A stretch of DNA of 64,000 bases from a virus, in the IMG/VR virus record IMGVR_UViG_3300049255_000083, positions 1 through 64,000 of that record; one strand, 5' to 3'. Made by a program: the position numbers and the translations under genes. The stretch's first letter is position 1; each line of letters opens with the position of its first letter. Shown here one piece after another: positions 1 to 64,000 of the stretch. Under the pieces are notes generated by a model. It searched no databases. It saw only the letters and a program-made list of their open reading frames with translations, and had not been told where the DNA came from.

Positions 1-39
1 AACTCCGGTTAGCATCGTTCAAGTCTCGAATGGGATCGC
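1..39 (+). mobile_element. right end of a TnpB-type (IS605/IS1341-like) element, cut by window edge
   Basis: These 39 bases are identical to 20559-20597, where the same stretch follows a tnpB gene and ends the element. An element of the same family must therefore lie to the left, on the plus strand, with only its right end visible here. In this class the right end is the 3' part of the omega (reRNA) guide RNA, and the bases just outside act as guide. Here the guide would start around base 40 and run into the 3' end of the gene ending at 47. Confidence 0.75.
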
Positions 40-46
40 GACACCC

Positions 47-568
47 TCAGCCGAGCGTGATCGTGAAGGTCAGCGTCAGGGTGTCCGAGGTGAACAGGGT
101 GCGCTGGGTGAACGAGATCTCGTGGTTCATCACGCCGGCCACCGGGGGACCGGCCTGAGTGAAAAGGGCCGTCTTTTGCACGCCCTGGGAGCTGGCTCCC
201 GAGTACGTGAAAGTGTACGAGATCGTGGTCTGATTGCCCGAACCAGAAGCGAGGGTCACGTTGCCCTGCACTCGAGAAAGACCGTTGCCGGTCAGCTCGC
301 TCGCCAGGCTCGTGTCCGACGCGCTGGGAGAAGCGCTGTCGTTCGTCAGACCGATCCAGTTGAACCCGTTCGTGAGGATCGAGGAGGTCGCGTAGCACTG
401 GGTGTGGAGCTGAACGCGCCCCGTGTTCGTGAGGAGATTGAACGCCTCCTCGTCGTCGTCCACCTGCTTGTACAGGTAGATGCCCCGCTTCTCGTCGAAG
501 TCATACGCCCGTTCCTGGTGGATGAGCAGTCGGGCCTGGGGAAGCGGCACTCTCTCGATGATCTCCAT
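47..568 (-). CDS. phage tail (fibre-like) structural protein
   Basis: 173 aa. The N-terminal ~60 residues are a charged linker (MEIIERVPLPQ...). The rest is a beta-rich, Ser/Thr-rich domain with the pattern NWIGLTND, TSLASELTGNG, GLF-like ALFTQAGP and a terminal TLTLTFTITLG. That pattern resembles widespread short phage tail-fibre or tail-tip domains (family resemblance judged by eye). It is the last gene of the baseplate run, after the J and I-type genes, where tail-fibre genes usually lie. A start at 568 is supported by a purine-rich RBS (GAGGGAGAGG) and by a promoter-like motif at 588-604. Its stop is 7 bases from the end of a TnpB element. Confidence 0.6.
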   Translation of the reverse strand: MEIIERVPLPQARLLIHQERAYDFDEKRGIYLYKQVDDDEEAFNLLTNTGRVQLHTQCYATSSILTNGFNWIGLTNDSASPSASDTSLASELTGNGLSRVQGNVTLASGSGNQTTISYTFTYSGASSQGVQKTALFTQAGPPVAGVMNHEISFTQRTLFTSDTLTLTFTITLG

Positions 569-587
569 TTGATCCTCTCCCTCTCGA

Positions 588-604
588 GGGGCATAGAAAC
601 GTTA
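588..604 (-). promoter_or_regulatory. promoter-like motif upstream of the 47-568 gene
   Basis: Reads TAACGTTTCTATGCCCC on the minus strand. The first three bases are the stop codon of the 602-1420 gene. It is one of 11 sites with a TAGTCCTTTNATA-like pattern just upstream of a start codon. A short inverted repeat (CCCTC/GAGGG) overlapping the ribosome binding site follows it. Confidence 0.45.
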
Positions 605-1420
605 GAAGTCCTGCCCGTGCTGCTCCCCGACGATGGCGCGGTTGGTCTTGCGGCCGAGCCGGTCCCGGCCCCGAATGCCCGGCCAGTACAACCGGAAATC
701 ATCGTAGTAGTAGGCGCTCAGGCTCGACCGGACCTTGTCGACGATCGGCCCGAGGTACTCGTCCGTGAAGATGTACCGGATGCGGAAAAGCGTGTGGGCC
801 GGGCGAACGATGTCGAGAAGCATCCGCACCGTCGCATCCACATCCATCGCGTTCGGCGGGAATCCCCCACCGGCCGGCGCGATGACGTCCACGGAAAACG
901 TGAACTCGTCCGAGATGTCGAGCCCCGTGGCCCCCTCGCGAACGAGGAGGAAACTCTCCGTCACCACCACGTCGCCCTGGATGAGGAGCTTCGCGACGTC
1001 CGACATGCTCTTGGGGACCGACCCTTGGAAGTAGATCCCGATGAGCGAGAGCAGGAAGTTCTTGAATTCCGTGTCGTTGAAGGTGAGCGGCGGAAGCTGA
1101 TTGTTGACGAGGACGAGGTACCCGATGATGGACCACAGGAAGTCCGAGCGGGTCGATTGCTCGTTTGGAAGCGCGCCGTAGTTGGTGTCCCAGCTCACGT
1201 CTTCGAGCGCGAGTTCGATCTTCGCCAGCTCGACGGCCACTGCCTTGAGTTCCTGCGTGTAGCTCGGGCCTTGGACCGCCGAGACGTAGTTCGACGGGAG
1301 CAGGTTGAGCAAGGCCGTGAAGATGGCCTGCGAACGCTGGGCGAGGCGAAGCTGGTACTCGCGGCCCTTTTGGGGGACCGTGTAGTTGACTCGGTTCGGA
1401 TCGAATTGAAACCGCGCCAT
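602..1420 (-). CDS. baseplate protein (tail protein I-like position)
   Basis: 272 aa, starting MARFQFDPNRVNYT. The N-terminal half is predicted helical (KGREYQLRLAQRSQAIFTALLNLLPS); the C-terminal half is mixed, ending in a Tyr-rich stretch (SAYYYDDFRLYW). No catalytic motif is visible. It begins 3 bases after the baseplate J-like gene, where contractile-tail phages usually encode the P2 gpI-type wedge protein, and precedes a tail-fibre-like gene. I therefore assign it to the baseplate from position; sequence alone does not prove membership of the gpI family. It could equally be another wedge or fibre-attachment subunit. Confidence 0.55.
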   Translation of the reverse strand: MARFQFDPNRVNYTVPQKGREYQLRLAQRSQAIFTALLNLLPSNYVSAVQGPSYTQELKAVAVELAKIELALEDVSWDTNYGALPNEQSTRSDFLWSIIGYLVLVNNQLPPLTFNDTEFKNFLLSLIGIYFQGSVPKSMSDVAKLLIQGDVVVTESFLLVREGATGLDISDEFTFSVDVIAPAGGGFPPNAMDVDATVRMLLDIVRPAHTLFRIRYIFTDEYLGPIVDKVRSSLSAYYYDDFRLYWPGIRGRDRLGRKTNRAIVGEQHGQDF

Positions 1421-1422
1421 GG

Positions 1423-4400
1423 CTACCCGTTGCGGTAAGTGATGGTGAAGTTACCGAGATCGATGAACTCGACGTCCGAGGCGTTGATGTCCTGCGAGCC
1501 GGTCTGCCCGTAGACCTGGTAGGACACCGTGTAGATGTGGTTGCCGGGGTTATCCGGAGGCAGCCCTGCCCCCGAGAGGGAGACCACGGCGTGATTGGCC
1601 GTGAGGCGCAGCCGCTCGGCCGGGATCTGGTCGGACGGGAACCCTTGGGCCGCGAGCGTCGCATCGTCCGAGTAACCCTGGATGATCGCCCCCTCGGAGC
1701 CGATGATCCACGCCTGCTTCGGCGCGGTGGCCACCTGCGAGAGGCTCAAGGCCTGCCCGAGCTGCACGTCGTCTTGGAACACACCGTGGTGCTGGTAGAT
1801 CGTGCCGCCTTGGTCGATGGTTGGGTTATCGAACCCTTGCGTGAGGATGAACGCTTGGTTGCCGCCGATGTCGAGCGTCGAGAGGTGCTCGTAGCTCGAG
1901 GCGAGCGACTCACGTAGCTTGAGGGAACCATCCTCGTAGCCCATGAGCGCGAACGGCAGGACGAGGAAGCTCACGCCGGTCGTCGCGTTGATCGCCTCCG
2001 CGATGTTCGACTGCGCGATGCCCTGACCGATGGTCTTCGTGTCCAGCTCGATGCTCACCGCCGTGCGGATGTTCGGATCGACGTTGTCCTTGGTAGCGCC
2101 CGCCGAGAGCTGGACCGTCGTTTCGATGTCCACGAAGTTCTGGATGGCCTGCTTCACGAGGACGTCGGCCGTCACGTGCCGCATGTTGTTGACGGTCTGC
2201 TGGAGCTGCTGGAGCAGTTCGTTGATGACGTATGTGACCGTGAAGTTCTCGTCGTGGACGTAGTCGACTGAGACCGTCGCACCGTTCGGGATGGTCGAGT
2301 TCGACGTGCGCACGATGGCCGCGGGCGTCGTGGGCGTGCCCTGGACGACTTCGTAGTCCGGCGTCGACGAGGATGGACCCGCGTACTCGATGGTGCGGTC
2401 GGAGTTGTAGACCGCGATGGTCGCGGTGTTGATGCCGATGGAGTCGAGCGGCTCGTTCTGGAACCCGATGAGGACGTGCGTCTCGTTGTTGACCGTGATG
2501 GTGTTGCCGCTCGGGACGTTGTTGTACTGAACGACCTGGAGATAGTTCTGGGCGATGGTGCTCTCGCCATCGAGAAGCGGGTCGTCGGTCTTGTAGAGGA
2601 AGAACCCGTGGACGGGATCGAGCGGTCCCGAGACCTGGCCGACGACGGAGATCACGCGCCGCACGGGCTGGAGCGTGAAGAGGAACTGGTTGGCGATGCG
2701 GAAGCGGTAGTCCGCGTAGATCACGTCGTCGAGGTGAGTCACCGGCTGATCGGTGAGCGAGGCGTTGATCTGGAACGTGTTGTAGCTGAGGATTGTGACG
2801 CCCGTGAGATCGTAGGCCTGCCCCGCCGTCGCGTTGTACACGCCGAGGTTCTGGAGCGGGTTGTTGAGGATCTCGATGATCGGGCTCGTCGGCGTGACGC
2901 GCGAGTCTTGGACCTCGAAGATGAGGTTGGCGAGGTCGAGGATCGTGACGCGGATGCCCTGGGCCACTCCGAAGCTGAAGGCGAAGGTGTCTTGGACCGT
3001 CGCCTCTTGGATGCCTTGAATCCAGATGTCGACCTTTCCCCCGATGTGCTTCATGCGCAGCGGGTCGTAGTCGCGCATCATCAGGGCATCGCCGCTCTTG
3101 ACCACGAGGGCCTTGATGACCCCGATCTGGCTTGCGGCCGTCTCCTGGTACCCGCCTTCGGTGCCGGTATCGACCGACACGTACCCGAGCATGGCCCGAG
3201 CCGCGAGATGGCTGTTGGTCTCGATGTCGGTGCCGAACACAGTGGCGTTGCGGTTCGTCACCTGGACGCCCGAGACACCCGTGATGTTCACGATGGCCCC
3301 GGCCGGGACGTTGCCCGCGCTCCCCACGGACTGCGCCGTGATGTCCACCGTCAGCTCGTACTGCTTCGTGTCGAAGTTGTAGTACGCGAGCGCGTTGGCC
3401 GCTGGCAGGACGTATGTGCCGCCGATGACGAAGTTCTGGCTCGGGGTGTTCGTCGCAGCATCGCCATTCGTCGAGACGATGGTGCCCGAGGGGACCGTGA
3501 TGTCCGTGCTAGGCGCCGTGGTCGTGAAGACAATGGCCTGGCCGACCGATGCCTGGCCGGGGAGGCGCGTCTTGTTGGCGTTCGCCGCGAGTTTGTCGAA
3601 CTGCGTGTCGATGAGCTGCTGGACGGCGGTCGTGGAGTTGTACCCGAGGGCCGCCTGAAGGGCCGTCTTGTACGCGCTCGAGGCCACGGCGACGCTCGTC
3701 CCGGTGTTGCCGGGGTCGTCGATTTGGAGGAGCGTGAGGAAGCTCTGGCTCCGGTGGACGAAGTCGATGAGGAACCAGATGCGCTCGGCCTCGCTCGCGA
3801 ACGGGTCGATGGACACGTCGCGCGTCGTCGAGCCGGGGATGAGCGCAATGTCCGTGTTGACCCGCTGAACCGCACGGATGTAGTCGAGCGTGATTTGGAG
3901 CTGCGTGCGCGTCGGCAGGTCTTTGATCGTCGTGTCGATGATGAGCGGCGTCCCGAGAACTTCCTGCGAGTACGGGGTTTCGATCTCGGTGTTCGACGAC
4001 GTGTCGTAGTAGACGGCCGTCACCACGTAGTAGAGCGGGTCCGAGTTCGCGACGCCCGCGAACTGCTCCGAGTTGATCGTCCCCGGTAGCGCGCCCGTGC
4101 GGTCGTGCGTGAAGACGATGTAGTTCGTGAGCTGGTAGTCTTGGAACGACCCCGAGACCTTCCACTGGTCGAAGAGGCCGCGGACCGGGATGAGCTGGTC
4201 GAGCTGCGTCGTCAGCTCGTTGTTGAACTGGTCCTCGGTCGTGACCCGCACGCGGACGTACTGCGTGTTGGCCTGGCCCCCCTGCCATGTCGTCCCGAAG
4301 GCCGTCGTGGCGAGGGTCGTCTGTTCGTACTCCGTCGAGGCGGTCGTGACCGGAGTCGAGTTGATGAGGAAGTAGCCGGTCGTGCCGCCCGGGGCCGTCG

Positions 4401-4869
4401 AGGCGTAGAAGTTGAACCCGATGAACTGGACCGTCGTGGTCGTGTTCGACGGCGTGACCGGCACGGACGCGAGGATGTCGACCGTGTTGCGGTTGCGGTT
4501 CACCTTGATCCCGGTCGGGATCTGCGTCGAGATGCTCGTGATGGTCGCGACGCGCGTCACCGAGACCGTCGAGATCGGGGAGACCCCGCCGACGATGTCG
4601 ATGGTGCGGATCTGAAGTGTGTTGACCCCGATTTCGAGCAGGAGTCCCGACGGGTAGTTGTTCGGGTTCGGGATCGTGAAGTTGTTGAGCGTGAGCAGGA
4701 TGAGCGTCGGGTCCGAGACGAATGGCCCACCGTTGACCGAGACCTGGATGGCGGCCGTCGTGTTGTCGACCGTGCCGTTGACGAAGATCGACTCTTCGTT
4801 GGTCGTGAAGACCAAGTTGGTCGTGTAGCCTCCGCCAGTTCGATTCGCGATTTGGGGTGCGGTTGCCAT
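1423..4869 (-). CDS. baseplate J-like (gp6-type) wedge protein
   Basis: 1148 aa. About residues 440-700 carry the baseplate J signature: a GQAIVFTT...VPSGTIVST segment, then GSAGNVPAGAIVNITGVSGV, then a DIETNSHLAARAMLGYVSV segment with TGTEGGYQETAAS. These match the conserved core of Mu gp47/P2 gpJ/T4 gp6 proteins, which build the wedges linking hub to fibres. Residues 1-430 form several Val/Thr-rich beta domains, perhaps Ig- or FnIII-like, and the C-terminal ~400 residues are a further extension. It is much longer than P2 gpJ (about 300 aa), in line with other oversized virion proteins here. It abuts the next wedge gene with no gap at 4869/4870. Confidence 0.85.
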   Translation of the reverse strand: MATAPQIANRTGGGYTTNLVFTTNEESIFVNGTVDNTTAAIQVSVNGGPFVSDPTLILLTLNNFTIPNPNNYPSGLLLEIGVNTLQIRTIDIVGGVSPISTVSVTRVATITSISTQIPTGIKVNRNRNTVDILASVPVTPSNTTTTVQFIGFNFYASTAPGGTTGYFLINSTPVTTASTEYEQTTLATTAFGTTWQGGQANTQYVRVRVTTEDQFNNELTTQLDQLIPVRGLFDQWKVSGSFQDYQLTNYIVFTHDRTGALPGTINSEQFAGVANSDPLYYVVTAVYYDTSSNTEIETPYSQEVLGTPLIIDTTIKDLPTRTQLQITLDYIRAVQRVNTDIALIPGSTTRDVSIDPFASEAERIWFLIDFVHRSQSFLTLLQIDDPGNTGTSVAVASSAYKTALQAALGYNSTTAVQQLIDTQFDKLAANANKTRLPGQASVGQAIVFTTTAPSTDITVPSGTIVSTNGDAATNTPSQNFVIGGTYVLPAANALAYYNFDTKQYELTVDITAQSVGSAGNVPAGAIVNITGVSGVQVTNRNATVFGTDIETNSHLAARAMLGYVSVDTGTEGGYQETAASQIGVIKALVVKSGDALMMRDYDPLRMKHIGGKVDIWIQGIQEATVQDTFAFSFGVAQGIRVTILDLANLIFEVQDSRVTPTSPIIEILNNPLQNLGVYNATAGQAYDLTGVTILSYNTFQINASLTDQPVTHLDDVIYADYRFRIANQFLFTLQPVRRVISVVGQVSGPLDPVHGFFLYKTDDPLLDGESTIAQNYLQVVQYNNVPSGNTITVNNETHVLIGFQNEPLDSIGINTATIAVYNSDRTIEYAGPSSSTPDYEVVQGTPTTPAAIVRTSNSTIPNGATVSVDYVHDENFTVTYVINELLQQLQQTVNNMRHVTADVLVKQAIQNFVDIETTVQLSAGATKDNVDPNIRTAVSIELDTKTIGQGIAQSNIAEAINATTGVSFLVLPFALMGYEDGSLKLRESLASSYEHLSTLDIGGNQAFILTQGFDNPTIDQGGTIYQHHGVFQDDVQLGQALSLSQVATAPKQAWIIGSEGAIIQGYSDDATLAAQGFPSDQIPAERLRLTANHAVVSLSGAGLPPDNPGNHIYTVSYQVYGQTGSQDINASDVEFIDLGNFTITYRNG

Positions 4870-6012
4870 TTACGGGACCAGGACGGGGTTTTGGAGCGAC
4901 TGGCGGATGATGCCCTGCTGCTGGGTGCTCCCGAGCAAGTCCAGCGGCTGCGGGAGCTTGAGGCCACGAGAGATCTGGATGGGCTGAGTCGAGCGGTTCT
5001 GGATGGTGATGTTGACGTAGATGACCGTGGGGTCCTGCGTGCTCTGCTGGAGCTGTACCGAGAGAAGCCGATAGGGAAATTCCTTGTCGCTCACGTACTG
5101 CCGCACCACGTTCTGCTGCTGGGTCTTGATGCTCTGCCAGCGATTGAACGCCGTCGTGATGTCGCTCACGATCAGGTTCTGGAGGAAATTGCCGAACGTG
5201 ATCTTCTTGCCGATGCTATCCGTGAGGGTCGTCCCGTACCACGTGTGGAACGGGTTGGTCCCTCGGATGGTGAACATGATCTTCTGGATCTCTTGGATGA
5301 GGAGCGCCTCGTCGCGGACCTCGCCCGTGTCCCCGTTGAACCCGTAGCGCCAGTCGTTCTCGACGCCGGTCCCCCCGCAACGCCGGCACTGGTTCTGGAC
5401 CGTGTTGTAGGAAAGCTCGACGAAATCCCCGACGCTCCGCAGGGGCATGTCGAAGAAGACCATGCGGTAAGGGAGCTGGGGGAGCGACGTCGGGTCGAGC
5501 ACGAGCGACCAGCCGGGGTAGACATCGACGCCCCGGTAGAGGTGGCTCGTGAGCAGGCCGATGGTGCCGGCGACGGTGCTTGCCGCATCGATCCAGATCG
5601 TCGAGGCGTAGCCCTCGCCGGCCGACTGCATCTGGAGCTGGACGCCGTTGACCACGTTGAACTGGACGCCCGTGAGGCCGAAGTTGAGATAGCCGGCGAG
5701 CTGGGCCGCCGGCATCTGCGCGCTCGCGGGAACGACCACGGTCTGGGGAGGCCCTTGGTTGACCTTCACGACAAGGGTGTCGTTGACCCCTGCCTTGATG
5801 TTGAACGGCCCGATGCCGGTTCCGATGACCTGCACGGGGTTCGCAACGCCGTAGGACGGAATCTCGAGGAGCCCATTGAGGCGTACCACCACGGAGTCGG
5901 TCGACGCGATGGGCTTGATCGGCCGGATGATCTGGCTCGTCGAGTCGAGATACAGGGTCTCGTCGAGCACGATGTGTGGGCAGATCTGGTCGATCTCGCG
6001 GTCGAAACTCAT
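4870..6012 (-). CDS. baseplate wedge protein with gp25/W-like region
   Basis: 380 aa from MSFDREIDQICPH; this start overlaps the previous stop by ATGA, and an in-frame extension upstream is unlikely. Residues about 60-150 contain a beta domain (GPFNIKAGVNDTLVVKVN...) also found in the sheath and in the 59436-61025 protein. A lone CRRCGG pair sits near residue 209. Residues about 235-345 (IQEIQKIMFTIRGTNPFHTWYG...IVSDITTAFNRWQSI) resemble the gp25/GpW lysozyme-like wedge fold, with a helix, a PxxG-like turn and then beta strands. The call is baseplate wedge; the gp25 match is by eye and moderate. Confidence 0.6.
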   Translation of the reverse strand: MSFDREIDQICPHIVLDETLYLDSTSQIIRPIKPIASTDSVVVRLNGLLEIPSYGVANPVQVIGTGIGPFNIKAGVNDTLVVKVNQGPPQTVVVPASAQMPAAQLAGYLNFGLTGVQFNVVNGVQLQMQSAGEGYASTIWIDAASTVAGTIGLLTSHLYRGVDVYPGWSLVLDPTSLPQLPYRMVFFDMPLRSVGDFVELSYNTVQNQCRRCGGTGVENDWRYGFNGDTGEVRDEALLIQEIQKIMFTIRGTNPFHTWYGTTLTDSIGKKITFGNFLQNLIVSDITTAFNRWQSIKTQQQNVVRQYVSDKEFPYRLLSVQLQQSTQDPTVIYVNITIQNRSTQPIQISRGLKLPQPLDLLGSTQQQGIIRQSLQNPVLVP

Positions 6013-6764
6013 TTGCCGCCTCCGCTTTGGACCTGATTGCCGCCTTGGGAGACGCCGCCATCGACGCGGACCGTGACCGGGGGTGCCTGACGATCGGGGC
6101 CAGGGTCCCACTGCGAGAAGGGCGCGTGCGTGAGTTTGCCGTGGATGTCGTTGTTCGTGTCGTTGTACGCCGCGCGGTACGTCGGGTCCGCGAGAAGCGT
6201 CGTGACTTGGTTCGTGAGGTTCGCGAGCGACCCGAGCGCCGTGGCGTCGTTCAGAACGTTCTTGAGGAGCGTGATCTCCGCCCCGAGCTGGTCCGAGTAG
6301 TCCATCGCCCGGCGGACTTTGCGTTCGATGTTCTCGCGCTTGTACTGGATGGCCTCCTGGGCTTGCTGGCGCATCTGCTGGACGAGCTGCGCCGTCAGGC
6401 CATCATTGAGGCCCGCCATCCCCAAGACGTCCCCCGAGGAGAGCTGCTGGGAGGGGACGACGCTATCGCCGGCCACGACGAACACGGGCTGGCTCATCGA
6501 CCGGATCTGGAGGTCGAAAAGGGGGTCGCCTCCCAGAATCTCGTAGGCCGCCACGAGCTTCGCGATGTACGAGGTGGGCGGGCTAGCGTTGTAGCCGATG
6601 GGGTTGCCGCCAGAGTCGTAGGAGAACGTGAGCGTCCCGATCCGCGATTGTTCGGCGATGAGGTGGGCGAGGCGACCCGGTATGTCCACCCCTTGGTTCG
6701 TGAGGAAACTATCGAGCCTCGCGAACTGGTGGTTGTTGAAGGTGCCGAGGAAATCGTATGCCAC
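6009..6764 (-). CDS. virion-associated protein, baseplate operon
   Basis: 251 aa. I do not recognise a family. The N-terminal half is mixed. Residues about 125-205 are Gln/Glu/Lys-rich and probably coiled coil (QQMRQQAQEAIQYKRENIERKV). The C-terminus is Gly/Gln-rich and disordered-looking. It overlaps the downstream wedge gene by 4 bases and follows the 777-aa protein by 26 bases, so it is very likely a structural or assembly component of the baseplate. Confidence 0.5.
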   Translation of the reverse strand: MAYDFLGTFNNHQFARLDSFLTNQGVDIPGRLAHLIAEQSRIGTLTFSYDSGGNPIGYNASPPTSYIAKLVAAYEILGGDPLFDLQIRSMSQPVFVVAGDSVVPSQQLSSGDVLGMAGLNDGLTAQLVQQMRQQAQEAIQYKRENIERKVRRAMDYSDQLGAEITLLKNVLNDATALGSLANLTNQVTTLLADPTYRAAYNDTNNDIHGKLTHAPFSQWDPGPDRQAPPVTVRVDGGVSQGGNQVQSGGGK

Positions 6765-6790
6765 GTCCGAACCTCAATGTAGGAGCCGCA

Positions 6791-9124
6791 TTAGAAGAGC
6801 AGCGCAAAAGCCGACGCGATGGCGCTCACGTCAGGGCCGAGATACGCAAGGCAAATGCCGGCCGTGTAGCCGGAAGGGCCGCTCGGCGGGATGGTGCCCC
6901 CGGCCTGGTCAATCGTGGACATCCACGCCGTCACGTCCCCGTTGATGGACGGAACGGGGAGGAGGTAGAAGCCGACCTCCAGGTTGAGCAGGAAGTTCAG
7001 GATGGAGACGAGGTACTCGATGAACTGTTCGAGCGCGTTGATCTTGCGCTCGAGCATGTTGATGAAATTGATGATCTCTTGGAGGACGCCCTGGAAGGCG
7101 TCGACGAGCGCCTGGATCTTGGCGATGAGGTCGTAGAGGATCTGACCCGACCACGGGATGATGTCGAGCAGCGAGACCGAGATCCAATCGGGCGGAGTCC
7201 CCTGGTAGTTGAGGCTCCGCAGAAACTCGACGGCCGCCGCAACATTCTTGCGGGTCACAGCATCATTGAACGCCTTGGCGTAGGCCGCGGCCGTGCCGAA
7301 GCTCACCGTCGTGTTGTTGACCCCTGCGTCTTCAAGTGCCTGCTGAATCTGAGCGTTTTGGTTGGGTGACGTCTCGACGGGGGTTGCCGTCGTCATGTAC
7401 GTCACGAGCTGTTCGAGGTTCGTCGGCGTGCCCTGCGGCCACGAAATGCTCACGGAGCCCGCGGGCAGCGGTCCCTTCATCAGCTCGCGGAACGCGGCGA
7501 GCACTGGGCCGCCTTGTTCCATGAGAATGCTCGCGAAACGGATGGCGAGCCGCGTGGACTGGAAACGCACCGGGAGCGTTTGCCACGGCTGCTCGGGCAC
7601 CTCTCCGGTCACGGGGTCGGGCTGGTAGTCCTGATACGCGAGAGCCGCAGGCGGGGAGACGAAGATGTTGCCCGCCACGCCGCCCGCCATGTCCGTCATC
7701 GTCCCTTCGCCGATGTTCGCCACGGTGAGAGGGGAGATCGGATTGCCCGACGAGTCGAACTGGGGGTAGTAGACAGGGTTGCCACGGTTGTCGAGAACGG
7801 GCTTGCCGCCGCTGATCTCGGGAGTGCCCGGCGGAAGCGGGACGTGGAAGTTGAGGGAGAAACCGGCCTGGAAGATGGCCGTGAGGTCCCCGATCACATC
7901 GAACGTGGGGTTCGTCGTGATGCGCGCCTTGATCATCGCGCTCGGCTTGCCCATCGAGATTTGGGTCGAGCCGACTTGGGGCCACGGGAGATAGAGCTGG
8001 CCGCTGCCGTCGCCCATGCGCTGGGTGAGCGTGTTGTCCCAGTTCAGGTTGACGAAGGGGTCCTGGTACGGGAACGTCGCCAGATCCCCGAAGAACGCGC
8101 GGACACGGATGTAGAGGTTCGTGTCGAGCGGCACGTCCTCGATGACGAACCTCACGGTTCCGAGCTGCGCCTGTAGGAACGCGGAGAACCCGTCGACCAC
8201 AGCGTAGTAGTTGAACTTGATGATCGGGTCGCCGTACTCGTCCGTCACCGCGGCGAGGCCGTTGAACGTGTTCCCGAGGTTGCGCGGGTCCGTGAACGGC
8301 GTCGAGTAGTTCATCACGAGCCGGCCGACTTGGTTCGGGTCGTGAAGCGCGCTCGCGTCGAACTGCCCCGTCACCGGGTCCGACGTGATCTCGATGGGGA
8401 CCGTGGGCGGGCTCGTAGCGATCTCGATGAGCCAGTTCGGGACGCGGAAGTTCTGGACGATCTGCGAGGCCGTCCCCGCGAACCCGACGTCACCCGTAGG
8501 AACGGTGCCGGGGAGCTTCCATTCGACCGCAAGCGACGTGGACTGCGTGGAAAGCAGGTTCGTGATCGAGAGTACCGGATCGCCCTGCGGCGTGAGCGGC
8601 ACCGCCTTGAGGTGGGCGGGAGGCGGGTACTGGGGTGAGATGAAACGCTTGGGGTTCTTGAAGAACGCGAGGACGCTCTTGACGAGCTGGATGAGCGCAA
8701 GGGGGCCATCCGCGTCGAGGACGAAGAGGAAGAACCCGCCCTGGAGGAGATTGGGGACCGGCTGCGGACGGTTCGAGTCGCGCTGGTCGAGGAGCGAACC
8801 CTTCCACCGAGTCTTGAACGCCTGGAAGCCGCCCGAGAGCGTCTTGAAGTTCGGGTCTCGGAACGGATCGGGCAGGTCGTAGTAGGCGTAGACGCCCGTC
8901 TGCTGAAGCGCTTTGAAGAGGTCGAGGATGAGCGCGATGAGCGCTTCGAGCAGGGCGATGAGCGGGTTGCCGAAGAAGATGAGGAACTGCTTGATCGTCT
9001 CGAGGATGGCCTTGGCGATCTCCAAGAACACGAGGAGCGTTTCGAGGACGTTCCTCACCCCTTTGAGCAGGTCCTGCCCAGGGATCTGAATCTGGAATGA
9101 CTCCCAGGAGGCGCTCTGCGTCAT
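6791..9124 (-). CDS. large baseplate-region structural protein
   Basis: 777 aa. Residues about 15-75 are strikingly hydrophobic helices (VLETLLVFLEIAKAILETIK...LIALLEALIALILDLFKAL), and a second Leu/Ile-rich helical block lies near residues 655-710 (INALEQFIEYLVSILNFLLN). Between them are long beta-rich segments. The hydrophobic ends look like amphipathic bundles rather than export signals, and may pack against the tail axis or insert in the host envelope. No family recognised. It sits between the 62-aa gene and the wedge genes in the same operon. Confidence 0.5.
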   Translation of the reverse strand: MTQSASWESFQIQIPGQDLLKGVRNVLETLLVFLEIAKAILETIKQFLIFFGNPLIALLEALIALILDLFKALQQTGVYAYYDLPDPFRDPNFKTLSGGFQAFKTRWKGSLLDQRDSNRPQPVPNLLQGGFFLFVLDADGPLALIQLVKSVLAFFKNPKRFISPQYPPPAHLKAVPLTPQGDPVLSITNLLSTQSTSLAVEWKLPGTVPTGDVGFAGTASQIVQNFRVPNWLIEIATSPPTVPIEITSDPVTGQFDASALHDPNQVGRLVMNYSTPFTDPRNLGNTFNGLAAVTDEYGDPIIKFNYYAVVDGFSAFLQAQLGTVRFVIEDVPLDTNLYIRVRAFFGDLATFPYQDPFVNLNWDNTLTQRMGDGSGQLYLPWPQVGSTQISMGKPSAMIKARITTNPTFDVIGDLTAIFQAGFSLNFHVPLPPGTPEISGGKPVLDNRGNPVYYPQFDSSGNPISPLTVANIGEGTMTDMAGGVAGNIFVSPPAALAYQDYQPDPVTGEVPEQPWQTLPVRFQSTRLAIRFASILMEQGGPVLAAFRELMKGPLPAGSVSISWPQGTPTNLEQLVTYMTTATPVETSPNQNAQIQQALEDAGVNNTTVSFGTAAAYAKAFNDAVTRKNVAAAVEFLRSLNYQGTPPDWISVSLLDIIPWSGQILYDLIAKIQALVDAFQGVLQEIINFINMLERKINALEQFIEYLVSILNFLLNLEVGFYLLPVPSINGDVTAWMSTIDQAGGTIPPSGPSGYTAGICLAYLGPDVSAIASAFALLF

Positions 9125-9127
9125 GGA

Positions 9128-9316
9128 TCAGCCGCCGTACTGGAGCTTCTCGATCTTGCGTCGGAGCTGCGCGATCTCCGCCTTCGAGGCGTCGATCGTG
9201 AGGTTCACGATGTTCCTCATGCGCTCGACGACCTTCATGTTCGTCCGGTACTCCCACTGGGGAGCCGGGTTCTCCGGCGTCTTCGCCTCTTCGCCCGTGG
9301 GCTTGTCATCTTCCAT
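9128..9316 (-). CDS. small coiled-coil protein
   Basis: 62 aa from MEDDKPTGEEAK. I use the second ATG because AAGGAGG lies 6 bases before it; the ATG at 9322 would touch that RBS. The first ~20 residues are acidic and disordered. The rest (MKVVERMRNIVNLTIDASKAEIAQLRRKIEKLQ, given here in part) is a heptad-like helix. It lies between the giant 2107-aa protein and the 777-aa protein. An assembly or scaffolding role is likely but not shown. Confidence 0.5.
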   Translation of the reverse strand: MEDDKPTGEEAKTPENPAPQWEYRTNMKVVERMRNIVNLTIDASKAEIAQLRRKIEKLQYGG

Positions 9317-9318
9317 CT

Positions 9319-12300
9319 TCATCCTCCTTGCACTGCCTGGAGCATCAGCACTGCCTGGAGCATCAGTAGTTGCCCAGGAAGTGCCGCTTGAGCTTGGAGT
9401 CGATTCGCCTTCGCGAGCACCTGCATCGCGAGGAACCCGGTCTGCGCGTTAAGCCGCCCGTTGATCCACGAGTAGCGCTTGTCGTAGAGCTTCTCCGTCC
9501 CCGAGAGAGCGTTCTCAATCGTGGCGATAGGTCCAGCGCTCGGGTCCGTGAGGTACGTGATGCGGGCGTTGACCTGAGCGAGCCGGTTCGAGAGGTCCGT
9601 GCCCTGGAGAGCGTTGGCCTTCGCGGAAGCGTCTCCGTCGACGGCCACAGTAGTCGCCAAGAGGGCGGCCCACGCCGTCGTCTCCGTGTTGAAGGTCGTG
9701 TTGGCCGTGAGGATGCCGTAGAGCGCCGCGAGCGTCGTGTACGACACACTGAAGGCCGAGACGATCGTGTAGCTCATGCTCGCCTGCGACGCCGGCCACG
9801 TCTGCTGGATCGTGAGGTGGTGGGCGTCCACGATGCTCGCGATCTGGTAGATGCCCGTGTTTGCGCCCGACTGAACCCACACGAAATCGCTCGTCGTCAC
9901 CCCCGACGTCTGGAAGTCGTGGCCCGTATCCGTGAGTGTGCTCTGGCCGCTCGTCACGCTGCCCGTGAAGCTCGTGATGATCGGCAGGCTGAAGACCTCG
10001 TTGAAGAACGCTTGGATCGCGGCGTTCTCGTTGCCGCCCGACGCAAGCTCCGTGGCGGCGTCCGCCTCGAGCTGCGCGATGAGGTACCCCGTGTACGTGT
10101 TGAGCGGGTTGTCGATGTTGTAGGCGTAGGAGCCGTTGAGCGGCAGCGCCGAGTCGAGCATGAGGTGCGTACCGTCCGTGACCGAGGCCACTTGGCGGCG
10201 GACGTAGGCGTTCGAGCCCACGGCGGTCTGGACGACGACCGTGAGGCCCACCATGGCTTGCGTGAACGGCGTATTGGGGGTCGTGTCGTGCAAGGTCGTG
10301 CCCGAGAACGTCACGTTGCCCGTCACCGTGGAGTGACAAACCGTGTTCTTGACCGCAGCCTGGAAGGTGAAATTCGAGTCGAGGGTGGCGAACGGCTCGT
10401 TGACGATGAGAGTGCTCGCACCCGCACTCGTGATGTGTCGCCACGAAGAGTTGGCATTCGCTCCGGTCAGGATGCGCACAAGGTCGAACTGAGCGGGGAA
10501 CGGCGCGGGGAACGTGCCCGCGTTGAGCTGGATCGTGTTGAGCGCCGTGAGACTCCCCGTCCCGACGAACGGGGTCGTCACGAGCGGCGGAAGAGTCGTC
10601 GAGAGGATGGTCTTCTCGTCTTGGAGCGCGCCACCGCCCGCGGGTGTTGTCTCACCCGTGAAGAGGGGGCCGACCATCGGGACCGCCTGGTCGCCGTCGT
10701 CGTTGAGCTGCTTGCCGTCGAGCGCCGGGAACCTGTACGGGGCCGTGTTGGTGACGGCGACGCCCGCCCCGTTGACCTGGAAGATGTCGCCCGACGTCGT
10801 GCCGAGAGGCGGCGGGTAGATGAGCAGGAACTTCGGGATGATCGCCGTGGGGAGCGTGCCGTCGAACGGGAACTTGCGGTTCTTGTAGAGGATCTCCCCG
10901 GTCGACAGGTTGCAGTCCACGTCCTTGCCGAACTGGTAGACCATGTTGTAGCCGCCCGAGCCGGGCGGGTCTGACCCGTTCGAGAGCATCGAGTTGGCAT
11001 CTTGCGGAGAGACCGTGATGGTCGCACCGGCAGGGATGACGCCGCCGTAGGGGTTGCCGCTGAGGACCACGGTGTCCGGCGGCCCTGGGGTGACGCTCGA
11101 CACGGTGATGTTGGCCGAAGCTGGGATGTACGAGTTGCCGAGGGTCTCGTTGTGCGTCGGGTCCTCGACGACGACCTTCATCGGGGCGTTGTTGCCGCTC
11201 GTGGGGAACGCCGGACGTTGCAGCTCGTCGTTAGTGCCGGTCGCGTTGTCCACGAGAAAGGTCGCGCTCCCAGGCTGGACGTTGAACTGGATTTGCGCTC
11301 GAGGTGCGCGACGCGCGACGGTGCTCGGGAGCGATGTCAGGTTCTTCCAGTTGAACTGCGCGATCGGGTCGCCGTCCTTGGCCGGACTGTTGATCGTGTC
11401 GTTGGCCGGCGAGGTCGAGAAGATGTTGCGCCGATTCTTGAAAAACCGGCTGTACGCGCCCTGCTGGTAGATCGGCTGGTACATGCCGTTCGGAAGCGGG
11501 AACGGTGACACGAACACGATGTCGTCGATCTGGTTCTGGATGACCGAGATCGGGACCGGGAACGAGCCGACCACGCGGTCCACCACGCCGTCGAACTGGA
11601 ACCGCCCATCCGAGTCGCCAACGACCCGCCCATCCATGGCCTGGAGCGCGTCTTCGAGGTCGTTGATGATGTCGTTGAAGAACTTGAGGTTGAGACGCGC
11701 GACGTAGTCCTCGTTGGCGTCGTGGCCTTCGTCGAAGTAGAGGCTCGGGCGCCCTTGCGTGTAGAGCGGGCCTCCGCCCGAGTTACTCGTGACAGGACCC
11801 GCGGTCGGAATGCTCGACTGCGCCTGCGACTGGATGGCCTGCGCGACTTCGCCGGTGAAGTTCGTGAGGGTCTCGACGCGGAAGAAGAACGTGTCCGGCG
11901 AGAACAGCGAGTAGTTCGCCTGGAGGACTTGGTTGAGGAGCCCATTGGTCTCACTCGGCACGGTGAGGGCCGTGTACGAGGCTTTGAGGTTGAGACCCGC
12001 TGGCTGGATGACGTGCCCCGTGTAGAAGATGGAAATCTCCTCGTTCGGGGTGAGCGGAGGCGCGAACGTCACGACGCCCGACGAGTCGAGCGTGTAGTCC
12101 ACCTGATTGATGAGAAGCGTGCCGATCTGTCCCTCGACGCGGCGGAAGACCTTGAACCCCTGCTGGGGCACGGGGTTGAGGGACGTCTGAACCTGCTTCG
12201 CGCCGTCTTGGAGGATGGGTCGGACCGAGTACTGGAGCGTCGGACCACCGGGGCCATACGTGTACTGCTGGCGCGTGTTCGAGTTGAGCGTGAGGACCGT

Positions 12301-15300
12301 GCTGCCGTTCGGATCGAGTGCCGCCTGCGTGACCGCGTAGAAATGCTGGTAGGTCGCGTTGTCTGTGAAGAGGATGACCGTATTCGTCTTGTACGAAGAT
12401 GTCCGGTCGCCCGCGATCGTGACCGTGTTCATCCCCCGAGGCACCGTCGTGTACGGCGAAAGTTCGATCGGGAAGTAGCTCGGGAAGAACAGCGACGAGG
12501 TGAGGCGCGTTGGACCGCTCGTCACGTAGAGCGTCGGGTTGTTCGGGTAGTTGTCGAGGAAGCTGTCCCCGAGGCCGAGCGTGACCGTCGTCGAGTTCGC
12601 CACCGGGTCGTAGCTCGACGACCCGATCATGTGGATCTCGTAGTTCTGGACGTTGAGGAGAAACCCGGCCGGGAACGCCTCCGTCTGGTTGCCGAGCACG
12701 ACGAAGCTCGACGAGCCCTCCGTCAGCATGACCTGCGCGGTGGACATCGGCGGCTGCAAGACCGTGATGGTCTGCTCGCCGCCCATCGCGTTGTAGATGT
12801 AGTAGTCGATGTAGACGTTCTCACTCGGCTGAATCGGGATGCCGCTCGGAAGCGCGGTCTGCTTCTGGGGGTCCGGCAGGAACGTGATGGTCGAGTTGGC
12901 CGCGTTCACCGAACACTGGGCCGGTATGCGCTGGGGACGCCCGCCACGCCACACGCGCGGAGCGGGGTTGGTCGCGACCGACTTGCCGAGCGGGTTGAAC
13001 GTGAGTGTGGAAGTCGGCGTCGGATGCGGCTGGGTCAGCTCTTTGCGGACGATGAACGTCGCCCGCTCGACCAGCGGGACGTAGTTCTTCGTCGTCGGGT
13101 CCGTACCGAGATACGTGATGAGGGCCTCCTCGTTCTGGAGCATCCTCGTCACGAACGTGATCGTCCCCGTGAGCGGATTGATGTTGTAGTCCGTCACGTT
13201 CTTGCAGAGGCGGACCGCGTAGACAGTGACTCCGCTCGTCACGTCGCTCGGGTTGAAGTTCAGGTTCCCCGTCGAAGCCGAGACCTGGACCGTGCCCGCG
13301 GGAGGGGTCGAGAACGCGCCGTCGTTGGCGACGACTGTGGCAGGCACGTAGGTCGTCTGGCCGAAACGGAAACGGACGACGTTCGCGTACTGGATGGGGA
13401 TGTTGAGCCGTCGAGAAACGGTGAACGACGCGCCGGCCGTGAAGTTCGTGAACGGCGTGGTCGCCACCACGGTCAGCGTGAACTGCTGGACCTGCTGGAC
13501 GCGCCGGAAGCTCCCGCTATCGGGGCCGCTCGTCAGCTCGATCGTGTCGCCAGGCCGGACGCCGGCCGCGATGAAGTCCGTCGTGGACGTGACCGTGGTC
13601 GTGTTGAAGGCCGTGGCCGTGCCCGAGACGATGTTCGCCGCGTTGGCGATGGTGCCGACCGAGAAGATGCGCTCGACCTTCGTGTTCGGGTCGACGAGTT
13701 CGAGCTGCTCGAAGTAGCGGTCCGCCAAGACTTCTTTGCCACGCAGGACCGTGTACCCGACCGGGCTCGCCGTGGGGGCCGCAACATCCGTCGAGATCGT
13801 CGAGGAGTTCGGAACGGCCGCGACCGTGTAGACGCCCGCGTCACCGGGCGAAGGCGCGTCCCATGCGTTGCCAGTGGACACGACGAGATAGTCCCCCGGC
13901 TGGACGGAACCGAAAGGAGCCGAAGGATCAGTCAGCGTGTTGCCCGAGAACGCGCCCGAGTCTCCCACCGCCTCTTGGAGGCCGATGGTGTCGATGAACG
14001 TGACCTGCCCGCTCGTTCCATCGAAGAGGATATCGGTGCCGGGGTTGAGCGTGACGTAGTTGTTCGTGTTCGGCCCGGTCTCGAGGGCAAACGTCAGAGC
14101 GCTCGATTGAACGAGAGGATCGGGCAGCATGATCGCGCCCGAGGGCTTGAGTAGCGGCACGAGGACGTTGTTCTTGCGGAACGCCCACTGGAAGAGCCGC
14201 TGGTCGTAGTTGATGACGTAGCCGTAGGTCGGCCCGTTGCCGGGAGGAAGCGGGACCGATCCGTCGAGGATCGGCAGGACACCCGGCGTGAACGTGCCCG
14301 TGCCCTGGGACACGAAAATCTGGAGGGACCCGTCGTCCCGAGGGGTGGACGGGAGGAACACCTGCGGCGAGCCCCCGATGGGGTTCGCATACGTCGCATT
14401 CGTGACGTTGTAGAGGGCCGAGACGTCCTTGGTCCCGCCTTGGGAGATGGGCGTCCCGCTGAGGTTGATCGGCGTTCGGAACAGCCGAAGGGAGATCCCG
14501 CGTTCGATGGGAAGGTCGCCCGAGATGTACGTCACGGGGTCCGAGCCATACGTCTGCTGGTCGGGGACCGAGAACTGGACGAGGAGATTCCCTCCCGAGG
14601 GTTGGAGCTGGACGGTGCCAGGCTGCCCGAACCCGAAGCTCGTCACGTACTCGAAGTTCGGAAACTCCGGCTCGTTCGTGACCGTCTCCAGGCGGAAGAT
14701 GAAGTCCCCGCCTTCGATGGGGGCTGGCGAGATAGTGCCCGGCGAGGCAACGGTCCCGAGGGCCTGCCGCGGGAGCTGGACGCCGTAGGCCATGAGCACG
14801 CCGTCGTAGTAGACGGGCTTGCCCGTGGCCGCGTCGGCGGTGCTGAGCTGCACGAGCCCAGTGCCGATCTCCCAGTTGAACGTGCCCGTGGGCGGCGGCG
14901 CTCCGATACTCGGGACGGCGTTCGGGGTAAGCCATGCGCCGTAGCCGAGACGCAGGAGCGGGAACTGGCTCGCATCCGGCAGCGGATTGAGGATGAGGCC
15001 CGCGTCCGTCGAGAGACCGATGCGACCCGAGGACTGCTGGAAGGTGAAGAATGCCTGCTGCTGGAACCGGACCGCCTCCGTGTTGTAGGTCACGAGGTCG
15101 GAGGGGTTCCATGCGATGTCACCGGCCTTGTTGCCGGACATGTCATCGTTGAGGAGAATCCACACCTGGCCGGGCGACGGATTGCCGGAGAAGGACTCGA
15201 CGAGCGTGGCCGGGAACGTGATGCCGGCGCCCGACGCTCCCACGGAGACGCGGAAGGGGGCCGGCGCCGAGGGAGCGTTCACCGCCTGGGGGACCACGCT

Positions 15301-15642
15301 CACATTGAGGCGGCTTCCTGGCGTGTTGATGGACGGGCCGATCTGCCCGAGGGTCGCGACGGGAGCGCCGGGAAGTGTCTTGAACCGCTGGTCGGGGCCG
15401 CTGTAGTCGAACCGCTGGACGACCTCGTTCTTGGTCCACCCGAACTTGGCGTCGGGCAGGAGCCCGTCGCTCATCACGAGGACCATGTACTCGACCCGCG
15501 GGTTCGGCTCCGATCCTTGCGGGAAGTAGATCGCGAACGTCGCCGGGTCACTCTCGACGTCGTTCGGCGTCAGCGTGTAGGCCGAATTCGACTGCCCTAC
15601 GCGCGGCGGTTCCAAAACATAGCCAAGAATGTTGAAAGCCAT
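9319..15642 (-). CDS. giant baseplate/tail structural protein
   Basis: 2107 aa, the largest protein in the window. It is almost wholly beta-strand prone, rich in Thr, Pro, Gly and Asn, with no enzyme motif. Short recurring units of the form SG-x-N/D-x-G-x-Y/F-x-I occur (TSGPDSGSFRRVQQV, LTGANANSSWRHITSA, QSGANTGIYQIASIVD), as in multi-domain phage tip or fibre proteins. Residues near 1330-1400 include a helical break (YVARLNLKFFNDIINDLEDAL). The C-terminus is helical and ends in a recent tandem duplication (LMLQAV twice). Its start shares one base with the stop of the HNH gene. A host-contacting or wedge-spanning baseplate component is the best guess. Confidence 0.6.
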   Translation of the reverse strand: MAFNILGYVLEPPRVGQSNSAYTLTPNDVESDPATFAIYFPQGSEPNPRVEYMVLVMSDGLLPDAKFGWTKNEVVQRFDYSGPDQRFKTLPGAPVATLGQIGPSINTPGSRLNVSVVPQAVNAPSAPAPFRVSVGASGAGITFPATLVESFSGNPSPGQVWILLNDDMSGNKAGDIAWNPSDLVTYNTEAVRFQQQAFFTFQQSSGRIGLSTDAGLILNPLPDASQFPLLRLGYGAWLTPNAVPSIGAPPPTGTFNWEIGTGLVQLSTADAATGKPVYYDGVLMAYGVQLPRQALGTVASPGTISPAPIEGGDFIFRLETVTNEPEFPNFEYVTSFGFGQPGTVQLQPSGGNLLVQFSVPDQQTYGSDPVTYISGDLPIERGISLRLFRTPINLSGTPISQGGTKDVSALYNVTNATYANPIGGSPQVFLPSTPRDDGSLQIFVSQGTGTFTPGVLPILDGSVPLPPGNGPTYGYVINYDQRLFQWAFRKNNVLVPLLKPSGAIMLPDPLVQSSALTFALETGPNTNNYVTLNPGTDILFDGTSGQVTFIDTIGLQEAVGDSGAFSGNTLTDPSAPFGSVQPGDYLVVSTGNAWDAPSPGDAGVYTVAAVPNSSTISTDVAAPTASPVGYTVLRGKEVLADRYFEQLELVDPNTKVERIFSVGTIANAANIVSGTATAFNTTTVTSTTDFIAAGVRPGDTIELTSGPDSGSFRRVQQVQQFTLTVVATTPFTNFTAGASFTVSRRLNIPIQYANVVRFRFGQTTYVPATVVANDGAFSTPPAGTVQVSASTGNLNFNPSDVTSGVTVYAVRLCKNVTDYNINPLTGTITFVTRMLQNEEALITYLGTDPTTKNYVPLVERATFIVRKELTQPHPTPTSTLTFNPLGKSVATNPAPRVWRGGRPQRIPAQCSVNAANSTITFLPDPQKQTALPSGIPIQPSENVYIDYYIYNAMGGEQTITVLQPPMSTAQVMLTEGSSSFVVLGNQTEAFPAGFLLNVQNYEIHMIGSSSYDPVANSTTVTLGLGDSFLDNYPNNPTLYVTSGPTRLTSSLFFPSYFPIELSPYTTVPRGMNTVTIAGDRTSSYKTNTVILFTDNATYQHFYAVTQAALDPNGSTVLTLNSNTRQQYTYGPGGPTLQYSVRPILQDGAKQVQTSLNPVPQQGFKVFRRVEGQIGTLLINQVDYTLDSSGVVTFAPPLTPNEEISIFYTGHVIQPAGLNLKASYTALTVPSETNGLLNQVLQANYSLFSPDTFFFRVETLTNFTGEVAQAIQSQAQSSIPTAGPVTSNSGGGPLYTQGRPSLYFDEGHDANEDYVARLNLKFFNDIINDLEDALQAMDGRVVGDSDGRFQFDGVVDRVVGSFPVPISVIQNQIDDIVFVSPFPLPNGMYQPIYQQGAYSRFFKNRRNIFSTSPANDTINSPAKDGDPIAQFNWKNLTSLPSTVARRAPRAQIQFNVQPGSATFLVDNATGTNDELQRPAFPTSGNNAPMKVVVEDPTHNETLGNSYIPASANITVSSVTPGPPDTVVLSGNPYGGVIPAGATITVSPQDANSMLSNGSDPPGSGGYNMVYQFGKDVDCNLSTGEILYKNRKFPFDGTLPTAIIPKFLLIYPPPLGTTSGDIFQVNGAGVAVTNTAPYRFPALDGKQLNDDGDQAVPMVGPLFTGETTPAGGGALQDEKTILSTTLPPLVTTPFVGTGSLTALNTIQLNAGTFPAPFPAQFDLVRILTGANANSSWRHITSAGASTLIVNEPFATLDSNFTFQAAVKNTVCHSTVTGNVTFSGTTLHDTTPNTPFTQAMVGLTVVVQTAVGSNAYVRRQVASVTDGTHLMLDSALPLNGSYAYNIDNPLNTYTGYLIAQLEADAATELASGGNENAAIQAFFNEVFSLPIITSFTGSVTSGQSTLTDTGHDFQTSGVTTSDFVWVQSGANTGIYQIASIVDAHHLTIQQTWPASQASMSYTIVSAFSVSYTTLAALYGILTANTTFNTETTAWAALLATTVAVDGDASAKANALQGTDLSNRLAQVNARITYLTDPSAGPIATIENALSGTEKLYDKRYSWINGRLNAQTGFLAMQVLAKANRLQAQAALPGQLLMLQAVLMLQAVQGG
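9331..9366 (-). repeat. perfect 18-bp tandem repeat in the 3' end of the giant gene
   Basis: The 18-base unit CACTGCCTGGAGCATCAG occurs at 9331-9348 and again, identical, at 9349-9366. It encodes a duplicated six-residue unit near the C-terminus and is in frame, so it only lengthens the protein. Confidence 0.9.
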
Positions 15643-16349
15643 CAGGCGCCCTCCTTGTACGGCTGGATACCCAGTCGCTCACGGAGAGTCCTATCAACCC
15701 CAAATTGTCTTGCGAGATGCCGGTCAGAATGCCGGCCGAGCAACGGCAAGGCTTTCTCTCGAAAAATATCCGCGCGACGCCGCCTCTCGACTCCCCGAGC
15801 GCGCTGTTTCTTGCGCCACTCGGCGTCCTCGAGGCGGCCTGTCGGCCGGCGAGCTGTGGTGCGTTTACGATGGCAGCATGCGCATAGGAGGTCGCACTTC
15901 GCGGCTTCCATCTGCATTTTTTCCCACGTCCACAAATACGAGACCGCCGCCGTCTTGGCTCCCGTGTGGTCGAACTCCATCGCTGCTGGCGCAAACACCC
16001 GAGAGCCATCCATGCACGGCTTCGACTTGAGGGTGTTGAGCTTTCCCATCAGCCACTGACGATGTGGGTTTTGGGACCGGCCCTTCCTCGATTCCGTCCG
16101 CACACGATGGCAGTTCGCGCAAACGAGATCGCATTTAGCGACCTCCGCCAGAATGGTCGCGACGCTGAACCGGCCCATCTGGCTCACGGGCTTTTTCTTG
16201 ATCCCGCGAACGTGATCGAAATCCATGCAGAAGGGCGGGTAAGTTTCGCCGCAATCGGCGCAAACGCGACCGACTTTCAGGCCGTTTATGAACGCACGGC
16301 CCGCATCTTCTGCACGACGATTGTAGTTTCGCTCGGTCTCCGTTTGCAT
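15642..16349 (-). CDS. HNH endonuclease (homing type) with two zinc/HNH modules
   Basis: 235 aa. Module 1 is complete: C30-x2-C33, then FDH at 44-46, then C77-x2-C80-H81 (CDLVCANCHR). Module 2 repeats the pattern (FDH 126-128, C156-x2-C159-H160), but its first CxxC is damaged: only C112 remains, where CMDGSR replaces an expected CMDCG. The C-terminal ~40 residues (GRHSDRHLARQFGVDRTLRE) look like a helix-turn-helix for DNA binding. It is slotted between two structural genes, 7 bases after one stop and sharing one base with the next start. That is typical of free-standing homing endonucleases in phage operons. Confidence 0.85.
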   Translation of the reverse strand: MQTETERNYNRRAEDAGRAFINGLKVGRVCADCGETYPPFCMDFDHVRGIKKKPVSQMGRFSVATILAEVAKCDLVCANCHRVRTESRKGRSQNPHRQWLMGKLNTLKSKPCMDGSRVFAPAAMEFDHTGAKTAAVSYLWTWEKMQMEAAKCDLLCACCHRKRTTARRPTGRLEDAEWRKKQRARGVERRRRADIFREKALPLLGRHSDRHLARQFGVDRTLRERLGIQPYKEGA

Positions 16350-16356
16350 CTGGATC

Positions 16357-16926
16357 TCATGTGATTTTGCCGGTGCCCACTCCGGCGGAGGCGACGATTG
16401 ACGGTGGGCCGACGATGGGAGTGGGGAGGACGAATTCGGTGAAGGTAAGGTCGAGGGCCATCCCGATCGCCGTGGCCTGTTTGACTGCGCCAGGGCCGGT
16501 CATTCCAGCACTCGCAAAGCCCGAGATCATAGACGGAATCGCAGTCCCGGTGATCTTGATGACCCCCGCGCCCACGCCCACGCTCGGGTGCGTCGTGACG
16601 ACGAGGCCCTCCGCGAGGCCGAGGGAGAGCCCGTTGGACAGGCCCACACACTCGAGCGGGGCCATCGGGCCGAGCATCGCCTGGGCGGCGAAAGCCGTCG
16701 TCAGATTCCCGAGGATGAGCGGCGACGGCACGACGAGGGGCACGGCTCCGGCCCCTACCCCGAGCGTCCCGGTGTCCACGGTCGTGACCACAGCCCCCGA
16801 ATTCGCCCACAGAACGACCCCCATGGCGACGCCCTGGGCGAGCTGCGGCATCCCCGGCCCCACGATGGTCGCGGCCGTCAGGGCAGGGATGAGGGCGCCG
16901 ACGAGGCCTGGGGGCGTCAGGGGCAT
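16357..16926 (-). CDS. three-fold repeat protein next to the spike
   Basis: 189 aa from MPLTPPGLVGAL. The start at 16926 lies 2 bases after the spike stop. The protein is hydrophobic and Gly-rich and consists of three similar units of about 60 residues, starting at PPGLVGALIP, PSPLILGNLT and IPSMISGFAS. Each has a helical half ending in MG.. or LG.. followed by a turn and a VGVGAG/GVGTG beta half. It lies immediately after the spike gene, so it may cap or accompany the trimeric hub/spike. I cannot name the family; the repeat structure is seen directly. Confidence 0.6.
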   Translation of the reverse strand: MPLTPPGLVGALIPALTAATIVGPGMPQLAQGVAMGVVLWANSGAVVTTVDTGTLGVGAGAVPLVVPSPLILGNLTTAFAAQAMLGPMAPLECVGLSNGLSLGLAEGLVVTTHPSVGVGAGVIKITGTAIPSMISGFASAGMTGPGAVKQATAIGMALDLTFTEFVLPTPIVGPPSIVASAGVGTGKIT

Positions 16927-16928
16927 GC

Positions 16929-19163
16929 TCAGAGGCTCCGGTTGACGGCACACCCCATGAGCGGGAGGCCCGTGATCCAATCGAGTGACGGGGCGCCAGG
17001 CGGCATCATGGGCGTTCCTCGAGCGATCCCGAGCACCGCCGCCGGACCGCCGAGAAGGCTCTGGGGCGCCACGAGGGACACCGCCACGCCCGATGTCACC
17101 GTCGCGGCCAAGCCCGCCGTGATGCTCACCGCCGCCCCCGCCGTGGCCGAGTAGGCACCACCCGCCGTCTGGGAGATGGCGCCTCCAGCCGTGGTCGAAG
17201 CAGCCCCGCCCGCCGCCAAGGAGTACGCCGCACCTACGTTGTCCGACATGGCGCCACCCGCCACGTTCGTGACCTGGGCGCCCGCGAGGACGTTGCGGAT
17301 GTACCCGCCCGCGAGGATGGTCTGGATTTTCCCGCCCGCCGCGATGTTCTCGAGCACGACGAGGGCGTAGTTCATCTGGGTCTTGCCCGAAATCATGTGG
17401 TTGTACTCCGCCGCGTTGAGGGAGTAGCCGTAGATCCCGTTGATGAGGACGCGCGTGCCCTGCTGGGTGATCTGCCCGTCCACGATGGTGTGGTGCGAGC
17501 CGTTGACGGTCGTCACCGTGTCGCCCGTGATGGCCCTTCGGTGGTTGCCTCGGATGTTCTCAGAGAGCGCGTTGTTGTCGTTGTCGTTCCCGCCGAGGTA
17601 AGTCGCGTTGACCGAGCAGTGGTAGACGGGCGTGAACCCCTTGCCGCGTGCGTCGGGTCCGAATTCGACGTGGACCGAGCCCTCGCAGAAGAGGTGAACG
17701 CTCTCGCCGGAGAGAGCTTCTTTGCCGATGTACGCCTTGAGGCCGCCTCCGAGGCTCGCTTCGAGGCTGACGTTCTTGGTCCCGTCGTAGGTGTCCTCGA
17801 CGGTCGAACCGGGGATGTTGACGAAGGTCTTGCCCTGCTTCGAGACGCAGATCGCAAACGGGTCGTCCTCGGCGTTGCCCGAAGGCGGGTTGATGCGAAA
17901 GAGGTACGCGCCAGCTTGGTTGTTGACTTCGAGGTCGCTCGTGCCAACCGTGCGAGTCGCCTCCAGCATCTTGAAGCGGCCCGGCTGCGACGACTGCCAG
18001 TTGTCAAAGAGGGACGGCTTGAGGACCCGCCCATAGAGGTTCATCCCGTCGTCGGTGTTCGGGTCGTTGCCGACGACCGTCCCGAGAACGTGCTCGATGT
18101 AAAGGCGCGGATGGTAGGTATCGACGTTGAAGCCGTCGATCTCGTCGAGGACGTCCTGCACCGCGTCGGTCGTGTGTTTCAGCTCGACCCGATGCTCGGT
18201 GAAGATGTCCGCCGGCGACTTCTGGCTCTCGAAGTTCGCGTTCGGGATGGTGGCGGCGAAGAAGACCTTGCGCCCGTTCGAGTACGTGACCGGCGGGAAC
18301 TCCGCCGTGTTGTTGAAGAAGGCGTTCACGACGCCGCTCTTGTTGCAGTACTTCGTCGGGTCGCCCGTGTTACCGGGTCCGAGCCCTTCAAGGACGCTCT
18401 GGCCGAAGTAGTGCTCTTGGATCTGCGGCGAGATGGAGTTGGGCTTGGCCGGGTTGTCCCCGCCCGGTGCCTCGACGAGAGGCTTGGTCGGGTCGTTGTT
18501 CTGGAAGATGTCGTAGGGCAGGTAGAAGGCCCCGCGACGCGCAGGGCCGTACTGGACCTTCACGCCCGATGACGAGTGGAGCGTGTTGATCGACTGCGTG
18601 ATGAGGGTCCGCTCGGAATCGCGCAGCTCGATGAGGTCGCCCGCGCGGTTGAGCATGACGATGCTGCGGTTAAGCACCAGCTCCGAGCCGTCCGCGGACA
18701 TGCCACCGACGTCGCCGGGGCGGAGCTTGAGGCGCTTGACCCGGTAGGTCGGGCTGAAGAGCTGCTTGTAGAGGTCCGCCTCGTCCGAACTGACCGTGGC
18801 AGGGTCGTCGGGGGCGATCGGGTGGAAGTTGAGCCCACCGCGCGAGGCGACGGGCAGGTAGCCGACGATCATCGGCTCGCGGACGATGCCCTTGCCGTGC
18901 TTCGGCCGGTATGCGAGGACGACGACGCTGTTGACCTCGGGGACGCCACCCCAGAACGAGCGAGGTCCCGACATGGCCTGCGTGAGGTCCAGCTCGAAAG
19001 CGTCTGCGCCACCCGTGATGACACGGATGTCGGCCTTCATGTGAAGCTCGTCGACGCGCGTGATGACGCCGATGCGCAGAGCGCCGGGCGGAGCGTCTTG
19101 GAACTCTTTGCCTCCCCATGTACCGGGGGCGTGTCTCGGGGTCTCGGGGAACTTGTTCGCCAT
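16929..19163 (-). CDS. baseplate spike / central hub (gp5/VgrG-like) protein
   Basis: 744 aa. The N-terminal ~120 residues (GVITRVDELHMKADIRVIT...VNSVVVLAYRPKHGKG) fit the OB-fold that opens T4 gp5 and P2 gpV spikes. The middle carries beta segments around residues 150-600. Residues about 620-700 are short Ala/Gly repeats (AGGYIRNVLAGAQVTNVAGG, AGGAISQTAGGAYSATAGAA), the pattern expected of a trimeric triple-stranded beta-helix needle. No lysozyme domain is fused; lysozyme is instead in the 24218-25942 protein. The promoter region has been separated from the hub gene by the TnpB element. Confidence 0.8.
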   Translation of the reverse strand: MANKFPETPRHAPGTWGGKEFQDAPPGALRIGVITRVDELHMKADIRVITGGADAFELDLTQAMSGPRSFWGGVPEVNSVVVLAYRPKHGKGIVREPMIVGYLPVASRGGLNFHPIAPDDPATVSSDEADLYKQLFSPTYRVKRLKLRPGDVGGMSADGSELVLNRSIVMLNRAGDLIELRDSERTLITQSINTLHSSSGVKVQYGPARRGAFYLPYDIFQNNDPTKPLVEAPGGDNPAKPNSISPQIQEHYFGQSVLEGLGPGNTGDPTKYCNKSGVVNAFFNNTAEFPPVTYSNGRKVFFAATIPNANFESQKSPADIFTEHRVELKHTTDAVQDVLDEIDGFNVDTYHPRLYIEHVLGTVVGNDPNTDDGMNLYGRVLKPSLFDNWQSSQPGRFKMLEATRTVGTSDLEVNNQAGAYLFRINPPSGNAEDDPFAICVSKQGKTFVNIPGSTVEDTYDGTKNVSLEASLGGGLKAYIGKEALSGESVHLFCEGSVHVEFGPDARGKGFTPVYHCSVNATYLGGNDNDNNALSENIRGNHRRAITGDTVTTVNGSHHTIVDGQITQQGTRVLINGIYGYSLNAAEYNHMISGKTQMNYALVVLENIAAGGKIQTILAGGYIRNVLAGAQVTNVAGGAMSDNVGAAYSLAAGGAASTTAGGAISQTAGGAYSATAGAAVSITAGLAATVTSGVAVSLVAPQSLLGGPAAVLGIARGTPMMPPGAPSLDWITGLPLMGCAVNRSL

Positions 19164-19286
19164 GCTATTTATGCGCTCCCGCGAACTTTTTGTTTACCAA
19201 TGATTTCAGTGAGTTCCACGCTGTTCACCAGAGAACGGCTAAGTTGACACTTGACGCCAAGGTTGGCCCCTCGCATCATGTACCTC
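19164..19286. other. junction between spike upstream region and TnpB element left end
   Basis: On the minus strand, GCATAAATAGC (19164-19174) lies just before the spike ATG and resembles a T4-type late promoter core (TATAAATA). A GGGAG lies further out, at wide spacing. Somewhere between here and about 19250 phage DNA gives way to the left end of the plus-strand element; without an empty-site copy I cannot place the boundary. The plus strand includes TTTAT at 19168-19172, one possible TnpB target-adjacent motif. Confidence 0.35.
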
Positions 19287-19439
19287 ATGGTGGCTCCCAA
19301 GAAACGGCAGCGCGTCGAGGGGATCAAAATCCACTTCGATCCGCCGTTGCTCGCATGGCTGCGACTCGAAGCAAAGCGACTCGACGTATCGATCTCCGAG
19401 GTCCTGCGGCGGCTCGTCCGCAAGGAGATGGGCGCGTGA
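19287..19439 (+). CDS. small ribbon-helix-helix-like protein of the TnpB element
   Basis: 50 aa from MVAPKKRQRVEGIK; an ATG at 19251 is an alternative. The pattern IKIHFDPPLLAWLRLEAKRL followed by DVSISEVLRRLVRKEM fits a beta-strand, helix, turn, helix fold, as in CopG/Arc-type DNA-binding proteins. The stop overlaps the GTG of the tnpB reading frame (GTGA at 19436-19439), so the two are translationally coupled. A role as repressor of the element or of tnpB is inferred. Confidence 0.6.
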   Translation: MVAPKKRQRVEGIKIHFDPPLLAWLRLEAKRLDVSISEVLRRLVRKEMGA

Positions 19440-20570
19440 TCCTCGGCCAGCGCATCCGGCTCGATCCGAACAACGTTCAAGCAACGTTCTGCGGCCGGTG
19501 GTAAGCCGAACTGGCGGGCGCTCAACGCCGAGCTGAATGTTCGCAAGGCCACGGACCTCACCTGGATGAAGGAGATCCCCTGGGCGGTCTCGAACAATGC
19601 TCTCCAAGATCTCGACAACGCCTTCTCTCACTTTTTCCGGCGGGTGAAGCTCGGACAGAAGCCAGGCTATCCAAGGTTCAAGTCGAAGAAGCGAAGCACT
19701 CCGTCCTTCGCCATCGAAGCCAGAGCCCTCCGCTTCGATGGGCGCCGCATCAAGCTCCCCAAGCTCGGCTGGGTTCGCACCCGGCAGGAGCTTCGTTTTC
19801 CGGGCAAGATTCTCTCGGCACGATTCACGAAGCGCGCCGGTCACTGGTACGTCTCGATCATGGTCGAGATCGATGAGTCCCGCTGGTCGTATCCCCACCG
19901 TTGCGAAACTCAAGCAGCGGTGGGGATCGATCGTGGAGTCGTCGATCTCGCCGTGCTCTCCAGTGGAGAGAAGATCGAAGCGCCCCGCGTCCTGCGGCAG
20001 TACGAGGACAAGCTGCGACAGCTCAACAAGGAGCTGTCGCGGCGCACCAAAGGAGGTCAGAACTGGCAGAAGACCAAGGCGAAGCTCGGTCGCTTGCACG
20101 AGCGGATCGCCAACATCCGGCGCGACGTGACACACAAGCTCACTACGAGCATCGTGCGTCGCTTCCGATGGATCGGCATCGAGGACCTCTGCGTCAAGGG
20201 CATGGCGCGCACCCGGCTCGCCAAGTCGATCATGGATGCCGCGATGGCCGAGGTTGGACGCCAGCTCAACTACAAGGCGCCGCTCGCCGGAAGCACCATC
20301 GTGCGGGCCGACCGCTTCTACCCGTCGTCGAAGACCTGCTCGGTTTGCGGCGTCGTCTACGCTGACCTCGTGCTCGGCGAGCGACGCTGGACGTGCGACA
20401 CCTGCGGCGCCGATCACGACCGCGACGTGAATGCCGCGAAGAACCTGGAAGCTCTGGCCGCCGCCCTGGCGGTGACAGCCTGTCGTCAAGGGAGCGCTGG
20501 TCCCGATCTTCGGGTCGGAACGAAACTCCCTCTTGGGCAGGAATCGAGCAGCGCTGTTAACTCCGGTTAG
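19436..20570 (+). pseudogene. tnpB: tnpB RNA-guided nuclease gene, 5' disrupted
   Basis: The typical TnpB N-terminus (MILGQRIRLDPNNVQATF...) begins at the GTG at 19436 but hits a stop at 19504. The remainder continues in another frame (GGKPNWRALNAEL...), so bases are missing around 19485-19500. An intact frame from ATG 19566 to 20570 gives 334 aa with all catalytic parts: RuvC D122 (VGIDRGV), E206 (IGIEDL), DRD 285-287 (DRDVNAAKN) and zinc Cys 258, 261, 277 and 280. The lost segment would hold part of the wedge domain that binds RNA and target-adjacent motif, so the protein is probably inactive or altered. It lies antisense to the tail genes, between spike and hub. Confidence 0.8.
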
Positions 20571-20597
20571 CATCGTTCAAGTCTCGAATGGGATCGC
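20480..20597 (+). ncRNA. putative omega RNA (reRNA) and right end of the TnpB element
   Basis: TnpB guide RNAs come from the 3' end of tnpB plus the right end. This stretch can fold (GGGAG...CTCCC around 20490-20530 enclosing CCCGATCTTCGGG). Its last 39 bases (20559-20597) are identical to 1-39. The guide would begin at 20598, exactly at the complement of the hub gene stop codon. The 5' limit given is approximate. Confidence 0.5.
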
Positions 20598-23500
20598 TTA
20601 CCCTGCGTTGCCGCCCGCGTTCGGCGTCTGGGTGCCTTGCGCCTGCTTCGCGCGGAGTTGCTGAAGCTGCAAGCTCTCCGACGCGATCTTCTGCTGGAGC
20701 TTCGTGATCTGTTGCTGGAGGGATGCCACTTGCTGTGGCGTGAGGCTCGCTTGCGTCCGCGTGAGCTGCGCCTGGAGCTGGGCGAGGTCGTTCTGGTCGC
20801 TCGAGAGCTGGGTCGAAAGGGCCGCGATCTGCGTGTTGGCCTGGAGGTTCTGCCCGAAACTGTTCCATGCCTGGCTGATGTTCGCCGCTGACGTCTCGGC
20901 TTGCTGGGCGATGGCGTTTGGATCGCCCGTGGCGAAGCGGCTCGTCGGACTGAACGGCGGCGGGAAATTGCCGAGCGCGGAGTTCGGCCCGACTTGGAGC
21001 GTGCCGTTGGAGCCCGGTTGGGGCGCCTGGTACGAGCCACCTCGAAGCTCCGCCTCGTACTGCTGGTGAGGCGTGTCGAGCGCCATGTAGAGGTTGAAGA
21101 GGAAGTCGTCGATGATGGTCGTGACCTGATCGGGCGAGAGCGAAGCGAGGCTCGGAGATACGCTCGAGCCCGCCTTAGCCGAGGACGCCTGGAGCGCCTG
21201 GTACTGCGAGTTGAGCGAGTCGAACTGGGCTTGATCGGCGGCGAGCGCTTGTTGGGCCTGTTGGATGAGCGCCTGGTCCCCCGACTGCTGCGCCGCCTGG
21301 AGCTGGACCTGGTCGAGTTGGACCTTCTGCTGAGCGGCCGAAATCTGATTCAGCAAGTCGAGCGCTTGCTGCTGCGCTTGGGATGGTTGCGATGTCCCGC
21401 CCGCGATTTGAGGACTCCCCACGGCCGCGAAGGCGTTGGGGTTGTAGAGGGACGTGGGGTCTTCCACCGTGCCGGCGATGGTCGGGAGCAGTTTGTAGCC
21501 CGTCGAGATGAACGCCAGGTCGCTTCGGCCCAGGAGGCACGAGCACTGGGGCTGACCCGAACTCGTGCCGTCTTGCGACCCAAGCTGGTCGACAACGGTC
21601 ATCTCCGCGAGCGTGAGGCCCGCAGCCAGCTCGGACGCCTCGACGCTAGGATAGACCCCCCTCTGTTGGGGGGAGCCGAGGACGGGCAGGTTCGCGAAGT
21701 TCGTCTGCGTGTTGCCGTAGCTTGCCTGCCCTAGCCCCGAGGTCCCATCGACGCTGGGCGTCGTGAAACCCGACGTGCGCAGGTCGTCCGGTTGGAGCTG
21801 GGCGAGAGCGTTCACGGGGTTAGGGTAGCTGTACGTGAGCGACGTGAGGCCCTGGGACTGCGCCGTGAGGGACGCGAAGAGATCCCCACTCAGGGCGACC
21901 TGGATGCTCACGTTCGCCGCCTGATAGTTGTCCTGGCCTCCGACTTGGATGAGCTGCCCATCGCTCAGGCTCAGTCCACGCCCGTATCGGTAGTGTCCGA
22001 TGACCTCGAAGCCGCGCTCGTCGGACACGGGGCGGATCATCGTTGTGGCGTTTTTGACCTTCGGCGTCGTGTCCGTCGTGTTCGATGTTGCAGTGTTGAG
22101 CTTGCCCGCGGGTACGAGCACGAGTTCCCCGATGACGCCCTGGGTTTGCGATTGCGTAGCCGGACTGTTCGCTTTGCCGATGTCGTGCGCATAGACGAAC
22201 GTGCCCGCGGACGTGAGGCCGAACCACGAACGGTTCGTGAGGTGCTTGTCCGTGATCTTCGAGTAGGCGTCCGCGGTCACCCGCGAGAGCTGCTGCTGGG
22301 CTGCCGTGGTTTGGTTCTCGATGACCTTCTGCCGCTGGGCTGCGTTCACACGCTTCGACGTGTTGCCTACGCCAGCGACGTCCTCCCAGTCTCCGATGCT
22401 CCCGGCGTAGGGCTGCAAATACGCCATGACCACGTTCGGGTAGCCGAGGATTCGACCGCTCTGGGGGTCACGGAGAATGAGCGGCTGGTACGGGTTGCTG
22501 TTCGGATTGGCGGCCGTGAGGTCCACGGGATAGGCGGGGACCTCAGCCGCATCCCCAGCCTTGAGGAGGAAGGTTCCTCCGTCCGAGAGCTGGGCCCCCG
22601 TGTACTGAATGCCCGCACCGGCAAGGTTCGCCTTGCCAGGGTTCGTCCCCGTGCCGGGCTTGGCGGCGCTCGGGTTGTAGTTCGTGAGGACGAGTGTCCC
22701 GATGCCCTGTGGCGCCTTGAACTTCTCGCGACGAGCGGTGAGCGTGAGTGTCGTGGTCGCCCGCCCGCCGAACGAGATGTTGTGCGAGATGCCCTGGATG
22801 TACCAAATCTGATCCTTGGGCGCGATGTAGATGGGGAACCCCATGCGCAGCTCGGGACGGAACGGGATAGTCACCGTGCCCCGGTGGCGGCGGGAGTTCA
22901 TTTTGTCGAGCAGGTCGAGCCCGTAATAGAACATGTGCAGGGCGTTGTTGCCCATGAACTCCGAGTTCACCTGCTGCGGACGCCACCCGTACTTGCGGAG
23001 CAGGTGATAGTCCGTGACGTTCGTGAACGGAGTCATCTCCGCCGGCCAACCCCAGTCGGTGTTGCCGGAGTAGTTGCCCTGGATCGTGAGCTGAGTGACG
23101 ACCTCGGCCTCGGAGTCGGAGAAATCCCACTCGATGATGTCGATGTCCTGAATCCACGACACCGGCTTGTTCGAGAGGATGTCGAGATTGTAGAAGGGCG
23201 GCTTGAACACGATGTCGCCCGTCGTGTCCATGTAGAACTCGTAGCCGATCGCCTCCTTGGCGGCGTTGGCAATCTCCAGCTTGGTCTGGAACTCGCTCTG
23301 CCAGAAGTTCACGCCGAGGCTTGCGTTGTTGGTGCGGACCGATGTGACGCTCGGGTCGGTCGGGTCGTAGAGGAGTTGGGCGCCTTCATCGCCACCGTTC
23401 GCCATGCGGACGGTCTTGGACGCGAGTGTGCGCGCGTCGGCTCCGGCATTCTTGCTGTTGAACTGCTTCTCCTGAAGGACGTCGCCCCGCACCGCGACTC

Positions 23501-24218
23501 CCGAGGAGCCGTAGAGCATGAGGTTTCGCGAGACCGCTTGGAACCTCTGCGACCAGTACGCCATGATGTCGGAGAGGGCCGCCATGAAGACAGGGCGCTG
23601 GGGCGAGTCCGTGGTGAGGGTGACGAGCGACCCGCCTCCGATCACGATGTCGCCGTAGGCCTGCTGGGCGAGCGTCCAGATGATGTCGAAGGGGTTAGCC
23701 CCCGAGAACACGTTGCCGTTGAGCGTGATGCCGAACTTGCTCGGGACCGGCGACGTATACGCCGGGTTCACGTTCATCTTGCACAGCTCCCACCACTTGA
23801 GGATGTCGGAGCAGTGGATGGCGACCGAGTGTTCGCCCGAGGAGTACGAGTCGCTGACCTCGGTCACGAGACCCCAGAAGATGGGATAGTACTGCGGCAG
23901 CCCTTCGACGAGGTAGTACCCCTTGGCGTAGATGTTCACCTCCATCATCGGGGAGATGACCGGCACGTTGTCGAAGTAGAAATCGTCGATCGTGTGGCGC
24001 GGAACCGAGAGGCTGATGGAAGCCGAGCCGGGCACGCTATCGATCGAGAGATCGACCTGGATGCTCGTGATGTACTTGTTGATGTCGAACGAGCTGTTGC
24101 ACGTGGGGCAGCCGACGACCTGGGTGCTGTTGTTGATGAGCACGATGGCGTCCGGCGCCGTGACCACCACTTGGCGGGCGTTCGGCTGGAAAGTGCCTTG
24201 GAACGGACTACGGGCCAT
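20598..24218 (-). CDS. baseplate hub protein (gp27 / gpD-like)
   Basis: 1206 aa. The N-terminal ~500 residues hold hub-type features: a CPTCNSSFD start region, SIQVDLSIDSVPGSASISLS, an FDNVPVISPMMEVNIYAKG strand and an IFWGLVTEVSDSYSSG motif. These are typical of the tube-like hub domains that close the end of the tail tube and hold the spike. The C-terminal third is Gln/Ala-rich with two likely coiled coils (about residues 965-1010 and 1130-1195). Its start shares a base with the stop of the lysozyme-bearing gene, and it directly precedes the spike apart from the TnpB insertion. It is about twice the length of typical hubs. Confidence 0.75.
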   Translation of the reverse strand: MARSPFQGTFQPNARQVVVTAPDAIVLINNSTQVVGCPTCNSSFDINKYITSIQVDLSIDSVPGSASISLSVPRHTIDDFYFDNVPVISPMMEVNIYAKGYYLVEGLPQYYPIFWGLVTEVSDSYSSGEHSVAIHCSDILKWWELCKMNVNPAYTSPVPSKFGITLNGNVFSGANPFDIIWTLAQQAYGDIVIGGGSLVTLTTDSPQRPVFMAALSDIMAYWSQRFQAVSRNLMLYGSSGVAVRGDVLQEKQFNSKNAGADARTLASKTVRMANGGDEGAQLLYDPTDPSVTSVRTNNASLGVNFWQSEFQTKLEIANAAKEAIGYEFYMDTTGDIVFKPPFYNLDILSNKPVSWIQDIDIIEWDFSDSEAEVVTQLTIQGNYSGNTDWGWPAEMTPFTNVTDYHLLRKYGWRPQQVNSEFMGNNALHMFYYGLDLLDKMNSRRHRGTVTIPFRPELRMGFPIYIAPKDQIWYIQGISHNISFGGRATTTLTLTARREKFKAPQGIGTLVLTNYNPSAAKPGTGTNPGKANLAGAGIQYTGAQLSDGGTFLLKAGDAAEVPAYPVDLTAANPNSNPYQPLILRDPQSGRILGYPNVVMAYLQPYAGSIGDWEDVAGVGNTSKRVNAAQRQKVIENQTTAAQQQLSRVTADAYSKITDKHLTNRSWFGLTSAGTFVYAHDIGKANSPATQSQTQGVIGELVLVPAGKLNTATSNTTDTTPKVKNATTMIRPVSDERGFEVIGHYRYGRGLSLSDGQLIQVGGQDNYQAANVSIQVALSGDLFASLTAQSQGLTSLTYSYPNPVNALAQLQPDDLRTSGFTTPSVDGTSGLGQASYGNTQTNFANLPVLGSPQQRGVYPSVEASELAAGLTLAEMTVVDQLGSQDGTSSGQPQCSCLLGRSDLAFISTGYKLLPTIAGTVEDPTSLYNPNAFAAVGSPQIAGGTSQPSQAQQQALDLLNQISAAQQKVQLDQVQLQAAQQSGDQALIQQAQQALAADQAQFDSLNSQYQALQASSAKAGSSVSPSLASLSPDQVTTIIDDFLFNLYMALDTPHQQYEAELRGGSYQAPQPGSNGTLQVGPNSALGNFPPPFSPTSRFATGDPNAIAQQAETSAANISQAWNSFGQNLQANTQIAALSTQLSSDQNDLAQLQAQLTRTQASLTPQQVASLQQQITKLQQKIASESLQLQQLRAKQAQGTQTPNAGGNAG

Positions 24219-25942
24219 CAGCCACCACCGAGCGTGGCCCCAAACTGCTCACGCTCGGCCTCCTGGGTTTGGGTCTCTTGAAGTTGTGACACCGGACCGC
24301 CGCCGCTTTGCCCGACGTTGGCGCCGTAGGAGATGGAGTTCAACGCCGTGGCCTCGGGGTCGCTCTGCGTGGGGGCCGTTCCCGCTTGCGGGGTGATGCC
24401 CTGTTTCGGCGTGGTGCTCACGGGCGGCTGGAAAGCGAGTTGCGGGTCCTGCTGAGTGTCGAGAACGAACCACGCACGCACCGTGAAGCTGAACGAGTAT
24501 TCGAGAGCGTAGGGGGCCTCGTCGGACTCGGTGATGCTGAAGTTGTCGAACGAGCCGATGTAGAGGATGTGGTCGTAGTAGAGGTAGATCGAGCCGAGCG
24601 TCGCGAGGTTGACCTTCGTCACCTGCGGCGTGCTCGGATTGATGTAGTCCTGCGTCCAGATGCCCGCGTTGCTCTTGTAAAGGAGGTAGAGCGACAGGAA
24701 GTTCTGGTACGAGGTCGAGAAGTTGCGCGCCATGCGCGTGATGCCTGGTCCGGCCGAGGCGCTTCCAGCGTTGTCGAGGCCGGGCGGCGCGGAGTCGATG
24801 GCGTAGAACGCGGCGATCTTGCCGGAGCCTTCGATCTTGTCGAGGTTCTCGCCCCAGTGCTCGATGATGGGACCGTTGCGACCCCAGTTGCCGTCCGCCG
24901 TGATCTTCTCGAGGGAGTTCTTGAAGCTGCGCGGATTGACGAGGAGCCGCAGAGGCGGGGTCGCCGCCATCTGATTGATGCGGTTCGTGAGGTCCGTGAT
25001 CTGGGCTTGCTGCTGCGCGAAAAACTGCTGCCCTAGATCCGACTGATTCAGATTCTGGTTGGCAACGGAGTCGTTCTGCTGTGCCGCGATCTGGGCGTTC
25101 GAGGAGCCGCCTTGGGTGTTCCACGAGTCCTCGTTGGGGACATCCGACTGCACGGACGTTTGCCCATTGCCCGGCGTGTCCGGCTTGCTGAACAGCACGC
25201 CCTCATCTTGGCGCCGAGCGAGGAGCGCCGGATTCACGGCGCCCGTCGTGTCGTGGACGTACTGCCCGAAGAGACCAACTGCCGCGTCGTAGTTGTTCGA
25301 GTTGAGCGCGTTTGCGATGGGACGGGGGACGCTCCCGAGGTTGTAGGCGAGTGATGTCAACGCATCGAATTGATTTTGGGTGAGCGGCGCCGACACCGAC
25401 TGCTTGACCCGCTGCTGGTACTTGGCGGTGTCACTCAGCAGAAGCTGCTGGCCTTGGGCGCGGGTGATGGGCGGGTTGAACGACTCCCCAGGCTGGATCT
25501 GATGCCCGTAGCCGATGGAGAACGTCTTGTCCTGACCCGGCGGGTCCGCGTAGGGGTTCGGGCTGAACCCCTCGTGGTTCGCGATGAAAGTGAGGCCCTT
25601 CGGAGAGAGGCTCGTGGCCGTGCCGCCCGCGCCGGAGACGCCAGGATTGAGGCTCGCCAGGCCGCTGCCGGGTGGGGACGTGTTGCTGAGCGAAGCGACG
25701 CTCGCTTCGCGGGAAATGAGCCGGCCCGTAGGAAGCGGCGGGGCGATGAGTCCGACGACGAACGGTAGGGTGTTGAAATTGTCGGGCGGCTGAACGTCCG
25801 TGAGCGGCAGATACAGCGTGCTGTCGCTGTCATTGTTCGTGATGAGCGAGCTGTACCTCGTGAGCAGATCGTAGACGAGCGGCGGGTAGAAACCGGCCGT
25901 CTGCTGAATTTGCTCGTCGATGGAGGGGCTCGTGTTTGCCAT
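24218..25942 (-). CDS. tail protein with embedded GH24 lysozyme domain
   Basis: 574 aa. Residues about 113-253 are a T4-type (GH24) muramidase: catalytic E124 in NHEGF, D133 nine residues on (as E11/D20 in T4 lysozyme), SIGYGH, QFDALTSLAYNLG, and the closing RRQDEGVLF. It would cut peptidoglycan during DNA entry. Residues about 330-500 form a second domain (LLVNPRSFKNSL...IIEHWGENLDKIEGSGKIAAFY) clearly related to the whole of the next gene, 25946-26716. So this is a tail protein that has gained a lysozyme. It lies between tape measure and hub, where tail lysozymes commonly occur. Confidence 0.85.
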   Translation of the reverse strand: MANTSPSIDEQIQQTAGFYPPLVYDLLTRYSSLITNNDSDSTLYLPLTDVQPPDNFNTLPFVVGLIAPPLPTGRLISREASVASLSNTSPPGSGLASLNPGVSGAGGTATSLSPKGLTFIANHEGFSPNPYADPPGQDKTFSIGYGHQIQPGESFNPPITRAQGQQLLLSDTAKYQQRVKQSVSAPLTQNQFDALTSLAYNLGSVPRPIANALNSNNYDAAVGLFGQYVHDTTGAVNPALLARRQDEGVLFSKPDTPGNGQTSVQSDVPNEDSWNTQGGSSNAQIAAQQNDSVANQNLNQSDLGQQFFAQQQAQITDLTNRINQMAATPPLRLLVNPRSFKNSLEKITADGNWGRNGPIIEHWGENLDKIEGSGKIAAFYAIDSAPPGLDNAGSASAGPGITRMARNFSTSYQNFLSLYLLYKSNAGIWTQDYINPSTPQVTKVNLATLGSIYLYYDHILYIGSFDNFSITESDEAPYALEYSFSFTVRAWFVLDTQQDPQLAFQPPVSTTPKQGITPQAGTAPTQSDPEATALNSISYGANVGQSGGGPVSQLQETQTQEAEREQFGATLGGG

Positions 25943-25945
25943 GGC

Positions 25946-26716
25946 TCAGCGGGACGTAAGTGCGGCGGCCTGCGCCGCGAGGGCTTGGTTCGCTTGGTTC
26001 TGAGCGATCGTGTTGGCGGCGTTGGCCCCGGTGGCGCTCGCCGGACCCGCGTTGACCTGGATGTTCTGGACCTGGAACGGCGGGTACACCCCGACGAGGT
26101 TCGTCGAGGTGCCGAGTCCCGTGTTGCCGATGACGCCGGGGATCTGGAGGATGGTCTGCTCGACCTTGAAGTTCCACGAGATGCTGAACGTGAACGGCGA
26201 GCCGTCCGTCTCTTCGCTCTCGAACGACGAGAAGTACCCGAGGTACAGACCCTTGTCGTACATGAGCATGACGTTGCCCTTGAGCACGACGTTGCCGTAA
26301 GGGTCGTAGACGTCACCGTTGTTGCGATAGAGGTCGTGCAAGTCGCGGTAGCGGTCCCACGCGATGGTGGACTGCCGGAGCACAGAGGACGTGCCCGTGT
26401 AGAGGTTCATGAAGGCGCCGGTCGAGCCGTCCGCCGAAATCTCCGTCAGCTCGTCGCCCCAGTGCTGCTCGACGAACCCGCCCCGCGTCTGAATGACTTC
26501 CTTCTTCTTCGTCGCGCTCTCGTTGAAGTTGGCCGGGTTCACGTGCATCACGAGCGCGTGCGGCATGAGCGCCATCATCGCGTTCAAGGGGCTCGTGATC
26601 TGGAACGCCATCGGGATCGTTCCGCTTTTGACCGTCGCCGGATGCCGGTAGAACGGCGATGTGGTCGGCGCCGGGTTGGCCTGGAAGTCGTAGTTGGCGG
26701 ACGGGATCGTCGGCAT
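25946..26716 (-). CDS. tail protein, paralogue of the lysozyme-bearing protein
   Basis: 256 aa. The core (VMHVNPANFNESATKKKEVI, then FVEQHWGDELTEISADGSTGAFMN, then a GNVVLKGNVMLMYDKGLYLGYFSSFE beta block) aligns by eye with the C-terminal domain of the 24218-25942 protein but lacks the lysozyme. The C-terminal 50 residues are Ala/Asn/Gln-rich. It lies between tape measure and lysozyme gene with 3-base gaps. A tail-tip or hub-proximal connector role is likely. Confidence 0.6.
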   Translation of the reverse strand: MPTIPSANYDFQANPAPTTSPFYRHPATVKSGTIPMAFQITSPLNAMMALMPHALVMHVNPANFNESATKKKEVIQTRGGFVEQHWGDELTEISADGSTGAFMNLYTGTSSVLRQSTIAWDRYRDLHDLYRNNGDVYDPYGNVVLKGNVMLMYDKGLYLGYFSSFESEETDGSPFTFSISWNFKVEQTILQIPGVIGNTGLGTSTNLVGVYPPFQVQNIQVNAGPASATGANAANTIAQNQANQALAAQAAALTSR

Positions 26717-26719
26717 GGC

Positions 26720-29700
26720 TTACCGCTTCGTCCTGTTCCGCTCGTGGTTCGCGATCTGATTCTGAGCGCGGGCGTCGATGATGCGGGCCAGGTCGCCCTT
26801 CAACCGCAGCTCGACGACCTGGCCACCTGCGGCTGCGCCGACCGTAGCGCCGCCCGTTCGTGCAACAGGGGCGAGGCCCGCAACGGGGTTCTGCTGGTAG
26901 TACTGCGACGCGACCCGGCTGAAGCTCTTGAGGTCTCCCATCGTGGTGCCTTGCTCGTCAGCCGTCTGCGCCCACTTCGAGACGGCGTCCGCGTTCGTGA
27001 GCATGGCGTAATCGAAAAGGGCGTCGCTCGCGGCGTCGTACACGCCATCCGTGATGACCTTTTTGACGTTGTTCTCGAGGAACGGCCGGTCGATCTTGAT
27101 CCCACGGAACCGGAGCGCCCGATAAATGTCATCGAGAGAGCCCCCATGCTCGTCGAGAGCGTCCTGGGTCTCTTCGTCCCGCTTCTCGGCATGCGTGTCG
27201 TGGACGTAGATGGAGTGCGGCGTGAGCATCTTCTGCGCGGCGATAGCCGTCTCAGGCGGATTGGCGTCTTCAATGGCCTTCTGCATCTTGTCTAGGCCAC
27301 CCACCATCTGCGCGGCGATAACCGTCTCAGGCGGATTGGCGGCTTCAATGGCCTTCTGCATCTTGTCTAGGCCACCCACCATCGCCTGGAACGGGAACTG
27401 GTTCATCGCCTCCTTCATCGCGTCGCCGATGACGGCGGGGTCGATGCCGGCTTGAGACATCGCGTCCGTGACGTCCCCGGTGAACGCGGGGTTCTGCTTC
27501 AGCTCATCGAGCTTCTTCTGGACCTTGTCGAAATCCTGCTCACTCAGCTTGCCCTTGATGATCTTGAGGGCGTCATCCGAGCTGATGTTCTTGAGCGTCA
27601 GCTTCTTCATTTCGTTGAAATGCGCCTTCGCAAGGGCAAGCTCGGCCGAGAGCTGTGCCTTCTGATCGGCCGGCGTCTTGGGGTCGTCGAGCTTCTTCTG
27701 GAGGTTGGTCATCTTCTCGACCTGCTTGTCGATGGCCTGACCCATCTTGCCGAACGTGCCCTTTTGCAGCTCCTCGCGCATCTTGCACGTGTCGCCCTGA
27801 GCCTTGCCGAAGGCACTGATCAGTTCCGAGTTGCCGGACTTCTGAACCATGCGGCTCTCTTGGAGCTGTTCACGACGGCTCTTGGTGTTGTCACCCCCGA
27901 CAACCTTGTCCACCAGGTCCAAGAGGGCGTCATACGTGTCGGACAGGATCTTGTAGAGCTGGTTCATCACGAAATCGACGAGGATGCCGATCTTGTCCTG
28001 CACGCTCGTCTGGAACTTAGAGGTCTCCTTCTGGAAATCGATTTCCGTTTTGCCGTCTTGGAGCAGGCGCTTCTGGTCGGCCGACATGGCGTCCCACACC
28101 TGCTTGGCCTTAAAGTCGCGTAGCTTCTTAGCCGCGGCGCCGGCAGTGCCGTCGATTTTGAGGGCCTTGAGAGCGTCCGTCTCGGAGTCAGTAAGCTCGA
28201 TCCCCTTCTCGAGCTTGTGTGCCAGGTCCGCCTGCATCTGCTCGACGGCCATGTTGAGTTTCGCGAAGGCGTCTTGCTGCTCGTCCGAGACGCCCATGGC
28301 CTGCTCAGCACCAAGACGCTCGACCCCCTTCAGCTCCTCGAATTTCTTTCCGAACATCTTCATCGACTCGGACTGGAGCTGCTCCATCGTGTCAAACGGG
28401 TCGAGGTTTCCGATGGCGCTGGCCAGGTCCACGGGCGTGCCCGCAACGATCTTGCTCTGCTGGCGGGCGGCTTCGTAGATGGCCTTCTTCGTGTCGTCGG
28501 TCATGCCCTCGCCGTTGTCGGCGATCCACTTGGCGAGTTCCTTGTCCGACTTCTTCAGGACCTGCTTCAGGATCTGCGGGTCCAGCTCCTGTCCGGTCTC
28601 CGCCCCGATACGACCAGCGAGCCCTTCGAGCTTCTTATCGAAGCTCTTCATGTAATCGGCCGAACCGCGACCTCCCATGAGAACGTGCTTCGTGCGCTCC
28701 CCGAGGCCCTGATTCTTGAAAAATCCCGTGACGCCTTGAAGGAACTTCTGAGCATCGCGCGGGCTCATTGCCTTGCCCAGGCCGATCATCACCTTCGTGA
28801 TGTCCTCCATGCGAAGGGTGAACAGCGTGAGGTCGCCGGAAAAACCTCGGATGATGTTGAAGAACTTGTTGGTCGCGATGCCCGCTTCTTCAGCACCACG
28901 GATCATGTACTGGAACGACGTCTCGACATCGACGAGGTTCATACCGAGATCGGTCATCATCTCGCCCTCGAGCTGACCGATCTCTTGGAGACTCACGCCG
29001 AATGCAAGGGAGTACGCGACGGACATCTGCGTGAGCTTGCTCCAATCGGAGGCGTAGCCCGCGGCACCTTTCGAGTCCTTGCCGACCTGCTTGAACGACT
29101 CGTCGAGCTTTTTCAGGCTGACGCCCTCGGCCGTGATGGCGTTGAGGACAGCCTGGTGGGTCTCCTTGTTGATGCCCCAGTCGAGATTGTCGAGACTCGT
29201 CGCCTGGTCACGAATCTTCGTGAGCGTGTCTTCGAGATCCTGCGCGCCTGCCCCGACCGACTTCAGATTCTTGTGGAGGAACTCGGAGCTGCCAGCGGTC
29301 GATAGGATGTTCTTGTTGAACTCCTTTGCGCCCGCTTCGGCGTCGATGAGAAGCTGAACGATGGACGCGATGGCGCCTGCGGCCATCGAGAGGATCGGCC
29401 CGAGCGTTTTGAGCGTGGTGCCGAGTTTGCCGATGATGTCCCCCATCTTGCCCATCGCCCCGCCGCCACCGCCGGCTGCGGACATCTTGGCCCCGAGCTT
29501 CCCGAGACCGCCACCCACCGCCCCGAATCCGCGACCCAGGATCTTGCCCGCGAGCTTCGCCATCGTGGGCACGTCTTTGGAGAGAACCGCCTTGAGCGGC
29601 GCCGAGATCAGGTCACCGATCTCCTCCCCGGCGTCGAGGGCCGCATCGGTGACCTCCTTGGGGTCGAACTCGAACTTCTCTTTGATCTCCTCGCTCCCCT

Positions 29701-30169
29701 CGTGGATCGACTCCTTCTGGTCGGAGATGTCGACGCGCTCATTGGCGAGCTTGCGCAGCTTGCCGCGGGCAGCGTCGATGGCCTTTGCGAGATTCTCCTT
29801 CTCCAGCGGCTCGGTCGCGCTCTTGATGGACTTCTGGAGATGGCGAAGCTCCGCACCCATCTCGCGCATGGCGTGCTTGTTGTTCACCATCGACTTGTTG
29901 AGCTTGTCGAGACCTTTGCCCTCCTTTTTGAGCTGGTCCATGTAGAGCTTGTGGTACGCCTTATGAGCGCCCGACGCCTTCCACATGGCCTCTTTGACGC
30001 CCTTGAAGACGCCCTTCATCGAGCGGTCGGACGTCTTCTCGATGAGGCGCATCTTCTTCCCCCAGTCGGTCCCCATCTTCCGAATTTCGGAAGCGACCTG
30101 GGAGTAGTCGAATTCGGCGCCAAACTTGGCGAGCATCTCCGTCTTCGGAGCACCGGCAGCGGGAGGCAT
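26720..30169 (-). CDS. tail tape measure protein
   Basis: 1149 aa, long and largely helical. The N-terminal charged coiled coil (about 1-190; MGTDWGKKMRLIEKTSDRSM) is followed by a Gly/Ala-rich hydrophobic stretch near 205-275 (AAGAIASIVQLLIDAEAGA) and an ALAFGVSLQEIGQLEGEM-type region common in tape measures. The rest is helical, with an internal 25-residue duplication near residues 930-980. The protein sets tail length and exits ahead of the DNA. Position between chaperone-like and hub genes supports this; 1149 aa would predict a tail of roughly 170 nm at about 1.5 angstrom per residue. Confidence 0.85.
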   Translation of the reverse strand: MPPAAGAPKTEMLAKFGAEFDYSQVASEIRKMGTDWGKKMRLIEKTSDRSMKGVFKGVKEAMWKASGAHKAYHKLYMDQLKKEGKGLDKLNKSMVNNKHAMREMGAELRHLQKSIKSATEPLEKENLAKAIDAARGKLRKLANERVDISDQKESIHEGSEEIKEKFEFDPKEVTDAALDAGEEIGDLISAPLKAVLSKDVPTMAKLAGKILGRGFGAVGGGLGKLGAKMSAAGGGGGAMGKMGDIIGKLGTTLKTLGPILSMAAGAIASIVQLLIDAEAGAKEFNKNILSTAGSSEFLHKNLKSVGAGAQDLEDTLTKIRDQATSLDNLDWGINKETHQAVLNAITAEGVSLKKLDESFKQVGKDSKGAAGYASDWSKLTQMSVAYSLAFGVSLQEIGQLEGEMMTDLGMNLVDVETSFQYMIRGAEEAGIATNKFFNIIRGFSGDLTLFTLRMEDITKVMIGLGKAMSPRDAQKFLQGVTGFFKNQGLGERTKHVLMGGRGSADYMKSFDKKLEGLAGRIGAETGQELDPQILKQVLKKSDKELAKWIADNGEGMTDDTKKAIYEAARQQSKIVAGTPVDLASAIGNLDPFDTMEQLQSESMKMFGKKFEELKGVERLGAEQAMGVSDEQQDAFAKLNMAVEQMQADLAHKLEKGIELTDSETDALKALKIDGTAGAAAKKLRDFKAKQVWDAMSADQKRLLQDGKTEIDFQKETSKFQTSVQDKIGILVDFVMNQLYKILSDTYDALLDLVDKVVGGDNTKSRREQLQESRMVQKSGNSELISAFGKAQGDTCKMREELQKGTFGKMGQAIDKQVEKMTNLQKKLDDPKTPADQKAQLSAELALAKAHFNEMKKLTLKNISSDDALKIIKGKLSEQDFDKVQKKLDELKQNPAFTGDVTDAMSQAGIDPAVIGDAMKEAMNQFPFQAMVGGLDKMQKAIEAANPPETVIAAQMVGGLDKMQKAIEDANPPETAIAAQKMLTPHSIYVHDTHAEKRDEETQDALDEHGGSLDDIYRALRFRGIKIDRPFLENNVKKVITDGVYDAASDALFDYAMLTNADAVSKWAQTADEQGTTMGDLKSFSRVASQYYQQNPVAGLAPVARTGGATVGAAAGGQVVELRLKGDLARIIDARAQNQIANHERNRTKR
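27233..27382 (-). repeat. 75-bp tandem duplication inside the tape measure gene
   Basis: Two adjoining 75-base units, 27233-27307 and 27308-27382, differ at only a few positions. They encode repeated MVGGLDKMQKAIE-ANPPET-IAAQ. Being a multiple of three, the duplication adds 25 residues without breaking the frame. Confidence 0.9.
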
Positions 30170-30173
30170 CTAG

Positions 30174-31490
30174 CTATCTCCTGAACGGTTTGCCGGGGGT
30201 CCGGTCGGCGGGAATGGGGCGAGCGTCGGAAGGATCTCGGTCGGTCTGGCCGACCGAAGTGTCGATGTCGTAGCCAAGCTGCTTCCGGTTCAACCGCTCG
30301 AGGCGTTCGTTGAACTGGGTCTGCACCATCTGCTGGTGGACCTGCTGGGCCTGGAGCTGCTTGCGGCGCTGGATGCGCTCTTGGACTTCAGCGGGCGAAA
30401 GCGGACGGTCGCGGTCCGTACCTCCGACAACCCCGAGCTTCCCGAACTCCTCTTCGTGAGAGGCCGCGAGTTGCTTGAGGTGCTCCTGCTGCTGCGTCTG
30501 TGTCTCGCGAATGTGGCGCTCGTATGCCTCGATCACCTGGTCGTGCCAGTCTTTCTCACCGCGAAGGTCGTGTTCGAGCTGCGCCGACAGTTCTTCCGTC
30601 GTGCGTGCCGCGACGACGACCGCTCGCCCCTGCTGCTGCTTGGCGTCTTTGGGTTCCTCGCCGAAAACCGCCTGCCGGATGATGGCGTCTTTGCGGGCGA
30701 TGATGTCTTCCTTGCGCTTGCGTCGTCGGTCGTTGTCCTGGTTGTAGACCTTCTGGATGCCCTTGCCGGCGAAACACGAGCCCACGAACTTCGCGTTCTC
30801 CCACTCCCGTTCCATCTGCTCATAGAGGTCTTCGTAGTGATTGATACTTCGCCACGTGAGCTGCGCGAAGTTCAGGCCCAGCCGTTCCGTCCCGGCGATG
30901 CCCGTCACGCTCGGGGACATGAGGTCGAGGCCGACAACCTGCGACCACCGGAACCGGGAGAAGCTCTCCGTCGCGAACGCCTCGGTGAGGATGGTCGCCG
31001 CGTTGGCACGGCGGTTCAGCTCCGAGAGGTGCCGGATGACGCGGGCACGAGCGTCGGGCGGGAACACGGAGAACGTCTTGGCAATTTCGGGGACGCTTCG
31101 ATCGCGGTCGAGCAAGATGTTCTGCCCATCGACGAGGAAAACGCCGTAGGCGAGGAACAGGTCCCAGAAGTGCGACGTGGGCACCTGGTCAGGACGGTGC
31201 CCGCCAATGAGCCTCACGAGCGAGAACTCGTGGTGGTTGAAGTTCTTGAACACGAAGGGCACGCCGTTGATCTCGGCGGCTTGCGTGAGGAACCCTCGGT
31301 TCACGAGCGGGATGACGTCCCGGTAGATCTCGGGGTTGACCTCCGGCTCCTTGGGCGGCGGGATGCGAATGTCCCGCCGCCGCTGACGATCGGAGACCCC
31401 GCTGTTCTGCTCCTCGGCGAGCTTCTCCTGGTCGGCGAGCAACTCTCGCCGCTGATTCCAGGCTTCCTTCTCTTCCGTGGAGTACGGCAT
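30174..31490 (-). CDS. tail-assembly region protein, unknown
   Basis: 438 aa. The first ~50 residues are charged coiled coil (STEEKEAWNQRRELLADQEKL). A compact domain follows (INGVPFVFKNFNHHEFSLVRL, then HFWDLFLAYGVFLVDGQNIL). Residues about 290-400 are a long Gln/Glu-rich helix (TQQQEHLKQLAASHEEEFGK), and the tail is Arg/Pro-rich. It lies directly before the tape measure, where assembly chaperones are normal, but I see no frameshift signal joining it to the gene before it. A tail-assembly cofactor is the likeliest role; family not recognised. Confidence 0.45.
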   Translation of the reverse strand: MPYSTEEKEAWNQRRELLADQEKLAEEQNSGVSDRQRRRDIRIPPPKEPEVNPEIYRDVIPLVNRGFLTQAAEINGVPFVFKNFNHHEFSLVRLIGGHRPDQVPTSHFWDLFLAYGVFLVDGQNILLDRDRSVPEIAKTFSVFPPDARARVIRHLSELNRRANAATILTEAFATESFSRFRWSQVVGLDLMSPSVTGIAGTERLGLNFAQLTWRSINHYEDLYEQMEREWENAKFVGSCFAGKGIQKVYNQDNDRRRKRKEDIIARKDAIIRQAVFGEEPKDAKQQQGRAVVVAARTTEELSAQLEHDLRGEKDWHDQVIEAYERHIRETQTQQQEHLKQLAASHEEEFGKLGVVGGTDRDRPLSPAEVQERIQRRKQLQAQQVHQQMVQTQFNERLERLNRKQLGYDIDTSVGQTDRDPSDARPIPADRTPGKPFRR

Positions 31491-31493
31491 GCG

Positions 31494-32642
31494 TCAGACT
31501 CCGCGGGGCGGTGGCCGGTAGTGCGGGTTGATGCCGCCTTTGGGGGCCGGGTCCATGACGGACATCGCCGCCTTGGGGTCGGCCACAGGCTGCTTCTTCT
31601 CGAGGATCGGGACGTTCGACGGGCGAGCCGGAAGCGCCCCACCCGGTCCGGTGAGGGCGCCCGAGGCGTCGGCCTCGGCTTCGAGGGCGGCATTCTTCAT
31701 GGCTCGCGCACCCGCGGACCCGTGGACGGGCGGGCCGGGGATCGCGCCGGGGATGGGCTTCTCCGGTTGCGGCACACGCTGGCCTTGAGCCGGAACGACG
31801 TTTTGCCGAGGCTGCGGCGACACGATGACCGGCTGCGAGACATCGACGGCCGCCGTGTTCATGGGCTGCCGGTTGCGAACGAGGTCGTTCGGGTCGGGGC
31901 CCACGGGCGCGGGGGCGGCGGCTGCCGCGACCGGAGGAGCGGGCGGGGCTGCCGGGGGCGGCGCGGGACTCGGGGGAACCGGAGGCGCTCCAGCTCCACC
32001 GCCTCGGGCCTGCTGCTGCTCACGGGCGAGCTTGTCCGCCGCCCCCATGGCGCGCTTGACCTCTTCGGCCGTGGACTTGCGCATGTACCCGGCGTCGTCG
32101 AGAACGTTGTCGACGAGCTTCTGGGGGAGGCCCTCCTCCAGTTCCTTCACCTCACCCACGAGGCGACGGAAACGGTCCTCGCTCGTCTCGTCGGGCGTGA
32201 GGAAGGTGATTCCGTCCTTCGCCTTCTTCTCGGCTCGCTCGACGGCATCCTCCACCTTGCGGTAGACGATGAACACCGCCTCTTTGCCCCACGTCGAGAT
32301 GTAGTTCTTGAGGAGCCAGTCGGGCAGTTCGAGCTTGATCGTCTTGGTCTGCCCCGGCTTCTTCGGATCGTCTTCCTCGTCCTCGACGTACTGGACGCCG
32401 CGGAGGTCGACGCCGTTCATCTCGACGATGGCCCGCTTCACATGCGCGAGCTGAAAGCCGTAGAGGTAGTCGACGTCCTCCAGGCCCTTGCACTCGGCGT
32501 AGATGGCCTCGTACTCGTCCGGCCGTAGGTTGCGGACGATGACCTCTAGCGTGTCGAAGAGCGTGACACGCTCCTCGATGATGCCGATGTTCTCGGCCTT
32601 TTTGAGTGACTCTCGGAGCGCGCGTGCGGACAGGGTGCCCAT
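31494..32642 (-). CDS. putative tail assembly chaperone-like protein with Pro/Ala-rich tail
   Basis: 382 aa from MGTLSARALRES; an RBS (AGAGGA) precedes this ATG and upstream in-frame sequence looks non-coding. Residues 20-130 (VTLFDTLEVIVRNLRPDEYEA, DVDYLYGFQLAHVKRAIVEM) and 130-190 (LPDWLLKNYISTWGKEAVFI) form a helical domain like the globular part of tail assembly chaperones. Residues about 225-380 are Pro/Ala/Gly-rich and probably disordered. It lies between the tube and tape measure genes, the classical chaperone position. The assignment rests mainly on position. Confidence 0.5.
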   Translation of the reverse strand: MGTLSARALRESLKKAENIGIIEERVTLFDTLEVIVRNLRPDEYEAIYAECKGLEDVDYLYGFQLAHVKRAIVEMNGVDLRGVQYVEDEEDDPKKPGQTKTIKLELPDWLLKNYISTWGKEAVFIVYRKVEDAVERAEKKAKDGITFLTPDETSEDRFRRLVGEVKELEEGLPQKLVDNVLDDAGYMRKSTAEEVKRAMGAADKLAREQQQARGGGAGAPPVPPSPAPPPAAPPAPPVAAAAAPAPVGPDPNDLVRNRQPMNTAAVDVSQPVIVSPQPRQNVVPAQGQRVPQPEKPIPGAIPGPPVHGSAGARAMKNAALEAEADASGALTGPGGALPARPSNVPILEKKQPVADPKAAMSVMDPAPKGGINPHYRPPPRGV

Positions 32643-32824
32643 TCTCTTGATCTTCCTCTTTGTTTGAGGCCGACCCCGGGAAGGGCGACGAAGACGAGAG
32701 CGCAGAGGGGCTACATCTGGATCTGGATCTGGCGAGTCGAGAAACGGCCGGAGCCGATCTGGGTCTTGGTATGATCTGATTCCATCTGCATCTAGGGACT
32801 TCGTCGCCGACCAAAGGTCGACGT
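32643..32824 (-). other. intergenic region after tail tube with GATCCAGA-type repeats
   Basis: 182 bases without an ORF I trust. On the minus strand it begins with a hairpin after the tube stop (32803-32822). It then shows several copies of a CAGATC/AGATCC word (CCCAGATCGG, then CCAGATCCAGATCCAGATG) and ends with the RBS of the next gene. Similar words occur in the gaps at 44372-44503 and 59312-59435. Confidence 0.5.
32803..32822 (-). terminator. hairpin after tail tube gene
   Basis: CGACC-AAA-GGTCG at 32808-32820, with partial extension to GTCG/CGAC outside, lies 3 bases beyond the tail-tube stop. No U-tract follows, so it may attenuate, be Rho-assisted, or stabilise the 3' end of an abundant transcript. 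Confidence 0.4.
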
Positions 32825-33562
32825 TTACAGGCCAGTGACCGCCGGAGCGACACCGCCCGTGAACCGGAGAGAGAAGCCGTTGCCCGCCGAGCCGTTCGTG
32901 CTCGTGGGGGCGAGGCCGGAGTTGATGAACTCGCCGTAGGTCGAGAGACCGTCGATGATGTCCGTGACCGTCACGGAGCTGTTCTCCGCGACCATGGCCG
33001 CGTCCGACGTGTAGCTCGCGGAGTAGCTGTTGAACCAGCAACCCTCGAAGTACGTGTAGAGGGCCTGGATGTTCGAGATGCCGTCGCCCGGCCCGGCCCC
33101 GTTGGAGCCCGGCTGCACGATGGCCGGCTGGTTCTCGACGCCGCCGCTCGAGCCACCCGACGCGAGGCCGGACGACCCGATCAGCTCGGACATGACGATT
33201 TCCTGGCGGATGTCGAACGGCCAGCGGTGGTGCCGGAGCGAGCGCACCAGGCCGTCGATGCCGCCGAGGTAGCCCACCTCTTGGAAGAGGTTTGCCGTGT
33301 AGAGCATCGTCTTGTTGAGCGTGAGCGTCATCGGCTCCGTCACGGACGGGACGAGTTCCGCGATCTGGTCACCGAACCCGACTCCACGCACCGGGTCGAT
33401 GGTGCGCGACTCCTCGTGGCTGAACTCGGAGATCGCGCCGATCTGCTGGAACCTGCCCGCACCCACGGCGTAGCCGTAGACCTTGTTCTTCTGGGAGATG
33501 ACGGCCCGCGTGTTCGGGGCCGTGCCCATGCGGTAGATGTAGTTGCTGTTGTCGACGGGCAT
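32825..33562 (-). CDS. tail tube protein (gp19-like)
   Basis: 245 aa. Features shared with myovirus tube proteins: an IGAISEFSHEESRTIDPVRG loop, IAELVPSVTEPMTLTLNKTM, LFQEVGYLGGIDGLVRSLRH, an RHHRWPFDIRQEIV strand and a YFEGCWFNSYSASYTSDAAM motif near the end. Such proteins stack as hexameric rings to form the inner tube. A strong RBS (AGAGGAGAG) precedes the ATG, fitting a highly made protein, and a hairpin follows the stop. Tube and sheath, usually adjacent, are here separated by about 6.5 kb of accessory genes. Confidence 0.8.
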   Translation of the reverse strand: MPVDNSNYIYRMGTAPNTRAVISQKNKVYGYAVGAGRFQQIGAISEFSHEESRTIDPVRGVGFGDQIAELVPSVTEPMTLTLNKTMLYTANLFQEVGYLGGIDGLVRSLRHHRWPFDIRQEIVMSELIGSSGLASGGSSGGVENQPAIVQPGSNGAGPGDGISNIQALYTYFEGCWFNSYSASYTSDAAMVAENSSVTVTDIIDGLSTYGEFINSGLAPTSTNGSAGNGFSLRFTGGVAPAVTGL

Positions 33563-33595
33563 CTGATCTCTCCTCTAAGGGCTCGGGTCGAACGC

Positions 33596-34444
33596 TCAGA
33601 CCTTGGCGGGGGCGAAGACACCGTGGAGGCGCTTGGCCTCCTCGTCGAGCTTCGTCAGCTCGCGCGTGGCGGCCGGCGTGGCGATGTTCCCGGCGACCAC
33701 ATCCTTGACCGCGTTCGCCACCTTGAGCAGGTCGCCCTTGGCGCGAGCGCTGTCGAACTTCTTGCCCGCCGTGACGAGCAGGTCGATCTTGTTCGAGGTC
33801 GACTCGAGGCGCGAGAGCGTCGCGTCCGCGAGGAGCGTGTTCTCCGAGACGAGCTGGTAGGACGCCTGCTTGGCGCTTCCGCCGACCATCTGCTCGGGGA
33901 GGCCGTAGTACGTGTTGTTCTTCGACTGGTCCCCGTAGGGAGACCCGCGGCGAAGCCATGCCGCGAGGTCGCGGAGCTTGGCCACTTCGTCCTTCTGGAT
34001 GTCCTGGCCGATGGAGCCATGGCTAGCTTCACTCGCGTGAGAGCTGATGAGCGCGATCTGCTGCTCGATGCGCCCCACGAGGTTCGAGATCGCCTGCTGC
34101 TGCGCCTTGTCCGCTTGCGAGACTTCGTTCGCCATGACTCCTGGTCTCCCTGATCCGGTCGTAGATGCCCGATCTTGCACCGCTACAAGTGGACTATCGG
34201 ACCCCCACCGGACCTTGGGAGGGGCCGTCAGCTCGGCAAGACGGTCCAGGTCGAGGGGGATCATCGCCTCCCCCGTCTTCAGGTACTCGTTCAAGGCCCG
34301 GCGGGCTTCCCGGCCGTTCCGGCAGCACTCGGAGACGAGTTTCGCCATGCCCACCTGCCCGACCATGACCTTGAGGCCATCGGGCAGCGTCACGAAGTCG
34401 CGAAGCCCGTCCGTGCTGATTGTGACCGTCTTGACCGTTCCCAC
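33596..34444 (-). CDS. unknown protein, possibly two products from one frame
   Basis: 282 aa from a GTG at 34444. Residues 1-85 (TISTDGLRDFVTLPDGLKVM, VSECCRNGREARRALNEYLK) form one small domain, residues 86-103 a linker. From Met104 (ATG at 34135) comes a different, helical protein (MANEVSQADKAQQQAISNLV...). That internal ATG has its own RBS (GGGAG/AGGAG) and a promoter-like motif 47 bases upstream. So a second shorter product (180 aa, 33596-34135) is plausible, and may be the main one. No family recognised; it sits just upstream of the tube gene. Confidence 0.5.
   Translation of the reverse strand: MGTVKTVTISTDGLRDFVTLPDGLKVMVGQVGMAKLVSECCRNGREARRALNEYLKTGEAMIPLDLDRLAELTAPPKVRWGSDSPLVAVQDRASTTGSGRPGVMANEVSQADKAQQQAISNLVGRIEQQIALISSHASEASHGSIGQDIQKDEVAKLRDLAAWLRRGSPYGDQSKNNTYYGLPEQMVGGSAKQASYQLVSENTLLADATLSRLESTSNKIDLLVTAGKKFDSARAKGDLLKVANAVKDVVAGNIATPAATRELTKLDEEAKRLHGVFAPAKV
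34182..34196 (-). promoter_or_regulatory. promoter-like motif before internal start at 34135
   Basis: TAGTCCACTTGTAGC on the minus strand, inside the coding frame of 33596-34444 and 47 bases before the internal ATG. It nearly matches 58869-58883, which lies 46 bases before another gene start. Confidence 0.4.
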
Positions 34445-34455
34445 TCGTCAGGAGC

Positions 34456-34472
34456 GGCATACGAAAGGATTA
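34456..34472 (-). promoter_or_regulatory. promoter-like motif before the 34444 start
   Basis: TAATCCTTTCGTATGCC on the minus strand; TAA is the stop of the 34470-34694 gene. It lies only about 12 bases from the GTG start, so any transcript would have a very short leader. Confidence 0.4.
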
Positions 34473-34694
34473 CTCGTCGTCCAGGTGCTCGGAGGCGAGA
34501 TCGAAACCCGGAGGGATGGTGGACGGCGGAATGACCACTTCGGGTACTGCGTCGCTCGGTGGAGGGCACGGCGTGGTGTCACGAGGTGCGGCTTCCACCG
34601 CGCGCAGGAGCACCTCGGAGATAGGGTCCTCCCACAGCTCGTCCGCAAAAGGCACGGGCGTAGCGGCCATGTTGTCTACTTCAAGCCCGTTCAT
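34470..34694 (-). CDS. small acidic protein, unknown
   Basis: 74 aa from MNGLEVDNMAATPVPF; the start lies 2 bases after the previous stop, and a longer upstream frame is a shadow of the preceding gene. It is Pro- and Asp/Glu-rich (DELWEDPISEVLLRAVEAAP) and ends SEHLDDE, probably mostly unstructured with one helix. Function unknown. Confidence 0.45.
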   Translation of the reverse strand: MNGLEVDNMAATPVPFADELWEDPISEVLLRAVEAAPRDTTPCPPPSDAVPEVVIPPSTIPPGFDLASEHLDDE

Positions 34695-34696
34695 AA

Positions 34697-35542
34697 CTAG
34701 ACCCTCAAGAAGATTTCCAGCATGTGCGGGATCGCGAAAGTTGTTCCTTTTGAGGGACTGAACAACCAATCTCCCCGACACTCCCATTGAGCCGGCTCCC
34801 CCATTGCCGCTTCGACGTCGTTGAGGAGTTTCGTGGCGAGAGTCAGGTCGAAAGACACGAACCCACTCTTTCGCGTCGCGACGACTTGCCTTCGCCCTTC
34901 CTTCTCGGGACTCACGAGCACTCCGCGCACGAAACCCTCGGAAAAAAGAACGACCCATCCTTCGACGAGATCGCCCGAAGTTTCAGCCAGGGCAAAGCCT
35001 CCCGTCCCGCGGTCGAGCACGTTGACATCGGGCAGCCCTGAGCGGATTGCCGGGTAGGCGCCCTCGGTGACGAGATCACGAATCCACATGCACGCGGTCT
35101 CGATGCGACCCCCCATGTCCCTCTTCGCGAGGCTCTCCGGAAAGTAGCTCCGCAGGAGTTTGATGAACCCGACCATAAACGGGTCGAGATGCGCCATCAT
35201 CGAGACCCCACGCCGATGCACGAGATCGATCTGCGCCACGAGGTTCACCATGCCCGGCACGAGAACGAGGTCTCGGTTGAGGAACAGGGTGATGGCAAAC
35301 ATTGTGTCCACGTCGCGCATCGATCGCGTCGCGAACGTCGTCGGCATCCGGCGACCGAGCGAGAGGTCCTCAAAGAAGCGCGTGAGCGAGCCTTGATGGA
35401 TGACGGTGAATTCGTCTCCGTGGTGTTCGTAGACGAACTTGCTCGCGTCGGTTGCGTCCGCGAGAGTAGCGCCTGTCTCGAACGAGATGGCATCCGGCAC
35501 GATGGCCGGAAGCGTCGACTCGACGACGACTCTCAGATCCAC
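34697..35542 (-). CDS. unknown protein in accessory block
   Basis: 281 aa from a GTG at 35542, with GGTGTAG 10 bases before it. A compact alpha/beta protein with no family I can name. Noticeable segments are FVYEHHGDEFTVIHQGSL, FFEDLSLGRRMPTTF, and a helix LDPFMVGFIKLLRSYFPESL. A His/Asp pair (HHGDEF) and HLD might suggest a metal site, but I cannot assign one. It is encoded with the helicase and XRE-like genes between sheath and tube, so an enzyme or regulator is as likely as a virion part. Confidence 0.45.
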   Translation of the reverse strand: MDLRVVVESTLPAIVPDAISFETGATLADATDASKFVYEHHGDEFTVIHQGSLTRFFEDLSLGRRMPTTFATRSMRDVDTMFAITLFLNRDLVLVPGMVNLVAQIDLVHRRGVSMMAHLDPFMVGFIKLLRSYFPESLAKRDMGGRIETACMWIRDLVTEGAYPAIRSGLPDVNVLDRGTGGFALAETSGDLVEGWVVLFSEGFVRGVLVSPEKEGRRQVVATRKSGFVSFDLTLATKLLNDVEAAMGEPAQWECRGDWLFSPSKGTTFAIPHMLEIFLRV

Positions 35543-35560
35543 GAAGGACCACCTACACCG

Positions 35561-36052
35561 TCAGGGGCACGGATTCGGGGGGCAGTTGTTCGTCGGAACC
35601 GTCGCATCGTAGGGAATGTCGGGGAAGATGCGGATGGTGCGGGGACGGAGGTCCACAGTGGGGAGAGCCGTCCACGTGATGCCCGCCCGCTGATCGGCTT
35701 GCGCCGCCTGGTCCGCGAGAACCTGCCACGACGTGACCGGCACGGGCGTCGTGCCGTCCTCCCAGTCCGTGATCTCGCTCTCCATAACGCCGCAGAAAGC
35801 CGCCGCTTGGGCCACGCTCATGTTCTGGGCAAGGCGGATGAACTGGAACGTCTGCCCGTTCACGAGCGACATGTGCGCCAACGTGGAGGCTGCACGGCGA
35901 TAGGCGGCAGCCACCGCACCTGGGATGAACTGGGCGGTCCCATCGGACTCGCGGAACCCCGTAAGGCCCGCCACGAAAACGATGCCCGTGTTGCCGACCG
36001 GCATCGAGAAGTCGATGAGGTCGTACAGCTCGATGTCGGGGCTGTAGCTCAT
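35561..36052 (-). CDS. XRE-like helix-turn-helix protein
   Basis: 163 aa from MSYSPDIELYDLIDF; its start overlaps the previous stop by ATGA. Residues about 87-130 (LAQNMSVAQAAAFCGVMESEITDWEDGT, broken here by a helix-turn-helix) match the XRE pattern: helix 2 VAQAAAFCGV, turn, recognition helix ESEITDWEDG. The N-terminal half (VGNTGIVFVAGLTGF) is beta-rich. A DNA-binding regulator inside a tail operon is unusual. It could instead be a structural protein with a chance match, so I keep moderate confidence. Confidence 0.5.
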   Translation of the reverse strand: MSYSPDIELYDLIDFSMPVGNTGIVFVAGLTGFRESDGTAQFIPGAVAAAYRRAASTLAHMSLVNGQTFQFIRLAQNMSVAQAAAFCGVMESEITDWEDGTTPVPVTSWQVLADQAAQADQRAGITWTALPTVDLRPRTIRIFPDIPYDATVPTNNCPPNPCP

Positions 36053-36441
36053 TCCCAGCCGACGAAACCGCCCCCAGCAACCGCCGGGTCGGCGTCGTAC
36101 TTCTCCATCATGTCCTCGACGCGCTCGCGGAGGTTGTCCTTCCAACCCTGCGTGCGCTTCACGATGGGCCACTTGCCGCTCTTGAGCGGGCGCCCGTCGC
36201 GGTAGAGACCGACGCGGATGGCATCATCCCCGACGCCGGCCGCTTGCTCGGAGCCTTTGTGGACCGACGTGAAGACCTTGATGGTCACGCGACTGTCGAG
36301 CGGGAGGTTGATGATGATCTCCCCGCGCTCCACCGTTTCCTTCTGAGGTTCGAGCGCGTGAAACGCCCGCTTGAGGAAGGTCCGCATGTCGTCGAGCGAG
36401 ACCTCCTGGTACTGCGCGGCCATGCCGACGACGGTGGTCAT
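36049..36441 (-). CDS. unknown protein coupled to the helicase
   Basis: 130 aa from MTTVVGMAAQYQEVS, overlapping both the helicase stop and the next start by ATGA. A helix (SLDDMRTFLKRAFHALEPQK) is followed by strands (IIINLPLDSRVTIKVFTSV, IRVGLYRDGRPLKSGKWPIV) and a basic amphipathic helix (KRTQGWKDNLRERVEDMMEK). The RPLKSGKWPIVKRTQGW stretch gives a nucleic-acid-binding look. I do not recognise the family; the tight coupling suggests it works with the helicase. Confidence 0.5.
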   Translation of the reverse strand: MTTVVGMAAQYQEVSLDDMRTFLKRAFHALEPQKETVERGEIIINLPLDSRVTIKVFTSVHKGSEQAAGVGDDAIRVGLYRDGRPLKSGKWPIVKRTQGWKDNLRERVEDMMEKYDADPAVAGGGFVGWE

Positions 36442-39400
36442 CGCGCCCTCCGGTCGTAGCTCATCTCGACGTCGCCGTAGCGGCCGATGATCTCGTCCAG
36501 ATCGACAGCCGAGACCTCGAAGGCCACCTTCACCGCCTCGGGCGTCGACTCGGGGTGAACGTTCTGGCCCGGCGCGAGCCCCGCCTCTCGAACGAACACG
36601 CCGAGGGTGGGGGGATCGCCCGGCTTGCGCTTCACGCGCTCTTGCGAGCAAATGACCTGGAGGTCCGTCTTGGCGCGCGTGATCCCCACGTAGGCCAGGT
36701 TGCGCTCCGAGATCATCCGGTCTTCGATGTGCGTGTGGGCGCGCTTCACCGCGTACTCACGCTCGTCCGGCGGCCACGGGATGCGAGCCCCGAGCTTCTG
36801 GAGTTCGGTCTCGAGGAGCGTGCTGTCGTCCTTCTTCTTCCCAGGGAAGAACCCGTAGGAGCAGCACAAGGCCACGTGATCCCACTGGGCGCCCTTGACC
36901 GAGTGAACCGTCGAAAGCGAGAGCTGGTCGGGGTTCAGGTTCTTGTCTTGGAGCTTGCGGGATTCGGTCTTGTAGCGATCGAGCTTGCGGTAGAAACCTG
37001 TCGCCTCGCCAGGGTTGACCCCGAGCGCCTGGTCCTTCGAGTTCGGACGAGCGATGTCGAAGAGGTAGCGCACGGTTCCGAGACCAGCGAGCGGGTCCGG
37101 CTTCTCGCTCGCTGGCGCACCTTCGCCGGGAGGGGCGTTGGGATCGGTGAGGTGCGTCCCGTGCTCGTCGATCGTGACCTTCTTCTCCGAGTCGGGCGCA
37201 GGCTCGTCGTCGTCGGGATTGCGGTTGAAGGCGATCGATTCCTTGATGGACTGCTTGAGCGAGACCGTCTTGCGCGTGTCCTGCTGCGTCTTCTTGTTGT
37301 AGTAGCCGACCTCGGTCGTGATGCCGTCGAGGATGCGGTTGAGCAAGTCCTCGGTCTTGACATTGCTTCGCATCTGTGTGCGAAGGTCCATCACCTGTCG
37401 GCCCATTTCGAGGAGCTTGTCGGTGAGCTTGTCGACGTCCTCCCACCACATCCAGTCTTCGCCCTTGTAGCGAATCTGGTCGGCAAACCACCCACCACGC
37501 TCGCGTTCGAGCTTGCGCGCCGCCGCGATCTTGGCGGCCCGGTACGGCTCCTTGAGGTCCGCGGCGAGCTTCTTCGCGATCTGCGGCCGGGTGAGGCAGT
37601 CGAGCGGGTTGAAGCTGCGGACGTCCACGCCCTCGGCTTGAGCGATGCCCTTGAGGGAGTCCTTGACGATCCGTTCGATGGCCTCGTCCCCGAGGAAGAT
37701 CTCTCGGTTCGGCGCATTGACCGTGTGGACCAAGGCTTCCGTCAGCTCCTCGTTGTCCGAGGAGAGCGCGAGGTCCATGTAGCCGAGGACGGCGTTGGAC
37801 TCCGTGCTTTCGAGGAATCCCTTGCCCTTGCTACGGCGGTACGGGATCTCGTGGATGATGCACTGGTCCTCGAACGCATTCAGCTCGTTGTTGGTACGGC
37901 TGAGGACCGCGAAGCCCTTGGCCCACGTCGAACCCTCGACGGCCTTGGTCTTCTCGAAGGACTCGATGATGTCGCCCGCGATGCCCACGTAGCTCGGCGG
38001 GGTCTCGACCACGATGCTCGCGCGCCCCCGCGGCTTCTTCGGGTCGGGCCGCGCCTGCATCTCGATCTGGCCCGTGTTGTGGGCCGTGACCTTGTTTGCC
38101 GCCTCGACGATCTCGGGGTCGCAGCGGTAGTTCGTCTGGATCTTCCGCGTGACCCAGCCTTCCTTGCCGTCGAGGGCCGAGAAGAGGCCCGGCCGCGCGC
38201 CGCGGAACTGGTAGATCGCCTGCTTGTCGTCGCCGACGATCCAGAAGCTCTTGCCCGACCCCGGCTGCACCTGGTCGGTCATCATGCGGAAGATGTCGTG
38301 CTGCACGACGTTGAGGTCCTGAGCCTCGTCGACGAGCACGTGGTCGAACATCTGGTTGGCGGCCTTCCGAGCCGCCGGGTCACGCTCCAAGATGTCGCGG
38401 AAAATGAGGAGCATGTCGTTGAGGTCCGCGAGCCGGCGTCCATCGGCGCGGAAGTCGCGCATGAACTTCTGGAATGCGGCGGAGGGGCGCGGCGGCTTCC
38501 AGTCGGGTCCACGGTCGCCCTTGAGGCCGGCGTAGACCTCCATCCACACGGCGCCGTAGACCTCTTCCACGGTCTCCGCGCCCTTGAGCGCGGTCTCGAA
38601 GTCCACGTCGTTGCCGAGCCAGTTCTCCTTCAACTGGTTGCAGAGCTTCGCCGGAGGGGCGCCCCCAAAGAGCTTCTCGGGCAAGCCGGTCATCGCCGCG
38701 AGACCCCCAGGGCCGATGTCGCGGATGACGGCGCGAACCGCCGCGGTCATTTGGCGCGGCGTCGGGGCCTTCTTCTTTCCGCGATCTCCGACTCTCTCGC
38801 CGGTCTCGTCGATGACGAAACCTTCCTCGCCCTCGTCCTCGTTTTTCTTGCCGCGAGGCGTGGCGATGAGGCTCCCGTCCGAGAGGGCCGCGCGCTCGGC
38901 ATCGTTGCCGAACCCCTTCTTCCCGTTCGTCCCGATGAAGTTGCGGAAGACGGAGTGCATCGTTCCGCACGTCACGGAGTCCCCAGCCGAGCCCAGCTCT
39001 TTGCCGATGCTCGCCCGCAGGTCTTCGGCCGCTCTCGTGTTGAACGTCGCCACGAGAATGCGCGACGGCGACTCGTGCTTGACCTGGATGAGGTACTTGA
39101 GCCGGCCCACGAGCGTCGTGCTCTTGCCGGCACCTGCACCGGCCGCCACGAGCACCTTGCCGTCCGTGAGCGCCGCCGCCCGCTGCTCCTCGTCGAGCGG
39201 GTACCCGCCGACCGTGAGGGCCGCCTTCATCGCGGGGCTATCGGGGTCGGTGGCGATGGCTGTAGCAACGGCCGTGGCGATGCCGGTGGCCTCGCTCCGC
39301 GTGACCGGCCGGTCCGGCGCCTTGACCATGTCGAGCGCCGCTTTGGCCGCGTCCGTCGCGTGGTTCTCGATGCGGGCGAGGGTGTTCGCCTGCGCCGCCT

Positions 39401-40055
39401 GAGCCTCGGCGTGAACTTCGGAGGAAGCGACCGCCCCCTCCTGCGTCACCTTCTGGTCGAGAAGGTTCTGGGCGTCCTCCCCGACTTGTTTGACCGCCTC
39501 GTGAACCGGGTTGACCGCCACGACGGGCTTGCCCGCCGCGTCGGCCGCATGGCCTATCCAGCCCTGGAGCCGCTTGTTCTTGAGGGAGATGGTCGAGAAC
39601 TTGACGAGGGCTTCGGCCGACGCACCCGAAGTGGACGCCTCGATGGCATCCGAAACTTCCTTGCGGGCGCGAATCGAGGTCCCGAAGACATGCTTGAGGG
39701 ACGACGGGCCCCCGCGTGTGAGGACCGTGCGGAGCTTGAGCGCCCGCATCGAGCACCCCTTGGCGCTCGTCGGGTACTTCATCGACGCTTCGAGCATCTT
39801 CAGCGCGCCAGGGGACTTGACGCCCGCTTCGATGACGGAGCGCACCTTGTCGAGGTGATCGCGCTCCATCATCTTCGCGAGCATGCCTCCGCGCATGAAC
39901 AGCGCGTCGGCCTTCTGTCCGGTCTCCTTGAGCCAGCGGAAGTAGGTGTCGAAAGCGAGGAGGAAGACGAGGTAGTCCGCGACTTCCAGCTCGCTGAACG
40001 CCTCTTCCTGTGTGGCCTCGTCCGCGAGGAAGTGGCGCTGGTACTCGAATGCCAT
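36438..40055 (-). CDS. UvrD/Rep-type superfamily 1A helicase with unusual N-terminal extension
   Basis: 1205 aa with all SF1A motifs: Q-motif region LDEEQRAAA (287-295), Walker A AGAGAGKST (305-313), Ia ATFNTRAAEDLR, Walker B VDEAQD (575-580), III GDDKQAIYQFRGA (608-620), IV TNYRC (641-645), V VHSVKG (1050-1055) and VI YVGITRAK (1122-1129). It should unwind DNA 3' to 5' using ATP. The first ~285 residues are an extra helical domain (EVADYLVFLLAFDTYFRWLK) not found in UvrD. Such helicases normally sit with replication genes; here it lies between sheath and tube, 26 bases after the sheath stop. No nuclease motif is seen. Confidence 0.9.
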   Translation of the reverse strand: MAFEYQRHFLADEATQEEAFSELEVADYLVFLLAFDTYFRWLKETGQKADALFMRGGMLAKMMERDHLDKVRSVIEAGVKSPGALKMLEASMKYPTSAKGCSMRALKLRTVLTRGGPSSLKHVFGTSIRARKEVSDAIEASTSGASAEALVKFSTISLKNKRLQGWIGHAADAAGKPVVAVNPVHEAVKQVGEDAQNLLDQKVTQEGAVASSEVHAEAQAAQANTLARIENHATDAAKAALDMVKAPDRPVTRSEATGIATAVATAIATDPDSPAMKAALTVGGYPLDEEQRAAALTDGKVLVAAGAGAGKSTTLVGRLKYLIQVKHESPSRILVATFNTRAAEDLRASIGKELGSAGDSVTCGTMHSVFRNFIGTNGKKGFGNDAERAALSDGSLIATPRGKKNEDEGEEGFVIDETGERVGDRGKKKAPTPRQMTAAVRAVIRDIGPGGLAAMTGLPEKLFGGAPPAKLCNQLKENWLGNDVDFETALKGAETVEEVYGAVWMEVYAGLKGDRGPDWKPPRPSAAFQKFMRDFRADGRRLADLNDMLLIFRDILERDPAARKAANQMFDHVLVDEAQDLNVVQHDIFRMMTDQVQPGSGKSFWIVGDDKQAIYQFRGARPGLFSALDGKEGWVTRKIQTNYRCDPEIVEAANKVTAHNTGQIEMQARPDPKKPRGRASIVVETPPSYVGIAGDIIESFEKTKAVEGSTWAKGFAVLSRTNNELNAFEDQCIIHEIPYRRSKGKGFLESTESNAVLGYMDLALSSDNEELTEALVHTVNAPNREIFLGDEAIERIVKDSLKGIAQAEGVDVRSFNPLDCLTRPQIAKKLAADLKEPYRAAKIAAARKLERERGGWFADQIRYKGEDWMWWEDVDKLTDKLLEMGRQVMDLRTQMRSNVKTEDLLNRILDGITTEVGYYNKKTQQDTRKTVSLKQSIKESIAFNRNPDDDEPAPDSEKKVTIDEHGTHLTDPNAPPGEGAPASEKPDPLAGLGTVRYLFDIARPNSKDQALGVNPGEATGFYRKLDRYKTESRKLQDKNLNPDQLSLSTVHSVKGAQWDHVALCCSYGFFPGKKKDDSTLLETELQKLGARIPWPPDEREYAVKRAHTHIEDRMISERNLAYVGITRAKTDLQVICSQERVKRKPGDPPTLGVFVREAGLAPGQNVHPESTPEAVKVAFEVSAVDLDEIIGRYGDVEMSYDRRAR

Positions 40056-40081
40056 CGTCGGGGCCTACACCTGGATGTGGC

Positions 40082-43000
40082 TCAGATTTGAGCGCGCAGA
40101 TTGAACGTCAGGACGAGGTACTCCAGGGGGAAGATCGGCTGGTAGTACGCCTCGAAGAGGAGGACGGTGGGGTCGTCGGGGCTGATGCTCGAGGAGATCC
40201 CCGTGAACGCTCCGACGATCTCCGCTTGGACGAGCTGCTTGAACAGCGCCGTCATCGTGACGTTGACTTCGTTCGTGCGCGTCGAGAGGAACTTCGTGCC
40301 CACGAACTGGTCGAGGGCCTGACGCGACTGCTGCTGAACGAAGTCCGCGATCTGCGTGACGGTGGGCAGCCGGGTGAGAACCGACTGCATGTTCGTCGTC
40401 AGACCCTGACGGATGCGGACGAGGTTGGTCAGGGCCTCGATGAGAGTGACGCCCGCGACCGCGGTCTGGTTCGCCGTCACCGGGTCGAGCGTCCGCGGGA
40501 TGCTCGTGAAGCCCTGGAGGCGGCGGCGCGTGTACGGGGTCGCGACGTCGACGGACGGGCTCACGACCGCTCCGGCCACCGCGGCGGCGAAGAAGGTGCC
40601 GTCCACGACGGATTCGGTGGCGTTCCCGAGTTCGTCCGTCAGCGTGATGATGGAGCTGTCGGGGTAGAACGCGACGATGCGGCTCGAAACGAGGCTCTGA
40701 GCCACAGACTGTGCGGTCTGCGGCGTCGTGCCCGACGCGAACCCGATGAAGCCCATCCGCTCCGACTGGTTCTGGATGAGGCTCATCGTCTCGCAGCTCT
40801 GCGTGAGGTACGAGTAGACGGCCGTGCTCGTAGCGAGCGGCACGATGATGTCGGGCTTGATGTTGCCGGGGAGCGGCGTCTGGAGGCCCTGGATGGCGTT
40901 GATGAACGACGTGTCGCTCGCTTGGTTCGTGTTCGGAACCTTCAGCACCTGCTGGATGCCGACGAGGAGCGACCCGTTGAGGATCGCGAGGTACGCCGCG
41001 AGGGACACGCGGTTCGACGCCGAGACCGTACCGAACGCAGCCTCGATGGACGAGAGCTGGCGGTAGATCGCCGGGGAGAAGTCCTGCTTCATGTACTGGT
41101 AGGACAGGAAGTAGAAGTCCCCGATCCCAGGCGCGACGCCCGAGGGGTTGAACGTCTGGATGGTCCCGGTGTCCGCGACGTTGACGCCAACGGTGTTCGA
41201 GACCGTCGTCTCGAGGCCGGGAATCGCGTACCACGGACGAGCCGGGTTCACCTGGAAGGTCTGCGAGACCGTCATGGTGAAGCTGCCGCCGAGGTCGTAG
41301 CTCCCCGTCTGGGCCGGGAGAACCGTGAACCGGAGACCCGTCTGGGCCGCCGTGAACGTGACGCCGGGGATACCCGTGCCGGACGAACCCGCGGCCCCCG
41401 CGCTAGAGGTAACCGTGTAGTTCTCCAGCACGTCCTCGCCGTTGTCGCCGTCCACACCGGGGGTGAGCCCGATGTTCGTGCTCGTGTTGAACGCGCTGCT
41501 GTTGAGGAACGAGATGCTCGAGGCGGCAGCACCCGTCGTGAGCGACTCGAACGTGATGTAGTTCGCGCCGTTGATGGCGTCCACGTAGGCGACCCCACCG
41601 GCCGCGACGAGGCCCTGCGAGAGCAGTTCGTCCACGACCTCCTGGGCCTTGACCTGCTGCTGGCTCGCCGCCGTGTTCGTCGTGAACCCGAGGACCGCGT
41701 TGGCCGAGCCGTTGCCGATGAGGAGCGCCGACTTGGCGTCGTTGCTCGGGCTCGTCAGGCGGAGCTTGCCCGCGTTGCCGAGAGTTCCGTCCGACGCGAC
41801 ACCCGAGAGACCGGGCACCGCGTTGATGGCACCCACCACCGCCGAGATCGTCACCGATCCGCCCGGCAGCGTCACCGTGTACTGGATGCCGTTGACGCTG
41901 AGGACGAACTGGTCGTTGAGACCCGTCGTGATGTTGAACGGACCGGCGATCGAACCGAGGAGCGTCGCCGGCTTGTTCACCGCACCGGGGGTGCCCGCCC
42001 CGGACTGGAACATCGTGAAGCCGAGGAACGTGTTGGTTCCCGGCTCGTTGCTGGTCGTGACCGTCGTGGCCGAGTTGACCTTCACCGCCGAGACCGCATC
42101 GAACCCGCCCGGCAACGCACCGGGGGCCGTGTAGCTCTTGACGATGAAGAAGACGTCGCCCGTGGACCCGCCGATCTGCGCGAACGACGCGAGGTTGTTC
42201 GGTGCAGTGCCGCTGAACGCCGCGTTGGCGTCGATGGCTGCGTTGATCGCGGCCACGATGGCGGTCGGAGTATGCGCCCCCGCCGTGAGGGTCACCTGGA
42301 CATCGACGCCGTCGATGAGAAGGTCGAGGACGTTGTTCGGCGAAGCGTCCACCGTGATGTGACCGCCGCTGTCGGGCGTCAGGTGGCCGCTCACGATGTA
42401 GCCGTGAGCCGCAGCGTCGAGGTTCGCCGTGAACGGCGTCCCGTTGACGCCCATCGACCACGTGGCCGAGTACGGCGAGAAGAAGTTGTACGGCTCGGCG
42501 CTGCGGTTCGTGAACGCCGCGTTGGCCGCGGGCTCCTGGCCGAACGTCACCGTGACTGTCTCGGAAACCGGCGTTCCCGAGCCCGTGTGGAACGCATCGG
42601 GGATCGTCTCCGACCCGCGCGGCCACTGGATGGTCTCCGATATGCCCGTCTTGGTCCCGAAGAGAACCTGGTAGAGGTTCTGACCGGACGCCGAATCCGT
42701 GACCGTGTACTGGCCCGTGCCCACCGGGCCGGGGACCTGGCAAGCCAGGACATACGTGTCGTCGCTGACGTGGTTGTAGTAGAACGTCGCGAAGACGGTC
42801 CAGTCCGGCGGGATCGGGTTCTGGAGCGTGATGGTGCGGTTCACGCCGTCGACGACCGTGACCGTCTGCTTCGGACGGTTGAGGGCGTCGCGGAGGCCGC
42901 GGCCCGCGTAGACCTGCACGAGGTCGGGCCGATTCGTCACGAGGTCAAGACGGCTGTTCGTGACCGTGTTGAACAGGGTCTGGCCGAGCGTCGTGTCGCG

Positions 43001-44371
43001 ACCGTTGCCCGTGGTCGGGATCTCGGGGAGCACGAACTGCGTCGCCGAGACCTTGGCCGGGATGACCGTCGTGTCCGTGACCGGGTTGCAGGTCGCGAGG
43101 TAATACTTCGCGTCCACCAGGAGCCCGGTGATCTGGGAGCTGTTGAACTGCGTGCCGCCCGTCGAGGTCGAGCCAGCGGCGACCGTGAAGCTCGTACCCC
43201 ACGAGATGATGCTCGTGTCGGCCGTGGGGTTCGAGACCACGAAGTCGACGTTCTGGATGTAGTCCGCGCGACCCGGCGAGATGCCGCACCGGAGGACCGT
43301 CGTCACGAGGCTGTTCGGCAGGTAGTCGAACGTGTTCTGCCAGGTGTTCGCGAAGTACTGGATCGTGACCGTCGTGCCAGGCGCCGGAGCGTAGGGCAGC
43401 GTCACGATGCCGTTCGAGCCGTCCACGGCGCTCGCGATGACCTGGGCGTTGTTGACCTTGACGACGACCTTGCTCGGGTCCGTCGTGGTGACGCCGCCGC
43501 CCGTCCCGTCCACGATCGGACGCTGGAACACGCGGAACTGCGTGTTGCGGTTCGTCTGCGTGTTGGCCGTCCACCCGAGAACCCCGTTCGCCGTGCCCGA
43601 TCCGATCTGGAGGGACGACGGAGCCGTGAGCTGGAGGTGGTTGAGGCCCTGGCCGTCCGTGTAGACGGACGCCTGGAGGTTCGCGATGGACGCCGCGTTG
43701 AGCGCCGTAGCGAGGTTCGACGCGGTGATCGCCGTCCCGGCCGGGAACGTCACGGTGCTTGAGACACCGTTGACGAGCACCGTGAACTGGTCGTTCGAGC
43801 CCGCCGTGATCGCGAACGGCTCGTACCCTGGCGAGATGAGCGAGGCTTGCGCCTGCGTCACCTGCGCCGACACGTCATCCGTGAAGCTCGTGTCGCCGCG
43901 GTGGAAGTAGTACGTGCAGAGCACGTGATCGGTCGGCTGGGTCGGCACCTGGAGGGTGACGATGCCCTTCGCACCGTTGACCGCCCCGACCGAAACCGGC
44001 ACGCCGTTGACCGTGACGGTCACCGTCTGCGGGTTGTTGGTCACGCGGCCGATGCCCGTCCCGTCCGTGACCGGGAAGTTGCGGACGACGAACTGCGTCA
44101 GGGTGCCGGTTTGGGCGCCGAGCACGAGGTTGTTCGGGTTCGTCGCGTTGACGACCCACTGGAGGCTCACGTCCTCGTTGACGATCTGCTGGTCGAGGGT
44201 CGCCGACGACCCGCGGACCAGTTCGAGGTCGTCTTGCTCCAGCGTCTCCTGCCCAACCCCGATGACAAACGGGATGCGAAGCCCGGCGACGATGTTCGCG
44301 ACGTTGGCTTCGGTCAGCGTCCTCGTGTAGACGCCGGGCGGGACGTAGGTGATGAACGGTCCGAGCGACAT
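40082..44371 (-). CDS. tail sheath protein, very large
   Basis: 1429 aa, against about 660 in T4 gp18. The N-terminus (GPFITYVPPGVYTRTL...) and the C-terminal ~385 residues (IKPDIIVPLATSTAVYSYLT, VVAFYPDSSI-like segment, TPYTRRRLQGFTSIPRTLDP, ending LEYLVLTFNLRAQI) are classic sheath parts that form the contractile lattice. Between them are extra beta domains, including at least two copies (about 185-270 and 809-894) of a PFNI-x-G-x-NDQF-x-VxVNG module, with a third weaker copy near 675-785. These probably decorate the outer tail surface. A leader of about 130 bases carrying a promoter-like motif and a good RBS (GAGGGA) precedes it. Confidence 0.88.
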   Translation of the reverse strand: MSLGPFITYVPPGVYTRTLTEANVANIVAGLRIPFVIGVGQETLEQDDLELVRGSSATLDQQIVNEDVSLQWVVNATNPNNLVLGAQTGTLTQFVVRNFPVTDGTGIGRVTNNPQTVTVTVNGVPVSVGAVNGAKGIVTLQVPTQPTDHVLCTYYFHRGDTSFTDDVSAQVTQAQASLISPGYEPFAITAGSNDQFTVLVNGVSSTVTFPAGTAITASNLATALNAASIANLQASVYTDGQGLNHLQLTAPSSLQIGSGTANGVLGWTANTQTNRNTQFRVFQRPIVDGTGGGVTTTDPSKVVVKVNNAQVIASAVDGSNGIVTLPYAPAPGTTVTIQYFANTWQNTFDYLPNSLVTTVLRCGISPGRADYIQNVDFVVSNPTADTSIISWGTSFTVAAGSTSTGGTQFNSSQITGLLVDAKYYLATCNPVTDTTVIPAKVSATQFVLPEIPTTGNGRDTTLGQTLFNTVTNSRLDLVTNRPDLVQVYAGRGLRDALNRPKQTVTVVDGVNRTITLQNPIPPDWTVFATFYYNHVSDDTYVLACQVPGPVGTGQYTVTDSASGQNLYQVLFGTKTGISETIQWPRGSETIPDAFHTGSGTPVSETVTVTFGQEPAANAAFTNRSAEPYNFFSPYSATWSMGVNGTPFTANLDAAAHGYIVSGHLTPDSGGHITVDASPNNVLDLLIDGVDVQVTLTAGAHTPTAIVAAINAAIDANAAFSGTAPNNLASFAQIGGSTGDVFFIVKSYTAPGALPGGFDAVSAVKVNSATTVTTSNEPGTNTFLGFTMFQSGAGTPGAVNKPATLLGSIAGPFNITTGLNDQFVLSVNGIQYTVTLPGGSVTISAVVGAINAVPGLSGVASDGTLGNAGKLRLTSPSNDAKSALLIGNGSANAVLGFTTNTAASQQQVKAQEVVDELLSQGLVAAGGVAYVDAINGANYITFESLTTGAAASSISFLNSSAFNTSTNIGLTPGVDGDNGEDVLENYTVTSSAGAAGSSGTGIPGVTFTAAQTGLRFTVLPAQTGSYDLGGSFTMTVSQTFQVNPARPWYAIPGLETTVSNTVGVNVADTGTIQTFNPSGVAPGIGDFYFLSYQYMKQDFSPAIYRQLSSIEAAFGTVSASNRVSLAAYLAILNGSLLVGIQQVLKVPNTNQASDTSFINAIQGLQTPLPGNIKPDIIVPLATSTAVYSYLTQSCETMSLIQNQSERMGFIGFASGTTPQTAQSVAQSLVSSRIVAFYPDSSIITLTDELGNATESVVDGTFFAAAVAGAVVSPSVDVATPYTRRRLQGFTSIPRTLDPVTANQTAVAGVTLIEALTNLVRIRQGLTTNMQSVLTRLPTVTQIADFVQQQSRQALDQFVGTKFLSTRTNEVNVTMTALFKQLVQAEIVGAFTGISSSISPDDPTVLLFEAYYQPIFPLEYLVLTFNLRAQI

Positions 44372-44503
44372 GGAGTTCCCTCAGAGGTTGAAAGTCGTCT
44401 GGGTCTGGATTTGATGAGGGACCGGCAAGGTATCGGATATGGATCGGGGTCTGAGTCCTCGGGGCCGTACTCCAGCCTCCTACCGAGAGGGGGTATCGAA
44501 AGA
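44372..44503 (-). other. leader region upstream of the sheath gene
   Basis: 132 bases with no gene. In transcription order it has a promoter-like motif at its start, a possible loose stem (CTCGG...CCGAG), GATCC/ATCCAGACCCAGACG words similar to those in other gaps, and the sheath RBS GAGGGA. A long leader before the most abundant tail protein suggests control of translation or transcript stability, but that is inferred. Confidence 0.45.
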
Positions 44504-44506
44504 CTA
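44491..44506 (-). promoter_or_regulatory. promoter-like motif upstream of sheath
   Basis: TAGTCTTTCGATACCC on the minus strand; TAG is the stop of the 44504-44944 gene. It is about 120 bases from the sheath ATG, the longest distance in the set. Confidence 0.45.
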
Positions 44507-44944
44507 GCGGCCCTCTCGAGTCTCCTTGGCCGCCTGGAGCCGGGAGAGGGCGGTTTTCGCCAGATTGCGGCGGGCTTCCCGGCCGGCGGGGTTCAGGCCC
44601 TCGTACTCCACGTAGTTGTCGCCCGTCCGGCGCATGAGCGCCGGGCTACCACCTTGCGCCCGCACCTGCTGCTTCACCTTGTCCCGTTCGGCGTAGTGCG
44701 CCCACCTCCGCTCCGCATCCCGGCCCACCGCGTGGTCGGCGGTCGGGTAGTCTTCCTTGTGAACGCCCGAGTTGCCCTCTTTGGCCGGGTCGCCCTTGAA
44801 CCCGAAGGCGAAACCCTCGAGGACGCGCGGGGCAAGTTCCCCGCAAGCCGGACATTCGAAGCTCGGCCAGTTTTCCTGCTTGAGCGTGCGCTCGAAGCGA
44901 AGGTTGCACCCGTCGTGCTGGCATTCGAACGTGTACTTCGGCAT
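44504..44944 (-). CDS. FmdB-like zinc-ribbon protein
   Basis: 146 aa. The N-terminus (MPKYTFECQHDGCNLRFER, then FECPACGELAPRVLEGF) is an FmdB-type zinc ribbon: one Cys pair at 8 and 13 and CPAC near 31-34. The pattern Y-x-F-x-C...G is characteristic. The C-terminal ~80 residues are basic and helical (RDKVKQQVRAQGG, AKTALSRLQAAKETREGR). FmdB-like proteins are often put down as regulators, but the phage role is unknown. It sits between a virion protein and the sheath. Confidence 0.65.
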   Translation of the reverse strand: MPKYTFECQHDGCNLRFERTLKQENWPSFECPACGELAPRVLEGFAFGFKGDPAKEGNSGVHKEDYPTADHAVGRDAERRWAHYAERDKVKQQVRAQGGSPALMRRTGDNYVEYEGLNPAGREARRNLAKTALSRLQAAKETREGR

Positions 44945-44953
44945 GGCCCATCC

Positions 44954-46102
44954 TCATTTGATCTTCTCGAAGGCCGAGTTCCGGCCCGCGAGTACAGGTA
45001 CGGTCGCGAAGAAAAGGTCGGAGGCTGGCTGCTGGTCCGGCCTCGGAATCGTCTGCTCGATGCGCTGGATCGTGAGCGGCAGCGGGATGTGGATTTCCCA
45101 GTCGGCGCGTAGCTGCACCGAGACGGTCGAGTTGTAGTACATGAGGTCGGCCGTCTCGTCGTAGGTCTCCTCGACTTCTCCGCCCATGGACACGTCGAGG
45201 ATCTCGATGCCCTCGAATTCGAGGATGGGTTTCTTGACGCCCCAAAGGGACATCACCGTGAAGTCCGTGACCTCCTCCATTTGAACCGGGTCCTGGGAGA
45301 TCACGTTCAGCTCGAACGTCAGCTCGTACTTCCCGCCGTAGGCGTTGGCCGCGTCCACGCGGTCGGGGTAGACGACCACGGCCACCTTGTCGCCTTTCTT
45401 GGCGCGCTTCCCGAACGCGAGCACGACGCCGGGAAGCGTCGTGAAGTCCGCTTGGTTCCACTGGAACTTGATGGGCTGCGTCGAAGGCTGCGGGTAGCGA
45501 TAGTCGGCGTTGAGGACAGTCTCCGGCGCGAAGTTGCGGAGGAGCGAGATGCTCCCGTTCTCGTAGTTCACCGAGAAGTCGGTCCCCTCGACGAGCTGGA
45601 CCCGGTGGTTTGCCCAAAGGCGGACCGTGCCCTTGAGGGGCACGTTCTGTAGCTGGGCTTCACGCTCGACCCCGGTCACGAACTGGAGCAAGGCTTCGTC
45701 CGTGACCGTGAGGAGCGGGTCGATGACGTACCATCCGTACTCGCTCGCGTTCTCGGGCGCGTGGAGGATCTCGATGTAGTAGACGCCGGCCGCCGTGGGA
45801 AAGTACCCGTGCTCGGCGACGCACCGAAGATCCTCGCGTACCCACTCCAGCGGGTACGTAGGCGTTCCGATGTACGCGAGCATGACGTGGCTCTGGACCG
45901 TGCCGATGAAGTTGTCCCCGGCGAGCGCTACCTTGTTCGCCGAACTCCCTTTGACGACGATCCCGTACTGCGGACGCTCCGTGAAGACGAACTTGTTTTC
46001 GATGAACGGAACGATCTTGTTGTAGACGGGATGCCGCTCGAAGCTGTCCTTCAGCTCCAAGATGAGGCGTCGCTTGAGGGAGTTGACGAGGTAGTAGTAC
46101 AC
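44954..46102 (-). CDS. virion structural protein (neck/tail region)
   Basis: 382 aa. The N-terminal ~90 residues (YLVNSLKRRLILELKDSFER, KFVFTERPQYGIVVKGSSAN) look like a tail-terminator or joining domain. The middle has a VRLWANHRVQLVEGTDFSVNYENGSI beta motif (split here), and the C-terminus a VSVQLRADWEIHIPLPLTIQ strand. No catalytic motif. It lies just upstream of sheath and zinc-ribbon genes and overlaps nothing (2 bases after the zinc-binding gene). A tail completion or neck protein is the best guess. Confidence 0.5.
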   Translation of the reverse strand: MYYYLVNSLKRRLILELKDSFERHPVYNKIVPFIENKFVFTERPQYGIVVKGSSANKVALAGDNFIGTVQSHVMLAYIGTPTYPLEWVREDLRCVAEHGYFPTAAGVYYIEILHAPENASEYGWYVIDPLLTVTDEALLQFVTGVEREAQLQNVPLKGTVRLWANHRVQLVEGTDFSVNYENGSISLLRNFAPETVLNADYRYPQPSTQPIKFQWNQADFTTLPGVVLAFGKRAKKGDKVAVVVYPDRVDAANAYGGKYELTFELNVISQDPVQMEEVTDFTVMSLWGVKKPILEFEGIEILDVSMGGEVEETYDETADLMYYNSTVSVQLRADWEIHIPLPLTIQRIEQTIPRPDQQPASDLFFATVPVLAGRNSAFEKIK

Positions 46103-46104
46103 GC

Positions 46105-46443
46105 TCAGGTCCCGACTTTTTCGTCAGTCCCGTCCCACACGAACTCGCCGTCCTCGCCCACGGGGAAGTGCGTGCCGCACGCGCAGCAGAACGTGCCGTT
46201 GTAGAACTTGGGGTTGCGAGCGTAGGTCTCCGCGAGGGCCGTGCCCATGGTCGTCACGGAACCGCACTTGAGGTGGATGTACGACCGTCGCACCGGACGG
46301 ACGAAACCCTTGGCGCGCTCCTCGGCCGTGAGGACGAGGTAGTCGACCTGCTGGCCGTCGGGACGGAGTTTCGTGTGCTCCCCGTAGGGGGTGCCATGGA
46401 TGGTCTCGGCTTCCCCTTGCCCGGTGACGATCTTGCTGCTCAT
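46105..46443 (-). CDS. small zinc-binding phage protein
   Basis: 112 aa from MSSKIVTGQGEAETIH; its ATG overlaps the stop of the actin-like gene (ATGA). Metal ligands are probable at HLKCG (H58, C60) and CCACGTHF (C87, C88, C90, H93), in a YIHLKCGSVTTM...FCCACGTHFPV pattern found in many phage proteins of unknown function. It ends GEFVWDGTDEKVG. Coupling to the actin-like gene suggests co-function; no role is established. Confidence 0.6.
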   Translation of the reverse strand: MSSKIVTGQGEAETIHGTPYGEHTKLRPDGQQVDYLVLTAEERAKGFVRPVRRSYIHLKCGSVTTMGTALAETYARNPKFYNGTFCCACGTHFPVGEDGEFVWDGTDEKVGT

Positions 46444-47459
46444 CCGGCGTGCTCCTCCATCGCGAGGACGAGGAGACCTTCGGCCACGGCCGTCATCGGG
46501 TCCTTGGCCATGCGGATCTCGGAGATCTGGATGGGAAAGCCCTTCTTCTTCACCTGCTCGAACTCGTCCTTGAAGACGGCCTCGAACCCGATGGCGCGAG
46601 TCGTTCCGCCCGAGATGATGAACGGGATGGGCTCGGGGAGGCTGATGGAGTTCTGGACCTTGCGGAACTGCACCGCGATGTTGTCGAGGCAGTACCGAAT
46701 GAGGGCGCGGATGTAGAGCGCGATGGCCTCGGCCTCGCGGTCCCCGCCCGTGTGCGCGAGGTCCACGCCCTTCTCCTTGGTCGCGCACACGCGGGCGGCC
46801 GTGCTCCCGAGGGCCTTGGCCGCATGCTGGTCGATCCAGTCGCCTCCGCGGGCGAGCGAGAAGTCCATGCCCTTGACGGTCTGGAACGAGAGGGCGACGT
46901 TGCACATGCCCGAGCCGAACGACACGGCGAGGCCGGAGAAGTTCGTGTCGGCGCACTGCGAGTAGATGATCGCCATCGACTCGTTCATCGGGTGCGGCGT
47001 GTACCCGTGCTCGGAGATGATCTTGCGGAACACCTCCTGGTGGTAGATGACGTCCTGGTCGGGGTCGTCGATGGGGCTCGCCGGAACCGAGTAGAAGCAG
47101 TGCTCCTTTTCCACGGTCGGCTCTTGGAGGACGTGGAAGACAAGGAGGCTCAGGATCTGCTGGGCTTCCAGTTCGCCAGCGGAGATCACACCGCGCGAAA
47201 GCGGCCGGCGAACCTCGCGCTTGAAGAGGTTCGCCATGTTGAGGGCGCTATCGCCGAGGACGACGAGATTGCCGTCCTTCTCAACGTAGTTCACCTTCGA
47301 GAGCCGGAGCGTCTTCTTCGCCTCGAGGTCGAGGTCGATGAAGGCGTCACGGATTCGCGAGGTCTCGACGCTATCGCCCTTGAGGGTGCTACGCGCCGAA
47401 ACGATGTTCATGGTTCCGACGTCGAGTCCGACGCCGGGCTTGTACTTGGTGTCTCCCAT
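46440..47459 (-). CDS. actin-fold (MreB/ParM/Hsp70-type) ATPase
   Basis: 339 aa, the usual length for bacterial actins. Phosphate-1 loop is GLDVGTMNI (11-19); connect-1 is MNESMAIIYS (158-167); phosphate-2 loop is LAVSFGSGMCNVAL (177-190), where the usual Asp is Ser179; the adenosine motif is FIISGGTTRAIGFEAVF (280-296); and the last helix DPMTAVAEGLLVLA (320-333) matches the conserved xVAxG end. The family uses ATP to form filaments or act as a chaperone. The changed phosphate-2 residue could slow hydrolysis. It is encoded just downstream of a Dps-like protein and upstream of the zinc-binding protein, inside the tail cluster. Confidence 0.75.
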   Translation of the reverse strand: MGDTKYKPGVGLDVGTMNIVSARSTLKGDSVETSRIRDAFIDLDLEAKKTLRLSKVNYVEKDGNLVVLGDSALNMANLFKREVRRPLSRGVISAGELEAQQILSLLVFHVLQEPTVEKEHCFYSVPASPIDDPDQDVIYHQEVFRKIISEHGYTPHPMNESMAIIYSQCADTNFSGLAVSFGSGMCNVALSFQTVKGMDFSLARGGDWIDQHAAKALGSTAARVCATKEKGVDLAHTGGDREAEAIALYIRALIRYCLDNIAVQFRKVQNSISLPEPIPFIISGGTTRAIGFEAVFKDEFEQVKKKGFPIQISEIRMAKDPMTAVAEGLLVLAMEEHAG

Positions 47460-47481
47460 CTTTCATCTCCGTTTTCATCTC

Positions 47482-47499
47482 GAAGGCCGACCGGCCTTC
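47482..47499 (-). terminator. hairpin between Dps-like and actin-like genes
   Basis: GAAGGCC-GACC-GGCCTTC (47482-47499), a perfect 7-bp stem with a 4-base loop, sits 10 bases after the Dps-like stop and about 20 before the actin-like ATG. There is no U-tract, so it may act as an attenuator or processing site. Confidence 0.4.
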
Positions 47500-47509
47500 C
47501 CTGAGGGCC

Positions 47510-48313
47510 TCACCCAGACTTCCACCGGGGGTCGTTCGAGCCGACCTTCTGGCGGTCGTAGGATTCGGCCGTCTTCTGCGAGGCACGCTGCTTGAGGAGG
47601 TAGACGTGTTCCTCGTGCTTGTCGGCCACGCCCTGGAGCAGGTTGTCCATGCCGTGCGAGAGCAGGCCGTGCTGCTCGAGGGCGCCGTAGACCAGCTTGA
47701 GGACGATGAGGGTGCGCAAAACCGCTCGGAGCGAGAGAAGCGCATGCTCGTCGGGGGTCGGGTTCGGCGGGGCGTCGGCGTAGAACGACTGGACGACGGC
47801 GGACACGTGCTTGGCGTGAAGCACCGGGTGCGCGAGAATCGTGTTGCCCGCGCCCACCATGCGCTCGGCCACCTTGTCGATGTCCTCGACCACGCCCTCG
47901 TAGAGCCGGTCGAAGAGGAGGTGGTCACCGTAGTAGTTCGGGCCCTGGGACTGCCAGTGGTGCGCCTGGTGGATGAGAGACTCGCCGCGGAGGAACGCGA
48001 GAAGCACGGAGAGGAGGCTCATCGGCATGTCGCCAAAGTCCGCCTTGATGTGCTGCATGATGACGAGGAGCGTCGTCGCCGCATCGGCGCCCGTCTTCTC
48101 CACAAGAGGGCGAACCTCGTCCTTGAGGGTCTTACGGTTCGCCGCGACCTTCGTCGCTTCGTCGGGCAGGTACGGCGGCCCGTGACGCAGAAGATCATAG
48201 GTCGTCGGGTCGTGCCAGATCGCGTACACGGCGTCGGCGTGCAAACCGGAGTAGGGGTCTTCGACCGGGACCCCGCCCTCGCGCAGCTTGTCCTCATCGG
48301 TCGGCATGCTCAC
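47510..48313 (-). CDS. Dps-like ferritin-fold protein
   Basis: 267 aa. Residues about 96-246 form a four-helix bundle. The Dps ferroxidase ligands occur with exact spacing: H119 (HHW), H131 (GDHLLFD), D146 and E150 (DIDKVAER), i.e. H-x11-H-x14-D-x3-E, as H51/H63/D78/E82 in E. coli Dps. The closing GVADKHEEHVYLLKQRA helix matches the Dps end. Dps proteins form 12-mer shells that oxidise and store iron and can bind DNA. An extra ~95-residue N-terminal region and a basic C-terminal tail are unusual. Its ATG overlaps the stop of the 48310-48861 gene by 4 bases. Confidence 0.75.
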   Translation of the reverse strand: MSMPTDEDKLREGGVPVEDPYSGLHADAVYAIWHDPTTYDLLRHGPPYLPDEATKVAANRKTLKDEVRPLVEKTGADAATTLLVIMQHIKADFGDMPMSLLSVLLAFLRGESLIHQAHHWQSQGPNYYGDHLLFDRLYEGVVEDIDKVAERMVGAGNTILAHPVLHAKHVSAVVQSFYADAPPNPTPDEHALLSLRAVLRTLIVLKLVYGALEQHGLLSHGMDNLLQGVADKHEEHVYLLKQRASQKTAESYDRQKVGSNDPRWKSG

Positions 48314-48861
48314 GCCTTCCAGGCCGGATCGTCCGATGCGTGCTTCTTCTTCGGCTTGGCCTTGGGCGCACTCTGCTTCGGGCCAGGGGCCGCGCCGGGG
48401 CTCTTCTCGACCTGCTTGAGTTCCTTCTGGACTTCCGACATCTGGAACTTCTCGGGACGCTGCGGGACGCTCTTGCCCGAGTAGGGCGAGTGGACGTTCT
48501 GCATGCGAGTCGGAAGGAAAAACTCCTTGCCCGAGTCCTCGTCGACGTACTTCCAGAGGACCGGAGCCGACGCGAGCTTGCTCACGAGCGCCTGGGCCGC
48601 CGCCAGGACCGGCATGGCAGGGCCTTCGACCTGGCGGAGTTCCTTCTGCACCTCGGGGATCTGGTAGCGCTCGGGGTGCTGTGGGGCCGACTTGCCCGAG
48701 AACGGCGAGTGGACGGTCGGAAGACGAACGGTGAGGAAGAATTCCTGGTTCGAATCGGGGTCCACGTACTTCCAGAGAACCGGCGTTGCCGCCTCCTTGC
48801 CCGCGAGCTTCTGCGTCAGGTTCTCGGCTTGGCTCAGCAAAGCGGCTTGGCGGGGGTGCAT
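48310..48861 (-). CDS. protein with two copies of a 73-residue unit
   Basis: 183 aa from MHPRQAALLSQAE; GAAGGAGA precedes this ATG. The unit (helix, then PVLWKYVD-DS-x-EFFLPTR, VHSP-SGKS-PQ-PE, then VQKEL-QVE) occurs at about 10-79 and 83-152, with VLWKYVD at 28-34 and 101-107. The end is Lys/Pro/Ala-rich (KQSAPKAKPKKKHASDD), probably a flexible basic tail. Function unknown. It is translated with the Dps-like gene (4-base overlap), and a promoter-like motif lies about 30 bases upstream. Confidence 0.6.
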   Translation of the reverse strand: MHPRQAALLSQAENLTQKLAGKEAATPVLWKYVDPDSNQEFFLTVRLPTVHSPFSGKSAPQHPERYQIPEVQKELRQVEGPAMPVLAAAQALVSKLASAPVLWKYVDEDSGKEFFLPTRMQNVHSPYSGKSVPQRPEKFQMSEVQKELKQVEKSPGAAPGPKQSAPKAKPKKKHASDDPAWKA

Positions 48862-48887
48862 GAAGACGGTCTCCTTCTCAAACCGGC

Positions 48888-48904
48888 GGGAGATAGAACG
48901 ACTA
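48888..48904 (-). promoter_or_regulatory. promoter-like motif before the repeat-protein gene
   Basis: TAGTCGTTCTATCTCCC on the minus strand, starting with the TAG stop of the 48902-49444 gene and about 27 bases before ATG 48861. It would start the repeat protein, Dps-like and actin-like unit. Confidence 0.45.
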
Positions 48905-49444
48905 CCGAGTCCCACCCTTGCGGAACTTTCGGAGCGCCGCGCCGGCCCCCGCAACCCCCGACCCTTCCGAGGTTTCGGACTTGACATCCACGTGGGCCTC
49001 GACGTCCTTCGGCTTGATCTCCGAGGGGATGTACGTCGGAACCTCGATTTCGACGACGTCGGACGCCGGCTTGCCGGACGGCGCGGCAGCCGGAGAGCCA
49101 GGCGCCACCTGACCGCACGCAAGCATCCCGAGGATGGCATCGAGCTTCCCCCCGTGCGTATCGAGGGCCGAGCGGAGCATGCGGTTTTGCTCGACGAGGT
49201 GACGGTTCTCTTCGCGAAGGCGGTCGACTTCTCCGTCCGGCGCCGGCGGCGGGGTCGCTTGTCGAGGCACGTCGCGCGGGTCCAACTGGAAAAGCATGCC
49301 CTGGGCGATGAGACGCCACAGGTCCTTGCTCTTGGCAGCCTTCAAGGCAGGGATGGTCACCGTCGCCCGATGGGGGACGTCCATGGCGATGTCCTCGATG
49401 AGGACGGTCTGCATCTTGAGACCGAGGACTCGAACGTCACTCAT
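48902..49444 (-). CDS. coiled-coil protein, unknown
   Basis: 180 aa. The N-terminus is beta (RVLGLKMQTVLIEDIAMDVP, VTIPALKAAKSKDLWRLIAQ). A coiled coil follows at about 72-105 (EVDRLREENRHLVEQNRMLR). A Pro/Ala linker and a second short beta stretch (EIEVPTYIPSEIKP) come before a Gly-rich basic end. Four-base overlap with the HK97 gp10-like gene. Not recognised; a virion or assembly protein by context. Confidence 0.45.
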   Translation of the reverse strand: MSDVRVLGLKMQTVLIEDIAMDVPHRATVTIPALKAAKSKDLWRLIAQGMLFQLDPRDVPRQATPPPAPDGEVDRLREENRHLVEQNRMLRSALDTHGGKLDAILGMLACGQVAPGSPAAAPSGKPASDVVEIEVPTYIPSEIKPKDVEAHVDVKSETSEGSGVAGAGAALRKFRKGGTR

Positions 49445-49941
49445 CGCCGAGAAATGGCCCTCCTAGCCTGGTTCACGTACTCCCTGTAGAGCTTGTCCCG
49501 CATGAACGCCCGCGCTTCCTGGCGGGCCTTCTCGAGGAAGGTGCTCGGGGTCCGGCCGGGGTGCATCCACTTGCCGTCCGCCATCGACTTCGGCGTGGCC
49601 GAGCGGAAGATGAGTTCCCCCGTCTCCGTGATGATGGGGATGGGCCGCTTGGCCTTGGTGAGCCACGTCATCTGCCCGGCGCGCTGCCCTCCGACGATGT
49701 ACCGGAACGCCGGGTGCTTCGCGATGATGAGGAGGCTCGACGGCTGAACTTTGATCTCGATGGTCCTCGCGAGGGCCTTCTTCGCACGCTCCGAGAAAGT
49801 TTCTTGTGTGAGCTTGGCCTTGATCCGCTTGAGCATTTCGTTGCGCAGGCGGCGCAATGCGGAGGTCGGATCGATGTTCTTGAAGTCGCCCGTGAGCGGC
49901 CTGAGGTACGTCGTCTTGACCTTGAAGATCGGGCCGGGCAT
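49441..49941 (-). CDS. putative tail-completion (HK97 gp10-like) protein
   Basis: 166 aa from MPGPIFKVKTTYLRPL, one base after the stop of the previous gene. The N-terminal amphipathic helix (LRRLRNEMLKRIKAKLTQETF) and the late GKWMHPGRTPSTFLEKARQEARAF motif match the HK97 gp10/tail-completion pattern, where a W-x-HPG-x-x-x-x-x-F segment precedes a C-terminal helix. Such proteins join head and tail. Sits with other neck-type genes, which supports the call; similarity is short, so confidence is moderate. Confidence 0.5.
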   Translation of the reverse strand: MPGPIFKVKTTYLRPLTGDFKNIDPTSALRRLRNEMLKRIKAKLTQETFSERAKKALARTIEIKVQPSSLLIIAKHPAFRYIVGGQRAGQMTWLTKAKRPIPIITETGELIFRSATPKSMADGKWMHPGRTPSTFLEKARQEARAFMRDKLYREYVNQARRAISRR

Positions 49942-49942
49942 C

Positions 49943-51337
49943 TCAGTACTCGATGTTCTCCCACACGGGGGTACGGCCTCGGAGCTGCTCCTCGACGGGG
50001 ACGTCTGGCTTGTTGGTGATCGCCGTCGAGGCTTCCTGCTCGGGGCCTGACGGCTTGAACTCGACGTAGGTGTACTTGCGCGGCTGGTCCATCGGCACGC
50101 GGTAGCGGATGTCCTTCTCGTCGATGTGCCCGATGGTGAAGTGTTGCTGGAGCACCATGCCGCGGTTCGACGGCAGCCGGACCGCCCCAATCGAGTACCT
50201 GTCGCCGTTGAGCTTCACGAGGAAGTCCCGGTGGCGAAGTAGCGGCGAGGGACCCGTCCACACCTCATACGAGTGTTCGACGGTCCGCCCGATGTCCGAC
50301 TGCCGCACGCGCCGGTCGCCGTCGTCGGGCGCGATGATGGCGTCGAACGGACCGTCGTAGCCGCCGACGAAACCGACGCCGTAGCATAGGGGGTCATCGT
50401 TGATGGGCTGCCCGTGGTAATCGTCGGGGATGCACGGGCAAGGGATGCCGTTCGTCTTCTGGAGAAAGAACTTCACACGCTCGCCTCCCTGCTCGAGGAT
50501 GAAGCGGTTGCGACGAACGGCCTCCCGCCAGATGTAGTCGAGCTTCTCGATCTCGTAGTTCGAGACCTGCGTGGCCTCTTCGAGCGGGGTCTCGATGAGG
50601 TCCTGCGGCTGCACGGTCGAGAGCGGCACGTTGATGGGGATGCCGACCGCCGTGATCCGGTAGAAGACACGCACCATGAGGTCCGTGCGGAGGAGTTTCC
50701 TCAGCCGGACATACGAGCACGTGACCCTGCTCCCCGGTTTGGGGATGACGAACTGCTGGTAGGTCTGCGTACCCGGCTCGTAGGTCGCCTGATTGACCCC
50801 GTGCCACGACGGGTCGTAGGGGTAGCCGGCGTCGATCTCGACTTCGCCAGTGCGCCCGTAGACGCGGAGTACCCGAGCTTCCTGCCCATCGACGAACACA
50901 CGCACGTCCTCGGGCTCGTGGGCAAACACGCCCTGCGAGCCCGACTTGATGATGGGGTTGTAGAGCGTCTTGAAGACGTACCGAGGGGCGTCGGAGCCGG
51001 ACGCGGAGCACTCCCCGAAGAGGACGAAGTTGTCGCTCACGTCCTCTTCGACGATGCGCTCCGTGTCCGTCCTGTCCCGCCAGAAAGTCGAGCCCACCGG
51101 AACGCTCGTGACGCGCTCGTAGGGACCAAACTCCGAGTCGAAGCTCCGGTAGACGTTCACCCCACAGAGCACGAACCGGCTGTTGAGCGAGAGCGTCGCC
51201 GGGTCATCCCACTGGATGTCGTAGACGCCTGGATGAAACCCGCTCGTGAGGAAGACGTTGAGCGGTGGAGCCGGCCAAGGGGTCTTGGTCAGCTCCAGCT
51301 CGGTCGGGCGGCGGTCCCTGTTGCTCGCGTAGGGCAT
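49943..51337 (-). CDS. virion protein with FnIII-like N-terminus
   Basis: 464 aa. Residues about 30-100 (VYDIQWDDPATLSLNSRFVL, then GVNVYRSFDSEFGPYERV) have the strand pattern and NVYRS core of a fibronectin type III-like domain. The middle (VRVFVDGQEARVLRVYGRTG, RVTCSYVRLRKLLRTDLMVR) is beta-rich, with a Cys cluster CPC near residue 320. The end is a Glu/Pro-rich tail. I assign it to the head-tail connector or neck region by context only. Confidence 0.5.
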   Translation of the reverse strand: MPYASNRDRRPTELELTKTPWPAPPLNVFLTSGFHPGVYDIQWDDPATLSLNSRFVLCGVNVYRSFDSEFGPYERVTSVPVGSTFWRDRTDTERIVEEDVSDNFVLFGECSASGSDAPRYVFKTLYNPIIKSGSQGVFAHEPEDVRVFVDGQEARVLRVYGRTGEVEIDAGYPYDPSWHGVNQATYEPGTQTYQQFVIPKPGSRVTCSYVRLRKLLRTDLMVRVFYRITAVGIPINVPLSTVQPQDLIETPLEEATQVSNYEIEKLDYIWREAVRRNRFILEQGGERVKFFLQKTNGIPCPCIPDDYHGQPINDDPLCYGVGFVGGYDGPFDAIIAPDDGDRRVRQSDIGRTVEHSYEVWTGPSPLLRHRDFLVKLNGDRYSIGAVRLPSNRGMVLQQHFTIGHIDEKDIRYRVPMDQPRKYTYVEFKPSGPEQEASTAITNKPDVPVEEQLRGRTPVWENIEY

Positions 51338-51372
51338 CGAAACTCCCTACAACAGCGACCCGAAAAGAAGAG

Positions 51373-51702
51373 TCACGCCTGGGGTGGCGCGGCCTCTGGC
51401 GCCGGGGCCTCGGGCGCCTGGCCGTTCGGGACGTTGAGCAAGCTGATCTTGCCGGTCTGCGGGTCCACCTCGACCGGGACGTTCGGCCCGAGCCCGCGGC
51501 TCGAGAGAACGGTCGCGAAGAGCTTGGACCGCTCGTCGTCAAGTCTGCGTACTTCCACGAGAACTTTGACCTTCTCCTGCTCGAGGTCGACCATCATTTC
51601 CCCGAGCTGGAGGCGGCGGGTCTGGATCTCCCCCATGCGCTTGAGCGTCTGGGCGTCCACCGGGTCGTTGATCGTGAGCTTCTTCTCGGATTCGGTTCCC
51701 AT
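51373..51702 (-). CDS. small coiled-coil protein
   Basis: 109 aa. Residues about 15-65 form one long helix (AQTLKRMGEIQTRRLQLGEM, VDLEQEKVKVLVEVRRLDDE). The C-terminus (APEAPAPEAAPPQA) is a flexible Pro/Ala tail. Good RBS (GGGAGATGAAAA) before the ATG. Role unknown; gene order places it at the start of the neck module, downstream of a promoter-like motif. Confidence 0.5.
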   Translation of the reverse strand: MGTESEKKLTINDPVDAQTLKRMGEIQTRRLQLGEMMVDLEQEKVKVLVEVRRLDDERSKLFATVLSSRGLGPNVPVEVDPQTGKISLLNVPNGQAPEAPAPEAAPPQA

Positions 51703-51758
51703 TTTTCATCTCCCGCGTTGATCGGCGGTGTGGTGGGCGCTTAGCACCCGTAGGGCTA

Positions 51759-51775
51759 CGTCTATGAAAGGAATT
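51759..51775 (-). promoter_or_regulatory. promoter-like motif in divergent region
   Basis: AATTCCTTTCATAGACG on the minus strand, about 57 bases before ATG 51702. Read on the plus strand the same bases hold GAAAGGA, a well-placed RBS for the gene starting at 51781, so one stretch could serve both directions. Confidence 0.45.
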
Positions 51776-51780
51776 TTCCC

Positions 51781-52155
51781 ATGCGTTCGACCGTGGAATT
51801 CGATTTGGCCGCCTTGCGGATCGCCGTCGACAATGCGACCGAGGGCCGGTACTCGGCCCTCCGGCACGAGTGCGGCGCCAGCGGGTGGCAGCCTCGCATG
51901 TGGGCACAGACACCGGCGGAAGGGGCTCCCCGAGGGACAACGCGCGTTTTCTTCATCGGCCTCGACTCTCTCGGCCGAACGCAGTACTTCGATACCGCGC
52001 TGATCCCCGACAAGTCCATCGGCAAGAAGATCCAGATCTCCGAGACGGTTCAGGAAGCGGCTCGAACCGCGCACCGGCTCGAAGCCGGGCTCTCGCGACT
52101 CGACGCGGGGCTCGACCACGAGCCTCCGGCGCCCGAGGTTAGAGCGCTGAACTAG
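51781..52155 (+). CDS. plus-strand small protein, unknown
   Basis: 124 aa, the only non-mobile plus-strand gene that looks real. It has an RBS (GAAAGGA, 9 bases before ATG) and plausible protein composition: EFDLAALRIAVDNATEGRYS, then RVFFIGLDSLGRTQYFDTAL with a strand-turn-strand look, and a helical end (SETVQEAARTAHRLEAGLSR). It is divergent from the 51373-51702 gene and convergent with the 52157-52666 gene, stop codons 1 base apart. Opposite orientation suggests separate timing from the tail operon (an early gene or a moron-type insertion). No family recognised. Confidence 0.55.
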   Translation: MRSTVEFDLAALRIAVDNATEGRYSALRHECGASGWQPRMWAQTPAEGAPRGTTRVFFIGLDSLGRTQYFDTALIPDKSIGKKIQISETVQEAARTAHRLEAGLSRLDAGLDHEPPAPEVRALN

Positions 52156-52156
52156 G

Positions 52157-52666
52157 TCACTCGCCCGCGCCGGCCTCGGACAGGAGCTTCTCGATGTCCT
52201 TGGTCGTCTTGCCGAGGTCGGCCACCCAGTCCACGAAGAAGTCGAAGGCGCCCTTGAGGTACTCCCACGCCTTCACGAGCGCGCCCGAGAGGAAGTCGAG
52301 GAGACCCGCCGTGCGCGGGGCCACCGCCGGCGCCTGCTCGGGGCCGGGGACGTCCATGCCCTTGTCGAAGCGCTCGATGGCGTTCTTCAGGCTCTCCAGA
52401 ACGGCCTTTTTGCCGAGGTCCTTCTCGGCCACCATCATCATGAACTGGAACTCCTTCTCGAACTCGATGGCGTAGTTCGCGGCCTTGTCCTTCTTCTCAG
52501 CCGCCTTCGTCAGCGCTTCGAGCTGTTCCTTGGCCTTGGCGAGTTCCTTCTCGAACTTCGCCATGTCGCTCTTGGCCTCTTCGAGCCACTTCTGCTTCTG
52601 AGCGACGCCCTTCTGGCTCTTGGCCTTCGAGAGACCGTACTCGGGAAGTTGCTCAAAGTTGGTCAC
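52157..52666 (-). CDS. helical protein next to TnpB, start uncertain
   Basis: 169 aa from a GTG at 52666 (VTNFEQLPEYGLSK...). The longer frame from 52783 reads through TnpB DNA and is not used. A long Lys/Glu coiled coil (about 20-65; SDMAKFEKELAKAKEQLEAL) is followed by helices and a hydrophobic-aromatic region near 130-160 (VKAWEYLKGAFDFFVDWVAD). GTGA overlaps the TnpB stop. No good RBS lies before the GTG, so the TnpB insertion may have removed its natural start or made it depend on coupling. Function unknown. Confidence 0.5.
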   Translation of the reverse strand: MTNFEQLPEYGLSKAKSQKGVAQKQKWLEEAKSDMAKFEKELAKAKEQLEALTKAAEKKDKAANYAIEFEKEFQFMMMVAEKDLGKKAVLESLKNAIERFDKGMDVPGPEQAPAVAPRTAGLLDFLSGALVKAWEYLKGAFDFFVDWVADLGKTTKDIEKLLSEAGAGE

Positions 52667-54078
52667 TGGGCAACCACCTGATTTGAGGCTGTGCCGGACC
52701 GTAGAGGTACTCCGGTAGTAAGCCTCCGGCTCGACGGTACGAGCGCGTTCTGTACTGACTCTCCCAAGGAACTCGTTCGGCAATGTGCCCGAAATCGCTC
52801 TCTCAGCAGTGTCTTCACTGCGGACGGGTGATCATCAAGACCAACTTGTTTGTCCTCGGAACGTCCGAGCAAGTTGATCCCTCCCACCACGTCCGCGTGA
52901 CTTTTCCTGCCGCATGAGCGGCAGATGAACTTGATCCCTGACCTATTGCTCCTGGAGACGTAGCCGCAGCTAGGGCATGTCTGGCTTGAGTAGGCGGGGT
53001 TGACGACCTCGCAGGGGGCCTTCGTGGCAAGGCTGTGATGCAAAGCTCGATAGGCGAAACGCTTGGCCCCCCGGCAGCCGCGAAGGTCGAGATCCTCAAC
53101 GACGAACACGGCGCTGGGGTGAGCTTCCACGAGCTTGTTTGCACACTCACCGGCCACTGTCTTGACCAGCCCAGTGAGCTTGGCTTCAAGGTAGTCGAGC
53201 CTGGGCGAGTTTTCCTTGAATCCTTGTCGTTGTCGGTTCGCTCGAAGGTTGCGAACCTTTTGGTACAAGGTGTCGAACTTCGGTTTCAACGAGGCTCCGA
53301 GAAGCCTCCCTGACGACGTAGCGGCCATCACGTTGAGGCCAACGTCAATGCCGATCTTGGGGGCATCCAGATCACGCTCCGGCACTTCCCATTCCTTGCG
53401 CTCGACGACCTCGAAGCGCCATCGGCCTTGCTTGGTTTTGCGCGCCAAGATGCCTTTTGAGACATCGGCTACGTCTTTGCAGTAGGGACTCGCCGCCAAC
53501 GGAAGCTGAATCCTGGCCTTCCCCGCCTGTAGATGGGAGAACCCAAGCCACCACTGAGTGACCTTCGTGTCCGTTGTCATGCTGAGCACGGCGGTCATCT
53601 CGCTCATCCGCATCCCGCAACGGCTGGAGATGCTTGGCGCTCGCCCGACGATGACTTCGTCGAGCAACCATGACCAATAGAGATCGAGAGCTTCCTGGGT
53701 GACCTTGCCCCCTGGCTTGTCTACAAGGCGCTTACCGATGATATAGAGAGCTGAACGGGTTGCCTCGTCGATCTCCTGTGCTTTGAACTTCTGCTTGATG
53801 AGCGACTTGAGCTTTGCTGTGTACTTCGATGCTGCCCACCCCGAGACGATACTGAGGGCGTGATCTCGGACGTTCTTGACGATTTGGCTGGAGAGTGTCT
53901 CGCACCCAGGGAAGAACGCCTGCTTCTCCCTGAGCGACACAGTGAACCTGTGGGTCGCGAGCATCGCTTGGACGCAGACTTCAAGATAGGCTGCATACTC
54001 TGCTTGGAGAGCTTCCAAGGCAGCGATCTTCCCTAAATTTGCCTCTGTGTGCAGGTAGAGAAAGCGGGACTTCTTCAC
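52663..54078 (-). CDS. tnpB: TnpB-type RNA-guided nuclease, intact
   Basis: 471 aa from a GTG. RuvC residues are in place: D245 (IGIDVGLN), E328 (VFVVEDL) and D396 (SHADVVGGINLLG). The zinc finger is C368, C371, C386 and C389 (CPSCG...CRSCG). The N-terminal ~235 residues fit the WED/REC region (LHTEANLGKIAALEALQAEY). It should cut DNA matching a guide RNA made from its own 3' end. The last ~45 codons overlap a strongly foldable stretch. It is unlike the 19.4-20.6 kb TnpB in sequence and lies on the opposite strand. No TnpA is seen, so it may depend on others for transposition or act as a homing-type nuclease. Confidence 0.85.
   Translation of the reverse strand: MKKSRFLYLHTEANLGKIAALEALQAEYAAYLEVCVQAMLATHRFTVSLREKQAFFPGCETLSSQIVKNVRDHALSIVSGWAASKYTAKLKSLIKQKFKAQEIDEATRSALYIIGKRLVDKPGGKVTQEALDLYWSWLLDEVIVGRAPSISSRCGMRMSEMTAVLSMTTDTKVTQWWLGFSHLQAGKARIQLPLAASPYCKDVADVSKGILARKTKQGRWRFEVVERKEWEVPERDLDAPKIGIDVGLNVMAATSSGRLLGASLKPKFDTLYQKVRNLRANRQRQGFKENSPRLDYLEAKLTGLVKTVAGECANKLVEAHPSAVFVVEDLDLRGCRGAKRFAYRALHHSLATKAPCEVVNPAYSSQTCPSCGYVSRSNRSGIKFICRSCGRKSHADVVGGINLLGRSEDKQVGLDDHPSAVKTLLRERFRAHCRTSSLGESVQNALVPSSRRLTTGVPLRSGTASNQVVAQ
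52670..52765 (-). ncRNA. putative omega RNA at the 3' end of the minus-strand tnpB
   Basis: The stretch can form nested stems (ACCGT/ACGGT around GCCGG...CCGG) within and just past the last tnpB codons, as expected for reRNA scaffolds. The guide would continue into the 52157-52666 gene. Boundaries are estimates; the exact right end of the element is not known. Confidence 0.4.
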
Positions 54079-54149
54079 TGAGGCGCCTCATCCGAGAGGA
54101 TGTTGCGGGCGAGGAAGCGGCGGACGATGCTCGTGGCGGCGATGTTCAT
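54075..54149 (-). CDS. 24-residue leader ORF or phage gene remnant upstream of tnpB
   Basis: ATG 54149 with RBS TAGGGA gives MNIAATSIVRRFLARNILSD then EAPQ and a stop at 54075-54077, overlapping the tnpB GTG (GTGA). The SIVRRFLARN start resembles N-termini of some phage proteins. It may be a tiny gene whose stop once overlapped the GTG of 52157-52666: both element flanks read CAGTGA. It could instead be a leader that couples translation to tnpB. A promoter-like motif lies just upstream. Confidence 0.35.
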   Translation of the reverse strand: MNIAATSIVRRFLARNILSDEAPQ

Positions 54150-54164
54150 GTCCCTACAGCCGGT

Positions 54165-54181
54165 GCCGTATCAAAGGACTA
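54165..54181 (-). promoter_or_regulatory. promoter-like motif upstream of the 24-residue ORF and tnpB
   Basis: TAGTCCTTTGATACGGC on the minus strand, best match to the consensus. TAG is the stop of the 54179-54559 gene. It lies about 16 bases before ATG 54149. Confidence 0.5.
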
Positions 54182-54559
54182 CGGGCCGCCCTTCGCGTAG
54201 CGAGCCTCGAGAACCCGCAGAAAAAGGGCGAATTCGGCCGGATCGATGCCGTTCTTGAGGAGCGCCTCGCGCCGGGTGGCCTCGCCCTGGCTGTGCGGGC
54301 AGTCGGGCTCGTGGTGATCCGGCCGACCGCCGCACGCGGGACACGGCATGTAGCTCCGCGCCTTGGCGTTCTCGAGTTTGCTCGCCCGCCTTCGGGCGAT
54401 GGTGAGGTCACGCGGATTCGGGCGATCGTGCCACGTGGCGCACTTGCGCCTGTGCCGCTTCATCTGCGCGTAGGTCGCGCACGTGAAACCGCAGAGGCAG
54501 GGATGAACGCGCGGCGGCATCGCAAAGACCCACCGACGCAACGTCGATCCTGATGGCAT
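54179..54559 (-). CDS. small zinc-finger protein
   Basis: 126 aa from MPSGSTLRRWVFAMPP (RBS GGCGGA 6 bases upstream); an alternative start is MPPRVHP at 54520. It has a C2H2/C2HC-like finger (CLCGFTCATYAQMKRHRRKC), a basic linker, and a second metal site (CPACGGRPDHHEPDCPH). The C-terminal helices include FALFLRVLEARYAKG. Likely nucleic-acid binding; family not recognised. It lies between the TnpB insertion and a neck-type protein. Confidence 0.55.
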   Translation of the reverse strand: MPSGSTLRRWVFAMPPRVHPCLCGFTCATYAQMKRHRRKCATWHDRPNPRDLTIARRRASKLENAKARSYMPCPACGGRPDHHEPDCPHSQGEATRREALLKNGIDPAEFALFLRVLEARYAKGGP

Positions 54560-54599
54560 AGGGGTTCCGCCCGTGGCTATACACCGCGGGCGCCTCAGG
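54560..54599 (-). promoter_or_regulatory. inverted repeat with TATAG in a short gap
   Basis: On the minus strand CGCCCG and CGGGCG flank GGTGTATAGCCA, just upstream of the zinc-finger gene RBS. It could be an operator, a weak promoter or a terminator of the preceding gene. Confidence 0.3.
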
Positions 54600-55502
54600 C
54601 TAGAGACCCACGAACTTTCGTGGGGAGAGAACACCACGTCCGGCATAAGGTCCGAACGCCGACCTGATTCCCGTTCCGTACCTCGGTTGCTGAAGGCCCT
54701 TGATGATGTTGACGGTGGCCTTGGCCTTTTCGAGCTGCTTGTCGAACTGCTCTTGGGCCGATTGAGCCGCCGCCTCGTACTTGCTCGACTTCTCCAAGTT
54801 GAGGGACACGCCCCCGATGGAGTAGTCGAACTCGTCCGCGATCCAGTTGATCTGGAGAGCGTGTAGCGCGTACCACATCGCTCCCGTAAGCAGGAGCGTC
54901 GTCCACTCCCGGCGATAGGCCACCATGGAGTCGACGTTCGCGAACGGAGTCCGCGGGGGAGCGGCGATGATCTCGTCCAGGCTTCGCTGGATGAACTCGT
55001 CGAGTTCGCCGTCCTGCCAGATGTAGCCGAAGACGCGGTTGAACTGCCGCACCGTGTCCTCGTGCGCCGGCGGCCGGAAATGATAGTTCCGGTCGGGGTT
55101 GTTGTCCCTCAAGAGGATGCGGAGGCGGCGGATGCAGTCCGCCTCTATGGGGGAGAACGACGTCGCGAGCGACTCCGGTCCGACGATCTGCTTGTCGGTG
55201 ACCGTGAACTCTTGGAGGACCTGCTGCACGGGGCCGCCCACGAGTTCGCGGAAGGTCCACCGGATACGGTAGTCGCCGAGGTTCGCGTCGAGCGGGATGA
55301 TGACGCTCGCGAAATACTCCCCCACGCTCGGGTTGGCCGGCTGCCGACGCGGCGGACCGAGGAGGGCCTCACGCCCCGTCGTGAAATCGAACAGGGCGTA
55401 GCTGATCTCGGCGGCGTTCGAGGGCGAGCCGTTCGAGTTGGTGAGAAAGATGTTGAGGTCCCCTCGGCCGAGGGGCTGCCCTCTGAAGAAGTTGACGGCC
55501 AC
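54600..55502 (-). CDS. virion protein with RGDL-type beta domain (neck/adaptor candidate)
   Basis: 300 aa. Residues about 12-100 form a beta domain: RGDLNIFLTNSNGSP, then ALLGPPRRQPANPSVGEYFA and DYRIRWTFREL. The same pattern (RGDLELHLCDTSGNP, LVGPPNRRPA, GRYYATG) ends the 55923-56924 protein. The remainder is helical (DCIRRLRILLRDNNPDRNYH, FIQRSLDEIIAAPP), with a likely coiled coil near 235-265. Such beta-plus-helical proteins often serve as head-tail adaptors, but I infer this only from location. Confidence 0.5.
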   Translation of the reverse strand: MAVNFFRGQPLGRGDLNIFLTNSNGSPSNAAEISYALFDFTTGREALLGPPRRQPANPSVGEYFASVIIPLDANLGDYRIRWTFRELVGGPVQQVLQEFTVTDKQIVGPESLATSFSPIEADCIRRLRILLRDNNPDRNYHFRPPAHEDTVRQFNRVFGYIWQDGELDEFIQRSLDEIIAAPPRTPFANVDSMVAYRREWTTLLLTGAMWYALHALQINWIADEFDYSIGGVSLNLEKSSKYEAAAQSAQEQFDKQLEKAKATVNIIKGLQQPRYGTGIRSAFGPYAGRGVLSPRKFVGL

Positions 55503-55505
55503 GGG

Positions 55506-55880
55506 TCACTTCCCGTTCTTCTTCGCCTCGTGACGCTTGAACGCCGAGTTCGCCGCGAGGAGGTACTTGGCGTCGGAAGCGTGGTGCGGCTCGGCACCCT
55601 TGTTCTTCATGTACCAGGCGAGAGCCCAAGGGTTGTCGATCTCCTTGTGCTTCTTCATGTGCTTCACCGTGCCCTCCCAACCGGGGGGAGCCACCGCTTC
55701 CTCTTGCATCTGCGCCTGCTGACCGCCGGGACCGATCTGGATCTTCTCGTCGCCGTCGGGGTCGCGGATCGTCATCTCCCAATCCGCATGCTGCTCGTGG
55801 ACGCCGTGCTCGTGGTGCTCGTGCTGTTCGTCGACGGCTTTCTTGAAGCGGCTCACGACGTTGGCGACGGTCTTGTCCAT
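55506..55880 (-). CDS. His-rich phage protein, unknown
   Basis: 124 aa. Residues 18-31 are His/Glu-rich (EQHEHHEHGVHEQH) and could bind metal. The centre has GWEGTVKHMKKHKEIDNPWA followed by LAWYMKNKGAEPHH, a W...TVK-x-MK...NP-x-ALAW-x-MK-x-KG motif seen in many phage proteins near head and protease genes. It ends in a short helix. Function unknown. Its leader contains a notable inverted repeat. Confidence 0.5.
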   Translation of the reverse strand: MDKTVANVVSRFKKAVDEQHEHHEHGVHEQHADWEMTIRDPDGDEKIQIGPGGQQAQMQEEAVAPPGWEGTVKHMKKHKEIDNPWALAWYMKNKGAEPHHASDAKYLLAANSAFKRHEAKKNGK

Positions 55881-55881
55881 G

Positions 55882-55905
55882 GCGCAGTACCCTTCAAGGG
55901 TGCGC
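55882..55905 (-). promoter_or_regulatory. inverted repeat in the 55880 gene leader
   Basis: GCGC...ACCCTT-C-AAGGGT...GCGC spans 55882-55905, between the promoter-like motif and the ATG, ending one base from the start codon. No clear RBS is visible outside it. It may be an operator or an RNA hairpin that restricts translation. Confidence 0.45.
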
Positions 55906-55922
55906 CTCTATCAAAGGAACTG
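55906..55922 (-). promoter_or_regulatory. promoter-like motif before the His-rich gene
   Basis: GTTCCTTTGATAGAGGC on the minus strand, immediately after the 55923 stop and about 26 bases before ATG 55880. Confidence 0.45.
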
Positions 55923-56924
55923 TCAGAGCCAGCCGTATTTGATGCACCGCCCCGAGAGCGCGTGGGGGTCTCCAGAAGTCACTTCGTCCACGACCTTGAA
56001 CGGCTGCTCGACGCACTCCGTGGGTGTCCACCAAGAGCGCTGGTAGCGCCACACGCACACCCAATCACCTGGTTGCCCAAGCTCGCCGGCCGTCCCCGTG
56101 GCGTAGTAGCGCCCCACCTTGCCTTCGCTCGTGTCCGCAGCGGGCCGCCGATTCGGGGGTCCGACGAGCATCCGCTGTCCGCCGGCGACGACCTGGTAGA
56201 AGGCGTAGAGCACGACCACGGGGGCGAAGGGATTGCCTGACGTATCGCACAGATGCAGTTCGAGGTCCCCACGCCCGAGCGTGTAGCCGTAGCGGAACGT
56301 CGGGACGACCGGCCTTGGGCAGTACGGGGCCGGGACTTGGATGAGTTGGTAGGAGGCTGTGAGGAAGCCGTACCCGACCATCGGGAGGGGAAGGCTGTCC
56401 CCGAGCGTGCCACGCCCGACGAGGGGCAACGGGCGAGCTGCGAGCGCCTGGACGGTGGTGCCGGAAAGACTCCCCGCGCCCGCCAGGACGCCCGCGGCCG
56501 TGATGAGTAGGTCGTCCGAGAGGGTGCCCGCCCCGACGACCTGGGCGCCCACGATGACCGTTTGGCGGGGTGCGGCCGTGATGCTCCCAGCGCCCTCGAG
56601 CGACCCCGAGGTCTCGAGGACCCGCACGGGGCTGGCCGTGATGCCCCCCGAGCCCGCAAGGGTGCCCGCCCCGAGGAGGATGACCCACGTGGTGAACGTC
56701 GAGCTGCCCTCGATGACCGCCTGCGCTCGCCATGCGGCTGTCGGAAAGGCGCCTACGACGGCGCTCACGTACATGTGGGCTTGCGTCCCCGCGTAGTCCG
56801 CCGTCGCGCTTGACGTGAACGAGGCAGTCCCCGTGAGCGGGGCAACACCGGCCAGTTCGAGGTCGGCGTTCGCCATGACCTGCGAGCTGGCGACGATGAT
56901 GGCGGTTGCTGCCTGGTCCGGCAC
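55923..56924 (-). CDS. virion protein with Gly-rich repeats and RGDL-type domain
   Basis: 333 aa from a GTG (MPDQAATAIIVASSQ). Residues about 75-190 are short GAGTL/GAGSL-type repeats (LLGAGTLAGSGGI, GSLEGAGSITA, GVLAGAGSLSG), likely a beta solenoid or Ig-like fold. Residues about 220-320 are the RGDL-type domain also found at the start of the 54600-55502 protein. The first 60 residues resemble the start of the 57946-58410 protein (MADQAAT...TATFSATA). Probably a decoration or neck-fibre protein. Confidence 0.5.
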   Translation of the reverse strand: MPDQAATAIIVASSQVMANADLELAGVAPLTGTASFTSSATADYAGTQAHMYVSAVVGAFPTAAWRAQAVIEGSSTFTTWVILLGAGTLAGSGGITASPVRVLETSGSLEGAGSITAAPRQTVIVGAQVVGAGTLSDDLLITAAGVLAGAGSLSGTTVQALAARPLPLVGRGTLGDSLPLPMVGYGFLTASYQLIQVPAPYCPRPVVPTFRYGYTLGRGDLELHLCDTSGNPFAPVVVLYAFYQVVAGGQRMLVGPPNRRPAADTSEGKVGRYYATGTAGELGQPGDWVCVWRYQRSWWTPTECVEQPFKVVDEVTSGDPHALSGRCIKYGWL

Positions 56925-56941
56925 GGGGACCTACCTCCCCG

Positions 56942-57328
56942 TCAGGTCTCGGTGGCGATGACTTGTCCGGCCGGGAACTTGAGCTGGTCGTTGACCGCGA
57001 CGTACCGCGACGACGAGAGGTTGGCGAAGTAGAGCAGGTTGCCGCCCGAGATCGCGTCGTAGACCCCGAAGGCCACGACCGTCCCCCAGTCGGCCGTGAT
57101 CGCGACGGGGAAGATGACGTCCGCCGAGTTCGAGCACTGACCGTTGCTGGGGGCCGTGAACGTGATGGCCACGCGCACGTAGCCGTTGCCCGCCACCTCG
57201 GTCCCTCCACCCGACGGCGTTGGAGCCACGGTGAAGAGGGCCAAGTACGTCTGGACCGGCGGCGTGTACGGCGTGTTCCTCAGGAAGAGGTTGAGCGCCG
57301 TGTTGTCGGCGTAGTAGCTCTTGGGCAT
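56942..57328 (-). CDS. tail/virion protein, paralogue of 58431-58823
   Basis: 128 aa. The pattern SYYADNTALNLFLRNTPYTP, then YLALFTVAP, GGGTEV-GNGYVRVAITF, WGTVVAFGVYDA and a final strand LKFPAGQVIA is a known phage beta-sandwich protein type (common in tail or decoration positions). The 58431-58823 protein has the same plan (ALLNAVLRNTAYSSPATVYV, GTEVVDSNYARQAVTF, GDTLSFAAAALSV), so the two arose by duplication. Promoter-like motif at 57341-57359. Confidence 0.6.
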   Translation of the reverse strand: MPKSYYADNTALNLFLRNTPYTPPVQTYLALFTVAPTPSGGGTEVAGNGYVRVAITFTAPSNGQCSNSADVIFPVAITADWGTVVAFGVYDAISGGNLLYFANLSSSRYVAVNDQLKFPAGQVIATET

Positions 57329-57340
57329 CTCACCGAGAGC

Positions 57341-57359
57341 GCGCCGATAAAGAGAAACG
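57341..57359 (-). promoter_or_regulatory. promoter-like motif before the 57328 start
   Basis: CGTTTCTCTTTATCGGCGC on the minus strand, just after the TAG of 57365-57763 and about 13 bases before ATG 57328. A more diverged member of the set. Confidence 0.35.
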
Positions 57360-57364
57360 GGGCA

Positions 57365-57763
57365 CTAGCAGTCTGGCTTGAGGAACGACGCTTTGAGACC
57401 TTGGTCAACCGTCGGGTTGCCCGTGGTCACGTCGTAGTCCTGGGCCGAGATTTGCTGGCCCGCCGGGTACGTGATGATGAGCCGCCAGTAGCCGACCGCG
57501 TTGGGGCGCCACCGCACGGAGTAGATGCCGGGGCTTCCCGGCACTTCGAGCCAGTACACGTGGCCGGAGGCGATCTGCGCGTCCGTGAACCCGGAGCCCG
57601 TGACGAGCGGCCAGGGCTGGAGTTGATTGTCGAAGAAGATCTGGCAAACGAGCTGCGAGGGCGTGAGCCCGGTGACGCGCGTGAAACCGTCCGACTGAAA
57701 GAAGTCGGACTGATCATCGACCGTTTGGTTCGCCAGGACGACTCGGCCGCGCGTCGTGGGCAT
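57365..57763 (-). CDS. virion beta-domain protein
   Basis: 132 aa. Beta-rich, with VTGLTPSQLVCQIFFDNQLQ, HVYWLEVPGSPGIYSVRWRP and GYWRLIITYPAG, a strand order like an Ig-type or gp-RGDL-type domain. The end is LKASFLKPDC with a terminal Cys. No catalytic motif. Gaps of 3 bases to its neighbours on the right place it in the same operon; probable decoration or fibre-associated protein. Confidence 0.5.
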   Translation of the reverse strand: MPTTRGRVVLANQTVDDQSDFFQSDGFTRVTGLTPSQLVCQIFFDNQLQPWPLVTGSGFTDAQIASGHVYWLEVPGSPGIYSVRWRPNAVGYWRLIITYPAGQQISAQDYDVTTGNPTVDQGLKASFLKPDC

Positions 57764-57766
57764 GGC

Positions 57767-57949
57767 TCAGCCCTTCTTCACTTCGACCTTCGCGGAATCC
57801 ACCTTCATCTCCCGGGCGGGAGGACGAGGCGGACCCCCGAAAGTCGAGCTGATGGGGACGACGATCCCGACGCGGGCATTGGCGTGCAGCCCAATGCGCC
57901 CATCGGTCTTCGAGATCCCCGTCATGCGAACTTCGGCTTCGTGGTTCAT
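57767..57949 (-). CDS. small basic protein, unknown
   Basis: 60 aa from MNHEAEVRMTGISKTD; its ATG overlaps the preceding stop (ATGA), and the longer frame upstream shadows that gene. Short strands (RIGLHANARVGIVVPI), a Pro-rich linker and a Lys-rich end (KVDSAKVEVKKG). Unknown. Confidence 0.45.
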   Translation of the reverse strand: MNHEAEVRMTGISKTDGRIGLHANARVGIVVPISSTFGGPPRPPAREMKVDSAKVEVKKG

Positions 57950-58410
57950 CTCTTCACGCTGACATGCACCGTCGTCCCAGGCTGCACGGGCGGCTTGGCC
58001 GGTTGGATGACAGTGTGTACCGTGGGCGGAGGTTGGGGAACCGATCGAACGACCGGGAGGCCGTTGCTCGGCGGGGGCTTGGGCGGAGGGAAGTGGTGCG
58101 TGACGGTCGGCGGGAAGACCCCGAAGGCGGAGTCGGCCGAGATCGAGCACTGGACGTGGTCTTCACCGCCGGCGTTCGCCGAGAACGACGAGGTGGCAGA
58201 GATGCTCGACGAAACGCCGCGATGGGCCTCCGCCGTCGCCGAGAACGACGAGGTGGCAGAGATGCTCGACGAAACGCCGCGATGGGCCTCCGCCGTCGCC
58301 GAGAAAGTCGCCGTAACCGCGACCGTGACGGCAGCGATGAACGCCGCCTTCACGGATGCGGAGATCGAGGAGTCAGCCGTGATCGAGCAGGTGGCTGCTT
58401 GGTCTGCCAT
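57946..58410 (-). CDS. repetitive Ala/Ser-rich protein with Pro-rich tail
   Basis: 154 aa. The N-terminus (MADQAATCSITADSS) resembles the start of the 55923-56924 protein. Residues about 37-76 are two identical 20-residue units (SATAEAHRGVSSSISATSSF) coded by a perfect 60-bp duplication. The C-terminal third is Pro-rich (PPPKPPPSNGLP, PQPPPTV) and ends in a strand (GTTVHVSVKR). Likely a fibrous surface or linker protein; function unknown. Confidence 0.5.
   Translation of the reverse strand: MADQAATCSITADSSISASVKAAFIAAVTVAVTATFSATAEAHRGVSSSISATSSFSATAEAHRGVSSSISATSSFSANAGGEDHVQCSISADSAFGVFPPTVTHHFPPPKPPPSNGLPVVRSVPQPPPTVHTVIQPAKPPVQPGTTVHVSVKR
58181..58300 (-). repeat. perfect 60-bp tandem duplication
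   Basis: Units 58181-58240 and 58241-58300 are identical at all 60 positions. The identity at synonymous sites shows the copy is recent; being in frame it adds 20 residues. Confidence 0.95.
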
Positions 58411-58430
58411 GGGAGGCTACCTCCCTTGGC

Positions 58431-58823
58431 TCACTGCTCGGTGACGCTGAGGGCCGCAGCAGCGAAGCTGAGGGTGTCGCCCGCGTTCACGGTCTTGGAG
58501 ACCGCGAGCGAGCCGTAGTACAGCTCGTGGCCGATGCTCACGTCGTCGTAGATCGCCGCCTCGACGATCGTGTACGGACCCGACGCAGCACCCGCCCCGA
58601 AAAACGCGAGCGTGCCCGTGTTCGAGACCGTGCCGCCGCTCGGAGGGCCGAACGTCACCGCCTGGCGCGCGTAGTTCGAGTCCACGACCTCGGTGCCCGG
58701 CGTCGTGGGGGTCGAAGCCGTCGTGTTCAGGGCGACGTAGACCGTCGCGGGCGACGAGTACGCCGTGTTGCGAAGAACGGCGTTGAGCAGAGCCTGGTCG
58801 AGGTACTGGGACTTGGCAGCCAT
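58431..58823 (-). CDS. tail/virion protein, paralogue of 56942-57328
   Basis: 130 aa, same fold pattern as 56942-57328: KSQYLDQALLNAVLRNTAYS, YVALNTTAS, GTEVVDSNYARQAVTF, a SGPYTIVEAAIYDD centre and GDTLSFAAAALSV at the end. RBS AAGGAGAG before ATG 58823, and a promoter-like motif 46 bases upstream inside the zinc-ribbon gene. Possibly an abundant decoration or fibre protein. Confidence 0.6.
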   Translation of the reverse strand: MAAKSQYLDQALLNAVLRNTAYSSPATVYVALNTTASTPTTPGTEVVDSNYARQAVTFGPPSGGTVSNTGTLAFFGAGAASGPYTIVEAAIYDDVSIGHELYYGSLAVSKTVNAGDTLSFAAAALSVTEQ

Positions 58824-58855
58824 CGGTGATCTCTCCTTGGAGGGCGCGCTTGCAG

Positions 58856-59005
58856 CTACTCCTCGAGAGCTACAAGAGGACTATTCGGGGCCGGGCTCGA
58901 AGTCGGACCCATGAGCGGCATTTGCTCGAGCGCCGGCTTGGCAGCCCAGCTGTACGAGATCGAGCTTGTGTTGTCCTTCTCGCACTTCGGACATCGCTTC
59001 TTCAT
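58856..59005 (-). CDS. small zinc-ribbon protein
   Basis: 49 aa from MKKRCPKCEKDNTSSIS. The CPKC knuckle at residues 5-8, followed by a short strand and Pro-rich tail (MGPTSSPAPNSPL), resembles the half zinc ribbons often found in phage genomes (only one Cys pair, so a dimer or partner would be needed). The larger overlapping frame (58881-59129) is a shadow. The weak RBS is preceded by GGTGTAG. It contains a promoter-like motif near its 3' end. Confidence 0.5.
   Translation of the reverse strand: MKKRCPKCEKDNTSSISYSWAAKPALEQMPLMGPTSSPAPNSPLVALEE
58869..58883 (-). promoter_or_regulatory. promoter-like motif within the zinc-ribbon gene
   Basis: TAGTCCTCTTGTAGC on the minus strand, 46 bases before ATG 58823. 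It differs at one base from 34182-34196, whose distance to its start codon is 47 bases. Confidence 0.45.
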
Positions 59006-59044
59006 GGGCGCTTACTACACCGCCCGAAAAGCTAATGATTCCAC

Positions 59045-59311
59045 TTATTTGAGATGGCAGAGAGCCTTGAGAGATTTGATGTTGTAGGCGTATGGGTTCG
59101 CAGCGACCTTGCCGCTGTTGTTGAACCACGCGGTCTTCAGCTCTTCGATGTTCGCGATGGACGTGTCGAACACGAAGTAGACCTTGCCGTTATCGGCATG
59201 CCTCTCGGTTCTCCGCATCGGGACACCTGCCGTCTGGAGGTACGCCGCGAAGTAGAGGTCCGAGGTGCGGATTTCTCCGGCGATCCCGTTCCCGTTAGGG
59301 GGTTTTGACAT
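59045..59311 (-). CDS. small conserved phage protein (DUF5659-like)
   Basis: 88 aa. The pattern GEIRTSDLYFAAYLQTAGVP, then KVYFVFD, ELKTAWFNNSGKVAANPYAY and a final KSLKALCHLK matches a small conserved protein that occurs in phages and bacteria (I believe the DUF5659 type, from memory). The DLYFAAYL and WFNN segments are characteristic. Role unknown. It follows a strong hairpin at 59389-59420. Confidence 0.55.
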   Translation of the reverse strand: MSKPPNGNGIAGEIRTSDLYFAAYLQTAGVPMRRTERHADNGKVYFVFDTSIANIEELKTAWFNNSGKVAANPYAYNIKSLKALCHLK

Positions 59312-59388
59312 CGTTTCATCCTCATCTCGGCGCGGTCAGGAAGCACGCCGTGGCTCATACGGATCTGGGATTGGGGTTTGGATCTAGG

Positions 59389-59420
59389 CAGCCCCGGCGC
59401 TCGCGAGAACGCCGGGGCTG
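59389..59420 (-). terminator. strong hairpin downstream of 59436-61025
   Basis: Perfect 11-bp stem CAGCCCCGGCG / CGCCGGGGCTG (59389-59399 and 59410-59420) with a 10-base loop, 15 bases after the stop of the 59436-61025 gene. No U-tract follows on the minus strand; it resembles terminators of GC-rich genomes or a transcript-stabilising stem. Confidence 0.65.
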
Positions 59421-59435
59421 AGGAACGCGCGAGAC

Positions 59436-61025
59436 TCAGGTGACCGGGAAGAGAACCGGGCCGCCCTGGCTCCACGAGATCGCGCCGTTGTTGGCGTCGG
59501 GCGCCACGGCGCTGTCGTTGAAGAAGGTCACGCTCGAGGACGAGGGGACCGACTGGATGATGAACGTGCCGTTGTTGGCCGCCGTCGCCGCACCGGAGAT
59601 CGTGATCGGGGTACCGACCGCGCTCACCTGCATGTTCGAGAGGCCCGTCATCGTCACGACCTGGTGGTTCTTGAGCGAACCGTCCGAGCCGATGTACGAC
59701 TGCGACGCGACCGACGAGACCGTAGCCGCGGTGCCGTAGTTGCCGTTCGAGAAGGTCTCGTACTTGAGATCGACCGTCGAGCCGGCGACCCCGAGGGCGA
59801 CACCCTCGACCGTCGTGAGGAGCGAGGCCGGGATCACGATGCTCGTGGCCGAGACCGAGCCCTGCGTACCGCCCGTGTTCGTGTGGGCGATGAGACGCTG
59901 GGGGAGATTCACGGACGGGACGCTGCTCACGCCCGCGCCCGAGCCAGGCGCGACCGCCGAAGTCGCCTGACGGACCATCACGACGGTGCCCGCCTGGCCG
60001 CCCTGGACCGAGTTGGCGCTGTACTCGGAGTTGCCGAGACCCACGCCCGTGATGGTGATGTCGCCCGCGTTCGGGCTGTTGTGGACGGCGGCCGTGATCA
60101 TCGGCAGCGGGGCCGAGAACGGCGTGTGCCCATCGTCCTGAACGACCTGGATGGCTGGACCGCTCGTGATGGCCGGGAGCGCCCGCGGATTCGGGTTCCA
60201 GGTCAGCTCGAGGTACTTCGACAGGTTGCCGACCTGGAAGCTCTGGACGGCCGCCTCGGTCTCCGCGAACTGCGGAGCGATGAGCTGAGCGACGTTCGCG
60301 GCAGCCGGGGAGGCCCCGAGGGTCGCGAGGAGGGTTGCCGCCGACACGTCGATCGAGCCCGTTGCCGGGGGCGTCACGACCGGGTTGAGCGCAGCGATGA
60401 TGGTCGTCGCGCTCGGCATCGTGAAGGTCTGGCCCGCCGTCATGTTGATGCTGGCGAGCAGGGTGCCTCCCGTGACGTCGATGTACGACCCCACGCCGGG
60501 AACGGTGGACTGGATGACCACGAGGGTCCCGGTCGCATCCGCGACGGCCGTTGCGAGGCCGGTCGGAGAAAGAACCGCATTGATGGCCGTGAGGAGGGCC
60601 GACATCGTGGCGTAGGACCCGCTCGCGACCGTCACGGTGACGGGCGAGCCGCCAGATGAGTTCTTGACCGTGAGGGTGTCGTTGGCGCCCGAGATGGTGA
60701 CGGGGAACGTCACCGCCGCCGAGGACTGGACACCCGCCGGAACGCCGCCGTAGCCGAACGACCCGAGCGGAATGGGGCTCGTCGTCGGCACGGTGACCGT
60801 GAACTCGTTGTTCACTTCATTGCCGTCCTCCCCGACGTAACTCCCCGTGTAGGAGTCGTCGGAGTACACTCCGGCGAGGAAGTTGGTCAGCGTCGTCGGG
60901 TTGGGACGGCTGACGTACCGGGACTGGCCGACCGGCTCCGTCGGCCAGTTCATCTGGCTGGTGGGCTCGAGGTCCGCCAGAAAGATCGGGCTGGGGACGT
61001 CTCCGCGAATGACTCCGACGCGCAT
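59436..61025 (-). CDS. virion structural protein with hook-IN-like and Ig-like domains
   Basis: 529 aa. After a ~70-residue start, a beta domain at about 105-200 (FPVTISGANDTLTVKNSSG, ATMSALLTAINAVLSPTGLA, a GSYIDVTGG end) is the same module found in the sheath and the 4870-6012 wedge. Residues about 300-420 are a second beta domain (ITAAVHNSPNAGDITITGVG) also present in the 61414-62064 protein. The end is a third (GTPITISGAATAANNGTFII). No enzyme motif. A strong hairpin follows the gene, consistent with high expression; a decoration or tail protein is likely. Confidence 0.55.
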   Translation of the reverse strand: MRVGVIRGDVPSPIFLADLEPTSQMNWPTEPVGQSRYVSRPNPTTLTNFLAGVYSDDSYTGSYVGEDGNEVNNEFTVTVPTTSPIPLGSFGYGGVPAGVQSSAAVTFPVTISGANDTLTVKNSSGGSPVTVTVASGSYATMSALLTAINAVLSPTGLATAVADATGTLVVIQSTVPGVGSYIDVTGGTLLASINMTAGQTFTMPSATTIIAALNPVVTPPATGSIDVSAATLLATLGASPAAANVAQLIAPQFAETEAAVQSFQVGNLSKYLELTWNPNPRALPAITSGPAIQVVQDDGHTPFSAPLPMITAAVHNSPNAGDITITGVGLGNSEYSANSVQGGQAGTVVMVRQATSAVAPGSGAGVSSVPSVNLPQRLIAHTNTGGTQGSVSATSIVIPASLLTTVEGVALGVAGSTVDLKYETFSNGNYGTAATVSSVASQSYIGSDGSLKNHQVVTMTGLSNMQVSAVGTPITISGAATAANNGTFIIQSVPSSSSVTFFNDSAVAPDANNGAISWSQGGPVLFPVT

Positions 61026-61049
61026 GGTACTCAGACTCCTTTCGGTCCT

Positions 61050-61412
61050 TCACGCCGGGGAGATTGCGCCCCGAGCTTGATCAGTCTTGAGGAGCCAAAG
61101 AACGGCCCCGTACTCCAAGTAGAAACCCGCAGTTGCTTCGAGAAACGAGAGGTGGTTGGCCCGCCAGGCGTAGTGTGCTTGGCGAAACCAGAGGCGCATC
61201 CGAGTGAGCTTCGCGATGTACTTGTCGGCGCGGTTGAGCGTCCGAATCTCGTCTTCGGCTGCGGCGAGGTGCCGGTAGCGGCGCCCCATGTCGTACAAGA
61301 GCTGCTTCTCTTGCTGGACCATGAGCAAGTCGCGCGGGCGCCATCGGTACGTGACCGATTGGAATTCGCCGCCTTCTTGGCGGATGATCCAGTTGAGGAG
61401 CGGGTATTGCAC
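61050..61412 (-). CDS. basic aromatic helical protein, unknown
   Basis: 120 aa, mostly helical with many Arg, Trp and Tyr (VTYRWRPRDLLMVQQEKQLL, LTRMRLWFRQAHYAWRANHL). The C-terminal LEATAGFYLEYGAVLWLLKT could be an amphipathic or weak membrane helix. Starts 1 base after the stop of the preceding gene. Unknown; perhaps a packaging or neck factor that binds nucleic acid. Confidence 0.45.
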   Translation of the reverse strand: MQYPLLNWIIRQEGGEFQSVTYRWRPRDLLMVQQEKQLLYDMGRRYRHLAAAEDEIRTLNRADKYIAKLTRMRLWFRQAHYAWRANHLSFLEATAGFYLEYGAVLWLLKTDQARGAISPA

Positions 61413-61413
61413 A

Positions 61414-62064
61414 TCAGGTCATCGGGAACGTGTTGCTGTTCTGCTCGTTCGCGGTCACGTAGACCGTGTTGCCCGCGACCGGCGCCGTCGTGAACGCCGT
61501 CCCCGGGATCGAGATGGCCGTGGACGAGACCGATCCGCCTGCCGCGACGATCTGGGCCTGCGTGAGGGTCGCCGGGGCCGGGGCGGTGCCGCCCGTGCCC
61601 TGAGCGAACGTCACGCTCGTGATGTCGGGCGCGACGCTCGTGAACGTCGTCCCGGTGATGCTCATGGTGCTTCCGTGGACCGAGGCGGTGATGACCGGCG
61701 CCACGAGCTGGGAAGCCGAGATCCCCGACACGACCGTGAGGAGGGGGAAGGCCGAGGCCCCGGCCAGGGTCGAAACCGCCGGCGTGCTCGAGAGCTTCGA
61801 GATCTTGCCCTTCTTCCACGAGAGCGTGACCCGGTTGGTCTGCGCGAGGGTCACGTACCCGGCCACCACGCTCCCGTTGGCCGTCGTGTGCGAGTACGGG
61901 ACGTAGCAAGCCTGCTTGGGCTTGTTCGCATACCCGTCCCGCTCGTAAGCCTTGGGGTCCCCGAGGCTGCCGAGGCGGTGGACTTCCTTGTTCGGGAGGC
62001 CGTCGTCGATGTCGTCGACGACGATGGGGCCGGAGACGGTCTGGTTGTGAATGAGCCTCAGCAT
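61414..62064 (-). CDS. virion protein sharing an Ig-like domain with 59436-61025
   Basis: 216 aa. Residues about 1-110 (LRLIHNQTVSGPIVVDDIDD, GYVTLAQTNRVTLSWKKGKI) are a small beta domain. Residues about 115-216 (APVITASVHGSTMSITGTTF, SSTAISIPGTAFTTAPVAGN) match the second domain of the 59436-61025 protein, an IPT/TIG-like pattern. Head or tail decoration protein by context. Promoter-like motif at 62106-62122. Confidence 0.5.
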   Translation of the reverse strand: MLRLIHNQTVSGPIVVDDIDDGLPNKEVHRLGSLGDPKAYERDGYANKPKQACYVPYSHTTANGSVVAGYVTLAQTNRVTLSWKKGKISKLSSTPAVSTLAGASAFPLLTVVSGISASQLVAPVITASVHGSTMSITGTTFTSVAPDITSVTFAQGTGGTAPAPATLTQAQIVAAGGSVSSTAISIPGTAFTTAPVAGNTVYVTANEQNSNTFPMT

Positions 62065-62105
62065 TGGTGCTCCTCGCAGGCGGGCATGAAAGTCCTCGTC
62101 GAAGA

Positions 62106-62122
62106 CGCCCCATAAAAGGAAG
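62106..62122 (-). promoter_or_regulatory. promoter-like motif before the 62064 start
   Basis: TTCCTTTTATGGGGCGT on the minus strand, about 42 bases before ATG 62064 and after a hairpin. Confidence 0.45.
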
Positions 62123-62170
62123 TGCTAGGCTCCAGCGGAAAGTGCCGGAACCTCGCACCCTTCGGAGCCC

Positions 62171-62182
62171 GCCCTTTCGGGC
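62171..62182 (-). terminator. GNRA-type hairpin after the 62184-62312 ORF
   Basis: On the minus strand GCCC-GAAA-GGGC, a short stem with a stable GAAA tetraloop, begins one base past the TGA of the small ORF. It is followed by more structured sequence; no U-tract. Confidence 0.4.
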
Positions 62183-62183
62183 C

Positions 62184-62312
62184 TCAGGTCATGTTCGAGT
62201 AGGAGTCGCCCCCGGCCAGGTTGTATTGCTCGATGGCTTGGCCACGGAAGACGGCGTTCGTGTTCGGGCTGGCCGTGAAGGTGCTGGAGATGGTGCTGTG
62301 GTTGGCCTCCAT
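62184..62312 (-). CDS. small protein, unknown
   Basis: 42 aa from MEANHSTISSTFTASP, ending QYNLAGGDSYSNMT. It looks like real protein (NTNAVFRGQAIEQYNLAGG) but has no good RBS. It lies in the same frame as the lipoprotein upstream, separated by that gene's TGA and 12 sense codons, so it could be made by coupling, by stop readthrough, or not at all. Confidence 0.35.
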   Translation of the reverse strand: MEANHSTISSTFTASPNTNAVFRGQAIEQYNLAGGDSYSNMT

Positions 62313-62348
62313 CGCGGCCAGGGCAGAGGGGCGGTAAAACGGAGAAGG

Positions 62349-62705
62349 TCACTCACACACGCCGTAGCACTGCGACGGGCAGAACGTTCCTGCGGGCGGA
62401 GGGTTGCAACCGGGATGCTTGTAGCAAGTGCCCGTCGAGGGGTTCGTGACGAACACGCAGCTCTTCCCCGAGGGGCAATCGGAGTTCACCGTCGTGTTGC
62501 ACGCCACGTAGCATCGGTGGTTGTAGCAAAGGTCGCCGTCCACCGAGGCATCTTGCTGGCAGTCCGAGTCCGCGTTGCACCGCGAGGAGCGGACGGACTC
62601 CAGTTGATCGAGCTGCTGAGGGATCGGCGGCTCGACGTTGGTCGCGCACGCGAGTACGAGGGTCCCGAGCACACTGAGGGCGAGAATGGGTTTCGTCATG
62701 CCCAT
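62349..62705 (-). CDS. Cys-rich secreted lipoprotein
   Basis: 118 aa. An N-terminal signal peptide (MTKPILALSVLGTLVLAC) ends in a lipobox, LVLAC, with C20 as the lipidated residue. The mature part has 12 Cys (43, 49, 60, 65, 69, 77, 83, 94, 100, 109, 113, 117) in C-x-x-DSDC and DGDLCYNHRCYVAC patterns, as in small disulfide-knotted domains found in numbers in myxobacteria. It should be exported and anchored in the outer membrane or periplasm. A cell-surface lipoprotein inside a virion gene cluster suggests a superinfection-blocking or host-envelope role. The ATG choice (62705 or 62699) is uncertain and the RBS is poor. Confidence 0.75.
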   Translation of the reverse strand: MGMTKPILALSVLGTLVLACATNVEPPIPQQLDQLESVRSSRCNADSDCQQDASVDGDLCYNHRCYVACNTTVNSDCPSGKSCVFVTNPSTGTCYKHPGCNPPPAGTFCPSQCYGVCE

Positions 62706-62726
62706 GATCAGCGTATGAGGAGAAGT

Positions 62727-63065
62727 TCAGAGCAGCGTGGAGAAGAACTGGGGGTCGACGATCGCCTTGTTGATCGTCTCCACCGACGTGTCCTGCCCGA
62801 ACACCTTGAGCTTGGCTTTGTACGGCGAGTGGGAGTTGTGGGTCTCGACCCACTTGACCATGCCCTCCGCCGTGCCGTGCGTGAACACGTGAATGCGGTC
62901 GGGTAGCTCGCAGTAGGCGATGGCCACCTCGACACTTGAATGTACGAGTGCTTCTTCACGAAGAGGCTCTCCGGTGGGTCCGAAGAGCGGCTGATCGTTC
63001 ACCATCTTCACGAGGTCGTCGTGGAAGTGGAAATGCCCGACTTCCTGCTTGTAGTAGGTCGCCAT
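62727..63065 (-). CDS. unknown small protein
   Basis: 112 aa. MATYYKQEVGHFHFHDDLVK is followed by an HSSVEVAIAYCELPDRIHVF strand, and TSVETINKAIVDPQFFSTLL at the end. Mixed alpha/beta, with a His-rich N-terminus (HFHFHDD). No family recognised. Short gaps to both neighbours; operon member. Confidence 0.45.
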   Translation of the reverse strand: MATYYKQEVGHFHFHDDLVKMVNDQPLFGPTGEPLREEALVHSSVEVAIAYCELPDRIHVFTHGTAEGMVKWVETHNSHSPYKAKLKVFGQDTSVETINKAIVDPQFFSTLL

Positions 63066-63074
63066 CGCGTTGCC

Positions 63075-63740
63075 TCAGAACTGGAGGTACTCGAAACCGG
63101 CGACGGCCGTCGACGCCGTTGTGCTGTTGGGCCTCTCCACGAGCCATAGAAGATCCGGTCCAGGGACCCCCATTGGGACCTGGAAGTCGTGATCGAAAGA
63201 GCTGCCCGCCAAATGGACGAGGGTCATCCCGATCTGGAGCTGCGGGTTGGTGGCCACGAGCGGGTTGCCGATGTGGTTCATGTTGGTCTGGCCCGCGACA
63301 TCGGTTGCCCCACACGTCATGCTGAGGACGTAGCACGTGACGCTGGAAGGAACGTAGTGGTGCGCCCAGAAAGTCATGTTGTCGCTCGCCGCGATGGACC
63401 CCCAAACCGAGCCCCCCACCCGCGGTTGCCGTCCACATCTGGATTGTGCCTGCGTTCCCGGCGCCCGTGCCGACCGACGCGACCACCATGTTCTCGAGGA
63501 ACGCGATAGTGGTGTTCACCGTGTTCACGGCCGTGGTGCCGCTGAGGGTCACAGTCTCGGAGGCCAGTAGAATGTTCGTGGCGTCCAGAAAGTTGACCGT
63601 CACGGTCCGTGCGCCCGTACCGGCCGAGGCGTCGCTTGCGCTGGTGGAGTTCACGCTGAGCTGGGCGTTGGCGCCCTGCGGAGTGTACGTCGTCGCTCGA
63701 ATCGCTTTGCCGTGATGGTGTAACCGTCGAGAGTTCCCAT
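63075..63740 (-). pseudogene. beta-rich virion protein with two apparent frameshifts
   Basis: A natural protein is recovered only by changing frame twice. It starts MGTLDGYTITAK from ATG 63740, needs a shift near 63704-63710 to continue AIRATTYTPQGANAQLS, then VTVNFLDATNILLASETVTL. It shifts again at the C6/G6 run (63412-63417) to reach VWGSIAASDNMTFW and end AGFEYLQF (stop 63075). About 220 aa if joined, with Ig-like strands and a VTCYVLSMTCGATDVAG segment. Causes could be real decay, programmed or slippage-based frame switching, or assembly errors at this end. Confidence 0.55.
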
Positions 63741-63743
63741 TGC

Positions 63744-64000
63744 TCACCACACCTGGTTCCACGGACCTTCGGCCCAGTGGATGCTGAAGGAGTGCGACGC
63801 GGAGGCGCTGTTCGCATCGACCCAGAGGACAAGGCCCTGGTTCGGCTGGAGCACGATGGATGAATCGTCCCCATCCTCGCCGTGGAATAGAAGCTCAACG
63901 GGGACGAACGATCCGGCGGCGGTCGTGAGTAGACCGGGAGTACCCACCCACAGGTCCGTCTGAAGCGTCGCAGTAGCCGGCGCCAAGTAGATCGCCAAGT
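63744..64000 (-). CDS. virion beta-domain protein, probably cut by window edge
   Basis: At least 84 aa, ending with the stop at 63744. The first codon in view could be a TTG start at 63998 but the gene may continue beyond the window. Beta-rich (TLQTDLWVGTPGLLTTAAGS, PVELLFHGEDGDDSSIVLQP, SHSFSIHWAEG), as in short phage structural proteins. Confidence 0.45.
   Translation of the reverse strand, partial: LAIYLAPATATLQTDLWVGTPGLLTTAAGSFVPVELLFHGEDGDDSSIVLQPNQGLVLWVDANSASASHSFSIHWAEGPWNQVW

What the first reader, a model, noticed from the sequence alone, without database searches (positions are those of the whole stretch)
1..39. Two TnpB elements end next to stop codons of phage genes
The 39-base right end at 1-39 is identical at 20559-20597. 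One abuts the stop codon of the hub gene (20598), the other lies 7 bases from the stop of the tail gene (47). Both read antisense to the operon. Insertion exactly at gene ends avoids damage, and the predicted guides match the last codons of conserved structural genes. This is the arrangement expected if TnpB acts like a homing endonuclease against relatives without the insert.
Basis: partly seen in the sequence, partly recalled or inferred. Interest (0 to 1): 0.7.

Follow-up and report, generated by a model that had tools for sequence, protein, structure and literature searches.

The report
Broken TnpB element at gene junction
A large phage carries a decayed copy of a small mobile element that encodes an RNA-guided DNA cutter (TnpB), plus the end of a second copy; such elements land neatly between genes, probably because their landing signal looks like a start codon read backwards.

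Summary
The 39-mer at 1-39 recurs exactly at 20559-20597, reads antisense to both neighbouring genes, and sits next to stop codons. Position 1 is also the first base of the viral contig, so "element 1" is 39 bases of a right end and no TnpB gene is seen there. Element 2 (19164-20593) is a transposase-less RHH-tnpB-omegaRNA element. Its tnpB lost a net 68 nt and its frame against intact relatives, so the start of WED and much of REC are gone; RuvC, the zinc finger and the omegaRNA end remain. Family members were found in other phages: L107 is intact and lies between tail-sheath stop and the next start, and one AT-rich phage has at least 5 full and 7 TnpB-less copies. They show that the right end stops at GGGA, that the left end follows YCAW (12 of 14 sites), and that this motif is often the antisense start codon of the next gene. 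This explains the position beside stop codons. The predicted guides match no available relative better than shuffled guides, and 23 relatives have the empty junction. Homing by this copy is therefore unsupported. It is a decayed member of a known kind with an informative insertion rule.

The parts
1..35 (+). right end (3' end of omegaRNA scaffold) of a second copy, cut by the start of the contig; bases 36-39 (TCGC) are also shared with copy 2 but are probably flank
   Evidence: identical to 20559-20593; family right ends stop at GGGA
36..55 (+). predicted guide of copy 1 (first ~20 nt after the right end), reading into the end of gene 47-568
   Evidence: inferred from TnpB biology (PMC8612924); sequence
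47..568 (-). 173-aa tail-region gene; stop codon 47-49, 11 bases from GGGA of copy 1
   Evidence: relative with empty junction in L033
16929..19163 (-). 744-aa structural gene (weak baseplate hub/lysozyme similarity); its start codon is antisense of CAT 19161-19163
19160..19163 (+). CCAT, putative target/TAM motif (YCAW) just left of the element
   Evidence: YCAW in the same register at 12 of 14 sites of the family
19164..20593 (+). whole element of copy 2, 1430 bp (right border uncertain by 1-4 bases)
   Evidence: left border by alignment with L107 and empty junction in 23 relatives; right border
19287..19439 (+). 50-aa ribbon-helix-helix (CopG-like) protein, stop overlapping the tnpB start
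   Evidence: Pfam RHH_1 21.0 bits, cut-off 20.5; homologous ORF at same place in L037 and L107
19436..19504 (+). 5' remnant of tnpB: GTG start, 22 codons, then TAA caused by a net 68-nt deletion
   Evidence: full-length homologs L107 (401 aa) and L037 (400 aa)
19566..20570 (+). remaining tnpB frame (334 aa): RuvC D/E/D and zinc-finger cysteines kept, start of WED and about half of REC missing
20457..20593 (+). omegaRNA scaffold / right end, conserved secondary structure
   Evidence: 12 of 43 pairs with double changes kept; z = -2.08
20594..20613 (+). predicted guide of copy 2, covering the stop and last codons of gene 20598-24218
   Evidence: inferred
20598..24218 (-). 1206-aa structural gene whose stop codon abuts the element

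Best explanation
Copy 2 is a decayed member of a phage-borne family of transposase-less TnpB elements (small RHH gene, tnpB, omegaRNA right end). Family members insert 3' of a YCAW motif. In tightly packed operons this motif is often CAT, the antisense start codon of the downstream gene, so the left end abuts that start codon and the right end abuts the stop codon of the upstream gene. Both genes stay intact and the element lies antisense. The RNA reading out of the right end would carry the upstream gene's last codons as guide. In an intact member, TnpB with that RNA would cut YCAW+guide empty sites and so restore or spread the element. In this copy tnpB is frameshifted after 18-22 codons, so it is most likely inert or dependent on TnpB supplied in trans. 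Copy 1 is another insertion of the same family at a similar junction, of unknown completeness. Shown: sequence identity, broken frame, conserved RNA fold, family, insertion register, gene junctions, empty sites in relatives. Inferred: TAM function, omegaRNA expression, cutting, and mobilisation by an unseen transposase.
For: Right ends and borders. Broken tnpB. Intact relatives: L107, 76% identity over 335 aa; L037; at least 5 full and 7 short copies in one phage. Conserved RNA fold, also in TnpB-less copies. YCAW at 11 of 13 sites (expected frequency 0.019) plus L107. Left end at the start codon of a long minus-strand ORF and right end 0-11 bases from the stop of another, in W, L107, full3 and full5. 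Empty junction in 23 relatives and in L033. No Y1 or serine recombinase beside the family members.
Against: No empty site of the same strain was found, so borders and TAM rest on comparison between copies. The motif and its register were chosen after looking. Two of 14 sites deviate (CTAA, ACAT), and two of the supporting sites (sh2, sh7) have poorly alignable left ends. About nine sites are not at start codons. The 334-aa frame is still open and dN/dS against L107 is about 0.22, so some function of the truncated protein is not excluded (but in GC-rich DNA long open frames are common by chance).
Confidence: 0.68

Rival explanations
1. One reading: both elements are active TnpB homing systems that cut insert-free relatives at the conserved ends of structural genes and are copied in by repair.
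For: Right end and RNA fold intact; RuvC triad kept; related phages have empty junctions; TnpB gene drive is known on plasmids (PMC11870625).
Against: tnpB of copy 2 frameshifted; no TnpB seen for copy 1; guides match no sequence in relatives better than shuffled guides; relatives carry the element at other junctions.
Confidence: 0.1
2. Insertion beside stop codons reflects only selection: in a dense phage genome just intergenic insertions survive, and no motif is involved.
For: Several copies sit in ordinary intergenic spots, not at start codons.
Against: YCAW stands in the same register at 12 of 14 sites, where 1.9% per site is expected; within the start-codon sites the motif lies in the host gene, not in the element.
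Confidence: 0.15
3. Copy 1 is an assembly artefact: the contig begins in a repeat, and the 39 bases were joined to the tail gene wrongly or come from a strain variant.
For: It lies exactly at the contig end and is exactly repeated elsewhere; the near-identical contig G001 does not cover it.
Against: The junction follows the family rule: 11 bases from a stop codon, flank matching the position of an inter-gene gap in L033.
Confidence: 0.15
4. The truncated TnpB is a repurposed RNA-guided regulator (TldR-like) that no longer cuts.
For: Frame open for 334 codons; RHH gene and RNA scaffold retained.
Against: TldR proteins lose RuvC residues and keep DNA binding (own knowledge); here the reverse holds: RuvC is intact and the N-terminal TAM/REC part is lost. 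The guide would point to its own locus.
Confidence: 0.04

Closest known systems
IS1341-type (TnpB-only) elements of the IS200/IS605 superfamily
   Same: a single TnpB gene without transposase, omegaRNA in the right end, insertion 3' of a short motif
   Different: RHH gene overlapping the tnpB start in the window, L037 and L107; apparent motif YCAW; the G032 relatives have ~30-45-bp inverted repeats between left and right ends, not typical of IS605 elements (own knowledge)
ISDra2 TnpB (Deinococcus radiodurans; PDB 8bf8, 8h1j, 8exa)
   Same: closest natural solved relative by sequence (7e-64); RuvC D/E/D and zinc finger aligned
   Different: TAM TTGAT and the TAM-contacting residues differ; the window copy lacks WED 1-12 in frame and much of REC
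IS607 elements with TnpB
   Same: one of the related phages (G028) has serine recombinase plus TnpB 48% identical to the window's
   Different: no recombinase here; matching dinucleotides at the two ends not above chance
TnpB as homing or gene-drive nuclease (ISDra2; IS200/605 on plasmids, PMC11870625)
   Same: guide copied from the insertion site, empty sites as targets
   Different: no target-bearing relative found and the nuclease gene is broken

Membership tests
TnpB RNA-guided nuclease family (NF040570) | profile match above curated cut-off | tested here: met
   window ORF 248 bits, cut-off 100; Pfam OrfB_IS605 94.5 bits and TNB domain 73.1 bits above cut-offs
TnpB RNA-guided nuclease family (NF040570) | RuvC D-E-D triad and zinc finger | tested here: met
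   alignment of six proteins
TnpB RNA-guided nuclease family (NF040570) | intact WED/REC for RNA and TAM binding | tested here: not met
   net 68-nt deletion and frameshift in the window copy; domains mapped; met in L107 and L037
TnpB RNA-guided nuclease family (NF040570) | omegaRNA from the right end with flank as guide | tested here: inconclusive
   conserved fold with compensatory changes; expression not testable here; no Rfam family matches
IS1341 (TnpB-only, IS200/IS605 superfamily) | no Y1 transposase or serine recombinase in the element | tested here: met
   contigs are incomplete genomes
IS1341 (TnpB-only, IS200/IS605 superfamily) | insertion 3' of a fixed short motif, no target duplication | tested here: inconclusive
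   YCAW at 12 of 14 sites; no same-strain empty site, two-base match at the ends not significant
IS607 | serine recombinase gene | tested here: not met
   none in the window's record or the family's records, only in G028
homing endonuclease behaviour | guide matches insert-free alleles in relatives | tested here: not met
   best 4-6 mismatches of 20, equal to shuffled guides
homing endonuclease behaviour | same site occupied across relatives | tested here: not met
   23 relatives empty; family members at other junctions

The most novel reading that the evidence does not exclude
A phage-specific TnpB element family uses a landing and cutting motif (YCAW) that reads start codons antisense, so that it settles in the stop-start seams of structural operons. 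It spreads without its own transposase, with omegaRNA-only mini-copies carrying separate guides served in trans by a few intact TnpBs.
Probability: 0.12. Interest if true: 0.6.

Novelty: new member of a known kind. Interest (0 to 1): 0.36.

Why it matters
It gives a testable rule for how TnpB elements live in gene-dense phage genomes without breaking genes: the motif they need is the reverse of a start codon. It also points to an intact, compact TnpB (L107, 401 aa) and a phage with a dozen copies, including TnpB-less omegaRNA copies, in which trans-acting guides could be tested. For the window itself the lesson is sober: the copy is broken and should not be called an active homing nuclease.

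Tried and rejected
Empty sites of the same strain: flank searches for two G032 copies found only occupied sites. Guide targets in relatives: none above chance. Relatives in cellular genomes by exact peptide patterns: none; DNA-level relatives in phage records: none; plasmids only short 65-87% pieces. Rfam: no match. IS607-type matching dinucleotides at both ends (8 of 12): not above permutation, p = 0.27. Terminal inverted repeats: clear in 9 of the 12 G032/G033 copies, absent in the window copy and L107. L105 matched the right-end pattern but sits inside an open reading frame whose sequence resembles a primase, without TnpB: a chance match. Literature: no paper in the searched library joining TnpB with ribbon-helix-helix proteins in the sense needed.

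Full report
OBSERVATION. Bases 1-39 and 20559-20597 are identical, and shuffles never give a match. The search tool reports that the window is bases 1-64000 of a 79,227-base viral record, so copy 1 begins exactly at the contig end. The 39-mer occurs twice in the record, and the 23-base core occurs in IMG/VR only in a 43,939-base contig (G001) that is 100% identical to the window over the stretch compared. The stop of gene 20598-24218 touches copy 2; the stop of gene 47-568 is 7 bases from copy 1. Both genes are on the minus strand, while the ends and the tnpB frame are on the plus strand.

WHAT COPY 2 IS. Between the start codon of gene 16929-19163 (CAT at 19161-19163) and the stop of gene 20598-24218 lies 1.4 kb. 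It holds a 50-aa RHH protein (Pfam RHH_1), a TnpB frame 19566-20570 (OrfB_IS605 and Cas12f1-like TNB domains; NF040570 above cut-off) and a structured right end. In 23 relatives found through the 20598 gene the same junction has no insert. Gene 47-568 has a relative in L033 (62% aa) whose following gene starts 26 bases after the stop, again without insert.

THE TNPB GENE IS BROKEN. L107 (401 aa, 76% identical over 335 aa) and L037 (400 aa) show the full gene. In both, the RHH stop overlaps the tnpB start. In the window the gene starts with GTG at 19436 but has lost a net 68 nt after about codon 18, and stops at 19502-19504. The remaining frame starts at residue 67. By alignment with ISDra2 TnpB and its domain map (WED 1-12 and 117-176, REC 13-116; PMC10097598), the first WED strand and much of REC, which contact the TAM, are lost. 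The RuvC triad and zinc finger remain. The identical G001 contig shows the same deletion. The surviving frame against L107 gives dN 0.17 and dS 0.78, mostly history from before the break. No other close copy exists in the 79 kb; the contig is probably a fragment, as hub-gene relatives lie on contigs up to 452 kb.

THE FAMILY. A profile search found an AT-rich phage, assembled several times (G032-G036), with at least 5 full copies (88-93% identical in DNA for the pairs compared) and at least 7 copies of about 280-295 bp that lack tnpB but keep the left end and the last 140 bases. The last 140 bases fold into a conserved structure in 14 copies, window included: 43 pairs, 12 with double changes that keep pairing. 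So the right end is very probably an omegaRNA scaffold, and the short copies look like omegaRNA-only elements. All right ends stop at GGGA, after which sequences diverge. The TCGC shared by the two window copies is beyond the family border. In nine of the 12 copies of G032/G033 the left end is an inverted copy of the right end; the window and L107 lack this.

THE INSERTION RULE. Aligned left ends show [CT]CA[AT] in one register just outside the element at 11 of 13 sites; genome frequency of the motif is 1.9% (binomial 7e-18, with motif and register chosen afterwards). L107 adds CCAT. In the window, L107, full3 and full5 the CAT is the antisense start codon of a minus-strand ORF of 744, 144, 595 and 246 codons, and the right end lies 4, 0, 8 and 11 bases from the stop of another. 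In L107 the genes are the tail sheath (phrog_279) and a small virion protein; in full3 the downstream protein begins MTKKVPIKYTARDFE, which resembles baseplate wedge proteins (own knowledge). Joining the borders in the window gives GGGTAAGCG(A)ATGGCG on the minus strand, a normal stop-start spacing with a Shine-Dalgarno-like GCAGGG. So the 'stop codon' position follows from a start-codon-like motif in compact operons. Other copies lie in ordinary intergenic places, or after plus-strand genes.

HOMING? TnpB biology predicts that the flank after the right end is the guide and that empty sites with TAM are cut (PMC8612924); a gene-drive effect is reported on plasmids (PMC11870625). Here the guides TCGCGACACCCTCAGCCGAG and TCGCTTACCCTGCGTTGCCG have best matches of 4-6 mismatches in the loci of relatives, like shuffled guides. 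Targets could exist only in near-identical siblings. Neither a Y1 transposase nor a serine recombinase is present in the family's records, so mobilisation would have to come from elsewhere. G028, one of the related phages, has an IS607-like pair of serine recombinase and TnpB.

VERDICT. A real, decayed TnpB-only element plus the edge of a second copy; ordinary in kind, useful for its insertion rule and its intact relatives.

Noticed in passing
window 52663-54078 (-): A second, divergent TnpB-like protein (471 aa; Cas12f1-like TNB domain, 91 bits to NF040570, just under its cut-off of 100). The identical contig G001 ends inside it.
   Followed up: partly
L107 2963-4470 (IMGVR_UViG_3300025018_000466): Intact RHH-tnpB-omegaRNA element (TnpB 401 aa) exactly between the tail-sheath stop and the start of a small virion gene; the best candidate for a working member.
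   Followed up: yes
L074-L093 (G032-G036, IMGVR_UViG_3300025117_000031 and overlapping contigs): One phage with at least 5 full TnpB copies and at least 7 short copies without tnpB that keep the omegaRNA end; inverted repeats of about 30-45 bp between left and right ends in most copies.
   Followed up: yes
L073 / L044 (G028, IMGVR_UViG_3300037722_000745): Related large phage with a serine recombinase beside a TnpB (IS607-like) that carries one in-frame TAG.
   Followed up: no
LR745208.1 (485 kb uncultured phage): Three TnpB places in one large phage genome, best 44% identical to the window's TnpB.
   Followed up: no
L037 5500-5640: An intact member sits at the 5' end of an EF-G-like gene, whose first codons seem displaced.
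   Followed up: partly
L003 14884-15227 (record 78884-79227): The other end of the contig lies in a direct repeat with a period of about 230 bases, so both contig ends are in repeats.
   Followed up: no
window 27232-27383 and 58176-58305: In-frame-length tandem repeats of 75 bases (97% matches) and 60 bases (100% matches) inside long ORFs.
   Followed up: no

Follow-up and report, generated by a model that had tools for sequence, protein, structure and literature searches.

Why would a virus encode a small, cysteine-rich lipoprotein among the genes of its tail fibres, where did that gene come from, and what does it say about the host? We addressed these questions for the gene P0002 (62349–62705, minus strand), which lies in a window of 64,000 bases, namely bases 1–64000 of a 79,227-base virus record (a fragment of ~79 kb).

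The phage and its lipoprotein gene

Relatives of the record's baseplate protein were found in 26 IMG/VR contigs, the longest of 529 kb; best-segment identity is 57–80% in 25 of these and 39% in one. Among named phages, relatives occur in LR745208 (485 kb, 36%), Tunturi_5 (309 kb, 26.5%), Bacillus phage G, and Virus Rctr197k. These large relatives identify the record, by sequence comparison, as a piece of a jumbo myovirus. Nearly all of its called genes lie on the minus strand, and its gene order is common to five relatives (G002, G007, G009, G014, and G020) and partly to LR745208 and Tunturi_5. Two further minus-strand genes were observed in the window. The gene at 46440–47459 gives a full-length Pfam Volactin match (4.8e-75), a name under which the literature sampled mainly concerns Haloferax, and is kept at 55–74% identity in five relatives and LR745208. 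The gene at 52663–54078 encodes a TnpB/Cas12f-like protein (PF07282; PHROG transposase) with a 46% identical stretch in LR745208 and a 70% identical one in G002; the latter sits at a different place, so the gene looks mobile.

P0002 encodes a protein of 118 aa with a signal peptide (residues 1–19), the lipobox LVLAC with its cysteine at C20 (C18 should translation begin at the second ATG), and 12 mature cysteines, an even number. Translation of the minus strand confirmed the first-pass annotation, which had reported a signal peptide, LVLAC at residue 20, and 12 further cysteines here without naming the strand; the plus strand carries an antisense ORF. Specifically, the codons of the type II signal peptide and lipobox (residues 1–20; 62646–62705, minus strand), including the invariant cysteine (MGMTKPILALSVLGTLVLAC), were recognized from the translation by a rule-based test of our own, not SignalP. 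The cysteine module C-x2-DSDC-x10-C-x4-C-x3-C-x7-C-P-x-G-x2-C, defined by translation and the motif census below, spans residues 43–83 (62457–62579, minus strand). As to the motifs named earlier, the DG-x-LC-x-x-x-x-C spacing is present as DGDLC-YNHR-C, while 'C...DSDC' was imprecise and is in fact C-x2-DSDC (C43-NA-DSD-C49).

The P0002 gene is intact and real and did not arise by chance. Cysteine accounts for 13 of its 118 residues, whereas the remaining called genes together have 161 in 25,507 residues (a binomial P of about 1e-12). Moreover, no ORF of at least 100 aa with a lipobox and at least 10 cysteines arose in 60 copies of the record simulated by a first-order Markov model, and the real record has one. 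Its codon-position GC (0.55/0.53/0.84) is similar to that of other genes, and its overall GC is 0.636 versus 0.641 for the record. No Shine-Dalgarno-like stretch precedes its start; several neighbour genes have one. Searches with the protein gave no match above cut-off and no catalytic domain in Pfam and NCBIfam, no PHROG match, no tblastn match (E 0.1) among 50,697 phage records, no relative in single-protein scans of viral_contigs and genome_contigs, nothing in a plasmid search, and nothing useful in a sequence search of the PDB. AlphaFold prediction of the mature protein without an alignment reached a mean pLDDT of 48.

Myxococcota affinity and the host question

Such lipoproteins had been called typical of myxobacteria rather than phages. 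We ran a taxon-blind DNA pattern for C-x2-D-x-D-C-x10-C-x4-C-x3-C over genome_contigs, which matched at least 117 stretches, 104 of those listed being in frame; removal of C/D-rich low complexity left 84 filtered matches among those listed. Of these listed matches, 47 lie in Myxococcota, 6 in Pseudomonadota, 5 in Planctomycetota, and 13 are unplaced. Myxococcota probably make up a small share of genome_contigs. Among the same listed matches, a lipobox stands upstream in 26 of the 47 from Myxococcota, 5 of the 24 from other named phyla, and 4 of the 13 unplaced. A longer motif that adds C-P-x-G-x-x-C retains 11 of the 84 matches listed, 8 of them with a lipobox upstream; all 11 come from Myxococcota, a figure that is not independent, as the motif was designed after P0002 and such matches were known.

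In the search against Myxococcota that had been proposed, P0002 alone matched two of 377 genomes. One match, L164, is a chromosomal lipoprotein of 160 aa that is collinear with P0002 from the lipobox to the cysteine module at 29% identity (E 8e-10 in a single comparison, 3e-4 in the genome search). The other, L165, is a large repeat protein, not lipoprotein-like, and was rejected. A two-sequence profile of P0002 and L164 over four phyla (2/235, 1/249, 0/199, and 0/198 genomes) did not separate the phyla; L168, a match of this profile, has three stops inside and was discarded. P0002 had no match in a set of 11 genomes. Compared with the Cys-rich lipoproteins of Myxococcota (L164 and the C-x2-DGDCNPGNDGSG-x-IC group of L057, L066, L077, L103, L113, and L135), P0002 shares the lipobox and the Cys/Asp/Gly/Pro spacing, but it is shorter (118 aa versus 160 in L164 and open frames of 233–535 aa in the group), only about 30% identical, and phage-borne. 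The listed matches and L164 show that this sequence type, as judged by its motifs, is strongly biased to Myxococcota, and the myxobacterial half of the claim is supported. The words 'rather than phages' were too strong, since long proteins with C-x2-D-x-D-C are found on other viral contigs as well, although the part inspected showed no lipobox, and related jumbo phages carry several other lipoproteins.

Five of these relatives (records of about 400 kb each) gave 15 lipobox calls, 10 of which were kept, including a GH5 lipoprotein of G007 discussed below; L196, L198, L240, L245, and L260 (63–86 aa) were set aside as membrane-like or doubtful. Lipoproteins located elsewhere than the fibre segment of P0002 include, in G002, a VanW-domain protein (L281:11794–12903) and a DTG-linker protein with a weak Lcl_C match (L283:16215–17348), and, in G009, a protein with a TGG-repeat linker and RCC1 repeats (L211:15108–16796, the same gene as L011:21103–22791). 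LR745208, a public record of a huge phage, encodes a 22-Cys lipoprotein with an acidic linker (L297:46462–47187) and one with a HELGH metalloprotease motif (L300:29790–30362). Tunturi_5 has three lipobox calls, each with at most 3 Cys; its gp251, annotated as a 'lipoprotein precursor' among fibre genes, has no lipobox cysteine and was left out of the count. Next to the baseplate genes of Tunturi_5, the annotation also lists two RCC1 proteins.

This giant soil phage probably infects a Gram-negative soil bacterium, and Myxococcota are, on these sequence comparisons, a plausible actual host. The phage baseplate gene occurs in 0 of 311 Myxococcota genomes and the G007 lipoprotein L227 in 0 of 178. 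Host prediction from tRNAs, also proposed, gave no clue, as the record has none. A host other than a myxobacterium, with the gene gained by horizontal transfer or its spacing derived from another phylum such as Acidobacteriota, is rather unlikely, and would be compatible with other readings of what the protein does. Such a host would fit the cultured phage Tunturi_5, which infects the acidobacterium Tunturiibacter and has the baseplate and a number of conserved genes in common with the present phage at 24–43% identity, and the lack of the baseplate gene in the 311 sampled Myxococcota genomes; the census, moreover, touched Acidobacteriota only by one out-of-frame match among those listed. It is opposed by the Myxococcota share of the listed motif matches (47/84 and 11/11), by the low cysteine number of the Tunturi_5 calls, and by the Cys-rich TGG/DTG-linker lipoproteins of the relatives, a linker style that we take to be myxobacterial. 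Thus, the myxobacterial-type host suggested in the first pass draws support from the census and L164, while the baseplate result and Tunturi_5 speak against it.

The variable fibre segment and the origin of the gene

P0002 sits in a tail-fibre cluster, as expected from the earlier statement that it lies among virion genes. Comparison with relatives defines a hypervariable, presumably receptor-binding segment bordered on the left by conserved gene A (61414–62064, minus strand) and on the right by conserved gene B (record 76109–76738, outside the window). Two genes for Gp80-family fibre proteins (56942–57328, PF23140, 7.3e-40; 58431–58823, PF23140, 6.8e-32; both minus strand) stand immediately left of gene A in the present phage, and positions 63744–64000 on the minus strand hold the 3' end of a fibre gene (record 63744–68183) whose 1479-aa product matches GH16 (PF00722, 3.3e-12). 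A 112-aa ORF (62727–63065, minus strand), for which no relative was found, lies 21 bp upstream of the P0002 gene and was possibly acquired with it.

Gene A is present in 13 records, the present phage included, and three of the 13 segments (G008, G1058, and G014) are covered partly or split at record ends. The segment is empty or nearly so in three records (49 bp in G018, 49 bp in G026, and 316 bp in G021); the corresponding contigs L316, L315, and L314 represent naturally unoccupied sites of a hotspot for fibres and cargo. At least four of the 13 records hold a lipoprotein in the segment, namely the present phage, G007 with the GH5 protein (PF00150, 1.2e-38), G004 with a lipase adjoining gene A (Lipase_2, PF01674, 5e-9; 18 Cys), and G009 with a protein of 16 Cys and a GGT/TGG linker. 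All lipoprotein counts are lower bounds; our first scans overlooked the G007 GH5 protein and the G009 L215 protein. Other cargo comprises a Pfam-matched collagen-like fibre in G009, similar Gly-rich repeats recognized by eye in G012, G014, and G020, a patatin in G002 and G1058, and one glycosyltransferase each in G014 and G020. G008 encodes a GH18-like protein there, its PF00704 match (0.0033) falling short of the family cut-off. Patatin-like phospholipases were seen in fibre segments at L292:1749–2648 and L317:9394–10245 (Pfam) and L172:16850–17710 (by eye), and three lipobox calls in the fibre-related contigs L178 and L195.

Directly behind the P0002 gene lies a remnant of a GH18-like gene, its last ~46 codons (62184–62324, minus strand), which match the C-terminus of a full GH18-like copy of 321 aa (L310:7353–8315) with 61% identity in 46 aligned columns. 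The intact gene, of about 300–320 codons, is found in three related fibre clusters, L310 (G008), L171, and L172; it directly follows the homolog of 63075–63743 in L171 and L172, and one small gene stands between them in L310. The remnant is in the frame of P0002, with homology beginning about 8 codons past the P0002 stop. No convincing N-terminal piece was found in the present phage, even at E 50, and the P0002 gene and ORF 62727–63065 stand where the lost part would be. The stump directly behind P0002 and the intact copies in relatives show, at the level of sequence comparison, that the P0002 gene took the place of most of a GH18-like gene still complete in relatives. Additionally, the fibre-associated gene at 63075–63743 (minus strand), which has intact homologs in L172 and others, is split between two reading frames close to a run of G, which may reflect decay or sequencing error. 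Given this broken neighbour and the GH18-like stump, the present end of the fibre cluster may be decaying cargo.

No relative of P0002 was found in the 26 baseplate-related contigs or in the genomes compared for gene order; a G020 match (E 0.016) is antisense within a longer ORF and was rejected. The scar and the absence from all relatives examined support the earlier proposal of a recently picked-up host gene, and P0002 is probably a captured host-type gene. The same observations, together with the broken neighbour gene and the start without a Shine-Dalgarno-like stretch, would also suit a host gene caught by illegitimate recombination in a recombination-prone fibre segment, one with no phage function yet and due to be lost. 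We regard this as unlikely, because the frame is open and its codon-position bias retained, and because other lipoproteins occupy the same segment in three relatives. The other lipoproteins of the clade (GH5 in G007, Lipase_2 in G004, RCC1 and GGT/TGG proteins in G009, VanW and Lcl_C proteins in G002, and the 22-Cys protein of LR745208) have a lipobox like P0002 and mature domains unrelated to its own. The presence of three of them in its segment points to selection for cargo of this kind.

Possible roles during infection

Our leading, though still tentative, reading is that the phage captured P0002, an outer-membrane lipoprotein, and uses it to convert the cell surface or to exclude superinfecting phages, by a logic like that of T5 Llp, in a host that would most likely belong to Myxococcota. 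Outer-membrane sorting is read from residue +2 (Asp versus other), which is Ala in P0002. During infection, P0002 would be exported by Sec, lipidated at C20 by the host Lgt and LspA, stabilized by as many as six disulfides, and delivered to the outer membrane. There it would alter the cell surface; most likely, it would cover or block the receptor used by the phage's own fibres, and progeny and rival phages would thus be spared futile binding to the infected cell or its debris. Because of the lipobox, P0002 is expected in the host envelope and not in the virion, with which the disulfides agree.

The available part of PMC9586334 places the T5 Llp gene adjacent to and downstream of the gene for the receptor-binding pb5. 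P0002, like T5 Llp and T1-type Cor, is a small phage lipoprotein encoded beside receptor-binding genes, here fibre genes that are candidates for this role, the actual receptor binder being presumed. It differs from them in having 12 mature cysteines and in belonging to a jumbo phage; no sequence similarity was found (by PHROG and tblastn of phage records, not pairwise), and its envelope position and effect on a receptor are predictions.

A role in breaching or remodelling a thick exopolysaccharide or the outer membrane from within at lysis or entry, as might also be served by the GH5, lipase, patatin, and GH18-like cargo of the segment, and at the extreme as an o-spanin-like lysis protein, is distinctly unlikely. 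O-spanins are small lipoproteins, and the remaining cargo targets envelopes or glycans (GH5, lipase, patatin, GH16, GH18-like, and glycosyltransferases). However, neither a catalytic domain nor a Pfam match above cut-off was found in P0002, no i-spanin partner was recognized by eye among its neighbours, the lysozyme gene is about 36 kb away, and we know of no o-spanin with such a set of 12 cysteines. Very unlikely is a virion part, a disulfide-rich adhesive fibre tip with a mere lipobox-like signal peptide, which the neighbouring fibre genes and the long viral C-x2-D-x-D-C proteins might suggest; virions assemble in the cytoplasm and disulfides form in the periplasm, while the signal peptide and lipobox would route P0002 out of the cytoplasm.

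An extension of the surface-conversion reading, which we consider most improbable, is that P0002 acts as a shared good. In M. xanthus, according to the available part of PMC3325183, an outer-membrane type II signal sequence is sufficient for cell-to-cell lipoprotein transfer, which opens the idea that P0002 might, in a myxobacterial host, be passed by TraA/TraB exchange to uninfected kin and alter their receptor state before phage arrives. The altered neighbours would exclude rivals or be marked cells, and the jumbo clade would maintain, within its receptor-binding segment, a place for swapping such lipoproteins. As a predicted outer-membrane lipoprotein with a type II signal sequence, P0002 resembles the exchange cargo CglB and Tgl and the Cys-rich receptor TraA; the likeness is one of description, and TraAB in the phage host is assumed.

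Lipoproteins beside receptor-binding genes are already known in coliphages. In the literature as far as sampled, no work on lipoproteins of the present phage clade was found, titles and abstract starts held nothing on point that links jumbo or huge phages to Myxococcota or lipoproteins, and the word 'lipoprotein' is absent from the main texts, as available, of the Tunturi virus paper (PMC11924767) and the huge-phage paper (PMC7162821). Here, a jumbo clade has a variable slot that holds different lipoproteins and envelope enzymes. If confirmed, this slot would provide a host clue for jumbo phages and a set of candidate surface-conversion proteins, and would make it possible to examine whether phages take advantage of the outer-membrane sharing of myxobacteria.
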